Shown: positions 1-57,930 of the stretch, one piece after another
Numbering within the stretch: the first letter of the stretch is position 1
Layout: every line of letters begins with the position of its first letter
Assembly (NCBI RefSeq): GCF_003315515.1
Contig: NZ_QNRY01000022.1
Coordinates: 1 to 57,930 of the forward strand
DNA length: 57,930 nucleotides
Source of the DNA: Brenneria salicis ATCC 15712 = DSM 30166
GTDB lineage: Bacteria > Pseudomonadota > Gammaproteobacteria > Enterobacterales > Enterobacteriaceae
Reading direction: 5' to 3'
The notes under the pieces: generated by a model
The model's input: the letters and a program-made list of their open reading frames with translations, nothing else
Told to the model about the DNA's origin: nothing
Database searches by the model: none
Made by a program: the position numbers and the translations under genes

Positions 1-92
1 TGCCCCGGTTTTCAAAAGCCATTTCCAACGCTTTAGTGGTCAGCCTGCTGTCCGGTGAGAACGACATTGCCCAGCCCACCGGTTTTCTGGCG
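1..92 (-). mobile_element. IS3-family transposase (OrfB) fragment
   Basis: Read on the minus strand, this stretch encodes a peptide beginning PVGWAMSFSPDSRLT and ending MAFENRG, which matches from memory the DDE integrase-core region of IS3-family OrfB transposases. It runs off the window edge, so the rest of the element is not visible. It is joined in frame to the integrase remnant at about 88-100. The join lies inside the transposase ORF and not at an IS terminal repeat, so it looks like a deletion junction and not a clean insertion. The family is recognised by motif memory only; the exact IS is not identified. Confidence 0.65.
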
Positions 93-1086
93 AACGGCTC
101 CAGCGGCAATCCGTTAGCCTGCGCGCGCTGCACCACCAGCACCGTTACCCGATTCAGCGTGGCGTGCGACATGCTGCGATGGCCGTCATAGCGTGACGGC
201 AGTACAAACCTTGAGCCGGAGGCACAGGTATGCAACGCCACAAAAATATCCAGCATTTGCCGGGACAGGTAGACGATATGCGGATTACGTCTTTTCATGC
301 GCTCTTTAGGGATGTCCAGGTGGCGTTCTCGAAATCGATTTCGTTCCAGGTGGCTTCCACTAGTTCACTTTTGCGCACCAGGGTCAGCAGAATCATGCGC
401 AGCGCCAGTCGGATGGTTGGATAAGAAGCAATGGATTCGAGCTGATGGAACGCCAGCCGGATCTCGGTTGGCGACAGCGCCCTTTCCTTCGGTACAAAGG
501 TGGCGATCGATGCGGCCTTGACTTCGTCGGCCGGATTCTCGACCTTTTCGCCATGCAGAATGGCGAAGACATAGACCTGTTTAACGATATCGCGGATATG
601 CACCGCCGTGGCCGGGGCGCCACGGGCTTTCACCTTGTTGCACAGGGCACGCAAATCATCGGGGCTGATTTCGGTGAGTAGGCGGTTGCCGAAGACCAAC
701 AGGATATCGCGTTCCATGATGCTTTTGCGCATGGAACGGGTGCTATCGGCCATGCGCGCATCGACCAGCCAGCGAGCGGCCATATCGCCAAAATGTTTGG
801 CGGCCGTCAGCCGGCGCTTCTCGCGCTGTTTTTCATGTGCGGGGGAACGCCCTTCGCTGATAGCGCGCTTGGCGTCGAGCAGCTTTTCACGGGCTAAAGC
901 AAGGGAAATACCGGCGGGGCCATAACGGCCGATGGTGAGGGTTTCGCGGCGTCCGTTAAGACGGTAATCGTAGCGGAAGGTGACGGTACCAGTAGGCGAT
1001 ACCGTCACATACATGCCGTCCCGGTCGGAAACCTTGTACGGCCTGGCTTTGGGCTTAAGATTACGTAATGCGGTGTCGGTAAGCAT
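93..1086 (-). pseudogene. Tyrosine integrase of a guaA-type island, frameshifted and truncated
   Basis: This is a P4-type tyrosine recombinase that would integrate or excise a genomic island. The open part (295-1086) has the N-terminal arm-binding DUF4102 domain (about residues 1-85), a core-binding domain (about 100-180) and the start of the catalytic domain, with the first catalytic arginine in LTLVRKSELVEATW. A single missing base near 310-315 shifts the frame and gives a premature stop. Restoring the frame recovers the normal continuation (IPKERMKRRNPHIVYLS) down to about position 95. There it runs into IS3 transposase sequence, so the HxxR and tyrosine part of the active site is lost. 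The protein should be inactive. Its position about 300 bp beyond the 3' end of guaA, in the same orientation, fits integrases known to target the guaA 3' end. The start ATG at 1086 lacks a strong ribosome site. Confidence 0.85.
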
Positions 1087-1113
1087 CGTGATTTAACTCC
1101 TGTTCAATGGCGG

Positions 1114-1259
1114 TTTTTACCGTCAGGGGTCAGGAAGTCTGAAGATGCCTCGAAAGCCGCGTCACGTCTAGCTTTGGGAGGGAATTTTTACCGTCATGAC
1201 CGAAAAAGAATCAATCATCAACGGCAAGGTCTTAATCCGGGCTTTGGAACTTACCGTCA
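1114..1259. repeat. Three TTACCGTCA direct repeats near island end
   Basis: The 9-mer TTACCGTCA occurs at 1117-1125, 1188-1196 and 1251-1259. The first two copies are extended to the identical 12-mer TTTTTACCGTCA. Spacings are 71 and 63 bp. They lie between the integrase start and the guaA 3' end, where arm-type integrase or excisionase sites of an island would be expected. The binding role is inferred. Confidence 0.5.
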
Positions 1260-1289
1260 TTTCTACCGCCAGCCTGTGCTGCTGGCCGG

Positions 1290-1368
1290 CGATAGCTACC
1301 GATAGTCACCACTTTCAATTTAATTAAAAATCAAAACGTTATGGCGATTTTTCGATAGTTGGCGATAG
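1290..1368. repeat. Four CGATAG repeats in 10-bp-phased pairs
   Basis: CGATAG occurs at 1290-1295, 1300-1305, 1353-1358 and 1363-1368. Within each pair the copies are exactly 10 bp apart, one helical turn, and the two pairs are 63 bp apart. With the neighbouring TTACCGTCA repeats this fills the 300-bp gene-free stretch between integrase and guaA. No ORF or promoter was recognised there. A recombination-directionality-factor or integrase binding array is the likeliest explanation, by position only. Confidence 0.45.
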
Positions 1369-1386
1369 TCCCTGAATAACCTCGGA

Positions 1387-1408
1387 TCACTCCCACTCGA
1401 TCGTCGCC
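1387..1408 (-). other. Probable island attachment site at guaA 3' end
   Basis: The last codons of guaA (ending ATCGAGTGGGAGTGA on the minus strand) are a known target of guaA-specific island integrases. An integrase remnant lies just downstream in the expected orientation. The matching second copy would be outside the window, so the boundaries are inferred from family knowledge and not from a visible direct repeat. Confidence 0.35.
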
Positions 1409-2964
1409 GGCGGCTTACCGGACACGTCGTAAACCACGCGGGAAATGCCGTCTACTCCGTTGATGATGCGGTTGGATACGCGGCCAAGGAATTCATACGG
1501 CAAGTGCGCCCAGTGCGCGGTCATAAAGTCGATGGTTTCAACGGCGCGCAGTGCGACGACCCAATCATATTTACGGCCATCGCCCATTACGCCAACGGAA
1601 CGAACCGGCAGGAAGACGGTGAAAGCCTGGCTGACTTTATTGTACAGTTCGGCTTTGTGCAGTTCTTCAATGAAGATCGCATCGGCACGACGCAGCAGGT
1701 CGCAATATTCTTTCTTCACTTCGCCCAACACACGCACGCCCAGCCCTGGGCCAGGGAAGGGATGGCGGTACAGCATGTTGTACGGCAGACCCAGTTCCAG
1801 ACCGATTTTGCGGACTTCATCCTTGAACAGTTCTTTCAGCGGCTCGACCAGACCCAGCTTCATCTCTTTCGGCAATCCGCCGACATTATGGTGAGATTTG
1901 ATGACGTGCGCTTTGCCGGTTGCGGAAGCGGCGGATTCGATAACGTCAGGGTAAATAGTACCTTGCGCCAGCCATTTCACTTCGGACTGCTTGCTGGCTT
2001 CTTCGTCGAAGACTTCAACAAAAACCCGCCCGATGATTTTACGTTTCGCTTCCGGCTCATCCTCCCCTGCCAGCGCGTTCAGGAAGCGCGCTTCCGCCGG
2101 GACATGAACAATGTTCAGGCCGAAGTGGTCGCCAAACATTTCCAGTACCTGATCCGCCTCGTTCAAACGCAGCAAGCCGTTATCCACGAATACGCAGGTC
2201 AAGCGTTCGCCAATCGCGCGGTGCAACAGCATCGCGGTTACGGAGGAATCCACACCGCCGGACAAACCGAGGATCACCTGATCATCACCGACCTGCTGAC
2301 GAATACGCGCTACCGCATCATCAATAATTTTGGCTGGCGTCCACAGCGCTTCACACTCACAGATATCACGTACAAAACGCTCCAACATGCGTTGTCCCTG
2401 ACGCGTGTGGGTGACTTCCGGGTGAAACTGCACGCCGTAAAAACGTTTTTCTTCGTTAGCCATGATCGCGAACGGACAAGTATCCGTGCTGGCGACGGTC
2501 ACAAATCCCTCAGGGAGGGCGGTGACTTTATCGCCGTGGCTCATCCATACATCCAGCAGCGGCGCGCCTGCGGCGCTCAATGCATCCTGAATATCACGAA
2601 CCAGCGCGCTGTCCGTTTTCACCTCCACCTGCGCATAGCCGAACTCGCGTTCGCTGGAGCCTTCCACCTGACCGCCCAGTTGCATCGCCATAGTCTGCAT
2701 GCCGTAGCAAACGCCTAAAACCGGTACGCCAGACTGGAAAACGTATTCCGGCGCGCGTGGGCTATCAAATTCAGTGGTACTTTCCGGGCCGCCGGAAAGG
2801 ATAATCCCGTTAGGATTGAATTCACGGATCTGCGCTTCAGTGACGTCCCATGCCCAGAGTTCACAATAAACGCCCAGTTCACGAACGCGTCGTGCGACCA
2901 ACTGCGTATATTGCGAGCCGAAATCCAGAATGAGAATGCGGTGTTGATGAATGTTTTCTGTCAT
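1387..2964 (-). CDS. guaA: GMP synthase (glutamine-hydrolysing)
   Basis: It converts XMP to GMP using ATP and glutamine, the last step of guanine nucleotide synthesis in the cytosol. At 525 residues it has the usual full length. The N-terminal class I glutamine amidotransferase domain shows the nucleophile cysteine in [13 protein letters not shown] and the His-Glu pair in [12 protein letters not shown]. The ATP-pyrophosphatase domain follows, with the P-loop in [15 protein letters not shown], and the C-terminal dimerisation domain ends KPPATIEWE. It is the second gene of the guaB-guaA operon, 91 bp after guaB. That gap carries a weak inverted repeat (TTAAACCCG at 3002-3010 against CGGGTTAA at 3030-3037). 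The 3' end is the presumed insertion point of the neighbouring island. The coding sequence remains complete, as expected for islands that rebuild the target end. Confidence 0.98.
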
Positions 2965-3055
2965 GAGAGGCGTATTCCAAAATACGAAAAAGCAAAAGTG
3001 ATTAAACCCGGCAATCTTACCAGGTTTAACGGGTTAAATCAGCCTGCAAATCACC

Positions 3056-4522
3056 TTATGAACCCATACGGTAGTTCGGTGACTCCTTGGTGATGGTCAC
3101 GTCGTGAACATGGCTTTCCTGAATACCCGCGCCGCTGATACGCACGAATTCCGCTTTGGTGCGTAGTTCGTCGATAGTGCCGCAGCCGGTCAGCCCCATA
3201 CAGGAGCGCAGACCGCCCATTTGCTGGTGAACGATCTCTTTCAGGCGGCCTTTATAGGCTACGCGGCCTTCAATGCCTTCCGGCACAAGTTTGTCCGCGG
3301 CGTTATCGCTTTGGAAGTAGCGGTCGGAAGATCCTTTGGACATCGCGCCCAGTGAACCCATACCACGGTAAGATTTGAAAGAACGTCCCTGATACAATTC
3401 GATTTCACCCGGAGATTCTTCCGTCCCCGCCAGCATCGAACCGACCATGACGCAAGCGGCGCCCGCTGCAATGGCTTTGGCGATGTCGCCGGAGAAACGA
3501 ATACCGCCATCGGCGATAACCGGAATACCGGTGCCTTCCAATGCTTCAACCGCGTCGGAAATAGCGGTGATCTGAGGAACACCGACACCCGTCACGATGC
3601 GGGTGGTGCAAATGGAACCAGGGCCGATGCCGACTTTCACTGCGCTGACGCCAGCCTCCGCCAACGCTCTGGCGCCCGCACCCGTTGCCACGTTGCCGCC
3701 GATGATTTCCAGATCAGGGTATTTGGCGCGGGTTTCACGAATACGCTGCAACACGCCTTCGGAGTGGCCGTGGGAAGAGTCAATCAGCAACACATCCACC
3801 CCCGCCGCGACCAGCGCATCGATACGCTCTTCATTACCCGCGCCCGCGCCAACCGCCGCGCCGACACGCAGGCGACCGTGCTCGTCTTTACAAGCGTTGG
3901 GTTTGCGTTCTGCTTTCTGAAAATCTTTTACGGTAATCATGCCGAGCAGACGGAATTGCTCATCCACCACCAGCGCTTTTTCCACGCGTTTTTCATGCAT
4001 TTTTTGCAGAACGACTTCACGCGCTTCCGCGTCTTTTACCGTAACCAGACGCGCTTTCGGCGTCATCACGGCGCTGACCGGCAGATCCAGATCGGTCACA
4101 AAGCGCACGTCACGACCGGTAATAATCCCTACCAGTTCATTGCCTTCGGCAACAACCGGATAACCGGCGAAACCATTACGTTCGGTCAATTCTTTTACCT
4201 GACGCAATGTGGTATTTGGCGTAACGGTTTGTGGATCGACGACCACACCGCTTTCATGTTTTTTTACGCGGCTGACTTCATCCGCCTGACGCTCAATCGA
4301 CATGTTTTTATGGATAAAGCCCAAGCCCCCTTCCTGAGCCAGCGCAATCGCCAGACCAGACTCGGTTACGGTATCCATCGCAGCCGACAGCATAGGAATA
4401 TTGAGACGAATTTTTTTCGTCAGTTGGGTGGTTAAATCAGCCGTGTTAGGCAAGACAGTGGAGTGGGCGGGAACAAGGAGAACATCATCAAACGTCAGTG
4501 CTTCTTTAGCGATACGTAGCAT
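3056..4522 (-). CDS. guaB: IMP dehydrogenase
   Basis: It oxidises IMP to XMP with NAD+, the committed step of guanine nucleotide synthesis. The product is 488 residues from [13 protein letters not shown], the standard enterobacterial start and length; an in-frame upstream extension of 18 codons to 4576 has no similarity to the family and is rejected. Two CBS domains (about residues 93-205) sit inside the TIM barrel. The catalytic loop cysteine is in [15 protein letters not shown] and the flap carries RYFQSDN. It is first in the guaBA operon and divergent from xseA. Growth-rate and purine control are expected from the family, and a PurR-like box overlaps its promoter. Confidence 0.98.
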
Positions 4523-4574
4523 GGGCAATATCTCACCAAGGTGGGTGTAAGAACAGATAAAATATTGCCGTGGC

Positions 4575-4600
4575 ATTATACAGAGCGTAATCGGTTGCCT
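4575..4600 (-). promoter_or_regulatory. guaB promoter -10 and PurR-like box
   Basis: On the minus strand a perfect TATAAT (4575-4580) lies about 50 bp before the guaB start. Just upstream, AGGCAACCGATTACGC (4585-4600) matches about 11 of 16 positions of the PurR consensus ACGCAAACGTTTTCGT, in the same type of position as in E. coli guaB. No good -35 hexamer is visible. The -10 is convincing and the operator is tentative. Confidence 0.5.
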
Positions 4601-4692
4601 CCAGCATTTTTTACTAAAAAGCTTGATTACCTATTACAGCCAGGTAGTATCAATCAATTAAGTCACTGTTTTAAAATTTGATCTAGCTCACA

Positions 4693-6078
4693 ATGTCTCA
4701 ATTTCCCGCCACTGCTATTTTTACCGTCAGCCGCCTGAATCAGACGGTTAGACAATTGTTGGAAATGGAAATGGGGCAGATCTGGCTTTCCGGCGAAATT
4801 TCCAACTTCTCGCAGCCGTCTTCCGGTCATTGGTATTTCACGCTGAAAGATGAGCGCGCCCAGGTGCGTTGCGCCATGTTCCGCAACAGTAACCGCCGGG
4901 TCGCCTTTCGTCCGCAAAACGGTCAGCAGGTACTGATACGCGCCGGCATTACGCTGTATGAACCGCGTGGCGATTATCAGTTGCTGGCGGAAAGTATGCA
5001 GCCCGCCGGAGATGGTCTGTTGCAACAGCAGTTTGAACAGTTGAAGCAGCGTCTTGCCGCCGAAGGGCTGTTCGATCAGCAGTTCAAACAGGCGCTCCCC
5101 TCCCCGGCCAGACAGGTCGGCGTAATCACCTCCGCCAGCGGCGCCGCCTTGCACGATATTTTAAACGTTTTGCAGCGACGCGATCCTTCACTGCCCGTGG
5201 TGCTGTATCCCACTGCCGTACAAGGCAATGAAGCGCCGTTACAGATTGTGCGCGCCATTGAACTGGCCAACCTGCGCAACGAGTGTGATGTCCTGATCGT
5301 CGGTCGCGGCGGCGGTTCACTGGAAGATTTGTGGAGCTTCAACGATGAGCGTGTCGCGCGGGCGATTTTCGCCAGCCGTATCCCCATCGTCAGTGCGGTG
5401 GGTCACGAAACCGATGTAACCATTGCCGATTTCGTCGGCGATCTGCGTGCGCCAACGCCTTCCGCCGCGGCAGAATTGGTCAGCCGTGATCAGCTTGAAT
5501 TGCTGCGTCAGATACAATCCCAGCGCCAGCGTCTGGAAATGGCGATGGATTACTATCTTGCTCAGCGCCATCAGGTATTCACGCGCTGGCATCATCGCTT
5601 GCAGCAACAGCATCCGCAGTTGCGGCTGGCGCGTCAGCAGGCTCTGTTGGTGAAACTCCGCCAGCGACTGGATGATGCCATGCAGCTACAGTTGCGACAG
5701 AATATGCGCCGCCACGAACGCATGGAACAATGTTTGTTTCAGCAGCAGCCGTTGCCGACAATTCAGCGGGCGCAGCAGCGTTTACAGCAATTGCGCTATC
5801 AGATGCAGAATGCCGTTGAACGTAACCTGAATAAGCAACAACAACGGTTGGGCGTCGCCTGTTCCCGTCTGGACGGCGTCAGCCCGCTGGCAACGTTGTC
5901 GCGCGGCTACAACGTCACCACGACGCCGGATGGCAAAATGCTGAAAAACGTCGCCCAAATCTCGCCGGGCGAAACATTGAAAACCCGGTTGCAGGATGGA
6001 TGGGTAGAAAGTCAGGTCACGGCCCTCGTGCCGCAACCCCCCACCGCGCCCGCCAATAGGCGACGTAACAAGTCTTAA
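4693..6078 (+). CDS. xseA: Exodeoxyribonuclease VII large subunit
   Basis: This is the large subunit of the single-strand-specific exonuclease VII, which degrades ssDNA from both ends and acts with several XseB subunits. It has 461 residues against 456 in E. coli. The N-terminal OB-fold (about residues 10-105) contains the conserved [16 protein letters not shown]. The catalytic domain carries the [17 protein letters not shown] and [14 protein letters not shown] motifs. A long glutamine- and arginine-rich coiled coil follows (about 270-390), then the C-terminal LSRGYNVT segment. It is transcribed alone, divergently from guaB, with a 170-bp shared upstream region. Confidence 0.97.
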
Positions 6079-6246
6079 TCGCCGTAGGGGATTTGTCCTA
6101 AAACTGATGATTGTCCCCGCTATCCGCCTCAACTTCTGAACTATACTGATCTCCAGCCTACTAATTTCTTATAGTGAAAGTAAGAATGCGTGAGTTTTGC
6201 TGATCGTCTGCGTTACCCGATGATCGCCTTTTCAAGGAGATAAGGT

Positions 6247-7290
6247 ATGAAGTCCAGACCGATTTATGGCGTGATCCCCCCCTATATCCTGCATCGTATT
6301 ATCTCTAATGGTTCGGAAGAGCAGCGCCGTTGCGCCCAACAGATGTTGATGCATGTCCAGTCATTGATGGTAAGCCATCATCCCCGGCCACTACCCCATG
6401 CACAGCAGCCTGCCGGACAGGTGCATCGTGAAATTTACGACGCTGAAAATCAGCAACAGCTACCCGGCACACCGGTACGCGCAGAAGGGCAAGCCAGTAA
6501 TGGCGATATCGCCGTTGATGAAGCCCACGACTATCTTGGTGTTACCTACGATTTCTTCTGGCAGATCTTCCAGCGTAATTCGCTTGATGACGAAGGACTA
6601 ACGCTGGCTGGTACGGTGCATTACGGAAAGGATTATCAGAATGCGTTCTGGAACGGACAACAAATGCTATTCGGTGACGGCGATGGCAAAATATTCAATC
6701 GTTTCACCATTGCGATTGATGTGGTCGCCCATGAATTGGCTCACGGCATTATCGAAAATGAAGCGGGACTAATTTATTTCCGCCAATCCGGGGCGTTGAA
6801 CGAATCCTTGTCCGATGTTTTTGGCATGATGGTAAAACAGTTTCATCTGGGACAAACCACCGAACAGGCAGACTGGATTATCGGGGCTGGCTTGCTGGCC
6901 GAGGGTATTCACGGTATGGGTTTGCGCTCCATGTCACATCCCGGGACAGCCTATGATGACCTGCTGTTAGGCGTCGATCCGCAACCTTCCCATATGCATG
7001 ACTATGTCAACACACGCGAAGATAACGGCGGCGTACACCTGAATGCCGGTATCCCCAATCGCGCCTTCTATCTGGCGGCCACCGCACTGGGCGGCTATTC
7101 ATGGGAAAAAGCCGGTAGAATCTGGTATGACACCGTGTGCGATGAATCGCTGCCGCAGAATGCGGATTTCGAAATGTTCGCCCGTTATACCATTCGTCAT
7201 GCCGCTAAACGATTCAATCAAACTGTTGCCGATACCATCCGGCAAGCATGGGAAACGGTGGGTGTGGAGGTGAGGCAGGAGCTTTTATGA
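6247..7290 (+). CDS. Protealysin-like neutral metalloprotease (M4 family)
   Basis: This is a zinc metalloendopeptidase of the thermolysin family, of the short-propeptide protealysin/Prt1 type known from Serratia and Pectobacterium. It has 347 residues and no classical signal peptide, as in protealysin. The short propeptide carries the typical IPPYIL box at residues 10-15. The zinc site is HELAH (about residue 162), with the third ligand in NESLSDVFG. The catalytic histidine lies in GGVHLNAGIPNRAFY. The start has a clear ribosome site (AAGGAG) 7 bases upstream. Its stop overlaps the next gene, an emfourin-type inhibitor, by 4 bp, so the two are translationally coupled. Family members act on host proteins and extracellular targets; the substrate here is unknown. 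Confidence 0.93.
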   Translation: MKSRPIYGVIPPYILHRIISNGSEEQRRCAQQMLMHVQSLMVSHHPRPLPHAQQPAGQVHREIYDAENQQQLPGTPVRAEGQASNGDIAVDEAHDYLGVTYDFFWQIFQRNSLDDEGLTLAGTVHYGKDYQNAFWNGQQMLFGDGDGKIFNRFTIAIDVVAHELAHGIIENEAGLIYFRQSGALNESLSDVFGMMVKQFHLGQTTEQADWIIGAGLLAEGIHGMGLRSMSHPGTAYDDLLLGVDPQPSHMHDYVNTREDNGGVHLNAGIPNRAFYLAATALGGYSWEKAGRIWYDTVCDESLPQNADFEMFARYTIRHAAKRFNQTVADTIRQAWETVGVEVRQELL

Positions 7291-7628
7291 AAACGTTGCC
7301 GGAGCTTAACGACGATGCGGTCATCGAATTAGCCCGCGAAGGTGGGCTTGCCTGGATCCCCAAGCTGGCGGGCCTGCGCCGTTTCGTACTCGCCAGTGTG
7401 CCGATATCCGAGCGAGAGCGAATCTGCCGGGCGATCCTCAACGCGCTGCCGCAGGCCCGTGAACCCGGCGAGACTGATGGCCCTGGACGCGGCGATCAAT
7501 TTTATTATCGGATTCATATCAGCTATGGCCACCCGCAGCAGCAATACGCCGAAGCCATCCTGTTAATCCCCGAAGACAGCGCGCCGCCGGAACTGACGGA
7601 GCTCTGGCGTAACGGCGTGCAGCCATAA
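7287..7628 (+). CDS. Emfourin-like inhibitor of protealysin
   Basis: This 113-residue protein starts MKTLPELNDDAVIELAREGG, resembling emfourin (M4in), the proteinaceous inhibitor encoded directly downstream of protealysin in Serratia. The ATG at 7287 overlaps the protease stop codon in an ATGA arrangement; a longer in-frame reading from 7248 lies inside the protease and is rejected. The conserved features are the N-terminal beta strand with REGGLAWIP and the central YYRIHISY strand. No signal peptide is visible, so it would first meet the protease in the cytosol and protect the producing cell. The assignment rests on family memory plus gene order, which together are persuasive. Confidence 0.85.
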   Translation: MKTLPELNDDAVIELAREGGLAWIPKLAGLRRFVLASVPISERERICRAILNALPQAREPGETDGPGRGDQFYYRIHISYGHPQQQYAEAILLIPEDSAPPELTELWRNGVQP

Positions 7629-7634
7629 GCATGA

Positions 7635-7859
7635 TTAGTCGGCGCGAAGGTAGCTTAACAACACGCGCTTTTTTGAGATCAATCCGTGTTGCCGACACAG
7701 ATAATCTATCGCGCCGCAGGCCCTCAACACGTCAAGCATGTGCTTACATTCGGGACAACGGGCTTCCTGGCAATAACGTTCCCGGCAGGCGCGGCACTGA
7801 AAGGTATCACCGTCTTGCCAGACCAGCGGGTTATTACATTGCGGACACATTGCGTCCAT
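7635..7859 (-). CDS. yfgJ: Zinc-ribbon protein YfgJ
   Basis: A 74-residue protein with two treble CxxC pairs: CPQC and CRAC, then CPEC, followed by the conserved VLRACGAIDYLCRQHGLISKKR tail in segments (LRACGAIDYLC, HGLISKKRV). This matches E. coli YfgJ, also found near der. The function is unknown; zinc binding is inferred from the cysteines. The ribosome site GAGGAG lies 6 bases before the ATG. It converges with emfourin, 6 bp apart. Confidence 0.88.
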   Translation of the reverse strand: MDAMCPQCNNPLVWQDGDTFQCRACRERYCQEARCPECKHMLDVLRACGAIDYLCRQHGLISKKRVLLSYLRAD

Positions 7860-7898
7860 TTCATCTCCTCGCGAATAAGTCTTATGTCACTGCTACGG

Positions 7899-8858
7899 TT
7901 AAATCACGCCCAGCGAACGTAAGCAATACAGGCCGATTGCTGTCACAAAAAATGATCCGACGGTGGTCATCGCGATAACATTCGCCGCCAGCGTCGCATT
8001 GCCGCCCATCGCACGCGTCATGGCATAGCTCCCGGCTGCGGTTGGCGTCGCTGAAAACAGGAAAATAACACCAAGCGATACGCCACGAAACCCGACCATC
8101 CAACCGCCCAGCGTCAGCAAACCGGGAACCACAAGTAATTTGGCGACAGAAGAAAGCGCCGCAACGTTGGATGTTCGCAGCATGGTGCGGATATCCAGAC
8201 TGGCCCCCGCGCACAGCAGCGCCAGCGGTAACGCCAAGGCTGATACCAGATGTCCGGTCTGCTTAATCACCTCCGGCATCGGTAGCGTACTGCGTGAATA
8301 GAGCAATCCCAACAGCAGGGCGATAATCAACGGATTGGTCACGATACTGACCAGCAGCGCTTTCGTGCTAATCCTCCCTCCCTGCTCGTCGCGCCGCAAA
8401 CTGCGGGTCAGCGTAATCACCGACAGCACATTAAATAGGATCACCGTTACCGTCAGATAAAGCGATCCTACCGCCACACCTTCACTACCGTAGGCGCTCA
8501 TCGCAAATGCCAATCCCATGATGCCGGTATTGGAACGAAAACCGCCCTGAACGAAAATCCCCCGCTCTCGCGGATCTTTCACCAGATAGACCGCCACAAA
8601 CTCCAATAACTGAAAGGTGGCAAGGGTTCCCAACGTACCGTAAATCATCATCGGCAGATGATCGGCCATCGACTGTTGATTCGTCGCGATACTGAAAAAA
8701 AGCAGGCAGGGTAAAGCCAGATTGAACACCAGTTTCATTGCCGAATCACAGAACGCGTCATCCAACAGATTCAGCCGACGCATTCCCATACCCAGCAGCA
8801 GGAGCAACAGATTGGGCATGGTGACTTGAAATGCAAAACTCCAGGTTTCCCAGGACAT
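7899..8858 (-). CDS. AEC family membrane transporter
   Basis: A 319-residue inner-membrane protein with about ten hydrophobic segments, an N-terminal VTMPNLLLLLLGMGMRR helix and a central GFRSNTGIMGLAFA motif typical of the auxin-efflux-carrier (AEC) family. Members export or import small organic anions, such as malate, malonate and auxin-like compounds. The substrate here cannot be read from the sequence. The start MSWETWSF at 8858 is chosen because AGAAGGGA precedes it by about 5 bases; a 14-codon upstream extension is less likely. It is not part of the E. coli yfgJ-der interval, so it is an accessory gene inserted between them. Confidence 0.85.
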   Translation of the reverse strand: MSWETWSFAFQVTMPNLLLLLLGMGMRRLNLLDDAFCDSAMKLVFNLALPCLLFFSIATNQQSMADHLPMMIYGTLGTLATFQLLEFVAVYLVKDPRERGIFVQGGFRSNTGIMGLAFAMSAYGSEGVAVGSLYLTVTVILFNVLSVITLTRSLRRDEQGGRISTKALLVSIVTNPLIIALLLGLLYSRSTLPMPEVIKQTGHLVSALALPLALLCAGASLDIRTMLRTSNVAALSSVAKLLVVPGLLTLGGWMVGFRGVSLGVIFLFSATPTAAGSYAMTRAMGGNATLAANVIAMTTVGSFFVTAIGLYCLRSLGVI

Positions 8859-8900
8859 GACTTTCCCTTCTGGCTGAACGCGTTCGCTCTCCGACAACAC

Positions 8901-8924
8901 GGGGCGAAGATCATCCTTCGCCCC
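8901..8924. other. Perfect 9-bp hairpin between der and AEC gene
   Basis: GGGGCGAAG (8901-8909) pairs exactly with CTTCGCCCC (8916-8924) around a 6-base loop. No T-run follows on either strand, so it is not a canonical terminator. It could act as a processing or mRNA-stability element between the two minus-strand genes, or as a Rho-independent stop with a poor tail. Confidence 0.5.
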
Positions 8925-8934
8925 GCCAAATACA

Positions 8935-10425
8935 TTATTTACTTTTTTTAAGGTGCTGCATCAAACGCTTACGCTTGCGTAACTGGTTTGGCGTCAACGT
9001 GTTGCGCTTATCGGCAAAGGGATTCTCGCCTTCTTTGAACTGAATACGGATCGGCGTCCCCATGACATTCAATGTGCGGCGATAGTAATTCATCAGATAG
9101 CGCTTGTACGAGTCAGGCAAATCTTTGACCTGATTACCGTGGATCACCACAATAGGCGGGTTATAGCCGCCCGCATGCGCATATTTCAGTTTTACACGGC
9201 GACCGCGCACCAACGGCGGCTGATGATCATCCGCCGCCATTTGCATAATGCGGGTCAGCATAGAGGTGCCCACACGACGGGTCGCGCAAGTGTAAGCTTC
9301 CAGCACCGATTCGAACAAGTTGCCCACACCGCTGCCGTGCAATGCGGAGATAAAGTGAATACGGGCAAAATCGATGAAGCCAAGGCGCAAATCCAGCATT
9401 TCCTTCACTTCGTCACGTACTTCCTGCGACAGTCCGTCCCACTTGTTGACCACAATCACCAGTGAGCGCCCGCTATTGAGGATAAAGCCCAGCAGAGAGA
9501 GATCCTGATCGGAGATGCCTTCACGCGCGTCAATCACCAACAGAACCACATTGGCATCTTCAATGGCTTGTAGCGTCTTGATCACGGAGAATTTCTCCAC
9601 CGTCTCGGTAACTTTGCCGCGCTTACGCACCCCGGCGGTATCGATCAGTATGTATTCACGCTCATCACGCACCATCGGGATGTATATGCTGTCGCGGGTA
9701 GTGCCAGGCATGTCGTAAACCACCACCCGGTCTTCACCCAGAATCCGGTTAGTCAGGGTGGATTTACCCACGTTAGGCCGCCCGACTATCGCCAGCTTTA
9801 TCGGCAGATCTTCCGGGTTGAAGTCGTCGTCCTCCGCGATCTCGCCTTCAGACGCATTTTCCCCCAGTTGCTCCGCCCAGTAAGCCGCGTTCGCTTCTTC
9901 CTCGGTTAACTCAACCGGCTCCGTCACCTCATCCTGTACAAACGGCAACAAGACCTTCTCAAGCAGCGAGGTCACGCCACGGCCATGAGAGGCGGCAATC
10001 GCATGAATTTCACCCATACCGAGCGAGTAAAAATCCGCCGTCACCGTATCGGGATCAAGCCCATCGGTTTTGTTGGCGACCAAAACCGTGGTCTTTTGAC
10101 GGCTACGCAGATGCTGGGCAATACCTTCATCCGCCGGCATTAATCCGGCGCGGGCATCCACCATAAACAGGACGATATCCGCTTCTTCAATCGCCACCAG
10201 CGATTGACCGGCCATGCGTGTTTCAACGCCGTCCTCCGTACCATCGATACCGCCGGTATCAACGATAATAAATTCATGGCCTTCCACTTCCGCACGGCCA
10301 TACTTGCGGTCACGAGTCAGCCCTGGGAAATCCGCCACCAATGCATCACGAGTGCGTGTTAAGCGGTTAAACAGCGTGGACTTTCCCACATTCGGACGTC
10401 CGACCAGCGCGACGACAGGTATCAT
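8935..10425 (-). CDS. der: Ribosome assembly GTPase Der (EngA)
   Basis: An essential GTPase that helps mature the 50S ribosomal subunit. At 496 residues it carries two tandem G domains: [17 protein letters not shown] with DTGG and NKTDG, then [15 protein letters not shown] with [11 protein letters not shown] and NKWDG. A C-terminal KH-like domain follows from about residue 380, with the basic tail [15 protein letters not shown]. The acidic linker between the G domains ([19 protein letters not shown]) is typical of enterobacteria. It follows bamB, but a strong terminator separates the two, so der probably has its own promoter in 10426-10480. Confidence 0.97.
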
Positions 10426-10483
10426 TGTTACAACCTCATTACTTATATTTCAATACGTTACAGCGAGAATGCTCGCTAACGAT

Positions 10484-10525
10484 AAAAAGACGAAACGGCC
10501 CCTGATACAGTCAGGAGCCGTTTCG
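10484..10525 (-). terminator. Rho-independent terminator after bamB
   Basis: CGAAACGGCCCCTGA (10491-10505) pairs with TCAGGAGCCGTTTCG (10511-10525) with one mismatch and a 5-base loop. On the minus strand it is followed by TCTTTTT. It lies just past the bamB stop. Confidence 0.85.
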
Positions 10526-10571
10526 GGATCGTCTCCGCCAACGGCAGGGACCCAAACGTGCAGGGCGTTAA

Positions 10572-11753
10572 CTAGCGGGTAAAAGCGTACACTTCTCCAT
10601 TTTTCGCCTGGATAAGCAGCTTGTCGCTGGCAATGACCGGCTTGCTCAGGAAGCCTGAACCATCCACTTTCTGCTGAGCCACAAAACGCCCGTCAGCCGT
10701 ATTCAACCAGTGCAGATAGCCTTCCGTATCCCCCACCACCAGGTAGCCGTCGAACAGCACTGGCGCGGTCAGATTACGGTGCAATAAATCGCTCTGACGC
10801 CACAGATTGACGCCGCCATTGGTATTCAGCGCCACAATACGGTCATTCTGATCAACCAGATAGATGCGGTCGCCATCGACGATGAAATCCTGCACCGAAC
10901 CAAGTTCTCGTTTCCACAGAACCTGACCTGAACGCAAATCCAGCGCCGTCATGTTGCCATTATAACCCAACGCGTAGACCACCTCGCCCACCACAACCGG
11001 CGTGGTGTCAACATCGTTCAGGCGATCGATTTCCGTCGCGCCGCTTGGCTGGGAAATGCGCTGTTGCCAGATAAGCTGGCCCTGATTAATCATCACCGCA
11101 TTCACGCGACCGTTATCCCCACCGACAATCGCCGCGCCGAACGCCGTCGTTGGTGCAGATTCGCCGCGCAGGGAAAGCGTCGGCATATCCAGATTGACGG
11201 TCCATCTAATCGTGCCATCGGCTTCGTCCAATGCCTGCAACATGCCGTTACTGGTGTGGATCAGCACCACGCCGTCGCTGACGACCGGGCGGGAAATGGC
11301 TTCGCCCGCTACAGCGGTCTGCCATACCACCGCGCCATCATCCGCATTCAGCGCATAGACCTGCGCCTGCTCGCTGCCGATATAGACATGGCTGCCGGAA
11401 ACGGACACGCCGCCGGACAACAGCGCGGGTTTATTGCGGGAGAAAAACCCGGTTTTCTCAGACAGATCAACCCGCCAGATTTCTTTGCCGTCATTTAGAT
11501 CCAGCGCTTTGACAGTACCCCGGCGATCGGCGGCAAAGACGCGATTATCCTGCCATGCCGGATGAAGATTGGAGTAAAACTCCCCGATACCGCTGCCGAC
11601 TGAACGGCTCCACACTTTGGTGGGAGTAAATTGATTCTCCACCTTTGGCAGTGGAGACATCGTGACAACATCTTCTTCGCTGTTAAACAGCGAACAACCG
11701 CTCAGCAGGGCAACAGAAACCAGTCCTACTAAAAGTGTTTTACGCAATTGCAT
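10572..11753 (-). CDS. bamB: Outer-membrane assembly lipoprotein BamB
   Basis: A lipoprotein of the BAM complex that inserts beta-barrel proteins in the outer membrane. It has 393 residues. The signal peptide ends in the lipobox LLSGCSLF, with the lipidated cysteine near residue 20. The body is an eight-bladed beta-propeller of PQQ-like repeats, visible as recurring motifs such as VYALNADDGAVVW, MTALDLRSGQVLW and IVALNTNGGVNLW. It lies 10 bp after yfgM in the run hisS-yfgM-bamB, with a strong terminator behind it. Confidence 0.97.
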   Translation of the reverse strand: MQLRKTLLVGLVSVALLSGCSLFNSEEDVVTMSPLPKVENQFTPTKVWSRSVGSGIGEFYSNLHPAWQDNRVFAADRRGTVKALDLNDGKEIWRVDLSEKTGFFSRNKPALLSGGVSVSGSHVYIGSEQAQVYALNADDGAVVWQTAVAGEAISRPVVSDGVVLIHTSNGMLQALDEADGTIRWTVNLDMPTLSLRGESAPTTAFGAAIVGGDNGRVNAVMINQGQLIWQQRISQPSGATEIDRLNDVDTTPVVVGEVVYALGYNGNMTALDLRSGQVLWKRELGSVQDFIVDGDRIYLVDQNDRIVALNTNGGVNLWRQSDLLHRNLTAPVLFDGYLVVGDTEGYLHWLNTADGRFVAQQKVDGSGFLSKPVIASDKLLIQAKNGEVYAFTR

Positions 11754-11763
11754 GGAATTCCTC

Positions 11764-12384
11764 TTAGCTGGACAGATTGTTCAGTTTCATGGTCAGCAAT
11801 GCCTTCAATGCCTGCGGAGGGTTAGCAGACAAACCTTTGTTGTACGCGTCGCGCGCCGCCTGATTATCCCCTTTGCCGACCAGCACATCGCCACGGACAT
11901 CCGCCGCCAGCGCCACCCAGCCATCGAGCTTAATGGCATCCAGCGTTTTCAGCGCCTCGTCCGTTTTCTTCTCTTGCAGTTGGATCCGCGCCAGACGCAG
12001 GTTCACCAGTGCAAGCAAGTCGGCATCTTTGGTCTGGGATTGGGCCAACACCAGATGTTGTTCCGCCTTGGCGAAATCTTTCTGATCGACATAATGACGC
12101 GCCAGTTCCAGTGAAGCCAGTGCGCCATAACTGTTCTTATTCGCGGTGCTGAACTTCTCAGCCGCCGCTACGCCGTCCGTTTTGCCATCGGCCAATTGTT
12201 CGGTGATTTGCTGATATGACGTAGACGCCGCCATTGCGTTGGTGCTCTGGCTATTCTGCCACAAACGCCAGCCAACCAGCGCCCCGACACCGAGCACCAC
12301 GCCCACCACCAGCGCCTTGCCATTTTCCGCGAGGAAACGGCGTAACGCATCAACCTGTTCATTCTCTGTGGTATAGACTTCCAC
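11764..12384 (-). CDS. yfgM: YfgM, Sec-associated membrane TPR protein
   Basis: An inner-membrane protein with one N-terminal transmembrane helix (about residues 23-42, ALVVGVVLGVGALVGW) and a periplasmic TPR-like domain. In E. coli it associates with SecYEG and PpiD and affects envelope protein folding. The chosen start is GTG at 12384, giving VEVYTTENEQVDALRRF. This yields 206 residues, the same as E. coli, and GAGGAG lies about 9 bases upstream. The ATG-started reading from 12462 overlaps hisS and is unsupported. It lies 13 bp after hisS. Confidence 0.93.
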   Translation of the reverse strand: MEVYTTENEQVDALRRFLAENGKALVVGVVLGVGALVGWRLWQNSQSTNAMAASTSYQQITEQLADGKTDGVAAAEKFSTANKNSYGALASLELARHYVDQKDFAKAEQHLVLAQSQTKDADLLALVNLRLARIQLQEKKTDEALKTLDAIKLDGWVALAADVRGDVLVGKGDNQAARDAYNKGLSANPPQALKALLTMKLNNLSS

Positions 12385-12397
12385 GGTGTCTTTCTCC

Positions 12398-13672
12398 TCA
12401 ATCCAGTAACGTTGCCAGACGCGCGGCGACGTCGGTCTGCGCCAGGGTATCCTGCTCGCCATTGCTCAGGTTTTTGACGACAACCTGACCTGCCGCAACT
12501 TCGTTTTCACCTAAAACCAGCGCTACGCGCGCGCCTGATTTGTCGGCTCTGGCGAATTGCTTTTTAAAATTGCCGCCGCCATAGTTGGTCATCAGTTTCA
12601 ATTGCGGCAACGTATCACGCAGCTTTTCAGCCAGTTGCATGGCGGCCGCCTGCGTGCCTGCGCCGGAAGAAACCAGATAGACATCCACGCCCGGATGCGC
12701 CTTAAACTCAGGATTAACCGATTGCACCAGCAGCACCAGACGCTCCAGCCCCATCGCAAACCCCACCGCGGGCGTCGCATGGCCGCCCAACTGCTCAACC
12801 ATGCCATCATATCGTCCGCCGGCGCAAACCGTTCCCTGCGCCCCCAGACTGGTGGTGACCCATTCAAACACGGTACGGTTGTAATAATCCAGACCGCGAA
12901 CCAAACGAGGATTAACGGTATATGGGATGCCCGCCTGCGTTAAAAGTTCACCCAACGCGACAAAGTGAGCGCGAGATTCTTCATCCAGATAATCCGTCAG
13001 AACCGGCGCATCGTTGAGTAACGTCTGCACCTGCGGATTTTTTGAATCCAGCACACGCAACGGATTGGTGTACATGCGACGCAGACAATCTTCGTCCAGC
13101 TTATCTTTATGCTGCTCAAGAAAGGCGATCAGCGCTTCACGGTAAGTCGCTCTGGCTTCCAGCGATCCAATCGAGTTCAGTTCCAGCTTGACGTGCTTGG
13201 CGATGCCTAACACTCGCCACCAGCGAGCGGTAAGCAGAATCAGTTCGGCATCAATATCCGGCCCCTGTAGCCCGAAAACTTCACAACCCAACTGATGAAA
13301 CTGGCGGTAGCGTCCTTTCTGCGGACGTTCGTGGCGGAACATCGGCCCCAGATACCACAAACGCTGTTCCTGATTATAAAGAATACCGTGCTCAATACCG
13401 GCGCGAACGCATGACGCGGTATTCTCAGGACGCAACGTCAGGCTGTCGCCGTTGCGATCCTCGAAGGTATACATTTCTTTTTCAACCACATCGGTCACTT
13501 CACCGATGGCGCGTTTAAACAGCGAAGTTTGCTCAACAATCGGTGTGCGGATTTCATTGTAGCCGTAGCTGCCGAGCACCTGTTTCAGGCTGGTTTCAAT
13601 ACGCTGCCACAATGCCGTTTCGGCTGGCAGGTAATCGTTCATGCCGCGAATGGCTTGAATATTTTTTGCCAC
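12398..13672 (-). CDS. hisS: Histidyl-tRNA synthetase
   Basis: It charges tRNA-His in the cytosol. It is a class II synthetase of 424 residues, the E. coli size. Motif 1 lies in the N-terminal region, motif 2 around [19 protein letters not shown], the histidine-binding motif is [14 protein letters not shown], and motif 3 is [13 protein letters not shown]. The C-terminal anticodon-binding domain starts near residue 330. The start codon is GTG (GTGGCAAAAAAT), as in E. coli. It has its own promoter downstream of ispG. Confidence 0.98.
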
Positions 13673-13707
13673 GTCAGTTCTCTATGCGTTTTTCAAAAAT
13701 AAACCCG

Positions 13708-13737
13708 ATTATAGGAGGATCGGCAACCTATCTTCAA
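13708..13737 (-). promoter_or_regulatory. hisS promoter overlapping a 10-bp inverted repeat
   Basis: On the minus strand TTGAAG (13732-13737), an 18-base spacer and a perfect TATAAT (13708-13713) precede the hisS start by about 36 bp. The promoter overlaps a perfect inverted repeat: GAGGATCGGC at 13715-13724 against GCCGATCCTC at 13743-13752. That repeat may terminate or process ispG transcripts, although no T-run follows directly. Confidence 0.7.
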
Positions 13738-13809
13738 TGCAGGCCGATCCTCATCAGGTTAGGAATGATAAATTATGCGAGTGATGGCCTATGTCCGCGC
13801 CAACGCCAT

Positions 13810-14931
13810 TTATTTATCGACCAGATTAACGGTGATGCGCTGGCTTTCATCCATCATGGAGGCTTTGGCCCGAATTTTGGCCTCCAGTTGATCAATCATC
13901 TGCTCGTTGTCAAAACGCTCTTTCTGGCGAACGCCATCTTCGTAAAAACCGCTCTTATTATGGCCGCCGGTGACGCCAATGGTGGAAACCAGCGCTTCGC
14001 CCGGCCCGTTGACCACACAGCCGATGATCGACACATCCATCGGCGTGATGATATCTTCCAGTCGCTGCTCCAGCGCATTGACGGTGCCAATCACATCAAA
14101 TTCCTGACGGGAACAGGTTGGACAGGCAATAAAGTTTATACCGCGGGAACGAATACGCAGTGATTTTAGAATATCAAAACCAACTTTCACTTCTTCGATG
14201 GGATCGGCAGCCAGCGAGATACGCAGCGTGTCGCCAATACCTTCCGACAGCAACAAGCCGAGGCCGATAGCGGATTTGACCGCGCCGCTGCGTGCGCCGC
14301 CCGCTTCCGTGATCCCCAGATGCAACGGTTGATCGATACGCGCGGCCAACAGACGATAAGATTCCACCGCCAGAAACACATCCGATGCTTTCACGCTGAC
14401 TTTGAATTGATCAAAGTTGAGGCGATCCAAAATATCAACATGCCGCATCGCGGATTCAAGCAACGCCTGCGGCGTCGGCTCGCCATACTTTTCCTGCAAA
14501 TCCTTTTCCAGCGAACCGCCGTTCACACCGATACGGATCGGCATGTTTTTATCCCGCGCGCAATCAACAACAGAACGGATACGCTCTTCATTGCCGATAT
14601 TACCGGGGTTGATTCGCAGACAGTCAACGCCGTACTCCGCCACCTTCAGGGCGATGCGGTAGTCAAAATGAATATCCGCCACCAGAGGGACATTCACACG
14701 CTGCTTGATCAGTTTGAATGCTTCCGCCGCTTCCATGGTTGGCACGGAGACGCGGACAATATCAACGCCAACACGTTCCAGTGACTTGATTTGGCCAACG
14801 GTCGCTTCAACATCGGTGGTTCGGGTGTTGGTCATGGATTGCACCGCGATCGGCGCGCCATCACCAATAGGCACCTTGCCGACGTAAATCCGTTTTGATT
14901 TGCGACGGGTTATGGGTGCTGCGTTATGCAT
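13810..14931 (-). CDS. ispG: 4-hydroxy-3-methylbut-2-enyl diphosphate synthase
   Basis: A [4Fe-4S] enzyme of the MEP isoprenoid pathway converting MEcPP to HMBPP with flavodoxin as electron donor. It has 373 residues. The N-terminal TIM barrel contains [13 protein letters not shown] and the C-terminal Fe-S domain carries [10 protein letters not shown] and [10 protein letters not shown], supplying the three cluster cysteines. Its need for a [4Fe-4S] cluster is notable because the isc operon in this window is missing most of its genes. It lies 40 bp after rodZ in a pilW-rodZ-ispG run. Confidence 0.97.
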
Positions 14932-14971
14932 TACTTCTTCTCCAACATTGCAACATCACGTAAACGTTACG

Positions 14972-15961
14972 TTATTCCGCGGCCAGTGTAAGGCGAGCTA
15001 CTTGATTGCTTCTCACAAACTGGCTCAAATCGACGGGTTTACCCTGGAATTGGATCTGGACCGCGGCGGGCGCGCCGATCTTGAGTCTATACGGCGCCTG
15101 ACCATTCAGATTCAGTGAGCCGCCATTACGCTGCATACCGCTGAACAGTTTTTTACCGCTGGCGTCAAGCACTTCCAGCCAGCAATCCGCGTTGAAACTC
15201 ATGACCAGCGCATTGTCGCTGGCCGCAGGCGGGGTTGGATTTTCGCTCGAAGCTGTCTCGGTCGCCGGGGCAACCTCGACTGAACTCAACGCGGCGTTAT
15301 TGTTATCCGGCTGCAAGGGTGTGGTCGGTTGCGAGGCAACAGACGGCGATGCGGGCTGAGGGGGGATCATCGCAGGATTAGCAAGCGTCTCAGGCGGCGT
15401 CACCCCCGGCAAGGGCAACTCCACCGGCGTGGAAACGCTCGAATCCGCTGGCGGTTCGCTGTTATCCATCAGCGGCACAGACTGACCTTCGCTCTGCGCC
15501 TGCATTGAACTGGCATGGTCCACCATACTGTTGATTTCCTGCTGCTGCGCCTGATAGTTCTGCCACCACCATGCGCCAGTCAATCCCAGCACCACAATCA
15601 CCACCAGCCAGGTGAACGTCATCAACCAACCGTCACGTTTTTTACGGCTTTTACCCAGAGAGAAACTCTGCATGGGAGCAACATTCGACACCTTCGGCGC
15701 CACATGTTTATCCAGCATCGGCAACAGTTCATCTTCGGGCAAATGAACCAGTTTGGCATAGGAACGGATATATCCGCGTAAAAATGTCGGCGCCAGCCCC
15801 GTTGGCGTATTACCTTCTTCTATCTCGCGAACGGTGGAAAGCTTAAGGCACAAACGCTCAGCAACGCTCTGCTGAGTCAACCCCAGCCGCTCACGCGCCT
15901 GACGTAAACGTTCGCCGGGAATGGTTGATTCTGTATTATCTTGAGTGGCTTCAGTATTCAT
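14972..15961 (-). CDS. rodZ: Cytoskeleton protein RodZ
   Basis: A membrane protein linking MreB filaments to the cell-wall elongation machinery. It has 329 residues. The N-terminal cytoplasmic helix-turn-helix (about residues 15-85) shows [20 protein letters not shown] basic patch (KSRKKRDGW) precedes the single transmembrane helix (about 112-132, [15 protein letters not shown]). The periplasmic part has a proline/serine-rich linker and a C-terminal DUF4115 beta domain. Its ATG overlaps the end of pilW by 11 bp, so the two are translationally coupled. Confidence 0.95.
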
Positions 15962-16712
15962 TAGCTAAGAACTGCTGGTACTGTTTAGATTGTGGAAAAT
16001 TTCGCGCCAGCGATTTGCCATAACGTTCAATATCCTCATCATAGCCAGCTAACGCGGCGAAACGAATCTGTAACCATAAACTCTCGGCGCTGGCCGGAAG
16101 AATATGCTGATAAATGTCCAGGAGCCAGTTGGCTTGCTCATATTTTCCGCTGGAAAACTGTTTATCAGCCTCTGCCAACAGCATAGCACCTTTGGCAGGA
16201 TCATACTTTATAGCCCGGATTAACAATCTGCGCGCTTCATCATTCTGTCCGGCTTTGAAAAAGCAATAGCCCGCGTTTTCCAGCGCATCCGCAACCTGAC
16301 TGTAATCAGGGAGTTGCGCTGCCGCACTAAACTGTTTCTGCGCCGCTACATATTGCCCTAAACTACACAGAAACGCACCGTAATTATTCATCACGCTGCC
16401 GTTTTCAGGCGCCAGCGCAAACGCGCGCTGATAACGCCGCCCGGCAGATTCATTTTCACCGATGCGCTGCTCATAAAGCGCCATGCCCAACTGGGTGCGA
16501 TAATCCCGCGGCGCGGCATCCAGCGCTTTTTCAAGATTCTGACGCGCCGCCTCCAGATTATTGCGCGCCAGATATTCCAGCTCCAGTTGCAAACGGGTCT
16601 GCGCAATCATGGGAGTAACGTTTTCACGGGATGAATGATTACCGCATCCCGCCGACAAAACCGCCATGATTACCACCAGCCAACCGGTTCCTTGCCTTAA
16701 CTTTCGCATCAT
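15951..16712 (-). CDS. pilW: PilW-like TPR lipoprotein
   Basis: This 253-residue lipoprotein has signal peptide [23 protein letters not shown], given here in parts: basic MMRKLRQG, a hydrophobic core, and the lipobox LSAGC. Several TPR repeats follow (for example [20 protein letters not shown]). The family supports type IV pilus secretin assembly in other proteobacteria. No pilus genes are in this window, so the pilus role here is only inferred. The start at 16712 is preferred over the longer reading to 16754 because AAGGA lies 8 bases upstream. It is absent from the E. coli rodZ-rlmN interval but common at this place in related plant-pathogen genera. Confidence 0.85.
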
Positions 16713-16823
16713 CCCTGACGTCCTTTTATTAGGGTTCCATCCCGCGCCCATCATCAGTCATCGCCCGACCTGGCCCGCGTCATAAATATTATCGCGCTCA
16801 TTAACGGCCAAGACAATTAGGTA

Positions 16824-18020
16824 TCAGACCGTTTTAACCGCGATAGGTTCACCCGCCATTTTTTTCTTCAGCGTGCGCTTGGTTCTGTCCACCACTTCGC
16901 CGGCAAGCTGACCGCAGGCGGCATCAATATCATCGCCACGGGTTTTGCGCACAATCGTGGTAAAGCCATACTCCATCAGCACCTTGGAGAAGCGATCGAC
17001 ACGGCTATTCGAACTGCGGCCATAGGGCGCGCCCGGGAACGGGTTCCACGGGATCAGGTTAATCTTGCATGGGGTGTCTTTCAGACGTTGTGCTAACTGA
17101 TGGGCATGTTCCGTGCCGTCGTTGATATGATCCAGCATCACGTACTCCACCGTCACGCGTCCCTGATTGGCATTGGATTTCGCCAGATAGCGCCGTACTG
17201 CGCTCAGGAATGTTTCGATGTTGTATTTCTTATTCAGCGGCATGATTTCGTTACGGATTTCATCGTTTGGCGCGTGCAGGGAGATCGCCAGCGCGACGTC
17301 GATCATGTCGCCCAGTTTGTCCAGCGCCGGCACCACCCCGGATGTCGACAGCGTGACGCGACGTTTCGACAGACCAAAACCGAAATCATCCAGCATGATT
17401 TCCATCGCCGGCACCACGTTGGTCAGGTTGAGTAAGGGTTCGCCCATACCCATCATCACCACGTTGGTGATAGGCCGCTGACCGGTGACTTTGAACGCGC
17501 CGATGATTTTGGCCGCCCGCCATACCTGACCGATGATTTCAGATACCCGCAGGTTGCGGTTAAACCCCTGCTGCGCGGTGGAACAGAATTTACACTCCAG
17601 CGCGCAGCCGACCTGGGAAGAGACACACAGCGTGGCGCGATCTTCTTCGGGAATATAGACCGTCTCGACACGCTGACCGCCGACCAAAATCGCCCACTTG
17701 ATGGTGCCGTCAGATGAGCGTTGTTCGTCCACCACTTCGGGCGCACGGATCTCGGCGACTTCCTGTAACTTGCCGCGAAAGGCTTTGTTGATATCCGTCA
17801 TCTGGGTGAAATCATCACAACAATAGTGATAAATCCACTTCATCACCTGATCGGCGCGGAAAGGTTTCTCGCCAAGCGAGGCGAAAAACTCCCGCATTTG
17901 CTGACGGTTAAGATCCAGCAGATTGACTTTTCCCGCACTGGTTTTGGCAGGTTGAGAGGCGACGGCAGACGCCGGTGAAAATTCGGACACGATTTGCTCA
18001 GACACGATTTGTTCAGACAT
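16824..18020 (-). CDS. rlmN: 23S rRNA/tRNA adenine-C2 methyltransferase RlmN
   Basis: A radical-SAM enzyme that methylates A2503 of 23S rRNA and A37 of some tRNAs. It has 398 residues (E. coli 384). The radical-SAM cluster motif is CALECKFC; the mechanistic cysteines lie in ISLHAPND-adjacent segments and in [11 protein letters not shown]. The N-terminal domain matches [14 protein letters not shown]. The protein begins [13 protein letters not shown], a short tandem duplication that accounts for part of the extra length. It is first in a run with pilW and depends on Fe-S supply. Confidence 0.96.
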
Positions 18021-18070
18021 AGGAACCCAGGCCTCGTTATTACACGTTATGGCGCTAAAGAAGGATGATA

Positions 18071-18108
18071 AAGAAACGCCCCGGACAAGCGCAAGCTCAT
18101 CCGGGGCG
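18071..18108 (-). terminator. Terminator after ndk
   Basis: CGCCCCGGA (18077-18085) pairs with TCCGGGGCG (18100-18108), and on the minus strand TTTCTTT follows. It separates ndk from rlmN. Confidence 0.75.
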
Positions 18109-18203
18109 CGGCATTGTACAAAGTTTAAAACAGGGAAGCCACCATCGCCGCACTTTTTATGCGCCGAACATCAAACCAACACCCGGCGGCCCCGCGCCGG
18201 CGC

Positions 18204-18635
18204 TTACCGGTTACGCGGACAAATTTCATCGGTGCTGAAGAAATAGGCGATTTCACGTTGAGCGGATTCAAGGGAATCAGAACCATGCACGGCGTTTTCA
18301 GTGAAACTGTCGGCATAATCGGCGCGCAGCGTACCGGCCAGCGCGTTCGCCGGGTTGGTCGCGCCCATGATGTCACGGTTGCGCTGCACCGCATTTTCAC
18401 CTTCCAGTACCTGAACCATAATCGGGCCGGAAATCATGAACTCAACCAGGCCGTCAAAAAACGGTTTTCCCTGATGCTCAGCATAAAAGCCTTCAGCCTG
18501 CTCACGGGTCAGTTGCAGCATTTTGGCGGCGATAATTTTAAAACCCGCGCTTTCAAAGCGTGCATAAATGGCCCCAATCGCATTCTTGGCGACAGCATTG
18601 GGTTTTACGATGGAAAAGGTACGTTCTACCGTCAT
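18204..18635 (-). CDS. ndk: Nucleoside diphosphate kinase
   Basis: It transfers the gamma phosphate between nucleoside di- and triphosphates, balancing cytosolic NTP and dNTP pools. It has 143 residues. The active-site histidine lies in [20 protein letters not shown], and the N-terminal [12 protein letters not shown] strand is typical. It is monocistronic with its own terminator. The left neighbour rlmN matches E. coli order. To the right, pbpC and yfhM of E. coli are absent and a sugar operon is present instead. Confidence 0.97.
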
Positions 18636-18830
18636 ATTGACCTCATTAAATTACTATCAGATAGCAGCCGGATTGGAGAAATAATAACCCCAGCCAGTGA
18701 AAGTAGCGCAGATTATAGGGGCAGCAAGCGCTGTTGCCTATCGGCGGAATAACATTTTGTTAAAAAACATTAGCTTTTGCCCTACTTCACTATCGATATT
18801 GCTGACGTCCGGTGCGGTTTCAATCGGGAA

Positions 18831-18888
18831 CATCACATGATGTAACAAATCATCGGCGATCATAATTCTGAACGTTACTTGTAACATT
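18831..18888. promoter_or_regulatory. Candidate operators upstream of alpha-glucoside PTS gene
   Basis: Two palindromes lie in the 356-bp gap between ndk and the PTS gene: ACATCACATGATGT (18831-18844, perfect) and AACGTTACTTGTAACATT (18871-18888, arms match 7 of 8). The second lies about 105 bp before the PTS start. They are plausible sites for the RpiR-type regulator encoded at the end of the cluster. The rest of the gap holds AT-rich sequence without a recognised promoter or gene. Confidence 0.4.
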
Positions 18889-18991
18889 ATGGGTTATTTG
18901 TTTTTAAAACAATAAGATAACTGGATATTTCACTTCATTCGCTGCTAGCCTTGCGCTGTACCCCTAATAATGGCCACCAAGAGGGCTGATA

Positions 18992-20554
18992 ATGAAAAAC
19001 GCGGTCAATGCATTACAGAATTTTGGTAAATCCCTGTACGGGCCAGTGCTGATATTACCGATTGTCGGGCTGTTCATCGCGTTTGGCAACGTGTTCGGCA
19101 ACGGTAATCTGGCCGGATATATTCCCTTGCTTAATCACCCGTTGATTCAGGATTTTGGTCAACTGGTTTCCAAATCTGCGGTGGCTATTCTGGCGAATCT
19201 GGCGCTAGTTTTCGCTGTCGGCATTCCTATCGGGCTGGCAAAGCGCGATAAGGGCTACGCGGCGCTGATCGGTCTGGTGGCGTTCATCATCTTCATCAAT
19301 GCGATGAACATTACCCTTCAAATTCAAGGAAAACTGGCGCCAGTCGCCGAAATGCGCGCCGCCGGACAAGGCATGGCGCTCGGCGTTCAAGTCCTGGAGA
19401 TGGGCGTTTTCGCCGGTATTCTGATCGGCGCCCTGGCCGGTTATCTGTATAACCGCTATTCCGGCAAACAGTTCGACGGCTTGATGGCGATCTATTCAGG
19501 TCACTGCTTCGTCGCCATTTTAGTGATCCCGTTGGCAATTGCCCTCGGTTTCGTCATGAGCGCCATCTGGCCGTTCGCCCAGGCAGGGATCAGCCAACTG
19601 GCGTTTGCCATTCAAGGCGCCGTTCCCTTTGGCGTCGCCATCTATGGTTTTCTGGAACGCATTCTGATCCCAACCGGGTTACATCATCTGGTCTACACCC
19701 CGTTCCTGTATACCGAACTGGGCGGGATGGCCGAGGTGTGCGGCAACCTGTATCAAGGCGCACGTAATATCTACTTTGCTGAGATGGCTTGCCAAAGCGT
19801 CAAACAACTCAGCCCGACGGTGGTATGGGATGCGCGCGGCATCAGTAAAATGTTCGGTCTGACCGCGGCGGCGCTGGCGATGTATGTGACCGCCAAACCA
19901 GAAAAACGCATGGCGGCCAAAGCGATTCTGATCCCCGCCGCCTTTACCTCTTTCCTGCTTGGCGTAACCGAACCGCTGGAATTCTCTTTCCTGTTCGTCG
20001 CGCCGTTGCTGTTTGTGGTTCACGCCGTCCTGACCGGCCTGGGCATGATGCTGTTCTCTGTGCTGGGCGTTCACGCCATTGGCGCCAACGGCGTCATTGA
20101 CTTCCTGCTTTACAACCTGCCGCTGGGCATTGAGAAATCCAATTGGCCGATGTACATCGTCGTCGGGTTGATCATGTCGGTGATTTACTTCCTGGTCTTC
20201 CGTTTCCTGATCCTCTATTTCGATCTGCCGACGCCGGGACGCGAAGCCAGTGAAGAAGACACCCGGTTGTACTCCAAAACCGAATATCAGGCAAAAGCAC
20301 AGCAGCAGGTCAAAAACGATGCTCACCTCGTCGGCTCAACCATCATTGCCGGACTGGGCGGCAAACCGAATATTGAAGTCGTGGATAACTGTTACACCCG
20401 TCTGCGGGTAACGGTGCTGGACCCGACGATAGTTGACGACCAACAACTCAAAACCACCGGCGCCAAAGCCGTTATCCGTCAGGGTAACAATGTGCAGGTG
20501 GTATACGGACTTCACGTCAAAACCATACGCGAAGCAGTTGAAAACGCGCTTTAA
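18992..20554 (+). CDS. PTS alpha-glucoside transporter, IICB component
   Basis: An inner-membrane permease that imports and phosphorylates alpha-glucosides such as maltose-type disaccharides. It has 520 residues. The IIC domain (about 1-420) has around ten membrane segments and the conserved sugar-site motif LLGVTEPLEFSFLF. The C-terminal IIB domain carries the phosphorylated cysteine at about residue 467 in VDNCYTRLRV. No IIA domain is fused, so it would take phosphate from a glucose-type IIA encoded elsewhere. The ribosome site AGAGGG lies 8 bases upstream. The gene heads a cluster with a GH4 phospho-glucosidase 13 bp downstream. It resembles AglA/GlvC-type transporters; the exact sugar is not determined. 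Confidence 0.92.
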   Translation: MKNAVNALQNFGKSLYGPVLILPIVGLFIAFGNVFGNGNLAGYIPLLNHPLIQDFGQLVSKSAVAILANLALVFAVGIPIGLAKRDKGYAALIGLVAFIIFINAMNITLQIQGKLAPVAEMRAAGQGMALGVQVLEMGVFAGILIGALAGYLYNRYSGKQFDGLMAIYSGHCFVAILVIPLAIALGFVMSAIWPFAQAGISQLAFAIQGAVPFGVAIYGFLERILIPTGLHHLVYTPFLYTELGGMAEVCGNLYQGARNIYFAEMACQSVKQLSPTVVWDARGISKMFGLTAAALAMYVTAKPEKRMAAKAILIPAAFTSFLLGVTEPLEFSFLFVAPLLFVVHAVLTGLGMMLFSVLGVHAIGANGVIDFLLYNLPLGIEKSNWPMYIVVGLIMSVIYFLVFRFLILYFDLPTPGREASEEDTRLYSKTEYQAKAQQQVKNDAHLVGSTIIAGLGGKPNIEVVDNCYTRLRVTVLDPTIVDDQQLKTTGAKAVIRQGNNVQVVYGLHVKTIREAVENAL

Positions 20555-20567
20555 CAGGAGATTGACC

Positions 20568-21929
20568 ATGACGAAACCCCCATTCATTCTGACTATTGCC
20601 GGCGGCGGCAGTACCTACACGCCAGGCATCGTAAAAAGTCTGATGGTGCGTCTCGCGGATTTTCCGCTGGCGGAAATCCGTCTGTACGACATTGACGGTC
20701 AGCGACAGGAAACCATTGCGCCCGTGGTTGAAAAAGTCATCCGCGATCATAGCCGCGAGATTAAATTCACCGTCACCACCGATGTGGAAACCGCGTTTAG
20801 CGGCGCGCACTTTGTCTTCGCCCAGATGCGCGTCGGTCAATACAAAATGCGCGAGCAGGATGAGAAAATCCCTCTGCGCCACGGCGTGGTCGGGCAGGAA
20901 ACCTGCGGCCCCGGCGGATTGGCTTACGGCTTGCGCACCATTCTGCCGATGGTCGAACTGATCGATCTGGTGGCGCGTTACGCTCATCAGGACGCCTGGA
21001 TCGTCAATTATTCGAATCCGGCGGCGATCGTCGCCGAAGGTATTCGCCGCCTGCGCCCCAACGCGCGCGTGCTGAATATCTGTGACATGCCGGTCGCCGC
21101 GATGCGTAATATCGCCGCGGTGCTGGGCGTTGACCGCCACGACATCACGGTGGATTATTTCGGCCTCAACCACTTTGGCTGGTTTACCCGCGTGCTGGTC
21201 GATGGCGTCGATCGCCTGCCCGAACTGCGCGAACATATCGCACGCTACGGCTTGCTGACCGCCGATGCAGCCGACACCGATCCGCAGCATGCCGATCCGT
21301 CCTGGGTTAAGACCTGGCGCAACATCAAGCCGATCATGGATCATTTCCCGGAGTTTGTGCCGAACCCGTATTTGCAGTATTACCTGATGCCGAATCAGAT
21401 TGTCGAACATCAGAACCCCGATTACACCCGCGCCAATGAAGTAATGGACGGACGCGAGAAGAAACTCTTTGCGGCGGCGGCTCGCTATCAGGAAACCGGC
21501 GTACTGTCAGACGCCTTCCACGTTGGCGTGCATGGTGAGTTTATCGTTGACGTCGCCTGCTCGCTGGCTTTCGATCTGCGCCAGCGCCATCTGGTGATTG
21601 TGGAAAACAAAGGGGCGATAGCCAATCTGCCTTATGATGCGATGGTGGAAGTCCCCGCCTACATCACCGCGCAAGGGCCTGAACCGGTTCGTATGAGTAA
21701 TGCGCCTCAGTTCCACCGGGCGCTGTTGGAACAGCAACTGGCTTCGGAACAACTGTTGGTTGAGGCGACGCTGGAAGGCAGTTATGAAAAAGCGTTGCAG
21801 GCCTTCACGCTGAATCGCACAGTACCCACCATGCAGCATGCGAAGGCGATTCTGGACGATATGATTGAGGCTAACCGTGAGTACTGGCCGCAGCTAAAAC
21901 AAGCCTATACAGACGGCGTCGCTCAGTAA
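20568..21929 (+). CDS. 6-phospho-alpha-glucosidase (GH4)
   Basis: A cytosolic glycosidase of family GH4 that splits 6-phospho-alpha-glucosides by an NAD+- and metal-dependent redox mechanism. It has 453 residues. The Rossmann motif is IAGGGSTYTPGIVKSLM at the N-terminus. CDMPVAAM contains the metal-binding cysteine; CDMP is the form I recall for the alpha-specific branch, against CN-P in beta-specific enzymes. NYSNPAA and FGLNHFGWFTR complete the active site. The start MTKPPFIL at 20568 is preceded by ACAGGAG; a longer in-frame reading runs back into the PTS gene and is rejected. It works on the product of the PTS transporter next to it. Confidence 0.92.
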   Translation: MTKPPFILTIAGGGSTYTPGIVKSLMVRLADFPLAEIRLYDIDGQRQETIAPVVEKVIRDHSREIKFTVTTDVETAFSGAHFVFAQMRVGQYKMREQDEKIPLRHGVVGQETCGPGGLAYGLRTILPMVELIDLVARYAHQDAWIVNYSNPAAIVAEGIRRLRPNARVLNICDMPVAAMRNIAAVLGVDRHDITVDYFGLNHFGWFTRVLVDGVDRLPELREHIARYGLLTADAADTDPQHADPSWVKTWRNIKPIMDHFPEFVPNPYLQYYLMPNQIVEHQNPDYTRANEVMDGREKKLFAAAARYQETGVLSDAFHVGVHGEFIVDVACSLAFDLRQRHLVIVENKGAIANLPYDAMVEVPAYITAQGPEPVRMSNAPQFHRALLEQQLASEQLLVEATLEGSYEKALQAFTLNRTVPTMQHAKAILDDMIEANREYWPQLKQAYTDGVAQ

Positions 21930-22022
21930 GCGCGTGCTTGTCGGAATAGAAGAAATCGCTGACAATGCCTCCACGGTTTCACATCGGGACTGACTGACCG
22001 TTAGCCCCGGCCTGGAGGAATT

Positions 22023-22892
22023 ATGTCAGCATCTTCTTCTGCATCATTGGTTTCTAACGAATGGTTTGTTTCTGCCGCCTGGCTTGCCGAGCATCTTGAC
22101 GACAGCGCGATCACGCTCCTTGACGCCCGAATGTTGCCGCCGGGCGAGACAATCCGCGATATCAATGCGGAATACCGTGCCGGTCATATTCCCGGCGCGG
22201 TATTTTTTAATATTGAAACCTTGTCCGATCACCATACCGACCTGCCGCATATGATGCCGGACAGCGAGGACTTTTCCCGCGCCATGAGCGGGCTGGGCGT
22301 CAGTCATCAGCAACACCTGGTTATCTACGATGAGGGCAATCTGTTCTCCGCCCCGCGCGCCTGGTGGATGCTGCACACCGTTGGCGTTGAGAAGATCTCA
22401 ATTCTCGCTGGCGGACTGGCTGGCTGGAAAAATCAAAACCTGCCACTGGAACAAGGTGCTGTCGAGCGAGCGCCTGCGGTTTTCGACGCCAGACCGAATA
22501 AGAAGGCGATCCGTCAACGTGATGAGGTGTTGGCGATCAGCCGTGATCGCTCCGCGCAGATTGTCGATGCACGCCCTGCCGCCCGCTTTAACGGTGAAGT
22601 GGACGAACCGCGCCCCGGCCTGCATCGCGGACATATTCCCGGCAGCCTGAATGTACCCTGGGGTGATCTGGTCGCCAACGGCGCGCTAAAACCGAATGCC
22701 GAACTCGCCGCCATTCTGCATCAGCATGGGGTGGATTTCAGTCGTCCGGTCGTTGCCAGTTGCGGTTCCGGCGTCACCGCCTGCGTGGTTATTCTGGCGT
22801 TGCACGTACTGAATGTCGCCAATGTGACGCTTTACGATGGCGCGTGGAGCGATTGGGGCAGCCGCAATGACATGCCCATCACGCTTGATTGA
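22023..22892 (+). CDS. sseA: 3-mercaptopyruvate sulfurtransferase
   Basis: It moves sulfur from 3-mercaptopyruvate to acceptors in the cytosol. It has 289 residues with two rhodanese domains: the inactive N-terminal one (about 15-140) and the C-terminal catalytic one, with the active-site loop CGSGVTAC in VASCGSGVTACVV. The ribosome site GGAGGAATT precedes the ATG. It sits 93 bp after the GH4 gene and 35 bp before the RpiR regulator. In E. coli it belongs with sseB-pepB, so the sugar genes appear to have been inserted on both sides of it. Confidence 0.95.
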   Translation: MSASSSASLVSNEWFVSAAWLAEHLDDSAITLLDARMLPPGETIRDINAEYRAGHIPGAVFFNIETLSDHHTDLPHMMPDSEDFSRAMSGLGVSHQQHLVIYDEGNLFSAPRAWWMLHTVGVEKISILAGGLAGWKNQNLPLEQGAVERAPAVFDARPNKKAIRQRDEVLAISRDRSAQIVDARPAARFNGEVDEPRPGLHRGHIPGSLNVPWGDLVANGALKPNAELAAILHQHGVDFSRPVVASCGSGVTACVVILALHVLNVANVTLYDGAWSDWGSRNDMPITLD

Positions 22893-22927
22893 TTCCCCGG
22901 CTGTCGTCAACGGTTCAGGAGCACCTT

Positions 22928-23710
22928 ATGGATAACCGGCTGGCATCGCTGATGCAACGTGGTCAGTCGCTGACGCGCGCGGAATATCGCGTGCTGGCCT
23001 TTGTCGCGGAACATGCTTCTCTGATAGGGAAAATTACCGTGCGGGAACTGGCGCAACAAACCTACGTTTCTACCGCCACCATCATGCGTTTGTGTCAGAA
23101 AATCGGGTTCAGCGGTTACAGCGAGTTTATTTATCACTGTAAGCAACTGCTGACGACGCAGCCGCATTTGCCGCCAATGGCCGAACCTTGTGCCGTTAAT
23201 CATCTTCCGGCGGCGTTTCAGCATTTTGTTGATAATTACCGACATACCTTTTCCTATATCAGCGCGCAAGAGATGGCCGCATTCAGCCAGATCTTGCGTC
23301 AGGAAAGCCATTTTTTCCTCTATGGCGCCGGTTTCTCCCACCTGTTTGCAGAATATCTGGCGAAAAAGCTTCAGGTTTTGGGTAAAGACGCGTTTTCTTC
23401 CGGGTTGGGCGATAGCAGAGGCATTTTTCTCAACAATGCACCCAAATATCAGGTGTTCATCGCCATTTCCCGCAGTGGTGAAACCGAGCAGGTGCTGGAC
23501 AAGGTACGAGTTGCCAGAAATATCGGTATGAAGGTGATTGCGTTCACCAGAGCATCTCTGAATTCATTAGGCGAGCAGGCCGATCTGCATTTCCGTTTGT
23601 ATGACGATGCGGTGCATTATGCGGCCGAGGCGGGTGAGATCAGTTCGTTTGAATCGAATCTGGTGATGTTGATCGATCTGTTATTGCTCCAGGCGACAAC
23701 GGCGGATTGA
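22928..23710 (+). CDS. RpiR-family transcriptional regulator
   Basis: A 260-residue sugar-phosphate-responsive regulator. The N-terminal helix-turn-helix (about 1-77) shows TVRELAQQTYVSTATIMRLC. The C-terminal SIS domain (about 115-250) has the phosphosugar-binding loop AISRSGETEQVLDKV. The ATG at 22928 is preceded by AGGAGC; the reading from 22889 overlaps sseA and is not used. Being in the same direction as the PTS-GH4-sseA genes, it likely controls them in response to a phosphorylated alpha-glucoside. That link is inferred from proximity. Its end faces sseB, 26 bp away. Confidence 0.9.
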   Translation: MDNRLASLMQRGQSLTRAEYRVLAFVAEHASLIGKITVRELAQQTYVSTATIMRLCQKIGFSGYSEFIYHCKQLLTTQPHLPPMAEPCAVNHLPAAFQHFVDNYRHTFSYISAQEMAAFSQILRQESHFFLYGAGFSHLFAEYLAKKLQVLGKDAFSSGLGDSRGIFLNNAPKYQVFIAISRSGETEQVLDKVRVARNIGMKVIAFTRASLNSLGEQADLHFRLYDDAVHYAAEAGEISSFESNLVMLIDLLLLQATTAD

Positions 23711-23736
23711 TCACCCGCCGCTACGCCGACACCGGT

Positions 23737-24531
23737 TCAGGCGTGACTGGTATCCTTGAAATCGCGCAGGAAACTACCCCATTTGCGCTCATAAAACGGC
23801 GTGGTGTGTTTGATCAGGTAGTGACTGATGCCAGGCTCATTTTCATTAACCACACAAAGATCAACCGGACGCTCATCCGCTGACGTATCGCTGGCGACGC
23901 TGCCTGCGGCGCGGATAATTTCCTCCACCTGTTGATCGGCTTCAATCCCGATGAGCAGATGCGGCGCTTTTTCATCCGGCTCCTGGATTTGCGCCAGAAA
24001 TGCGCGGCGCACATGCCGATACTTGGTGAACAACTGGGTAAGAGAATCAATCATTTGCACCGGCATTTCGGCGGGCTGACCAATCACCACTTGAGTATCT
24101 TCCTCAACAATGCGCTGCTCGACCAATCCGTTACCTTCGCCGGACAGCATGTGTTGCACCTCCTGTGGCAAAAACTCTTTTCCATACGGCAGTTTGGGGT
24201 TGAGAAACAAGGTGGCGCCCAGTGTAATTTCAAACAGTGAACGGGCTGGTAATGCCAGAAAGGATTGTTCTTCGGTAATCACTTGCTGCAAGGCGGCCAG
24301 CGACGAGAAAAAAGGAATGGCGGAAGAACCGTCGGCCTTTTCCCAATGCTGAATCTGTACGTTGCCGCCCGCATGCAGGATCTTTTCACCACGCGCTTCA
24401 CTTTCATCGCTGCTGCCTAAGACGAAGACAGTGGCTTCCATTAATTCGCTGAAAAACTCAGGCCGATGCGCAGGCTCGGTTGTGGCCATTACCAGCACCT
24501 CTTCCAGTTTATTTTGTGGTGAAAAATCCAT
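23737..24531 (-). CDS. sseB: SseB family protein (serine sensitivity enhancing)
   Basis: A 264-residue cytosolic protein matching E. coli SseB (258) across its length: the N-terminal TEPAHRPEFF, HWEKADGSSAIPFFSSL, the QMIDSLTQLFTKYR region, HLLIGIEADQQVEEII and the C-terminal FYERKWGSFLRDFK. Its biochemical role is not established; in E. coli overexpression alters serine sensitivity. The ATG at 24531 follows GAGGATAGGT; an in-frame TTG four codons upstream is not needed. It is separated from pepB by a terminator. Confidence 0.93.
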   Translation of the reverse strand: MDFSPQNKLEEVLVMATTEPAHRPEFFSELMEATVFVLGSSDESEARGEKILHAGGNVQIQHWEKADGSSAIPFFSSLAALQQVITEEQSFLALPARSLFEITLGATLFLNPKLPYGKEFLPQEVQHMLSGEGNGLVEQRIVEEDTQVVIGQPAEMPVQMIDSLTQLFTKYRHVRRAFLAQIQEPDEKAPHLLIGIEADQQVEEIIRAAGSVASDTSADERPVDLCVVNENEPGISHYLIKHTTPFYERKWGSFLRDFKDTSHA

Positions 24532-24554
24532 ACCTATCCTCAACCCTTGATTGC

Positions 24555-24581
24555 ATTAAAAACCGGACGGCTGGTCCGGTT
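24555..24581 (-). terminator. Terminator after pepB
   Basis: AACCGGAC (24561-24568) pairs with GTCCGGTT (24574-24581). The minus strand continues into a GGTTTTTAAT tail, so it ends pepB transcripts. The plus strand also has TTTT. Confidence 0.75.
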
Positions 24582-24622
24582 TTGCTGAACAGCACATTCC
24601 GGCAATGATAACTGAATCCTGA

Positions 24623-25918
24623 CTATTCAGCTTTGCTCAACAGCAAATTCGCCAGCGTCCGCACGCCCAGCCCGGTGGCGCCCGGTGACCATTGCTCCAC
24701 AGCGCCCTTGCGGTAGGTGGCGGAACAGTCGATGTGCAGCCAGCCTTGCTGATAATTCTTCACAAAATGCGATAAAAACGCCGCTGCCGTACTCGCGCCC
24801 GCACTGTGCGCGGCCCCGGCGACGTTATTCAAATCCGCAAAATTGGAAGGTAGTTGACCGCGGTGGAACGCTTCCAGCGGCAGACGCCAGAATGGTTCGT
24901 CTTCCTGTTGCGCGCTGGCCTGTAATGCCGCCGCCAGTTCATCATCAAAACTGAATAGCGCGTGATAATCATTACCCAAAGCGGTTTTTGCCGCACCGGT
25001 CAGCGTCGCGCAATCAATGATCCACTGCGGATGCTGTTCAGACGCGTCAATCAGTCCATCGGCCAGCACCAGACGCCCTTCCGCATCTGTGTTCATGACT
25101 TCAACGCTCTTGCCGTTGCGGTAACGGATAATGTCGCCCAGCTTGAACGCGTTACCGCTGACCATATTATCCGCACAACACAGATACAACTTCACCCGCT
25201 GCTTCAACCCACGCGAGGCGGCCAGCGCCAGCGCGCCCACCACGGTCGCCGCGCCGCCCATGTCCGATTTCATGGAATCCATAAAGCCGCTGGGTTTCAG
25301 GCTGTAACCCCCGGTATCGAAGGTGATGCCCTTGCCCACCAGACAGGCGAACACCGGCGCATCGGGATTGCCGGTCGGGTTGTAGTCCAGCGCCAACAGG
25401 ACCGGCGCACGATCGGAACCCCGGCCAACGGTATAAATACCGGCGTAGTTCTGCTCACGCAGATCATCGCCTTTGGTGATGCGATAACTAACCGCATCGC
25501 AATCAACCTCACACAACAGATCGATCGCACGGGTCGCCAGTTGCTCAGGCCCGAGATCTTCCGCCGGCAGGTTGATGGTATCGCGCACCCAGTCAACAAT
25601 CTTCAGACGGTCATCCAGTTCTTTCCGGTCAGCCTCATTCAGTTCCGCCCATTCCACCGTCCGCTGGCCTTTCGGCGCGCGATAGCCTTGCCAGAATGCC
25701 CAACTGTTCGCCAGATCCCAACCAACACCGGCCAGTTTGACGTGCCTGATGCCCTGACCGTCAATTTTACGGGCCGCACGTTGGATGGTCGCCAACGGAG
25801 ATTTCCCATTCAAGTGAATGGTAAAACCGTTTTCATGCATACTTAATGACGCATTCTCTCCCCAGCGCGCATCCGCAGGTTGGGTGGAAAGTGAAATCAG
25901 CATCGCTTCGTTTTTCAT
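24623..25918 (-). CDS. pepB: Aminopeptidase B (M17 family)
   Basis: A cytosolic metal-dependent aminopeptidase of 431 residues (E. coli 427). The metal-site motifs are [25 protein letters not shown] and the signature [14 protein letters not shown]. The C-terminal catalytic domain also carries [17 protein letters not shown] in part. The start [20 protein letters not shown] aligns with the E. coli start. In E. coli pepB directly follows iscX; here it follows a 55-codon iscU/iscX remnant and a terminator. Confidence 0.96.
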
Positions 25919-25969
25919 AATTCGGCTCCAGACTGTTTTTCCGATAACCCGATGTGCGGGTCATCGCAC

Positions 25970-26000
25970 AAAAATAGAGCGGGCCGCCCAGAGCAGCCCG
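25970..26000 (-). terminator. Terminator closing the shortened isc operon
   Basis: CGGGCCGC (25980-25987) pairs with GCAGCCCG (25993-26000), with one G-T pair. On the minus strand CTCTATTTTT follows. It sits 13 bases beyond the stop of the iscU/iscX remnant and probably belonged to the original iscX end. Confidence 0.7.
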
Positions 26001-26012
26001 TTATAGCAATGA

Positions 26013-26180
26013 CTATTCCGCCTCGTTGAGCGGTTCGCCTTTTACCCACTCCGTCACCAGCGAACTGGACGTAATGGCGGAACCGCAGTCATAAGTCTTG
26101 AAGCGGGCGTCTTCGATAATCCCGGCGTCGTTAACCTTAATCTGTAACTTCATCACATCGCCGCAGGCCGGCGCGCCCAT
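26013..26180 (-). pseudogene. iscU: iscU remnant fused to iscX tail
   Basis: This 55-codon reading frame, [12 protein letters not shown] onward, is the middle of the Fe-S scaffold IscU (about residues 34-85 of 128), followed by the last codons of iscX (ending NEAE, as IscX ends DEAE). The first two scaffold cysteines (ACGDVM and DCGSAI) remain, but the third cysteine and the LPPVK/HscA-binding segment are gone. The invariant glycine before the second cysteine is now aspartate (TYDCGSA for TYGCGSA). It overlaps the iscS end in another frame. It cannot be a working scaffold. The in-between genes iscA, hscB, hscA and fdx are absent. Confidence 0.9.
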
Positions 26181-27379
26181 TCGACGCTGCTGATATCCAC
26201 GCCTTGCTTGAACATTTCCCACAGCGGAGAAAGCTCGCGCAGACGGCCAATGGATTTACGCACCAACTCGATGGTGTAGTCGATCTCTTCTTCAGTGGTA
26301 AAACGTCCCAGAGAGAAACGGATCGAACTATGCGCCAGTTCATCGTTCATACCCAACGCGCGTAACACATAGGAGGGTTCAAGACTGGCGGAGGTACAGG
26401 CGGAACCGGACGAAACGGCCAGATCCTTGAGCGCCATAATCAGCGACTCGCCTTCAACATAGTTGAAGCTGACGTTGAGGATATTCGGCGCGCCCTGTTC
26501 AATATCACCGTTCAGATAGACTTCTTCAATATCATTGATACCGTGCCACAGACGATCGCGCAATGCGCGCAGGCGCACCACCTCGGCGTCCATTTCTTCT
26601 TTGGCGATACGGTAAGCTTCGCCCATGCCGACGATTTGATGAACAGGCAAGGTGCCGGAGCGCATACCGCGCTCGTGGCCGCCGCCGTGCATCTGCGCCT
26701 CGATACGAATACGGGGGTTGCGGCGAACGTACAGTGCGCCGATGCCCTTCGGACCATAAATTTTATGGCCGGAGAAAGACATCAGATCCACTTTTAACTG
26801 GCTCAGATCGATGGGCAACTTACCCACGCTCTGGGTGGCATCGACATGAAAGATGATCCCGCGGCCACGGCACATTTCGCCGATGCTCGCGATGTCCTGC
26901 ACCACGCCGATTTCATTGTTCACATGCATGATGGAAACCAGAATGGTGTCATCACGCATTGCGGCTTGCAGTTCTTTCAGGTCGATAATACCGTTGCGTT
27001 GCGGCGCAAGATAGGTGACGTCGAACCCTTCGCGCTCTAACTGGCGGCAGCTATCCAGCACGGCTTTGTGTTCTGTCTTGCTGGTGATGATGTGTTTGCC
27101 TTTCTTCTGATAGAAGTTGGCGGCGCCTTTAATGGCCAGATTATCCGACTCTGTCGCGCCGGAGGTAAAGACAATCTCGCGCGGGTCGGCCCCCACCAGT
27201 TCGGCAATCTGGTTACGGGCGATATCGACGGCTTCTTCCGCCTGCCAGCCGAAACGGTGGGAACGGGAAGCGGGGTTGCCGAAAGTGCCGTCCAGGGTCA
27301 GGCATTGCATCATTTTTTCAGCGACCCGCGGATCAACCGGCGTCGTCGCTGAATAATCCAGATAAATCGGTAACTTCAT
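26153..27379 (-). CDS. iscS: Cysteine desulfurase IscS with altered C-terminus
   Basis: A PLP enzyme that takes sulfur from cysteine and passes it to Fe-S scaffolds, TusA (tRNA s2U), ThiI and others. It has 408 residues (E. coli 404). The PLP lysine lies in [12 protein letters not shown] and the persulfide cysteine in [14 protein letters not shown], both intact. The normal end EWAHH is replaced by EWARRPAAM, because the last codons are iscU DNA read in another frame. The IscS C-terminal tail is known to contact IscU, so the change is consistent with loss of that partner. The gene follows iscR with a 176-bp gap. Catalysis should be unaffected. Confidence 0.95.
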
Positions 27380-27555
27380 TGCTCATAAACTCCCTACATC
27401 ACTTCAAAACGTGCAAAGCGTCTTGTTTTATTAGCAGACTGTCTATCCGCAGCCTTTCGGTTAAACGCCATGCGCTGTTGAAAATCAATGACAAAAAATA
27501 ACTGGCGGGAGGCTTGATTTGGCGGATCGAACGATCCGCCGACGCGAATGAATGA

Positions 27556-28050
27556 TCAGGCGCGCAGATTGACGTTGATCGTGTCCTGAATCCGACCGTT
27601 GGCGGTGCGACGGGTATCGGTGTCCTGTCTGTCCGCCACATCCAGCACTTCTTTATTGTTGACCAGTTCATCCAACGTAATGTTGTTCAGAAAGTCAGTA
27701 ATTCGGTCGCTCAAATCACGCCACAGCGTATGGGTCAGGCAACGATCGCCGCCCTGACAACTTTCACGTCCCTGACAACGCGTGGCGTCGACAGATTCGT
27801 CTACCGCCGAAATCACCATGCCCACCGCGATTTCATCAGCGCTTTTGCCCAACAGATAACCGCCGCCCGGACCACGCACGCTGGCGACCAGACCGTTTTT
27901 ACGCAGGCGTGAAAACAATTGTTCCAGATAGGAGAGTGAAATTCCCTGACGTTCGGAAATATCAGCCAGCGGAACCGGGCCTTCTTTAGAATGCAGCGCC
28001 ACATCAAGCATGGCGGTAACAGCATAACGGCCTTTAGATGTCAGTCTCAT
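27556..28050 (-). CDS. iscR: Fe-S cluster regulator IscR
   Basis: An Rrf2-family repressor/activator carrying a [2Fe-2S] cluster that senses Fe-S status. It has 164 residues. The winged helix includes [21 protein letters not shown], and the three cluster cysteines lie in [19 protein letters not shown]. The start [14 protein letters not shown] at 28050 matches the family; a 24-codon upstream extension is rejected. It heads the operon, with a type 1 IscR site upstream. With scaffold genes missing, its cluster would have to be supplied by another system. It may persist mainly as a regulator of suf and other genes, which is inference. Confidence 0.95.
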
Positions 28051-28120
28051 GATAGTGATACCTGTAGATAAAACATGTATTATGAAGACATGTATTAGCA
28101 GAACATAGCCTGAGTCTGAC

Positions 28121-28145
28121 ATTCCCGAGTGTTACAGTCAACTAT
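28121..28145 (-). promoter_or_regulatory. Type 1 IscR operator at the iscR promoter
   Basis: On the minus strand the 25-bp site runs from ATAGTTGACTG to CACTCGGGAAT and fits the type 1 consensus (ATASYYGACTRWWWYAGTCRRSTAT, given from memory) at all but about two positions. It overlaps a TTGACT that can serve as -35. A second direct repeat, ACATGTATTA at 28074-28083 and 28089-28098, lies between it and the gene. Confidence 0.75.
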
Positions 28146-28180
28146 TTAACCAAGTAATTCACTCAAGTATTATTCATCCA

Positions 28181-28909
28181 TTATGCATCATTATTCTTCT
28201 TCTGAATCGAACTCAGTATCCCGCGCAGGATATTCAGTTCCTGACTTTCCGGCTTGGCTCGCGTAAACAGCCGACGCAGTTTGTTCATCACCTGCCCCTG
28301 ATGCGCCTGTCGGATAAAACCGGTTTCCATCAATGTCTTTTCAAGGTGCTGATAAAAACGCTCCAGATCATCCACCAGCGGATAAGGCGTCTCGCCGTGG
28401 ACTTCCTTACCGACGGCAAGACGATCCAGATGGGCGACGCGCACTTCATAAGCCAGAATCTGCACGGCCATCGCCAGATTTAACGAACTGTATTCAGGGT
28501 TGGCCGGGATAGCGACATGATAATGGCATTTCTGTAATTCATCATTCGTCAAACCGACGCGCTCACGACCGAAAACCAGCGCCACCGGCGCATGTTCGGC
28601 TTCCTGCGCGGCGCGCACGCCGCATTCGCGCGGTTCCAGCATCGGCCAGGGTAAGGTTCGGGAGCGGGCGCTGGTTCCCACCACCAGACTACACCCTTCA
28701 AGCGCCTGATCCAGCGTGTCCACCAGCGCGGCGTCGCCAATAACGTCACTGGCGCCCGCCGCCAGAGCGATGGCCTGGGAATCGGGTTTTACCAGCGGAT
28801 TAACCAGATACAGCTTGCTTAATCCCATGGTTTTCATTGCTCTGGCAACGGAACCCATGTTGCCGGTGTGGGATGTTTCAACCAGAACAATGCGAATATT
28901 GTGTAACAT
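28181..28909 (-). CDS. trmJ: tRNA (cytidine/uridine-2'-O)-methyltransferase TrmJ
   Basis: A SPOUT methyltransferase that makes Cm32/Um32 in tRNA. It has 242 residues. The three SpoU motifs are visible: [27 protein letters not shown] and [16 protein letters not shown]. The extended C-terminal helix ([20 protein letters not shown] and after) is typical of TrmJ. It lies between the iscR promoter and the divergent suhB, as in E. coli. Confidence 0.95.
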
Positions 28910-28956
28910 GTGAACTCTATCATGCGAAAAGGAAATCGGAATATTCTAACACAGAC

Positions 28957-28985
28957 TTAGATATTTTCCTTTTCCCCTGCTATAA
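28957..28985 (+). promoter_or_regulatory. suhB promoter, extended -10
   Basis: TGCTATAAT gives a perfect TATAAT (28980-28985) with an extended TGn element. A weak -35 TTAGAT (28957-28962) sits 17 bases upstream. The suhB ATG follows about 44 bases later. Confidence 0.65.
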
Positions 28986-29028
28986 TGCGCCCCGTTTTCT
29001 GTTCTTTAACATTCTAGTGGACGATACC

Positions 29029-29832
29029 ATGCATCCGATGCTCAACATCGCTATACGCGCTGCGCGTAAAGGCGGTAATTTAATTGCTAAAAATTACGAA
29101 ACCCCTGACGCCGTGGAAGCCAGTCAAAAAGGCAGCAACGATTTTGTCACCAACGTCGATCGGGATGCAGAGCGTCTGATCATTGAAGTCATCCGTAAGT
29201 CTTACCCGCAACACACCATTATTGGTGAAGAGTGTGGTGAGTTGGTTGGTGAAGATCAGGCTGTACAATGGGTTATCGATCCACTGGATGGCACCGCCAA
29301 CTTCATTAAACGCCTCCCCCATTTCGCTGTTTCCATTGCTGTGCGCCTCAAAGGCCGCACGGAAGTTGCCGTTGTTTATGATCCGATGCGCAACGAACTG
29401 TTCACCGCCACCCGTGGTCAAGGGGCGCAGTTGAACGGTTATCGTCTGCGCAGCAGCAACGCACGCGATCTGGATGGCACCGTTCTGGCTACCGGTTTCC
29501 CATTCAAAGCGAAGCAACATGCCAAAAGCTATATCAATATTGTCGCCGCGCTGTTTACTCAGTGCGCGGATTTCCGTCGCACCGGTTCCGCGGCGCTTGA
29601 TCTGGCCTATGTCGCTGCCGGTCGTGTTGACGGGTTCTTTGAAATCGGTCTGAAACCCTGGGATTTCGCCTGCGGCGAACTGCTGGTGCGTGAAGCCGGC
29701 GGCGTCGTGACCGATTTTGTCGGCGGCCATAATTACCTCACCTCGGGTAATCTGGTGGCGGGTAACCCACGCGTCGTGAAATGTATGCTGGCAACCCTGC
29801 GTGATGAACTGAGCGATGCGCTGAAACGCTGA
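29029..29832 (+). CDS. suhB: Inositol-1-monophosphatase / ribosome biogenesis factor SuhB
   Basis: A Mg-dependent inositol monophosphatase that in E. coli also joins the Nus/antitermination complex on rRNA operons. It has 267 residues, equal to E. coli. The metal-binding motifs are IGEECGE, WVIDPLDGTANF and PWDFACGELLVREAGG; the alanine usually found in WDFAAG is cysteine here. The start MHPMLNIAIRAARKGGN at 29029 is used; an in-frame upstream reading overlaps trmJ and is rejected. A strong terminator follows. Confidence 0.96.
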   Translation: MHPMLNIAIRAARKGGNLIAKNYETPDAVEASQKGSNDFVTNVDRDAERLIIEVIRKSYPQHTIIGEECGELVGEDQAVQWVIDPLDGTANFIKRLPHFAVSIAVRLKGRTEVAVVYDPMRNELFTATRGQGAQLNGYRLRSSNARDLDGTVLATGFPFKAKQHAKSYINIVAALFTQCADFRRTGSAALDLAYVAAGRVDGFFEIGLKPWDFACGELLVREAGGVVTDFVGGHNYLTSGNLVAGNPRVVKCMLATLRDELSDALKR

Positions 29833-29862
29833 TACATTTTCTGACAATATCCCAATCCTCTT

Positions 29863-29893
29863 CGCCAGCCTTGGGCTGGCGTGTTGTTTTTTT
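29863..29893 (+). terminator. Terminator after suhB
   Basis: CGCCAGCC (29863-29870) pairs with GGCTGGCG (29874-29881) over a 3-base loop, followed by TGTTGTTTTTTT. Confidence 0.92.
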
Positions 29894-29947
29894 AGTTACG
29901 CATTACCGAATTGCCCATTATTCGTCTTATCCGCACTACCCTGAGTT

Positions 29948-29966
29948 GATAATAATTATTAAAATC
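29948..29966 (+). promoter_or_regulatory. Candidate Fur box upstream of iron ABC genes
   Basis: GATAATAATTATTAAAATC matches 14 of 19 positions of the Fur consensus GATAATGATAATCATTATC. It lies 37 bp before the substrate-binding protein start, where a repressor site would block transcription. Confidence 0.5.
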
Positions 29967-30002
29967 ATTTTCCTTCAATGGAGAGAAGTTCAGGAAATGA
30001 TT

Positions 30003-31127
30003 ATGTTTAAAAAACCTTTCACCTCGTTGTTGCTGGCTACGGCACTCTGCGTTTCATTCGCCAGTTACGCGACCCAGTACCCCTTAACCGTCACCGATAT
30101 GGATGGACGGCAGGTCGAAGTAAAACAGCGTCCCCAACGTATCGTGATACAGGACGGACGGGACATTACAACCCTGGCGCTGCTGGATCGGGAGAATCCG
30201 TTTGAACGTCTGGTCGCCTGGAACAACATTCCCAAAAAATCAGACATCGCATTCTGGAACATACTGAAAGGCAAATGGCCGCAAGCTGAAAATGTGCTGG
30301 ATATGAAATCCGGCGACAATGGCGCGATTGAACTGGAAACCTTACTATCCAGACAACCGGATTTGATGGTAGCGCAATTACGCGCCAAACCGTCACTGAG
30401 TGAAAGCGGCGTGTTGGGTAAACTCAACGCGCTCAGTATCCCGGTGTTATTTATCGATTCAGAGGTCAACCCGGTCAAAAACACCGCGGATAGCGTCGAT
30501 TTGCTGGGCAAAGTGTTGGATAAAGAAGACAACGCCAAAGCCTATACCACATTCTATCGCCAGCACCTGGCCGCCATTCAGCAGAAAACCGCGACGCTGC
30601 CCAAAAAAGCCAATGTGTTTGTCGAAGCCTGGGCCGGACGCTCGGAAAGTTGTTGCTTCAGCCATGCGCATAACGGCTGGGGCGGCATGGTCGAAGCGGT
30701 CGGCGCCAACAATATCGGTTCTGAATTGCTGCCAGGCGCCAATGGCTATGTGTCGCTGGAAAAACTCATCAGCATGAAACCCGATGTTTACATCATGACC
30801 GGCGCCAAACGCAACTCCAGCACCAGCATTACGCTGCCGCTGGGCTACAATGCCGATAAAACCGACATTGCCGAAAAAGCCCAAAAACTGGTGTCTCGCC
30901 AGGGGGTGAACCAAATCCCTGCCGTGAAGCAAAAACAGGTATTTGGCGTTTATCATCCGTTCTATAACCATCCTTACAACATTGTCGGTATGGAATATCT
31001 GGCCAAAGCGATTTATCCGCAGACGTTCACTGATCTGAATCCTGACGATAGCTATCGTCATATCATCAAAAACTTTACCTCGCTGCCTGATAATGATTTT
31101 ATCTTTGCCTGGAAAGAAGGTGAGTAA
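30003..31127 (+). CDS. Periplasmic binding protein, probable iron-siderophore ABC transporter
   Basis: A 374-residue exported protein with signal peptide MFKKPFTSLLLATALC... ending FASYA, and a mature cluster-A type fold (Peripla_BP_2): YPLTVTDMDGRQVEV at the start, PQRIVI and LSRQPDLMVAQL. A distinctive SESCCFSHAHNGWGGM lies near residue 215, with GANNIGSELL just after. The ATG at 30003 is chosen because AGGA lies 8 bases upstream; the ATG two codons earlier is too close. The gene is followed by a FecCD-type permease and an ATPase. Iron or siderophore/haem uptake is inferred from the family and the candidate Fur box; the ligand is unknown. Confidence 0.85.
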   Translation: MFKKPFTSLLLATALCVSFASYATQYPLTVTDMDGRQVEVKQRPQRIVIQDGRDITTLALLDRENPFERLVAWNNIPKKSDIAFWNILKGKWPQAENVLDMKSGDNGAIELETLLSRQPDLMVAQLRAKPSLSESGVLGKLNALSIPVLFIDSEVNPVKNTADSVDLLGKVLDKEDNAKAYTTFYRQHLAAIQQKTATLPKKANVFVEAWAGRSESCCFSHAHNGWGGMVEAVGANNIGSELLPGANGYVSLEKLISMKPDVYIMTGAKRNSSTSITLPLGYNADKTDIAEKAQKLVSRQGVNQIPAVKQKQVFGVYHPFYNHPYNIVGMEYLAKAIYPQTFTDLNPDDSYRHIIKNFTSLPDNDFIFAWKEGE

Positions 31128-31133
31128 GCGTTA

Positions 31134-32204
31134 ATGAGTACAACCACTGGACCTACCGCTCTGGATGACGGCGCCGTGATGGACGACTATCGCGGCATCA
31201 TCCGACGCCGCGTGAGCATCATGACAATGCTGCTGCTGGTTATCATCGGCTCGCTATTGCTGGATTTCACGATGGGGCCATCAGGGTTGAAGCTGGATGC
31301 GCTCTGGCAGGCGCTGACCGATCCGGCCAGCGTGGATGCCGGGACGCGCGTTATCGTCTGGAATATTCGCCTGCCTTACGCGCTGATGGCGGTGGTTGTC
31401 GGCATGGCGCTGGGGCTGGCCGGGGCGGAGATGCAAACCATCCTGAATAACCCGCTGGCCAGCCCGTTTACGCTGGGCGTTTCCTCTGCCGCGGCGTTCG
31501 GCGCGGCGCTGGCCATAGTATTAGGAATTGGCCTCCCCGGTATTCCCGATCAGTGGTTTATCTCCGCCAATGCGTTTCTATTCGCCCTGCTCGCCGCCTT
31601 GCTGCTTGACGCCATTACCCGCTGGACGCAGGTCGCCACCTCCGGCGTGGTGCTGTTCGGTATCGCACTGGTGTTCACGTTCAATGCGTTGGTTTCCATG
31701 CTTCAGTTCGTTGCCAACGAAGATACGCTGCAAGGCCTGGTGTTCTGGACGATGGGCAGCCTGGCGCGGGCATCGTGGGAGAAGCTGGGCGTCCTGTTGC
31801 TGGTGCTCGTCGTCGTCATGCCGCTGTCGCTGATGAGTTCGTGGAAACTTACCGCCTTGCGGTTAGGTGAAGATCGCGCCGTCAGCTTTGGCATCAACGT
31901 TCGGCGTTTGCGTTTGGCGAGCTTGCTGCGTATCAGCATTCTGTCGGCCATCTCAGTGGCGTTTGTCGGCCCCATCGGATTTATCGGTCTGGTCGCGCCG
32001 CACATTGCGCGCATGATATTTGGTGAAGATCATCGTTTTTACCTGCCTGCGAGCGCACTGACCGGCGCGTTGGTGCTATCGCTGGCCTCTGTCGCCTCGA
32101 AGAATCTGATCCCCGGCGTGATCATTCCGGTCGGTATCGTTACCTCACTGGTCGGCGTGCCGTTCTTCCTGAGTATTATTCTGCGCCATAGGGGAAATGT
32201 ATGA
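31134..32204 (+). CDS. FecCD-type ABC permease
   Basis: A 356-residue inner-membrane permease of the FecCD/BtuC family with about ten helices. Signature segments are IVWNIRLPYALMAVVVGMALGLA (in part: NIRLPYALMA), NPLASPFTLGVSSAAAFGA and VGPIGFIGLVAPHIARMI, the last being the region that contacts the ATPase. It lies 6 bp after the binding protein and overlaps the ATPase start by 4 bp. As a single permease gene it must form a homodimer. Confidence 0.93.
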   Translation: MSTTTGPTALDDGAVMDDYRGIIRRRVSIMTMLLLVIIGSLLLDFTMGPSGLKLDALWQALTDPASVDAGTRVIVWNIRLPYALMAVVVGMALGLAGAEMQTILNNPLASPFTLGVSSAAAFGAALAIVLGIGLPGIPDQWFISANAFLFALLAALLLDAITRWTQVATSGVVLFGIALVFTFNALVSMLQFVANEDTLQGLVFWTMGSLARASWEKLGVLLLVLVVVMPLSLMSSWKLTALRLGEDRAVSFGINVRRLRLASLLRISILSAISVAFVGPIGFIGLVAPHIARMIFGEDHRFYLPASALTGALVLSLASVASKNLIPGVIIPVGIVTSLVGVPFFLSIILRHRGNV

Positions 32205-32992
32205 GCCGGCAAGGATTAAGACTTTCGCACTTTCGCGCGGGCTATCCCAAACGTCAGGTTATTCGCAATCTGTCGGTTCCGCTGTTGCCTCGCGGGAAAA
32301 TCACCATCCTGCTGGGTCCTAACGGCAGCGGTAAATCGACCTTGCTGCGTGCGATGGCCGGACTGAACCCGTCCGAAGGCGAACTGTGGCTGGATGACAG
32401 CAACCTGATGCAGTTGCCTTTCGCACAACGGGCCGAAAAAGTGGTTTATCTGCCGCAATCGCTGCCAGCGGGCGTGCATCTGCACGTACTGGAATCGATT
32501 ATCGCCGCGCAGCGCGCCTCCGGCGGCTTGCATACCGCGGTTCAGCAGGCCGAAGTCATGACCCTGTTACGACAACTGGGTATTGAACATCTGGCCTTGA
32601 ACTACCTCGATCAACTTTCCGGCGGACAAAAGCAACTGGTGGGACTGGCGCAATCATTGATTCGTCAACCCTCGTTATTGCTGCTGGATGAACCGCTCAG
32701 CGCGCTGGATCTCAACTACCAGTTCCATGTGATGGATCTGGTGCGTAAGGAAACACGTAAGCGGAATATCATTACCGTTGTCGTGGTGCATGATATCAAC
32801 ATCGCGTTGCGTCACGGCGATCACGTATTGATGCTGCAAAACGGTAACCTGATCGCGGACGGCGCTTCCGCCGACGTGATAAGCCCGGAAAGCCTGTCTG
32901 CGGTTTACGGCGTGCGGGGACGCATCGAGCGCTGCTCGCAGGGCGTCGCGCAGGTGATTATCGACGGGCTGGTCAGCGAACCCACGACGTAG
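32201..32992 (+). CDS. ABC transporter ATPase, FepC/FecE type
   Basis: A 263-residue cytosolic ATPase. The Walker A motif is LLGPNGSGKSTLLRAMAG, the signature LSGGQKQLVGLAQSL, the Walker B LLLLDEPLSALD, and the H-loop VVVHDINIALRHGD. It matches the siderophore-uptake ABC subfamily. The ATG overlaps the permease stop (ATGA). The stop codon lies inside a 14-bp tandem repeat. Confidence 0.95.
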   Translation: MSRQGLRLSHFRAGYPKRQVIRNLSVPLLPRGKITILLGPNGSGKSTLLRAMAGLNPSEGELWLDDSNLMQLPFAQRAEKVVYLPQSLPAGVHLHVLESIIAAQRASGGLHTAVQQAEVMTLLRQLGIEHLALNYLDQLSGGQKQLVGLAQSLIRQPSLLLLDEPLSALDLNYQFHVMDLVRKETRKRNIITVVVVHDINIALRHGDHVLMLQNGNLIADGASADVISPESLSAVYGVRGRIERCSQGVAQVIIDGLVSEPTT

Positions 32993-33028
32993 TACACATA
33001 ACGTAGTACACATAACGTAGTACACACA
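32987..33028. repeat. Three 14-bp tandem repeats over the ATPase stop codon
   Basis: ACGTAGTACACATA is repeated exactly at 32987-33000 and 33001-33014, and once more with one change (ACGTAGTACACACA) at 33015-33028. The first copy includes the TAG stop of the ATPase gene. No function is evident. Confidence 0.9.
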
Positions 33029-33059
33029 GCCTTGTACAAAATAGATCGCGTTTATGGAT

Positions 33060-33099
33060 GTCCCACTGTTTCAGGTGGTGTGATGGCTAACAGTGGGAC
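33060..33099. repeat. Perfect 11-bp inverted repeat
   Basis: GTCCCACTGTT (33060-33070) pairs with AACAGTGGGAC (33089-33099) around 18 bases. There is no T-run on either strand. It lies in the gap between the ABC operon and glyA, which otherwise contains no recognised gene. Confidence 0.7.
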
Positions 33100-33195
33100 G
33101 AATAAACAACGCCGGAACAGCCAACAGCGCCCTCACCCAGAATGTGCCTCCCAGCAAAGACTCAAACAGGAAGCCGGAAACCATCGTCATAGATG

Positions 33196-33222
33196 AAAAA
33201 CGCCAGCACGTCGGCTGGCGTT
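33196..33222 (-). terminator. Terminator after glyA
   Basis: AACGCCAGC (33199-33207) pairs with GCTGGCGTT (33214-33222) over a 6-base loop. On the minus strand TTTTTC follows. Confidence 0.85.
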
Positions 33223-33270
33223 GATGTTTGGCGGAAAGCCGTAAAGACTTTCTCAGGGGAAAGTTTGAGA

Positions 33271-34524
33271 TTAAGCGTAAACCGGGAAACGGGCGCAGAC
33301 ATCCAGCACTTTTTGTTTAACACGCTCAATCGTGGCTTCGTCGTTGATGTTATCCAACACATCACAGATCCAACCAGCCAGTTCACGCACTTCCGCTTCT
33401 TTAAAACCCCGGCGCGTGGCGGCCGGCGTACCGATACGCACGCCAGAAGTCACGAACGGGCTTTTCGGATCGTTCGGCACGCTGTTTTTATTAACGGTGA
33501 TATTGGCCCGGCCCAACGCGGCGTCCGCCTCTTTGCCGGTGATGTTTTTGCTCACCAGATCCAGCAGGAACAAGTGGTTGCTGGTGCCGCCGGAAACCAC
33601 GTTATAACCACGAGACAGGAATACCTCGACCATCGCTTTGGCGTTTTTCGCCACCTGCTGCTGATAAATCTTGAACTCAGGCTCCATTGCTTCTTTCAGC
33701 GCGACGGCTTTACCGGCGATAACATGCATCAGCGGGCCGCCCTGTCCGCCAGGGAATACCGCGGAGTTCAGTTTTTTATACAGTTCCTCGTCGCCGCCTT
33801 TCGCCAGAATCAGACCACCGCGCGGGCCTGCCAGCGTTTTGTGGGTGGTGGTGGTCACGATGTGCGCATGAGGAACCGGATTCGGATACACGTCCGCGGC
33901 AACCAGACCGGCGACGTGCGCCATATCAACAAACAGATAAGCGCCGATGCTGTCGGCGATTTCGCGCATTTTTGCCCAGTCGACCACACCAGAGTAAGCA
34001 GAGAAACCACCGATGATCATTTTTGGTTTGTGGGTGTGAGCCAGTTGCGCCATTTCTTCGTAATCGATCTTGCCGCTTTCATCAATGCCGTAAGGGATCA
34101 CGTTGTAGAGTTTACCAGACAGGTTAACCGGGGAACCATGAGTCAGGTGGCCGCCGTGCGCCAGGTTCATGCCCAGAATGGTATCGCCCGGCTGCAACAG
34201 CGCGGTATAGACGGCAAAGTTAGCCTGAGAACCAGAGTGAGGCTGGACATTGGCATAATCCGCGCCGAACAGCGCTTTGGCGCGATCGATAGCCAGTTGC
34301 TCAACCACATCCACATACTCGCAACCGCCGTAATAGCGTTTACCCGGATAGCCTTCAGCATATTTGTTAGTGAGTTGAGAACCCTGCGCCTGCATGACGC
34401 GCGGGCTGGTATAGTTTTCGGACGCAATCAGTTCAATGTGCTCTTCCTGACGCACCACTTCCTGCTCCATTGCTTGCCACAGTTCGGCATCATAATCGGC
34501 AATGTTCATTTCACGCTTTAACAT
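33271..34524 (-). CDS. glyA: Serine hydroxymethyltransferase
   Basis: A PLP enzyme interconverting serine and glycine and supplying methylene-THF for purine and thymidine synthesis. It has 417 residues, identical to E. coli. The PLP lysine is in [14 protein letters not shown], with [11 protein letters not shown] and [12 protein letters not shown] elsewhere in the active site. The start [12 protein letters not shown] at 34524 is chosen because AGGAG is 6 bases upstream; the ATG two codons earlier abuts the ribosome site. A PurR-like box and promoter lie upstream. Confidence 0.98.
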
Positions 34525-34588
34525 CCGCATCTCCTGACTCAGCTAACTTAAATATACTGGGAAACAATCACCCGTTTGGGTACTGGCC

Positions 34589-34617
34589 TATAGTGTAAAC
34601 CGTTTATCGCTGTTGAA
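34589..34617 (-). promoter_or_regulatory. Candidate glyA promoter
   Basis: On the minus strand TTCAAC (34612-34617), a 17-base spacer and ACTATA (34589-34594) precede glyA by about 65 bp. Both hexamers are only moderate matches. The remaining gene-free sequence up to the CE12 gene at 34911 is AT-rich, and apart from the PurR box nothing else was recognised. Confidence 0.4.
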
Positions 34618-34640
34618 GATAGGCCTTGACAGAGGTTTTT

Positions 34641-34656
34641 ACGCAAACGATTAGCC
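34641..34656 (-). promoter_or_regulatory. PurR operator upstream of glyA
   Basis: On the minus strand GGCTAATCGTTTGCGT closely matches the PurR site I recall for E. coli glyA (AGGTAATCGTTTGCGT). It lies about 117 bp before the start codon, upstream of the candidate promoter, fitting purine control of one-carbon supply. Confidence 0.65.
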
Positions 34657-34910
34657 ATAGGCGGTACAAGGCTTGAGAGGATTTATTACTCGCAACGGGA
34701 AGCAGAGATTTCTTCATTTTCAAGCTGTTTGTTTTTCATATTGACTCGCCAGCCCGCATTTTCCGACCATGCCGTTGCAGATGAGTAAAAAACAAAAAAC
34801 AGCACTTTTTAAATGACTGAATCTATAAAAATCCCCGCGATCTGTTCGACAATAGGCGCAACCCGTTTTCAACACTTTTTCCACTCATGCAACAAGGGAT
34901 ATGTTTAACC

Positions 34911-36575
34911 ATGCTAAAACGTTTTTCCAAGGAGATGGCCTGCGCCATCCTGTTTTCAGTTCCCTGGATGAAGGTCCACGCCAAATCACCCGATGCCGCC
35001 CGTAGCGCCAACCCGCCCGCCGACATTGCGGCCATGCCAAGCGCCAGTCTGGGCGAAAACACCACCCTCACGGGCCGTCTGACGCACCGTGAAATCCATC
35101 TCCCCGCCACAATCATTATCCGGGATCAGCAAGGGCAGCGCAGGCAAACGCAAACGGAAGAGCAAGGGAATTATCACCTCGACATTTCAACATTAACGGC
35201 CCCGTTACGGCTTTCGGCCATCGAATCCGGCGGCAATAATTGCCTGCTCAATTACCTACCGCGGGCGATCTGTCTGACGGCATTGGCGCCATCACTACAA
35301 TCGGGCAAAGAGAATATCGTCAACATCAATCCGTTAACCGATCGTATCCTTTCCGATGTCGCCGCCGCCACAGGCTATATCGGACCACAGCAACTGGCTG
35401 ATGACGCAGCGTCGCCGACACTGGATACGGCGGCATGGGAAAAGGCCTATGGCGTTTTTCATGCCGGGTTTAACGCGGCGTTGAAGCAAGCGGGTATCGC
35501 CGCCCCCGTACGGTTTGATCCGTTGACCTATCCGTCCACCCAGCAGGAAGCCATGACCAATATCATCAAGGTCATTAATCATAACCGTAATTATGACAAC
35601 AACACCGGTTATTCCGGGCATACGGTGCTGACCGATAGCAATTTTCGCCCGATCGTCGGTCTGAACGCTCAGGGCAATTATGAGCCATTGGATTACAAGT
35701 TCGCCCGCCAGCGTCTGGATGAGATGCAAAAAGCCAAAACCCGTATTTTTATCGTTGGCGACTCTACCGCGGCAACCTATGAAAAAGCCCGTTTTCCGCG
35801 CATGGGCTGGGGACAGGTTTTCGAACAACAGTTCAAAAAGAATAGCGGGGTAAAAATCGTTAATGCCGCCCGCTCTGGTCGCAGTTCACGCGATTATTTC
35901 CATGAAGGCTGGTTCCGCCAGATACAACCGTTGATGAAAGCGGGTGATTTCCTGTTCATCCAAATGGGACATAACGACCAAAACTGCAACAGCGCCAGAC
36001 CGGTACGCGGCGCTGCCGATGTCGCCAACCTGTGCTCCTATCCCAACAATGCGCAAGGTGAACGTCAGGCTGCGCGTGGTAAACCGGATATGTCATTCCA
36101 GACATCACTGGAACGTTACCTCAATTTTGCCCGCCAGTATCAAATGACGCCCGTACTGCTGACCCCCACCGCGCGTGTACGCACGGCGGAGGGTAAAAAC
36201 GGCATACCCGCGGTACACAGCCACTTTACGCGGCAAAATAGCGAAGGCGGATATGCCTTTGTCGGCGACTACAGCCAAACCATCAAAAACACGGCAACGG
36301 CCAATAACGTCATTCTGCTGGATATCGAACCCGCCACGATTGCACTGGCGAACCAGGGAGGCCGTAATCACTGGAAACAATACTGGCTGGCGGCGGACCC
36401 GAAGAAATACCCTTTCTATCGCAATCAGACGGGCAGCCTGACCACCCCGGATACCACGCACTTCCAGCAAAAAGGGGCGATCGCCGTTGCGGAAATAGTC
36501 GCCAAAGCCATTCGGCAAACACCTGAGTTGAAAACGCTGGCCGACAGCATGGTCAGCGAACGCCAGTCAAAATAA
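34911..36575 (+). CDS. Secreted CE12-type pectin/rhamnogalacturonan acetylesterase
   Basis: A 554-residue exported SGNH esterase. The signal peptide begins MLKRFSKEMACAILF and ends KVHA. An N-terminal domain of about 250 residues precedes the catalytic domain. There block I is RIFIVGDSTAATYEKARFP, block II ARSGRSSRDYFHEGW, block III MGHNDQNC, and block V DTTHFQQKGA, giving Ser, Gly, Asn and Asp/His. This layout fits the rhamnogalacturonan acetylesterase family and resembles PaeY of Dickeya, which removes acetyl groups from pectin. It is not next to pectate lyase genes, so the paeY name is withheld. The ATG at 34911 gives a normal signal peptide; the reading from 34887 lacks a ribosome site. 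Confidence 0.85.
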   Translation: MLKRFSKEMACAILFSVPWMKVHAKSPDAARSANPPADIAAMPSASLGENTTLTGRLTHREIHLPATIIIRDQQGQRRQTQTEEQGNYHLDISTLTAPLRLSAIESGGNNCLLNYLPRAICLTALAPSLQSGKENIVNINPLTDRILSDVAAATGYIGPQQLADDAASPTLDTAAWEKAYGVFHAGFNAALKQAGIAAPVRFDPLTYPSTQQEAMTNIIKVINHNRNYDNNTGYSGHTVLTDSNFRPIVGLNAQGNYEPLDYKFARQRLDEMQKAKTRIFIVGDSTAATYEKARFPRMGWGQVFEQQFKKNSGVKIVNAARSGRSSRDYFHEGWFRQIQPLMKAGDFLFIQMGHNDQNCNSARPVRGAADVANLCSYPNNAQGERQAARGKPDMSFQTSLERYLNFARQYQMTPVLLTPTARVRTAEGKNGIPAVHSHFTRQNSEGGYAFVGDYSQTIKNTATANNVILLDIEPATIALANQGGRNHWKQYWLAADPKKYPFYRNQTGSLTTPDTTHFQQKGAIAVAEIVAKAIRQTPELKTLADSMVSERQSK

Positions 36576-36580
36576 AGAAA

Positions 36581-36610
36581 TAAAAAAGCCAGCCCGACCA
36601 GGACTGGCTT
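36581..36610 (-). terminator. Terminator after glnB
   Basis: AAGCCAG (36586-36592) pairs with CTGGCTT (36604-36610). On the minus strand it leads into GGCTTTTTTA. Confidence 0.8.
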
Positions 36611-36666
36611 GCAGACAACGCCGTTGAAGAAGACGCATGATCAGACGCCAATCCACGTCCCGGTGA

Positions 36667-37017
<351 letters not shown>

Positions 37018-37096
37018 TTATTACCTATGTTGCGGCCAAAGCCGGGCATCAGCGAACAATCAACTTGTCAGATTCCCGTCTGACAAGCTATTAGCA

Positions 37097-38434
37097 TTAT
37101 TCCTTAAAATCGTTAGCGTCCAACTCATGACGCCCCAACAGTTTATAAAATTCCGTCCGGTTACGACCCGCCATACGCGCGGCCTGCGTGACATTGCCTT
37201 TGGCTATCTGCAACAGTTTGCGCAAGTAATTCAACTCGAACTGATGGCGAGCCTCGACAAACGTCGGCAATGCCGTATTTTCACCTTCCAGCGCTTGCTC
37301 AACCAGCGCTTCACTGATAACCGGCGCGCTGGTCAGCGCCACGCACTGTTCAATAACGTTAACCAGTTGCCGCACGTTACCCGGCCAACTCGCCGTCATC
37401 AACCGTTTCATGGCATCCGTTGAGAAAGTACGCACAAAGGATTTATGCCGGGTTGCCGACTCACGCAACAGATGATTAGCCAGCAGCGGGATATCCTCGG
37501 CACGTTCATGCAGGGCGGGCAATTTCATATTCACCACATTCAGCCGATAATACAGATCCTCACGAAACTCGCCTTTTTCCATTGCTTTTGGCAAATCACG
37601 GTGAGTCGCGGAAATGATCCGCACATTAATATCCAGATCACGATTACTGCCCAGCGGACGAACCTTGCGCTCCTGTAACACGCGCAGCAGTTTAACTTGC
37701 AACGACAGCGGCATATCGCCGATTTCATCCAGAAACAGCGTTCCGCCTTCCGCCGCCTGAAAAAACCCTTCACGGCTGCTGACGGCGCCGGTAAACGCGC
37801 CTTTCGCATGACCGAACAGTTCCGACTCAAGCAACGGTTCCGGCAACGCGCCGCAGTTAATGGCGATGAAGGCTTTTTTCGCTCGCGGGCTGGCGGCGTG
37901 AATCGCTTGCGCCAGCACCTCTTTTCCTGTTCCGCTCTGTCCGTTAATCAATACGCTGACGTCTGACTGCGCCACCATGCTGGCCTGCTCCAGCAGACGT
38001 AGCATCAGCGGGCTGCGCGTGACGATTTTTTCACGCCAGCTTTCATCACCCGCCGGCGCTGAAAGCGCCATTGCTTCATCAATCGCCTTATACAACGTAT
38101 CACGATCAACCGGCTTGGTAAGAAAACTGAATACGCCTTGTTGCGTTGCCGCCACCGCATCCGGGATCGAACCGTGCGCCGTCAGAATTATGACCGGCAT
38201 ACCGGGTTGATAGCGCTGAATTTCCGCAAACAGCGCCATGCCGTCCATCTCATCCATGCGCAGATCGCTGATAGCCAGATCAAATTGTTCTCTGGTCAGC
38301 AGTTTTAACGCTTCCTGACCGCTTTCCGCCGTCATTACGCCGTAGCCTTCGCTGGTCAGACGCATGCCCAACAGCTTCAATAAGCTGGGATCATCATCCA
38401 CCAGCAATAAATTCGCCGGTTTACGGGCTATCAT
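37097..38434 (-). CDS. glrR: Sigma-54 response regulator GlrR
   Basis: A response regulator that activates sigma-54 promoters, notably glmY. It has 445 residues. The receiver domain (about 1-125) has the phospho-acceptor aspartate in [12 protein letters not shown]. The AAA+ domain has Walker [10 protein letters not shown], the GAFTGA loop contacting sigma-54, and Walker [11 protein letters not shown]. The C-terminal Fis-type helix-turn-helix is [21 protein letters not shown] in part ([14 protein letters not shown]). It overlaps qseG by 4 bp. Three perfect GlrR-type sites lie upstream of the nearby glmY locus. Confidence 0.96.
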
Positions 38435-39270
38435 GGGGTTTTCGGCTCCTTAATCGTGCTCTCTGGCTCCACCGGCGGTGAATAAGTATCTTCTGCTTTG
38501 GTCGGCGTGACCGTAGAGTTTTGCACTGCGCCGCGAGTTTCACGGTTTACACCTACATTGCCATTGCCACGATATTCGACATCATTTCCCGGCAACTCGC
38601 CCGATAGTTGTTTACGAGACGAAAGCTGACGCTCAATATCCGTCAGGTTCTCCAATTTCCGGGTGGTGGTTTCCAGTTGATATTGCAGATGATTTTGCTG
38701 GATGCGCAAGGTATCCAGTTGCTTATCGCTGGATTCTTGCAAACGTTTATAACGCGAGCGTTCATCGGATAACGCCAGCAGCAGGGTTTGTCGATCACGC
38801 CAGGTTTGCACCAATGACCTTAATGACGACGGAAAATCCAGACGGTACACATTGAGTTGTTCCAGCATCTGATGTCGTTCTGTCTGGGTTATGCCGGCGT
38901 TGTCCAGCAAAATCCCCTGCTTGAAGGCATTTTCCCAACGCCCTTCTTCCAGCCGCAGCGCTTCTTCGCGTGCCTGAAAAGGCGTCAAACGCCCGGCGCA
39001 ATCCATTGCACGCAGCCAGTAGAGCGCATTATTCATTGCTTCACGATCGTCCACCTGCCACAGGTGCTCACATTGCGCGATGCGGTAATCGGTCACCTGC
39101 TCTTTCGGCATAGGGCTTTCCCTGTCCAGCGACGATATGCCGCGATTTACATGGCTATTACAGGCAGCCAGCAACAAGGGGGATAACATCACCACGGCTT
39201 TTAGCACGCGGCGCGAAGACACAACAGACAGAATGCGTTGCGGACAAGGACGGTCAAACCATGCATTCAT
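38431..39270 (-). CDS. qseG: Outer-membrane lipoprotein QseG
   Basis: A lipoprotein encoded between glrK and glrR that in E. coli binds the periplasmic part of GlrK and modulates its activity. It has 279 residues. The signal peptide ends in the lipobox LLLAACNSH (cysteine near residue 37). A coiled-coil segment lies around 165-220 (LQESSDKQLDTLRIQQNHLQ and after), followed by a low-complexity proline/threonine tail. Its start overlaps the glrK stop and its end overlaps glrR, so the three are coupled. A shorter start giving a more compact signal peptide (MLSPLLLAAC) is possible but has no visible ribosome site. Confidence 0.9.
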   Translation of the reverse strand: MNAWFDRPCPQRILSVVSSRRVLKAVVMLSPLLLAACNSHVNRGISSLDRESPMPKEQVTDYRIAQCEHLWQVDDREAMNNALYWLRAMDCAGRLTPFQAREEALRLEEGRWENAFKQGILLDNAGITQTERHQMLEQLNVYRLDFPSSLRSLVQTWRDRQTLLLALSDERSRYKRLQESSDKQLDTLRIQQNHLQYQLETTTRKLENLTDIERQLSSRKQLSGELPGNDVEYRGNGNVGVNRETRGAVQNSTVTPTKAEDTYSPPVEPESTIKEPKTP

Positions 39271-40706
39271 TATTTATTCTCAGACGTTAAAGGCAATTCA
39301 ATACGAAAACAGACTTCAGCATAGTCAACGGTGATCAGGCTGAGTTCGCCGTGCATACGGCGGATACAATCACGGGCAATGCTCAACCCCAGACCGCTGC
39401 CTTTGACGGCGCCTTTGCGCTGATGACTTCCCTGATAAAAAGGTTCAAAAATCATGTCGCGCTCCGCATCAGGGATAGGCGTGCCGTTATTCGCAACATC
39501 AATCTGTACCCGATTACCACTCTGACGACTAGCGATCCAAATGTTACCGGATTCCTTGCCATAGTGCACCGCATTGGAATAGAGATTATCAAGCACACGC
39601 ATCAAAAGCGTGGTCTCCGCCCAACAATGCTCTATATTCAGTTTGACCTCGGTATGCAGCATTTTTGCCCGCGCGGGCAGGCTATGGGACGACACCACAA
39701 TCTCGACGATTTCTTCAATCTCCACCTGTTCCATTTCCGTGGGGGCATCAGCCAGCTTACGGTTGTAGTCCAGCAGTTGATCGATCAATTGCAGCAGGTG
39801 TCGGCTGCTGCTGTCCAGAATTGCGACCACCTCTTTTTGATCGGCGGTCAATGGCCCCGCCACCTCATCGGCCAATAACGCCGTACCTTCACGCAGGCTC
39901 GCCAGCGGCGTTTTCAACTCATGGGAGATGTGGCGTAGAAACTCATGACGTTGCGACTCCAGCCAGGAGAGTCGTTCACTCAACCAGATGATACGCTGAG
40001 CCAGCGATCGAATTTCGCGCGGCCCTTTAAAGGTACTGGTATTCCCTAACGAGCGGCCCTCGCCCAAGCGATTAATCATCCGCTCGACCCCATTGACCGG
40101 GCCGATAATCATCCGGGTAAACAACATCACCAGCATGATGCTGACCAGAAAAAGCAGCAGCGCCTGCCAGCCAAAGAACCGACCTCGTTCGGCAATCGCT
40201 TGTTGTAGCTGCTGACCACGGGAAAACACCACATCGCGCGTCATCTGCACCATCTGTCCGTTCGCCTGGGAAAAGCGTTCCAGCAGCCCGGAGGCATTGT
40301 GATCCGGGCCGCTGTTATCGCAGCGTAACTCCGCAAGTTGGGTTAAATACTGACGCAGTGTTTGATAGTAGCGTGGATCCGGCAGGATCGGCGCGTGAGC
40401 ATCGAGGATTTGAGAATATTGCTTACGCTGATTTTGATACAGCGCCGCCAGCGTTTGATCGTCCAGTACGCAATACTGACGATAGCTGCGCTCCATCGCC
40501 AACGCGATACTGGTCATCGCTTCGCTGCGGCGAGCGTCCGTCAATGTGGTGCGGTTAATCTCCGCCGCCTGTTCACTGAGCGTATCCAGACTTTGATAAG
40601 CCTGATAAGCCAGCACCAGTAAGGGCAACAACACCAGCAAAAAAGCCATGATTACCAATTGCCGCAGAGAACGCGGAAACAAACGCCATCGTTTCAAAGA
40701 AATCAT
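39270..40706 (-). CDS. glrK: Sensor histidine kinase GlrK (QseE)
   Basis: A membrane histidine kinase that phosphorylates GlrR. It has 478 residues (E. coli 475). It has transmembrane helices at about 15-35 and 175-195, a periplasmic domain between them, a HAMP linker, HisKA with the phospho-accepting histidine in RHISHELKTPLASL, and a HATPase domain with NLYSNAVHYGKE and KGSGLGLSIARDC. The start MISLKRWRLFPRS at 40706 follows GGTAGCGAG; the 40-codon extension to 40826 is not homologous. It is downstream of the glmY sRNA locus, as in E. coli. Confidence 0.95.
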   Translation of the reverse strand: MISLKRWRLFPRSLRQLVIMAFLLVLLPLLVLAYQAYQSLDTLSEQAAEINRTTLTDARRSEAMTSIALAMERSYRQYCVLDDQTLAALYQNQRKQYSQILDAHAPILPDPRYYQTLRQYLTQLAELRCDNSGPDHNASGLLERFSQANGQMVQMTRDVVFSRGQQLQQAIAERGRFFGWQALLLFLVSIMLVMLFTRMIIGPVNGVERMINRLGEGRSLGNTSTFKGPREIRSLAQRIIWLSERLSWLESQRHEFLRHISHELKTPLASLREGTALLADEVAGPLTADQKEVVAILDSSSRHLLQLIDQLLDYNRKLADAPTEMEQVEIEEIVEIVVSSHSLPARAKMLHTEVKLNIEHCWAETTLLMRVLDNLYSNAVHYGKESGNIWIASRQSGNRVQIDVANNGTPIPDAERDMIFEPFYQGSHQRKGAVKGSGLGLSIARDCIRRMHGELSLITVDYAEVCFRIELPLTSENK

Positions 40707-40820
40707 CTCGCTACCTACCAACCCGTACTTGATGCTAACTGAATCCGATAAAAACGTCAGGAACGTTTTTCCGATGAGGTATGCGGCGCGTTGCCGTTCA
40801 GGATAAAGGGCGCAACAAAT

Positions 40821-40868
40821 TATCATCTGGAATAACTATCATCTGGAATAGCTATCACCGGGAATAAT
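40821..40868. repeat. Three 16-bp tandem repeats upstream of glrK
   Basis: TATCATCTGGAATAAC (40821-40836), TATCATCTGGAATAGC (40837-40852) and TATCACCGGGAATAAT (40853-40868) follow each other without gaps. They lie about 115-162 bp before the glrK start, downstream of glmY. The role is unknown. Confidence 0.85.
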
Positions 40869-40999
40869 CAGGATATTCATTAACGGGAAATGAGAGGGGA
40901 GCGCGGCGATCTGACATTAGCATTACGTGGCCAGAAGAATCGCTCCCGCTGGCCGCGTAACTGAATAGGCGGTGCCTCACTCAACGTGTCGTCCGATGC

Positions 41000-41121
41000 T
41001 TGATAAAATATTATCGGTCTGGTGGACGATAGGCACCCTTTCTTTTGGCGTCATTCCGGGTGTTATGAGCGAGATTTCCGCCCGTCGGCAGTGCAATCAT
41101 AACCAGTTGAATGAGCAACGT
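41000..41121 (-). ncRNA. glmY: GlmY small RNA (3' end uncertain)
   Basis: On the minus strand, about 10 bases beyond the sigma-54 promoter, the sequence GCTCATTCAACTGGTTATG resembles the start of E. coli GlmY (GCTCATTCACCGACTTATG as I recall it). It is followed by the same kind of first stem, TTATGA closing with TCATAA around a GC-rich inner hairpin. Position between purL and glrK is conserved. GlmY sequesters RapZ and so raises GlmS for aminosugar synthesis. The 3' end is set at the ATATTTTAT stretch near 41000, but E. coli GlmY is longer (about 148-184 nt), so it may extend to about 40940, where GGCCAG and CTGGCC could form another stem. Confidence 0.75.
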
Positions 41122-41130
41122 TGTATATTA

Positions 41131-41146
41131 TGCATGGTTTGTGCCA
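41131..41146 (-). promoter_or_regulatory. Sigma-54 promoter of glmY
   Basis: On the minus strand TGGCACAAACCATGCA has the GG and GC elements exactly 10 bases apart and matches the sigma-54 consensus TGGCACN5TTGCA closely. Transcription should start near 41121. Confidence 0.88.
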
Positions 41147-41251
41147 GCTTTAAATAAATTTCTTAATGCAATGATTTTTAATAATTTATTTATTTCAGCA
41201 TTTTTAAAATCTGAAGCTGACGCTATCCTTCACACTAAAAGCAGCCATTTA

Positions 41252-41364
41252 TGTCGTCAAAAACCGACAGCGTTGCTGCAATTCATCCTTGCCTATATAA
41301 ATCATGAAGTTAAGTGTCATCAATTAGCGACATTGAAGATTGCGTTTGTCGCAAAAACACGACA
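41252..41364 (-). promoter_or_regulatory. Three GlrR binding sites upstream of glmY
   Basis: Three perfect TGTC-N10-GACA sites lie at 41252-41269, 41315-41332 and 41347-41364, at about 130-240 bp upstream of the predicted start. This is the known E. coli GlrR site pattern and number. Spacings are 63 and 32 bp. Confidence 0.88.
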
Positions 41365-41425
41365 GTTTCATCAACAGTTGGAGTTTATGCTTATTTCGCC
41401 GCCACTCGCGTTAACCGCAGTTAGC

Positions 41426-41446
41426 AAAAAGGAGCCGAAGCTCCTT
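41426..41446 (-). terminator. Terminator after purL
   Basis: AAGGAGC and GCTCCTT form a stem over a four-base loop (41429-41446; the minus-strand loop is TTCG), with TTTTTGC following on the minus strand. Confidence 0.9.
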
Positions 41447-41480
41447 CTGATGATTAACCGACCTTATGATTAACGCACTG

Positions 41481-44400
41481 TCATCCCAGTTGTCTGCGCG
41501 CATTGCGGAACATACGCATCCACGGGCCATCCTCGCCCCACTCTTCCGGGTGCCAGGAGTTGCTGACCGTACGGAATACGCGTTCCGGGTGCGGCATCAT
41601 TACAGTTGCGCGGCCATTGCCGCTGGTTAGCGCGGTGATGCCGTTTGGCGAACCATTCGGGTTGGCCGGATAATTTTCCGTCACCTGCCCGTAGTTATTC
41701 ACGTAACGCAAGGCGACCAGATGGTGCTGTTCCAGCGCGCTCAGGTGAGCATCATCACGAACCTCAACACGGCCTTCGCCATGAGAAACCGCAATAGGCA
41801 TACGTGAACCGGCCATGTCGCTCATGAACAGCGACGGACTCTTTTCAACTTCAACCAGACTGAAACGCGCTTCAAAACGATCTGATTTGTTGCGAACAAA
41901 CCGCGGCCACAACTCAGCGCCCGGAATCAGTTCCCGCAGGTTCGACATCATCTGGCAGCCATTACACACGCCCAGCGCCAGTGTCTGCGGACGCTGGAAG
42001 AACGCGGCGAACTCATCACGCACGCGTGAATTGAACAGAATGGATTTCGCCCAGCCTTCGCCCGCGCCCAGCACGTCGCCATACGAGAAGCCGCCGCACG
42101 CCACCAGTGCCTGGAAGTCTTGCAGATCACGGCGTCCCGCCAGCAAATCGCTCATATGAATATCAATGGCATCAAAGCCCGCACGATGGAAAGCCGCCGC
42201 CATTTCCACATGGGAGTTGACGCCCTGCTCACGCAATACCGCGACTTTAGGACGTACTTGACGGGCAATATACGGCGCGGCGATATCGTCCTGAGGATCA
42301 AAAGTCAACGCCACAGTCAGACCCGGATCGTTTTCATCCTTTTTGGCGGTATGTTCTTGATCGGCGCATTGCGGGTTATCACGCAGGCGCTGCATCTGCC
42401 AGGTGGTTTCCGCCCACCAGTTACGCATCGTAATGCGGTTCTCATGGTACACCACCTCTTCGCCGCGCTTGATCATGAAGCGGGAACCGGCTTCAGCCTG
42501 ACCAAGATAGTGAACGCATTCCGCCAGACCATGCAGAGCCAGGACGCTTTCCGCCTCGGCGCGACGTGACGCGGGGATCTGAATCACCGCGCCCAGTTCT
42601 TCATTAAACAAAGTCGCCAGAACGTCTTCACCCTGCGTGGCGATATCAACGTTCACGCCACAGTGTCCGGCGAATGCCATCTCCGCCAGCGTCACCAGCA
42701 AACCGCCGTCAGAGCGGTCGTGATACGCCAGCAGGACATTGTCCGCGACCAATTGCTGGATGGCATTAAAGAAGCCGGCCAGTTGCGTCGCGTTGCGGAC
42801 ATCCGCGGTTGTATGCCCCAATTGACGATAAACCTGAGCCAGCGCCGTGGCGCCCAGCGCCTTGTTACCAGCGCCCAGGTCAATCAGCAGCAAGGCATTA
42901 TCCTGTTCTGCGCGCAATTGAGGGGTGACGGTGCGGCGCACATCTTCCACCCTGGCAAACGCCGAGATCACCAGCGACATCGGCGATGTCATGGCGCGTT
43001 CTTCTCCGCCCTCCTGCCAGCGCGTCTTCATCGACATGGAGTCCTTACCAACCGGTATGGTCAACCCCAGCGTCGGACAGAGTTCTTCGCCGATGGCTTT
43101 CACCGCATCATAAAGACCGGCATCTTCACCGGGATGTCCTGCCGCCGCCATCCAGTTCGCGGACAATTTCACGCGAGTCAGCGGGCCAATCTGGGTCGCG
43201 GCAATGTTGGTCAGGGCTTCGCCCACCGCCAGACGCGCAGACGCGGCGAAGTCACGCAGCGCAACAGGCGCGCGTTCGCCAATCGACATCGCTTCGCCGT
43301 GGTAGCTGTCCAGGCTGGCGGTGGTGACCGCACAATCCGCCACCGGCACCTGCCACGGCCCGACCATTTGGTCACGGGCGACCATTCCGGTAACGGTGCG
43401 GTCACCGATGGTGATCAGGAAGGTTTTTTCCGCCACTACCGGCAAATGCAGCACACGCTCCACCGCTTCGGCCAGATAAATGCCCTCACGTTTTAGCGGC
43501 GTGCCTGCCGCTTGCTTACGTTCAACATCACGCAGCATTTTCGGCGTTTTGCCCAGCAAAACATCCAGCGGCAGATCGATCGGCTGATTGTTGAAATGAC
43601 GGTCATTGAGCGTCAGGTGCAATTCTTCCGTCGCTTCGCCGATCACCGCATAAGGGGCGCGCTCACGGCGACAAATTTCATCGAAGCGGGCCAGTTGCTC
43701 CGGCGCGACGGCCAGTACATAACGCTCTTGCGATTCATTGCACCACACTTCCAGCGGGCTCATACCCGGTTCATCATTCAGGATGTCACGCAACTCAAAA
43801 CGTCCGCCGCGCCCGCCATCGCTCACCAGTTCCGGCATGGCATTGGATAAGCCGCCCGCGCCCACATCGTGGATAAACAGAATCGGGTTCGCCTCACCCA
43901 ATTGCCAGCAGCGATCAATCACTTCCTGACAACGGCGCTCCATTTCCGGGTTATCCCGCTGAACAGAGGCAAAATCCAGATCGGCATCGGACTGGCCGGA
44001 CGCCATTGATGAGGCCGCCCCACCGCCCAGACCGATATTCATGGACGGCCCGCCCAAGACGATCAACTTGGCGCCGACGCCGATCTCGCCTTTTCTGACG
44101 TGATCGGCACGGATATTACCGATCCCCCCCGCCAGCATGATTGGCTTATGGTAGCCGCGCAGTTCGCAACCATTATGGCTATCGACCCGCTCTTCATAGG
44201 TACGGAAATACCCCGTCAGCGCGGGACGGCCAAACTCATTGTTGAACGCCGCCCCGCCCAGCGGCCCTTCGGTCATGATATCCAGCGCGCTGACAATGCG
44301 ATCGGGTTTGCCGAATTCTTCCGTTTCCCACGGTTGAATAAAACCAGGGATGCGCAGGTTGGAAACGGAGAAACCCACCAACCCGGCTTTCGGTTTGGCG

Positions 44401-45368
44401 CCCCGCCCGGTTGCGCCTTCATCGCGGATCTCGCCGCCGGAACCTGTCGCCGCGCCCGGCCACGGGGAAATCGCCGTCGGATGGTTATGCGTTTCCACTT
44501 TCATCAGGATATGCGTCTCTTCCTGATGGTAATCATATTTGCCGTGCGTATCGGTATAGAAGCGGCCCACGGCGGAACCTTCCATCACCGCGGCATTATC
44601 CTTGTAAGCCGACAACACATGTTCCGGCGTATGCTCAAAGGTGTTCTTGATCATCTTGAACAGCGATTTCGGCTGTTCAACGCCATCAATCACCCAGTCA
44701 GCATTAAAAATTTTGTGGCGGCAGTGCTCGGAGTTCGCCTGTGCGAACATGTACAGTTCAATATCCGTCGGGTTGCGACCGAGCTTTTTGAACGCCTCCA
44801 GCAAATAATCGATCTCGTCTTCCGCCAATGCCAGCCCCAGACGAATATTTGCCGCTTCCAGCGCCTGGCGTCCCTGTAACAAGACTTCAATACGTTTCAA
44901 TGGCGCGGGCTGATGATGAGAAAACAGTTGCTCAGCCTGCCGCATGTCGTCAAATACGCTTTCCATCATACGGTCATGCAACAGCGCGCCCAGTTGCCGC
45001 CATTGCGCATCATCCAATGTTGGCGCATGGATATAGAATGCCAGGCCACGTTCAAGACGCAGGACCTTGTTCAATCCACAGTTATGCGCGATATCGGTCG
45101 CTTTGGAAGACCAGGGAGATATGGTGCCGGGACGTGGCGTCACCAACAACAGTCGGCCTTGCGGCTCGTGTTCAGCGAGAGAAGGGCCGTACTTCAGCAA
45201 ACGGGTGAGTTTGGCCTGTTCATCGTTGTTCAACGACGCGCTGACATCGGCAAAATGCACGTATTCGGCATAGATATCGCTAACCGGCAAAAAGTGCTCT
45301 TTGCAGCGGGCCAGCAATTTATTGATACGAAAAGCCGACAAAGCAGGTGAACCACGCAGTATTTCCAT
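41481..45368 (-). CDS. purL: Phosphoribosylformylglycinamidine synthase
   Basis: It makes FGAM from FGAR, ATP and glutamine, the fourth step of purine synthesis. At 1295 residues it has the same length as E. coli PurL, the large single-chain type. It has an N-terminal PurS-like domain, two tandem AIR-synthase-like ATP domains (for example [21 protein letters not shown] in part and [18 protein letters not shown]), and a C-terminal glutaminase. There the nucleophile cysteine is in [15 protein letters not shown] and the His-Glu pair in [10 protein letters not shown] PurR box overlaps the promoter. It is monocistronic with a strong terminator. Confidence 0.98.
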
Positions 45369-45443
45369 AATCTAAAGTTCTCTCGTCTTCGATGCACTTA
45401 CTAATAGTGCGGTCGTTGGGCGCTACAGGGGGAAACGCGCGTC

Positions 45444-45482
45444 ATTATAGAGAATCCTGCCCCCGGACGAAACCGTTTGCGT
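45444..45482 (-). promoter_or_regulatory. purL promoter with PurR operator
   Basis: The minus-strand sequence ACGCAAACGGTTTCGT (45467-45482) matches the PurR consensus at 15 of 16 positions. Its last six bases, TTTCGT, sit 17 bases from a perfect TATAAT (45444-45449) and so act as the -35, and repressor binding would block polymerase. The rest of the 353-bp gap to mltF shows no further gene. Confidence 0.88.
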
Positions 45483-45721
45483 GGCTATTATTGAACATCG
45501 CAGGGCGACCACGGTTAATCATTAAGCAAATCAATAAAAGTTGCACGCTGGCGGTTTGTTGCGCAAAATGCCCCGACTCTGCGACTTTATGTACAAAAAA
45601 ACGCCAGACGCGGTTTTTAACGTCGCTTGCGACGGCCCACAGAGTGGCGGGAGGAACAAATCACCCGCGATGAAAAAACTGCCGTTACAGACAGGCTCGT
45701 TAGCCGCTGAGAGACAACTAT

Positions 45722-47167
45722 TTGAAGCCTCTAAAATTAAACTATTTTTTCATCGGGATTATCACGTTACTGCTGGCGCTGGCCTTATGGCCGTCGATCC
45801 CCTGGCGCAGCAGCCAGGATATGCAGATTAAACAGATTCTTGCACGCGGAGAGTTGCGCATCAGCACCATTAACTCCCCGCTGACTTACTACACCAATAA
45901 CGGCGCCCCCGGCGGTCTGGATTATGAACTGGCAAAACGTTTCGCCGATTATCTCGACGTCCGGCTGGTGGTGTCTGCGCGTAAAAATCTGGATGAACTG
46001 TTTGACGATCTGGATAACGATAACGCGGATTTGCTGGCGGCCGGTTTGATTTATAACCACGAACGGCAGGGACGTTTCCGCGTCGGCCCCTCTTATTATT
46101 CCGTCTCGCAGCAGCTTGTGTATCGGCTGGGCAAGCCGCGTCCCCGGAATATGGAAAAACTGCCGGGGCGACTGGCTGTCACCTCAGGCTCGGCCCACAT
46201 CGCCACGCTTCGCGATCTGAGAGACAAGAAATATCCCCAACTCAACTGGGAATCGGCCTCAGATCTGACCTCAAATGATCTGTTGAAACAGGTTGCGGAC
46301 GGCAACCTGGACTACACCATCGCCGATTCCGTGACCATCGGGTTAATGCAACGTATCCATCCGCAACTTGCCGTCGCCTTCGATTTGAGTGATGAAGAAC
46401 CGGTCACCTGGTATATGCGGCGCGCCCATGACGATAGTCTGTCAGCGGCGCTGCTGGATTTTTTCAGCCAGATGGTTGAAGACGGTACGCTGGCGAGTCT
46501 GGAGGAAAAGTACCTCGGCCATGTTGGTGAATTTGATTACGTGGACACCACGACATTCCTGAACGCGATTGATGAAACACTACCTGCATACAGGCCGCTA
46601 TTTGAAAAGTATGCGACCGAAATCGACTGGAAATTGCTGGCGGCCATCTCCTATCAGGAATCGCACTGGAATTCGCTGGCCACCTCGCCGACCGGCGTTC
46701 GCGGCCTTATGATGCTAACCAGAAATACGGCTGAAAGTCTCGACGTGACCGATCGCCTCGATCCTGAACAGAGCATTCGTGGCGGCGCTCAATATATGTC
46801 TCATATGATGCAAAAGATGCCGGACACCATTCCTGAAGATGAGAAAATCTGGTTTGCGCTGGCGTCATACAATATGGGATACGCGCATTTGCTGGATGCC
46901 AGAAAGCTGACCGAAAAACAGCAAGGCAATCCCGACAGTTGGGTGGACGTAAAAATGCGTCTGCCGATGCTGAGTCAGAAGCGCTACTACGCGCAAACCA
47001 CTTATGGCTACGCTCGCGGACGACAGGCTTATTACTATGTGGAGAATATTCGTCGCTATATGGTGAGTCTGGAAGGGTATCTGACGGAAAAAGAACACAA
47101 AGCAAAGCAACAGCAACTTGCTGCGCAGGCTTATCCGGCGGTGCCAGCCGATAAACTGTCGGAATAA
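45722..47167 (+). CDS. mltF: Membrane-bound lytic transglycosylase F
   Basis: A peptidoglycan-cleaving enzyme anchored at the envelope. It has 481 residues (E. coli 518, longer at the C-terminus). An N-terminal signal/anchor ([20 protein letters not shown]) precedes a solute-binding-like domain (about 40-265, [13 protein letters not shown]). The SLT catalytic domain has the glutamate in [19 protein letters not shown], then [18 protein letters not shown]. The start appears to be TTG at 45722 (TTGAAGCCTCTAAAATTAAA), which gives the family N-terminus; no in-frame ATG does. It is divergent from purL and converges with tadA, 7 bp apart. Confidence 0.94.
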
Positions 47168-47174
47168 GCCGCGC

Positions 47175-48397
<1,223 letters not shown>

Positions 48398-48466
48398 AAC
48401 ATCACTCCTTGGTCAAAGCATAGAAAAAGACTTTTCCACCTGACAAATAACCACGCCATCATGAAA

Positions 48467-49390
48467 TCAGCCTATCAGCGCCTCGCGCAGATAACCACCG
48501 TGCCGCGCCAGCCGCTGACGCGCCTGCTCCGCGTCCAGGCCGCTCAGGATCATCAGAATCGCCGGCTTGACCTCGTTTTCGGTCTGTAATAGCGCCTGCC
48601 GCGCGACATCCGGCTGCACACCTGTCGCTTCCATCACAATGCGGCAGGCACGGTCAAGCAATTTGACGTTGGTTGCCTTCACATCCACCATCAGATTCTG
48701 ATACACCTTTCCCAGCTTTACCATCACGCCGGTGGAAATCATATTCAGCACCAGCTTTTGCGCCGTTCCCGATTTCAGCCGGGTCGATCCCGTTAACGCT
48801 TCCGGCCCGACAACAAGAGAAATCGCGATCTGCGCTTCCTGCGCGATGGGTGAATCAGGATTACAGGATATCGCCGCGGTCCGGCAACCCATGCGCCGGG
48901 CATAGCGCAGCGCACCGATAACATAAGGCGTTCTGCCCGATGCCGCCAGCCCGATAACCATATCATCAGCCGTCAGGTCAAGGGCTACCAGATCCGCTTC
49001 GCCTAATTGCGGATTGTCCTCCGCGCCTTCCACCGCCTTGAGCAGCGCGCCCGGCCCTCCCGCTATCAGGCCGATCACCAGACCATGCGGGACACCGAAG
49101 GTCGGCGGACACTCAGAAGCATCCAGCACGCTAAGCCGTCCGCTGGTTCCCGCGCCAAGATAAATCAGCCGGCCACCTGCTTTAAGCGCATCCGTCGCCC
49201 GCTCGACCGCCTCGGCAATCGTCGGCAACACCCGCCCGACGGCCTCCGGCACCTTCCTGTCTTCCTGATTGAACGCGCGCATCATGTCCAGCGTAGACAG
49301 CGTATCCAACATCATCGTGGCGGGGTTACGGGTTTCAGATACCAGTGCGCCCAAGCGGAGATCGCCTGAATTCATTGCGTCTGCCTTCAT
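48467..49390 (-). CDS. murQ: N-acetylmuramic acid 6-phosphate etherase
   Basis: It cleaves the lactyl ether of MurNAc-6-P to GlcNAc-6-P and lactate in cell-wall recycling. It has 307 residues from [14 protein letters not shown]. The SIS domain shows [22 protein letters not shown] in overlapping motifs ([21 protein letters not shown] with a catalytic acid), and [16 protein letters not shown]. The C-terminal helical domain ends [14 protein letters not shown]. The ATG at 49390 has GAGG 8 bases upstream. The usual partners (murP transporter, murR regulator) are not adjacent, so MurNAc-6-P would come from AnmK-type recycling, which is inferred. Confidence 0.95.
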
Positions 49391-49573
49391 CCTGCTTACC
49401 TCATCATTTTCGCCGCTTTTATTGTGGCGATTGCTGGCGATCATTGTCCGGCGCTCATAGTAATCTCTTTTTGCTATTATAAAAGTAAGCTACTCTGCAA
49501 CAGTCTGTATAACTTAATTTATTCCGTCTTCACACAGCGAAAACAGGCCTTGAGGGCAAACAGAGAAACATCA

Positions 49574-50260
49574 GTGCGATATCACGGGACTAAAGCATCC
49601 TATTGCAAACTATTTTTTATCTGCTGTCTGCTGTTTCTGCTGGCGGGTTCCCTGCGCGCCGACTGGGACTTTGTTACCATCGCCCAACGCACCGAACGAC
49701 TTTATGGCCCGATGCCGCCGGGCGCCGATTCGCGGATTGAAGGATGGCAGACCTTACTGGCGACGCCGCGTAGTACCGAAGAAAAGAAGTTGCTGGAAAC
49801 CGTAAACCGTTTTTTTAATGATCTCTTACTGTTTCGGGATGATATCGTCATCTGGAATCAGGAAGATTACTGGGCAAGCCCGATCGAAACGCTGCGCAAA
49901 GGCGCGGCGGACTGTGAAGACTTCGCCATCGCCAAATATTTTACCCTGCGTCAATTAGGGGTATCCGGCGAAAAACTGCGCATTACTTACGTTAAAGCAT
50001 TGCGCCTGAATAGAGCCCATATGGTGCTTACCTACTATCCAACGCCGACCGCCATTCCGCTGGTGCTGGATAATCTGACGGATAAGATCCAACCGGCGAC
50101 GCAGCGCGACGATTTACTGCCGGTCTATTCCTTCAACGGCGCAGGTTTATGGTTGCCGGGAGCAAGCGGCAACAAACGTGTGGGCGACAGTAAACGACTT
50201 TCACGCTGGCAGGATTTGTTAACTAAAATGCGTGCCGAAGGATTTTCAATTGAGGAGTAG
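49574..50260 (+). CDS. lapG: Periplasmic cysteine protease LapG
   Basis: A transglutaminase-like cysteine peptidase (BTLCP family) that cuts the N-terminal retention module of LapA-type adhesins when c-di-GMP is low. From GTG at 49574 it has 228 residues. The N-terminal membrane/signal segment is KLFFICCLLFLLAGSLRA. The catalytic triad is visible: Cys in KGAADCEDFAIAKYF, His in NRAHMVLTYY, and Asp in PLVLDNLTD. The start is uncertain (TTG at 49550 is also in frame); the ATG at 49424 overlaps the murQ upstream region and is unlikely. It is 9 bp before lapD, with the adhesin gene close by on the other strand. Confidence 0.9.
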   Translation: MRYHGTKASYCKLFFICCLLFLLAGSLRADWDFVTIAQRTERLYGPMPPGADSRIEGWQTLLATPRSTEEKKLLETVNRFFNDLLLFRDDIVIWNQEDYWASPIETLRKGAADCEDFAIAKYFTLRQLGVSGEKLRITYVKALRLNRAHMVLTYYPTPTAIPLVLDNLTDKIQPATQRDDLLPVYSFNGAGLWLPGASGNKRVGDSKRLSRWQDLLTKMRAEGFSIEE

Positions 50261-50269
50261 GATGAGGCT

Positions 50270-52243
50270 ATGTCTCTATATAAACAATTACTGATAGCCA
50301 TCTGCCTGTTCGTGCTGATTATCTTCAGCGGCAGTTTTTTCGTCAGTCTGGAAAACTCCCGTGAACACTCCAATAACCAGCTTCAATCCCACGCGCAGGA
50401 TGCGGCCACCGCACTCGGCTTGTCTCTGACCCCCAATATTGACGATCCGGCGATGGTGGAACTGATGGTCAGTTCCATTTTCGACAGCGGTTATTTCTCC
50501 AGCATCCGTATTCGGGATTTAAAAACCGGTAAAATCACGCTGACGCGTCAATCTTCGCCGGAAATACCGAATGTCCCCGCCTGGTTCGTCCGGCTGGTTA
50601 ATCTCCAGCCCGGCGTGGGCGAAGCCATCATTATGCGGGGATGGGAACAGGCGGCCAAGGTTGAGGTGGCCAGCCATCCCATGTTCGCCGTCACCCGCTT
50701 ATGGAAGAGTAGTTCGGCCACCCTCCTGTGGTTGCTTGGCTGCGGTTCGCTGGGCGTATTGATCGGCGCCGTTCTGTTGCGCCGCCAGTTACGTCCTTTG
50801 GATTACATTGTTGAACAATCGCTGGCGATAACGCGCCGGGAATTCCTTAATCAGCCGAATTTACCCAATACTCCGGAATTCCGCCGGGTGGCGCAAGCCA
50901 TGAACCTGATGGTCAGCCAACTCAAAACCCTGTTTGAAGAGGAAGCGGAACGAAGCGAGTGCTTGCGACAGGATGCCTACCAGGACCCGCAGACCGGGCT
51001 GGCCAATCGTCGCGCTTTCGATATGCAATTTAATGACAAGTTGGAAGATGAAGAAACCGCGCCCGGTTTTCTGATTATGATCCGCATACAGGATCTCGCA
51101 GGAATGAATCAACGGCTGGGTGGTCAGCGCACCGATGCGCTGCTGACTTCGATTGGTCAGATTATGCGTCATATCCAAAAGCAGCATAGCGAAGCGGAAA
51201 GTATTCTGGCGCGTATCCGCGGGGGGGAATTCGCCATGCTGTGCCCCGGTCTGGTGGATAAAGAAGCTTACGCGCTGGTCGGCGATCTGTCGCGCAATAT
51301 TGAAACGTTGAACCACACCGGAGAAACCGATGTATCGCCGGTAGCCAGATTCGCCATAGTGCCATTCCGCGCCGGCGATTCGGCATCATCGTTGCTGGTG
51401 CAGGGCGATCAGGCGCTTACCAGAGCCGAAAGCAATTCCGACACCACCATTTCTGATGAATCTCATCTGGCGCCTGCTCAGATGGAAACCGACCGGCATA
51501 GGTGGTTCAACCGGCTTGATCCCATTCTGCAACAAGGCCGTTTACAACTATTCCTGCAACCGGTGGTGGATTGTCTAGAACCTGAGCGGGTACTGCACCA
51601 TAAAGTGCTGGCAAGAATCGAGGATGAACAAGGCAACAGCATTGCCGCGGGGCGTTTCCTTCCCTGGGTGCAACGCTTTGGTTGGCACACCCGGCTGGAT
51701 CAGATCATGCTGCAACAGGTATTGGCGTATTTACGCCAATACCCCGGCAACCTGGCGCTCAGCCTGTCCGGTAATACCGTTCTTGATCTGCCGTTAATGG
51801 CGCAATTGCTCGCGCCGCTAAAACATCAACCCGCGCTGGCGAAACGGCTGATTCTGGAACTGGATGAAAATCATTTGCCGGACACCGCACAGCTTGAGGC
51901 ATTAATCAAACTGCTCAATGAACACGGCTGCACATTGGGGCTGCAACACTTCGGCGGTCGGTTTAATATGATCGGTAATTTATCCCAATGGGGACTGGCC
52001 TACCTGAAAGTCGATGGCAGCTATATTCGCAATATCGATCAGGAAGCGGATAAAAAGATGTTTATTGAAGCGTTATATCGCGCCACCAACAGTATTGCGC
52101 TGCCGCTGATTGCCGAACGCGTGGAAACCATTGGCGAATTGAACGTTCTTCAGGAAATGGGGTTGCAAGGCGCAATGGGCCGTCTGCTGGGTGAACCGGT
52201 GCCAGCCGCCGATATAACGGCGCCGCGCGTCAGTCAACCTTAG
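50270..52243 (+). CDS. lapD: c-di-GMP receptor LapD
   Basis: An inner-membrane receptor that binds c-di-GMP inside the cell and then sequesters LapG in the periplasm. It has 657 residues. TM1 is at about 5-27; the periplasmic LapD/MoxY-type domain contains PAWFVRLVNLQPG; TM2 is at about 150-172; a HAMP segment follows. The GGDEF domain is degenerate (IRGGEFAML) and the EAL signature is replaced by KVLAR, so neither synthesis nor hydrolysis is expected. The C-terminal EAL-like domain keeps LKVDGSYIRNI and ETIGELNVLQEMGLQGAMGR. It lies 9 bp after lapG with AGTAGGATGAGG upstream. Confidence 0.93.
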   Translation: MSLYKQLLIAICLFVLIIFSGSFFVSLENSREHSNNQLQSHAQDAATALGLSLTPNIDDPAMVELMVSSIFDSGYFSSIRIRDLKTGKITLTRQSSPEIPNVPAWFVRLVNLQPGVGEAIIMRGWEQAAKVEVASHPMFAVTRLWKSSSATLLWLLGCGSLGVLIGAVLLRRQLRPLDYIVEQSLAITRREFLNQPNLPNTPEFRRVAQAMNLMVSQLKTLFEEEAERSECLRQDAYQDPQTGLANRRAFDMQFNDKLEDEETAPGFLIMIRIQDLAGMNQRLGGQRTDALLTSIGQIMRHIQKQHSEAESILARIRGGEFAMLCPGLVDKEAYALVGDLSRNIETLNHTGETDVSPVARFAIVPFRAGDSASSLLVQGDQALTRAESNSDTTISDESHLAPAQMETDRHRWFNRLDPILQQGRLQLFLQPVVDCLEPERVLHHKVLARIEDEQGNSIAAGRFLPWVQRFGWHTRLDQIMLQQVLAYLRQYPGNLALSLSGNTVLDLPLMAQLLAPLKHQPALAKRLILELDENHLPDTAQLEALIKLLNEHGCTLGLQHFGGRFNMIGNLSQWGLAYLKVDGSYIRNIDQEADKKMFIEALYRATNSIALPLIAERVETIGELNVLQEMGLQGAMGRLLGEPVPAADITAPRVSQP

Positions 52244-52254
52244 AATAAAGCCGC

Positions 52255-52283
52255 AAAAAAATCCCCGGCGCGATTGCCGGGGA
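52255..52283 (-). terminator. Terminator after the small conserved gene
   Basis: TCCCCGGC (52262-52269) pairs with GCCGGGGA (52276-52283). On the minus strand ATTTTTTT follows. Confidence 0.9.
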
Positions 52284-52339
52284 ATAAGCAGGATGTCGGA
52301 ACGCGTTCAGCAAAAAATGCGCCCTTATCTCAGCCAGCA

Positions 52340-52684
52340 TCAGAACATCCCGTCTTCATCATCGCCAATCAACTTGTTCAAACTGCCGTTCAACGCTTCA
52401 CGCGCCTGAGTACGACTGATCAACTTTAGCTGAGCCGCTGGCGGGAAATCGGTAATGTTGATGAGTCCTTTTTGCATCAAAACCTGAATCAAATCCTCAA
52501 GTACGCGCACCATTTCCCGATCGCTTTGGCGCAGTTGCTGCAAACTGGCCTGCGTAACCTCATGGCTGTTGAGCCATTCCAGCGCTTCTGCGGAATCGTC
52601 AGGCAATTCGCCATTCATTTCGGGAAAAGGACTCTCATCAACCTTGAGCAGGTAACCATCACTATCGCGCTGGATATAAAACAT
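52340..52684 (-). CDS. Small conserved protein of unknown function near lap genes
   Basis: A 114-residue acidic cytosolic protein without signal peptide or membrane segment. It starts MFYIQRDSDGYLLKVDESPF and has a helical centre, SDREMVRVLEDLIQVLMQKGLI, in parts (VRVLEDLIQVLMQKG), then NITDFPPAAQLKLISRTQAREAL and an acidic end GDDEDGMF. Relatives in gammaproteobacteria are often labelled tryptophan synthase beta-like, a name with no support in the sequence: no PLP site is present. It stands between lapD and the adhesin, on the adhesin strand, 114 bp after the adhesin stop. A role with the Lap system is only a positional guess. Confidence 0.8.
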   Translation of the reverse strand: MFYIQRDSDGYLLKVDESPFPEMNGELPDDSAEALEWLNSHEVTQASLQQLRQSDREMVRVLEDLIQVLMQKGLINITDFPPAAQLKLISRTQAREALNGSLNKLIGDDEDGMF

Positions 52685-52743
52685 ATTCAGAGGCCTTGTT
52701 AAGTGTTCTTGAAGAAAACATGAAGCCGACAGAATCCTTTGAA

Positions 52744-52781
52744 AGCCCCTTTTACTGCCATTACCCCAGTCTGCCGGGGCT
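52744..52781 (-). terminator. Possible terminator after the adhesin gene
   Basis: AGCCCC (52744-52749) pairs with GGGGCT (52776-52781) over a long loop; on the minus strand TTTC follows. The loop is long and the T-run short, so this is weak. Confidence 0.35.
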
Positions 52782-52798
52782 GTTTACCGAAGTTCTTT

Positions 52799-55700
52799 TC
52801 AGCTTTCCGCATGTTCCGGTTTGCTGATCAAACTCTCAAGCGACGGCAGCGCGCCATTATAGTTATCAAGCGTAATGGATACCGCGACCGTACCGCCGTT
52901 ATCCGCGGTAAAATTACCTTCCGTACTGACTTCGATGGTTGGCGAACCGTCGTTACCCTGAATGCGAATGTAACGGCTGATGTCGGTTCCCTCTTCAAGT
53001 TCACCGACCAGATCGCTCAAATCGATCCGGTCGCCTTCGCTGGCGTTGAAATCCTTGATTACATCATGGCCGGTGTCGCCAGACTGCCATTTAAAGGTAT
53101 CCGCCCCCGAACCGCCGGTAAGGATATTATCGCCTTTACCGCCTAGCAGAATATCGTTGCCCTGACCGCCAAACAATTGGTCATTGCCGCTGCCGCCATG
53201 CAGTTCATCATTGCCTGCGCTGCCAAAATAGATGGTGGACGCCTTACTGGTATTGCCCTCGATATCGGTCACCTGCATGCTGATCGATTTGGCGTCACTG
53301 CCGGATGTGGTGAGGGCTAACTGCGACAGGAAGCTGTTCCAGTCGCTGATGCTTTCACCCGCGCTATCCCTGGACGTTATCGTCAACACATCGCCATCGT
53401 CTTGATGCGCAACAGTAAACAACTCATTATCCGGCAACGATATTTTATCGTCTGCGCCCAGACCGTCGGCCTTGATGACCACCTCTTTCAGATCCAGAGA
53501 ATCCGCATCGGCGATGGTTACCTGCGCGTTGAACGTCGTGGCGACATCATCCTGCGGAAGCGTGGTGATATCTCCCGCACCGATGAGCTTGAAGGAGCCT
53601 ATCTGGATATCATCCATTATGTTGGCGTAATTATCCAGCGGGTTGCATTCAACAGCCAGTTCACCGCTGCCATTTGTCGGCAACACATCATCCGGCAGCG
53701 AAATCTGAATAACGCTGAACTTGTCATCCAGATAATCAGCATCCGTGCGTTTGGCCGTATCCTGATAGGTTTTCGCCCAGGTTTCCAACGCCGCGACATC
53801 TTGCGCGCCGTAGGTCACGCCATCCAGCACGAAGGTGACGCCATCATGCAAAACTTCAACCGAGGCGTTCAACGCATCATCCGGGAAGTAGTCAACCCAT
53901 TGACCATTCTCGAACTCGCCGTCTGTCAGCCAGTTATAATTAGCCGTATCCGGCGTGGTAATCTTCAACAGCGCAATGCCATTGAAAGAAATCACCACCT
54001 GTAATGGCGTGCCATTCGCCCCGCCATTACCAGAAATACCATTATTCCAGCCCAGTTCCATCTGGATAACCGAACCGGCAGTCAAGCCATCAACCTGCTG
54101 CCAGACTTTCGGCAGTTCCCCGGACGGCAGACCGCTTTGCGCGATACGTTGACCGAGATAATCATAATCGGTCGCAATCATGCCTTTATCTTTATCCGCC
54201 AGCGAGAAGAAAGCGCCCTTCCAGCTTGTCGGCTCGTTGGTATTCCATTGCCCATTCCAGCCATCACCCGCTCCGCCATTCAGATCGCCGTTGTCGGAAA
54301 TTTCTTGCACCTCGCCGACAAGCTCAATGACCTCCGGCGCCTGACCAGTTTCAGGAGCATTCGCTTCACCTTTGAGCGTAATCACCACATCCGCGGTTGC
54401 CGCGTCACCATCGCTATCTTTGACGGTGTAAGAGAATTTCATTTCCGGTTGATCGCCCACCGCCATACTATCTCTGGCTTCACGGCTCATTTCAAACGTG
54501 TAAGAACCATCCGATTTCCCGGTAAATGTCCCGTATTCGTTCACAATGACATAGGTGCCGTCGGCTTGTTGCGTGGCATTATTCCAAATCACGCCTTCCA
54601 CCCCGGCGCCATCGGCGCCAATCTGGTAAGCGTCGCCGTCAATCTGTCCCTCGATTCTGGGCATATCATCCACCGCAGAGATGGTGGCATAAAGATCAAA
54701 CGCATTGGAGGCGTTTTCCCATGTATATACCTTGGAAACCGGCGTACCGTATTCGCCGTTCTTGAAGCCGTCGATCGTGAACTCGAAAGTTCGGTCACCT
54801 ACGGTAAACGTCTTCGTCAGGGTAGCCTGATCAATTTCAACAATATCGCGCTGGGCTTCAGCGGAAAGTTCTCTTTGCTCCCAATGACCCGGCCACCACC
54901 ACTTTCCCGGCACCCACACATTTTCCGTATTGGCCGTTTCCGTATGCGTCAATTTTATCGTATGGGTGATTTCGTGGTTTTCACCATCAATCATGACGTT
55001 AAAATTCACCACCAAATCAGTCGAGTCGAGCACCCCGCCCGTTACCGGATAGTTAAGATGCGTAAACGCCCCTAACTTAAAGGTGGAACCGATCAAACTC
55101 TCTGAACTGCTATTACGATAATCTTCATTATCGTAATAATCATATCCCGAACGCCCGGAGCCGGTGCCATTCCCCCAACGCAGTTGCTCGTAGTAGCTAT
55201 CGGCGCTATCCGTATCCGTGGAACTACCGTTAGCATCTCTTTGATAGTTGGCATTCACAAACCCGCCCTGAAGACCGGTGACGATCACCTCGCTCACAGG
55301 CACCGATAGCGTGTTTTCAACATTCTGAGCAACCGGCGCATCGTCTTCAACCACTACTGTTAGCGTCGTATTGCTGGTGTTGCCATATTGATCGGCAACC
55401 TTAACGCCCACATTGAAGTCAAACGTATCCTCTTCCGTCGTATTCGAATGATCGATGGAACGGTGTAATTCCACGTTGTATTCACCCGAATCGTCGATGG
55501 AGAGGGTGACGACTTTACCTGCCGTCGTCGAGCCGATGAGCGTTTTGCCATCCTGAGACAACGCCCAGGAAACAGATTGCCCCTCAGACGTCAGCGCCGG
55601 CGCATTCGCGTCAGGCACAACCAGCGTTACCGTGGTCGGGTGCGGGTGCTCAACCGTTATTGTACCGCTGCTGAAGCGTGAATCCGTTGTATCATTATCG

Positions 55701-57930
55701 CCACGGGTATCAGGCGCACCGCCGGACAAGCCTTCTTCAGAGACATGGGTCTTACCCGCCGTGAGCCTCGGTTCTTGATCATTGTCGATCACCGTACTTG
55801 AGGCGGTATCCTGAGAACTTATCGCCAACGCCTCAAATGCGCCGTTCGGATCCGTCACCCCAGTGATCGTCACGACCAGTTGTTCGTCAGACTCCCTAAC
55901 CTGATCATCCACGGCGTCTACCACAAATGTCGTAGATGAGCCGCCGGTAATCGTGACGCTGGTTGGGCGGCCCGTGGTATCGCTGTTATTCGCCGCGTCG
56001 CCGCTCCAACTCAGCGAGACATCGACGGACTTGCCTGCCGGCAGTTCCACGGCTTTACCTGTGCTATCCACCAGTTTTACCGTGTAATTCAGTGCGCCGC
56101 CTTCAGATACCATCGGCTGATCCACACTGATGACCGCATAAACGGTGTCATCCGAGTCCGGCACGACTTCATCGGTGATTGTCAGCGTCACGTCACTGCC
56201 TTTGGTCAGATTTTCGAACACCTGGGTTCCCGAGCCCTGTTCGGTGATCCTATCGATACCTACCGTCTGCCGACGCTCGCCGACAAAAACATTATCATCA
56301 ACCGTCTTCGTTACCGTACCGAGCGTCGAGCCTGCCGCGATCGTGACCGTCTTGCCATTAGACAGAGCAATCATCAAACCACCGTGATCACTCAAATCAG
56401 CACCCTGTGGACCGGACAATTCAACCGTGTAGGTGACCTCGCCCCCTTCCTCGACCGGATTTGGCGACACGCTCAACACCGCCGTCACCATATCAACGGT
56501 ATCGACCACATTTGCTTCAGCGGGCGCTCCCAATGTCAGGTTCTCGAACAATGTGCCGTCAGCGGACTGCGCATCCTGCAATGCCACCGTCAACGATGCG
56601 CCATCCTGATATACGTCATCGCCCTGAGCCGCGCGGCTATAGATCATCTCAGTCGTGCCTTGGGCGATAGTGACGGTCTTACCGCCGTCCAACGTGACGA
56701 CCACATCACGATCCAGTTGCTTATTAAGGGAAACGGTAAAGGTCTGCGTTTCATTCTCGGCGAACTCAGGCTTATTGGACTGAATCGACACAATAAGCGC
56801 ATCGCCCTGGTTTGGATCGCCCGGATTTCCCGGCGTCCCCGGTTCATCCGCTACCGTGGTCGTCACCGGATTATCGTTCAGCGTCAACTTCTCAAACGCC
56901 TCACCGCCGCTCACCGACACTAATTGATTCATCACAGCCGGTTGACCGCCGACAAACACATCGTCTTTCGCCACCAGCGTCACCGAACCGCTCGCGCTAT
57001 TCGCCGGCACCGTCACTATTGTGCCGTCGGTCAGCGTAAACGTCAGCGCAGCGTGGTTGCTTATCGGCAAACCAGCCTGAGTGCTTAGCGTCACGGAATA
57101 CGTGAAACTTTCGCCTTCCGCCACTGTATTCTTATCCACCGTCAGCGTCGCAATACCCTCATTCACCGTATCGGTTACCGTCACCGTGGCGGTATCGCTG
57201 CTGTCCAGTTGCTCGAAGTTATGCGCGCCGCTGTCGGTCACACTGACCGTATAGCTTTCACCGTCCTGATAGACATCATCGCCCTGCACCGCAAAGGCGG
57301 TTGAGGTGCCAACCGCACTGTTGGCGGCAAAGGTGATGGTCGCGCCATTGCTGAGCGTAACGGTAAATTCGCGGTCGGTCGGCTGGCTTAATGTCGCACC
57401 GATGGTGGCGGTGCCGCTGCCTTCTGTCACCGTGATGTCGCCCAGTGTTAGTGTGGTGGCGTCGCTGTTATCCACCACCGTGGTGGTGGTTGTGCTGCTG
57501 GTATCCAGCGCTTCATAGTTGCCGCCAGACGTTTCTTTGATGCCGATGGTCAGCGCGTCATCGCCTTGCCGGTAGCTATCATCAGCACGTGACTCAACCT
57601 GAACCGTGCTGGTACGTTCACCGACCGGAATGGTGAGGGTCTGGTCATTACTCAGTGTAATGACCAGCGGGCTGCCGGTGACCGGCGTGCCTACCGTGGC
57701 GGTGACGGTAAATGCGCCGCCTTCAGTCACCTGATTGTCCGAGCTCAGGGTGATAGCGGTGGTGTCTTCCGTATCCGTCACGGTGACGGTCGCGGTATCG
57801 CTGCTGTCCAGTTGCTCGAAGTTATGTTCACCGGCATCGACGACACTCACTGCATAGCTTTCACCGTCCTGATAGACATCATCGCCTTGTACCGCAAACG
57901 CCGTTGACGTCGCGGTGGCACTGTTGGCGG
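52799..57930 (-). CDS. Giant RTX adhesin, LapA/BapA-like, C-terminal part
   Basis: Only the last 1710 or so residues are in the window; the frame stays open to the right edge, so the ATG at 57850 is internal. The visible part begins with tandem Calx-beta/Ig-like repeats of about 100 residues (recurring VTVTDT, VQGDDVYQDGESY and LTVDKNTVAEGESF-like segments). Larger domains follow, including a tryptophan-rich segment VWVPGKWWWPGHW near 54880-54921. Near the end are RTX nonapeptides (GGSGNDQLFGGQGNDILLGG, at about 53093-53224). The last 100 residues (DVIKDFNASEGDRIDLSDL) form a typical type I secretion signal. It should be exported by a LapBCE-type system and held at the cell surface; the LapG cleavage site would lie in the missing N-terminus. 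No secretion genes are in the window. Confidence 0.93.
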   Translation of the reverse strand, partial: ANSATATSTAFAVQGDDVYQDGESYAVSVVDAGEHNFEQLDSSDTATVTVTDTEDTTAITLSSDNQVTEGGAFTVTATVGTPVTGSPLVITLSNDQTLTIPVGERTSTVQVESRADDSYRQGDDALTIGIKETSGGNYEALDTSSTTTTTVVDNSDATTLTLGDITVTEGSGTATIGATLSQPTDREFTVTLSNGATITFAANSAVGTSTAFAVQGDDVYQDGESYTVSVTDSGAHNFEQLDSSDTATVTVTDTVNEGIATLTVDKNTVAEGESFTYSVTLSTQAGLPISNHAALTFTLTDGTIVTVPANSASGSVTLVAKDDVFVGGQPAVMNQLVSVSGGEAFEKLTLNDNPVTTTVADEPGTPGNPGDPNQGDALIVSIQSNKPEFAENETQTFTVSLNKQLDRDVVVTLDGGKTVTIAQGTTEMIYSRAAQGDDVYQDGASLTVALQDAQSADGTLFENLTLGAPAEANVVDTVDMVTAVLSVSPNPVEEGGEVTYTVELSGPQGADLSDHGGLMIALSNGKTVTIAAGSTLGTVTKTVDDNVFVGERRQTVGIDRITEQGSGTQVFENLTKGSDVTLTITDEVVPDSDDTVYAVISVDQPMVSEGGALNYTVKLVDSTGKAVELPAGKSVDVSLSWSGDAANNSDTTGRPTSVTITGGSSTTFVVDAVDDQVRESDEQLVVTITGVTDPNGAFEALAISSQDTASSTVIDNDQEPRLTAGKTHVSEEGLSGGAPDTRGDNDTTDSRFSSGTITVEHPHPTTVTLVVPDANAPALTSEGQSVSWALSQDGKTLIGSTTAGKVVTLSIDDSGEYNVELHRSIDHSNTTEEDTFDFNVGVKVADQYGNTSNTTLTVVVEDDAPVAQNVENTLSVPVSEVIVTGLQGGFVNANYQRDANGSSTDTDSADSYYEQLRWGNGTGSGRSGYDYYDNEDYRNSSSESLIGSTFKLGAFTHLNYPVTGGVLDSTDLVVNFNVMIDGENHEITHTIKLTHTETANTENVWVPGKWWWPGHWEQRELSAEAQRDIVEIDQATLTKTFTVGDRTFEFTIDGFKNGEYGTPVSKVYTWENASNAFDLYATISAVDDMPRIEGQIDGDAYQIGADGAGVEGVIWNNATQQADGTYVIVNEYGTFTGKSDGSYTFEMSREARDSMAVGDQPEMKFSYTVKDSDGDAATADVVITLKGEANAPETGQAPEVIELVGEVQEISDNGDLNGGAGDGWNGQWNTNEPTSWKGAFFSLADKDKGMIATDYDYLGQRIAQSGLPSGELPKVWQQVDGLTAGSVIQMELGWNNGISGNGGANGTPLQVVISFNGIALLKITTPDTANYNWLTDGEFENGQWVDYFPDDALNASVEVLHDGVTFVLDGVTYGAQDVAALETWAKTYQDTAKRTDADYLDDKFSVIQISLPDDVLPTNGSGELAVECNPLDNYANIMDDIQIGSFKLIGAGDITTLPQDDVATTFNAQVTIADADSLDLKEVVIKADGLGADDKISLPDNELFTVAHQDDGDVLTITSRDSAGESISDWNSFLSQLALTTSGSDAKSISMQVTDIEGNTSKASTIYFGSAGNDELHGGSGNDQLFGGQGNDILLGGKGDNILTGGSGADTFKWQSGDTGHDVIKDFNASEGDRIDLSDLVGELEEGTDISRYIRIQGNDGSPTIEVSTEGNFTADNGGTVAVSITLDNYNGALPSLESLISKPEHAES
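57181..57930. repeat. 603-bp-period DNA repeat inside the adhesin gene
   Basis: The stretch 57181-57327 recurs at 57784-57930 with only about 20 differences in 147 bases, an exact 603-bp (201-codon) period equal to two Ig-like domains. Identical runs of more than 25 bases occur. More copies are expected beyond the window edge, and such repeats are prone to expansion, contraction and assembly collapse. Confidence 0.85.

Follow-up and report, generated by a model that had tools for sequence, protein, structure and literature searches.

The window analysed here, a stretch of 57,930 nucleotides, is contig C22 of the 3.9-Mb draft genome of Brenneria salicis (genome G000; 93 contigs, completeness score 100%). 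It contains an isc locus in which iscR and iscS are followed downstream by a remnant of mid-IscU, 54 codons long and closing with the last codons of IscX, and then by a hairpin and pepB (Table 1). In coding sense the remnant runs from 26177 to 26016 on the minus strand, with its stop codon at 26013-26015, and its frame matches only positions 30-83 of the 124 positions of the IscU profile (TIGR01999; 88.7 bits against a cut-off of 192.4). An earlier note on this DNA had described a frame of 55 codons after iscS, combined from the middle of IscU and the end of IscX and followed by a terminator and pepB within a conserved order of flanking genes. All of these points were borne out, the 55 codons being 54 plus the stop; pepB, sseB and trmJ were recognised by family match, and suhB, a name we assigned by eye, has orthologues at the same place in related genomes. 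The fold of the terminator-like hairpin is by itself not exceptional (z -1.36; 14 of 200 shuffles were equally stable). The three Cys and one His of the IscR motif are presumably cluster ligands, and the two sites in front of iscR were scored against a type-1 consensus. Two genes for Fe-S clients placed in the same window by the earlier note, ispG and rlmN, both matched their families above the cut-offs. Elsewhere in the window, an open frame of 1,683 aa (52799-57850) was observed, the first 60 residues of which resemble a repetitive surface protein.

Table 1. Features of the isc locus and selected genes in the window (coordinates refer to the window).
Feature	Position	Strand	Basis
ispG, Fe-S client, intact	13810..14931	-	NCBIfam NF001540, TIGR00612
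rlmN, Fe-S client, intact	16824..18020	-	NCBIfam NF008396
sseB	23737..24543	-	NCBIfam NF008624
pepB, next intact gene	24623..25918	-	NCBIfam NF003450
Terminator-like GC hairpin, then T run	25970..26000	-	sequence and RNA fold, -18.5 kcal/mol
iscU remnant, 54 codons + stop, other frame than iscS	26013..26177	-	TIGR01999, partial match
Deletion 2 junction (3,559 bp, 12-bp iscU/iscX repeat)	26015..26026	-	comparison with G003
Deletion 1 junction (133 bp, 7-bp repeat TGGGCGC)	26173..26179	-	comparison with G003
iscS, 408 aa, residues 1-402 98% identical to G003	26153..27379	-	NCBIfam NF010611, TIGR02006, above cut-off
iscR, intact, three Cys + one His motif	27556..28050	-	NCBIfam NF008110, TIGR02010, above cut-off
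Two IscR type-1-like sites 5' of iscR	28121-28145 and 28146-28170	-	23/25 and 20/25 consensus matches; same sites in G003
trmJ, flank	28181..28909	-	NCBIfam NF011694 equivalog
suhB	29029..29832	+	reading frame; orthologues at same place in relatives

The scar and its origin

The closest relative found, G003, belongs to the same genus, has an IscS that is 97% identical and carries the complete iscRSUA-hscBA-fdx-iscX operon. Compared with this genome, the iscU/iscX scar proposed in the earlier note is present, but it did not arise by a single event: two microhomology deletions of 133 bp and 3,559 bp account for it. The smaller deletion, between 7-bp TGGGCGC repeats, took the end of iscS with its stop codon and approximately the first 32 codons of iscU. 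Since the stop codon was taken, IscS of B. salicis now ends in ...EWARRPAAM with six new C-terminal residues, compared to ...EWAHH in the intact form. The larger deletion, between 12-bp ACGAAGCGGAAT repeats, fuses mid-iscU to the last codons of iscX and removed the rest of iscU, iscA, hscB, hscA, fdx and most of iscX; the comparison thus confirms the absence of iscA, hscB, hscA and fdx from the locus. Flanks and remaining genes have the same order as around the iscRSUA-hscBA-fdx-iscX operon of E. coli, the order also seen in G003 and the named loci, but the stretch from mid-iscU through the end of iscX is missing in B. salicis, as is the border between iscS and iscU.

Over its 54 codons, the remnant differs from G003 by eight synonymous and four missense changes, three of the latter (G62D, A68T and K80E) falling on sites invariant in all 94 full IscU proteins compared. 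In codons 1-402 of the neighbouring iscS, 41 synonymous and 10 missense changes were counted. As the missense changes hit invariant IscU residues, the scar reads as a recent, decaying remnant and not as misassembled intact sequence. The exact 12-bp iscU/iscX repeat is present in G003, but the longest word shared between the two genes in six other intact congeners is only 8-10 bp, which led us to reject a genus-wide deletion hotspot.

Other Fe-S machinery and frataxin

The genome of B. salicis contains a complete sufABCDSE set, and all six genes scored above the NCBIfam cut-offs. Between B. salicis and G003, sufB differs by 57 synonymous and three missense codons, and the 500 bp 5' of suf are 91% identical in a gap-free alignment. 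Profile searches over all contigs of the assembly revealed no further full copy of IscU, IscA, HscB or Fdx; HscB (PF07743) and Fdx (TIGR02007) gave zero matches, and PF01521 matched at three places, SufA, ErpA and NfuA, none of them IscA. At the isc locus itself, hscA was not found. The only other place with a NifU_N match is a full nif-type NifU of 305 aa, located beside NifS on contig C4. The eight genus-mates searched all carry NifU and NifS as well, seven of them alongside an intact IscU, and hence SUF is likely to be what replaces ISC for general cluster assembly. The suggestion of the earlier note that assembly had moved to SUF or to a second ISC is supported in its first half by the intact sufABCDSE, and a search of the assembly for a second ISC set was negative; the NIF-type scaffold that it also considered does exist, but is not specific to the loss. 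A TusA-family gene was found as well, and the PLP-lysine, the active loop and the TusA-site residues of IscS are all intact. As a separate observation, csdA is split over two reading frames at codon 193 (contig C7, 43712-44952; L157), which reflects either a pseudogene or a sequencing error.

The frataxin gene cyaY is reduced to a fragment of 51 positions (contig C12, 27371-28287, L243; fragment match at 27750-27896). It was broken by a microhomology deletion, with alignment diagonals differing by 83 bp, which breaks the frame, and with a 5-base overlap; the gene is intact in G003. In 40 genomes searched, full-length CyaY was present in 15 of 15 IscU-positive genomes, compared to 0 of 25 lost genomes, two of which (G078 and G131) have completeness values of only 85% and 81%; no cyaY was found in the congener G005. 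Roche et al. 2015 discuss the co-occurrence of CyaY with IscU (PMC4440780, in the portion available), and the coupling seen here agrees with that earlier work. Binding of CyaY to SufS, with a sharp drop in SufSE activity, is described in the available part of another study (PMC11446229). Given this inhibition, CyaY might be unwelcome once SUF acts alone; its loss could also be a matter of plain relaxed selection. A TusA-family gene was found in all 40 genomes. Together with TusA contacts that stay conserved in the losses, this fits the idea put forward in the earlier note, in which IscS is retained as the sulfur source for tRNA thiolation and cofactors.

Loss of IscU across the family

Among 392 family genomes, 183 have both NifU_N and SUF, 95 NifU_N only, 108 SUF only and six neither, so that SUF is present in 108 of the 114 genomes without a NifU_N match. 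Since NifU_N matches take in nif-type NifU and fragments, these numbers under-count the loss of IscU: B. salicis and G005, G164, G241 and G384 are among the 278 NifU_N positives, yet iscU is missing at their isc loci, and G325, judged by score, is probably another such case. Conversely, one of the 108 SUF-only genomes, G382, probably reflects an assembly gap, because it lacks an IscS orthologue too and three other sampled genomes of its genus have IscU; it was left out of further analyses. A search by IscS similarity, which retains the closest IscS and thus under-samples losses, gave 80 named loci; iscU is present in 79 of them and missing from one, a MAG.

The deletion of B. salicis is absent from G003, and the congener G005, a single contig of 4.0 Mb, lost the same block with a different scar, in which codons 2-18 of iscU and parts of iscX survive; this loss is independent of that in B. 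salicis. A tree was calculated from four flanking proteins (TrmJ, PepB, SuhB and SseB), which took in 26 of the 80 named loci; G063, G141, G103 and G093 were left out by choice and G170 for missing flanking genes. In our reading of this tree, losses would fall in at least six places: B. salicis (sister to G003, support 100), G005, G140 (next to Prodigiosinella, support 78), a five-genome clade near Serratia/Yersinia (placement support 54), the Sodalis group and the Erwiniaceae, whose internal support is mostly weak (58-62). If no regain is allowed and every weak node is taken at face value, about 13 losses would be counted; the 25 older losses are thus read as about 6 to 13 events and not as independent ones. 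G258, a relative of Sodalis, keeps the whole isc operon.

The order iscR-iscS-pepB is intact in 23 of the 27 lost loci read, and likewise the C-x5-C-x5-C-x2-H motif of IscR is kept in 23 of 27. In the flanks of the four remaining loci, from genomes of 1.6-3.3 Mb, the motif was not found, and IscR and/or PepB were not found beside iscS. A promoter scan of 17 loci, 10 of them lost, revealed type-1-like IscR sites 5' of iscR in 10 of the 10 lost loci.

Some further observations were made along the way. Downstream of iscS in Winslowiella toletana (G142; L200) lies a decayed iscX remnant with stops, the stretch from iscU to fdx being gone. The isc locus occurs twice in G008, on contigs C6 and C7, with identical scores, pointing to duplication or assembly overlap. 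Both G005 (C1:1592556-1594024, L152) and G020 (C199:14588-16068) have an extra short NifU-like protein beside a desulfurase that is 36% like IscS, a pair which in G005 lies about 6 kb from suf. G024, a 2.2-Mb genome of another family, has a NifU-type frame of 306 aa next to a desulfurase (C11, 17154-19248; L153); SUF, HscB and ordinary IscU were not found in a search of this genome, which perhaps makes it a NIF-only enterobacterium.

What happens to IscS once IscU is gone? IscU sits on IscS residues 309-316, 347 and 379-391, IscS lacking residues 376-404 does not bind IscU, and TusA sits on W45, E49, D52, R55, R220 and R237 (PMC2854127, as far as available). IscS is 404 aa long in 93 of 94 IscU-positive loci and 405 aa in one, compared to 382-408 aa in the 27 lost loci. 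Measured against the consensus of the 94 IscU-positive loci, identity of the tail (residues 384-404) is 0.863 in these loci and 0.168 in the 25 older losses, with 0.76 in B. salicis and 0.71 in G005; the corresponding values are 0.998, 0.987, 1.00 and 1.00 for the TusA residues, and 0.905, 0.810, 0.96 and 0.93 for residues 1-375. The tail is eroded in every loss group taken separately: identity is 0.43 for G140, four clades have values of 0.10, 0.09, 0.39 and 0.19, and five smaller genomes pooled as a mixed set have 0.07. Some of this tail loss may be a direct result of the deletion.

All 94 IscU-positive loci have both R112 and K101, whereas R112 is retained in only three and K101 in four of the 25 older losses. 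In the accessible text of PMC3750173, an R112E/R116E mutant of IscS showed weaker Fdx binding, a triple mutation of R220, R223 and R225 abolished it, and K101E/K105E IscS still bound Fdx; R112/R116 were likewise tested for ACP binding (PMC13343975, available portion). As K101E/K105E left Fdx binding in place, K101 is an unexplained residue linked to ISC. Residues of the main Fdx/CyaY site mostly survive in the older losses (R220 in 25 of 25, R223 in 15 and R225 in 20), and identity of the IscU-contact helix 309-316 falls from 0.952 to 0.830, a drop similar to that of residues 1-375; the corresponding values are 1.00 and 0.76 for E347, and 1.00 and 0.94 for the active loop 325-333. Hence the tail and R112 stand out, and not every interface does, so that we dropped the idea that the whole Fdx patch was lost and confine the claim to R112 and the tail. 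Fisher tests on sites with 95% or higher conservation among intact loci, applied to 10 of the 27 lost genomes, showed changes concentrated at the listed interface residues in nine of the 10 (p values here are unadjusted and ignore shared ancestry); G005, for instance, has 6 of 24 interface sites changed compared to 6 of 219 elsewhere (p = 3e-4). For B. salicis there was no significant excess among conserved sites (1 of 24 compared to 2 of 219; unadjusted p = 0.27), and the decay stage of IscS consequently rests on the other genomes.

A proposed route of ISC loss

Could the full isc operon really be present, the contig having collapsed through misassembly or a strain mixture? A draft of 93 contigs leaves some room for this, but both separate junctions lie within one contig, the complete IscU, IscA, HscB and Fdx that such a collapse would hide turned up on no contig, and the remnant is mutated at invariant residues. 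As the single-contig genome of G005 independently shows a different scar of the same block, we rejected this explanation, which strikes us as very improbable. To a similar degree we doubt that the short frame encodes a functional mini-scaffold or a new small protein. It is open, has an ATG at the junction and retains Cys37 and Cys63 of IscU; yet it lacks the IscU N-terminus and everything past about residue 86, carries missense changes at invariant residues including the Gly preceding Cys63, and is out of frame with iscS, and G005 retains another part of iscU.

The nif cluster offers a replacement of its own, since its NifU and NifS, intact in B. salicis and also present in G005 with its independent loss, might now serve as housekeeping scaffold instead of IscU. 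However, NifU is found in eight of eight genus-mates searched, seven of them keeping IscU, and because it is not specific to the loss we consider such a takeover unlikely. Outside the genus, SUF is present in 24 of 24 lost genomes with an IscS orthologue, compared to a further NifS-like desulfurase (44-49% identical to IscS) in only four of the 24 (G138, G164, G241 and G384). A far more serious contender, to which we concede somewhat less than an even chance, is ordinary genome reduction, in which isc and cyaY decayed neutrally, with nothing adaptive or ordered about their loss. The 3.9-Mb genome of B. salicis lies at the lower end of its eight genus-mates (3.9-5.4 Mb), csdA is also split between frames, and by hand count 77 of the 108 SUF-only genomes are under 4.0 Mb; the other 31, among them possibly the assembly gap of G382, nevertheless reach 4.0 Mb or more, the same two genes were retained in 23 of 27 lost loci, and the IscR motif and promoter sites are conserved where examined.

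With considerable confidence, we propose a recent, lineage-specific collapse of isc by two deletions, with SUF now acting as the general system, IscS and IscR retained, and frataxin and the IscS tail lost later. The two microhomology deletions seen at the locus removed scaffold, A-type carrier, chaperones, ferredoxin and iscX. SUF, already present in the intact relative, would then have become the general Fe-S assembly system, since no other complete set was found apart from NifU/NifS, which occur genus-wide and could share the load. IscS would continue to act as sulfur hub in TusA-type routes, and IscR would keep a regulatory role, presumably over suf and its own gene, with its cluster loaded by SUF. 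The pattern across genomes suggests that frataxin would subsequently be lost, removing an inhibitor of SufSE, and that IscS would shed the tail that docks IscU and, in most cases, R112, with the TusA site conserved; order and cause of these two steps are our proposal.

SUF-only life with a lone IscS is already known, and B. salicis is a further example. Mycobacterium tuberculosis, according to the portion available of PMC10848736, has an ISC system reduced to iscS and a complete SUF system, as in B. salicis; its operon is, however, not the enterobacterial one, and B. salicis keeps iscR and an iscU/iscX scar and lost the rest recently. The insect symbiont Moranella endobia resembles B. salicis in its complete suf operon and iscS, with no iscA and with iscU named only for its partner in the available text of PMC3620526, but it is a symbiont nested in another symbiont, compared to a genome of 3.9 Mb here. 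Closer at hand, Sodalis praecaptivus (G012), W. toletana and Candidatus Erwinia impunctatus (G137) share iscR-iscS followed by pepB and the presence of SUF, and CyaY was not found in them; they differ in representing older losses with an eroded IscS tail and no iscU match between iscS and pepB. The three species names rest on 12 kb of full identity to plasmids that equal the contigs in length. Among the matches listed from open-licence papers, a weak basis for a negative, there was no description of isc loss in Brenneria, Pantoea/Erwinia, Sodalis or Rahnella; the available parts of PMC10946135 and PMC12388186 name iscU for a Variovorax genome and iscU with sufBCD for strain L7, respectively, and have no bearing on isc loss.

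The present analysis adds the recency of the loss, the finding that it recurred independently, and a series of graded stages on which the response of IscS and frataxin can be tested. Possession of both ISC and SUF is a trait for which E. coli and its relatives serve as the textbook example. We hypothesise, with our confidence evenly poised, that Enterobacterales lose the ISC core repeatedly by a common route: iscUA-hscBA-fdx-iscX would go and iscR and iscS stay, frataxin would be discarded as a throttle on SufSE, and IscS would turn into a dedicated sulfur relay, losing its tail and R112 with the TusA site constant. On such a common route B. salicis, with its tail nearly intact and cyaY freshly broken, would be the youngest stage, and G005, where no cyaY was found and both the scar and the IscS interface decay, the next. 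The series from B. salicis over G005 to the older losses makes it possible to tell IscS surfaces used by IscU alone from those used by other sulfur acceptors, and it allows testing whether frataxin works only with ISC or harms SUF. For E. coli, it predicts that tRNA thiolation should survive removal of the IscS tail combined with a change of R112, and that cyaY should turn into a burden once isc is gone. Repeated loss accompanied by an eroded IscS docking tail in relatives thus provides a natural experiment on the dismantling of Fe-S machines.
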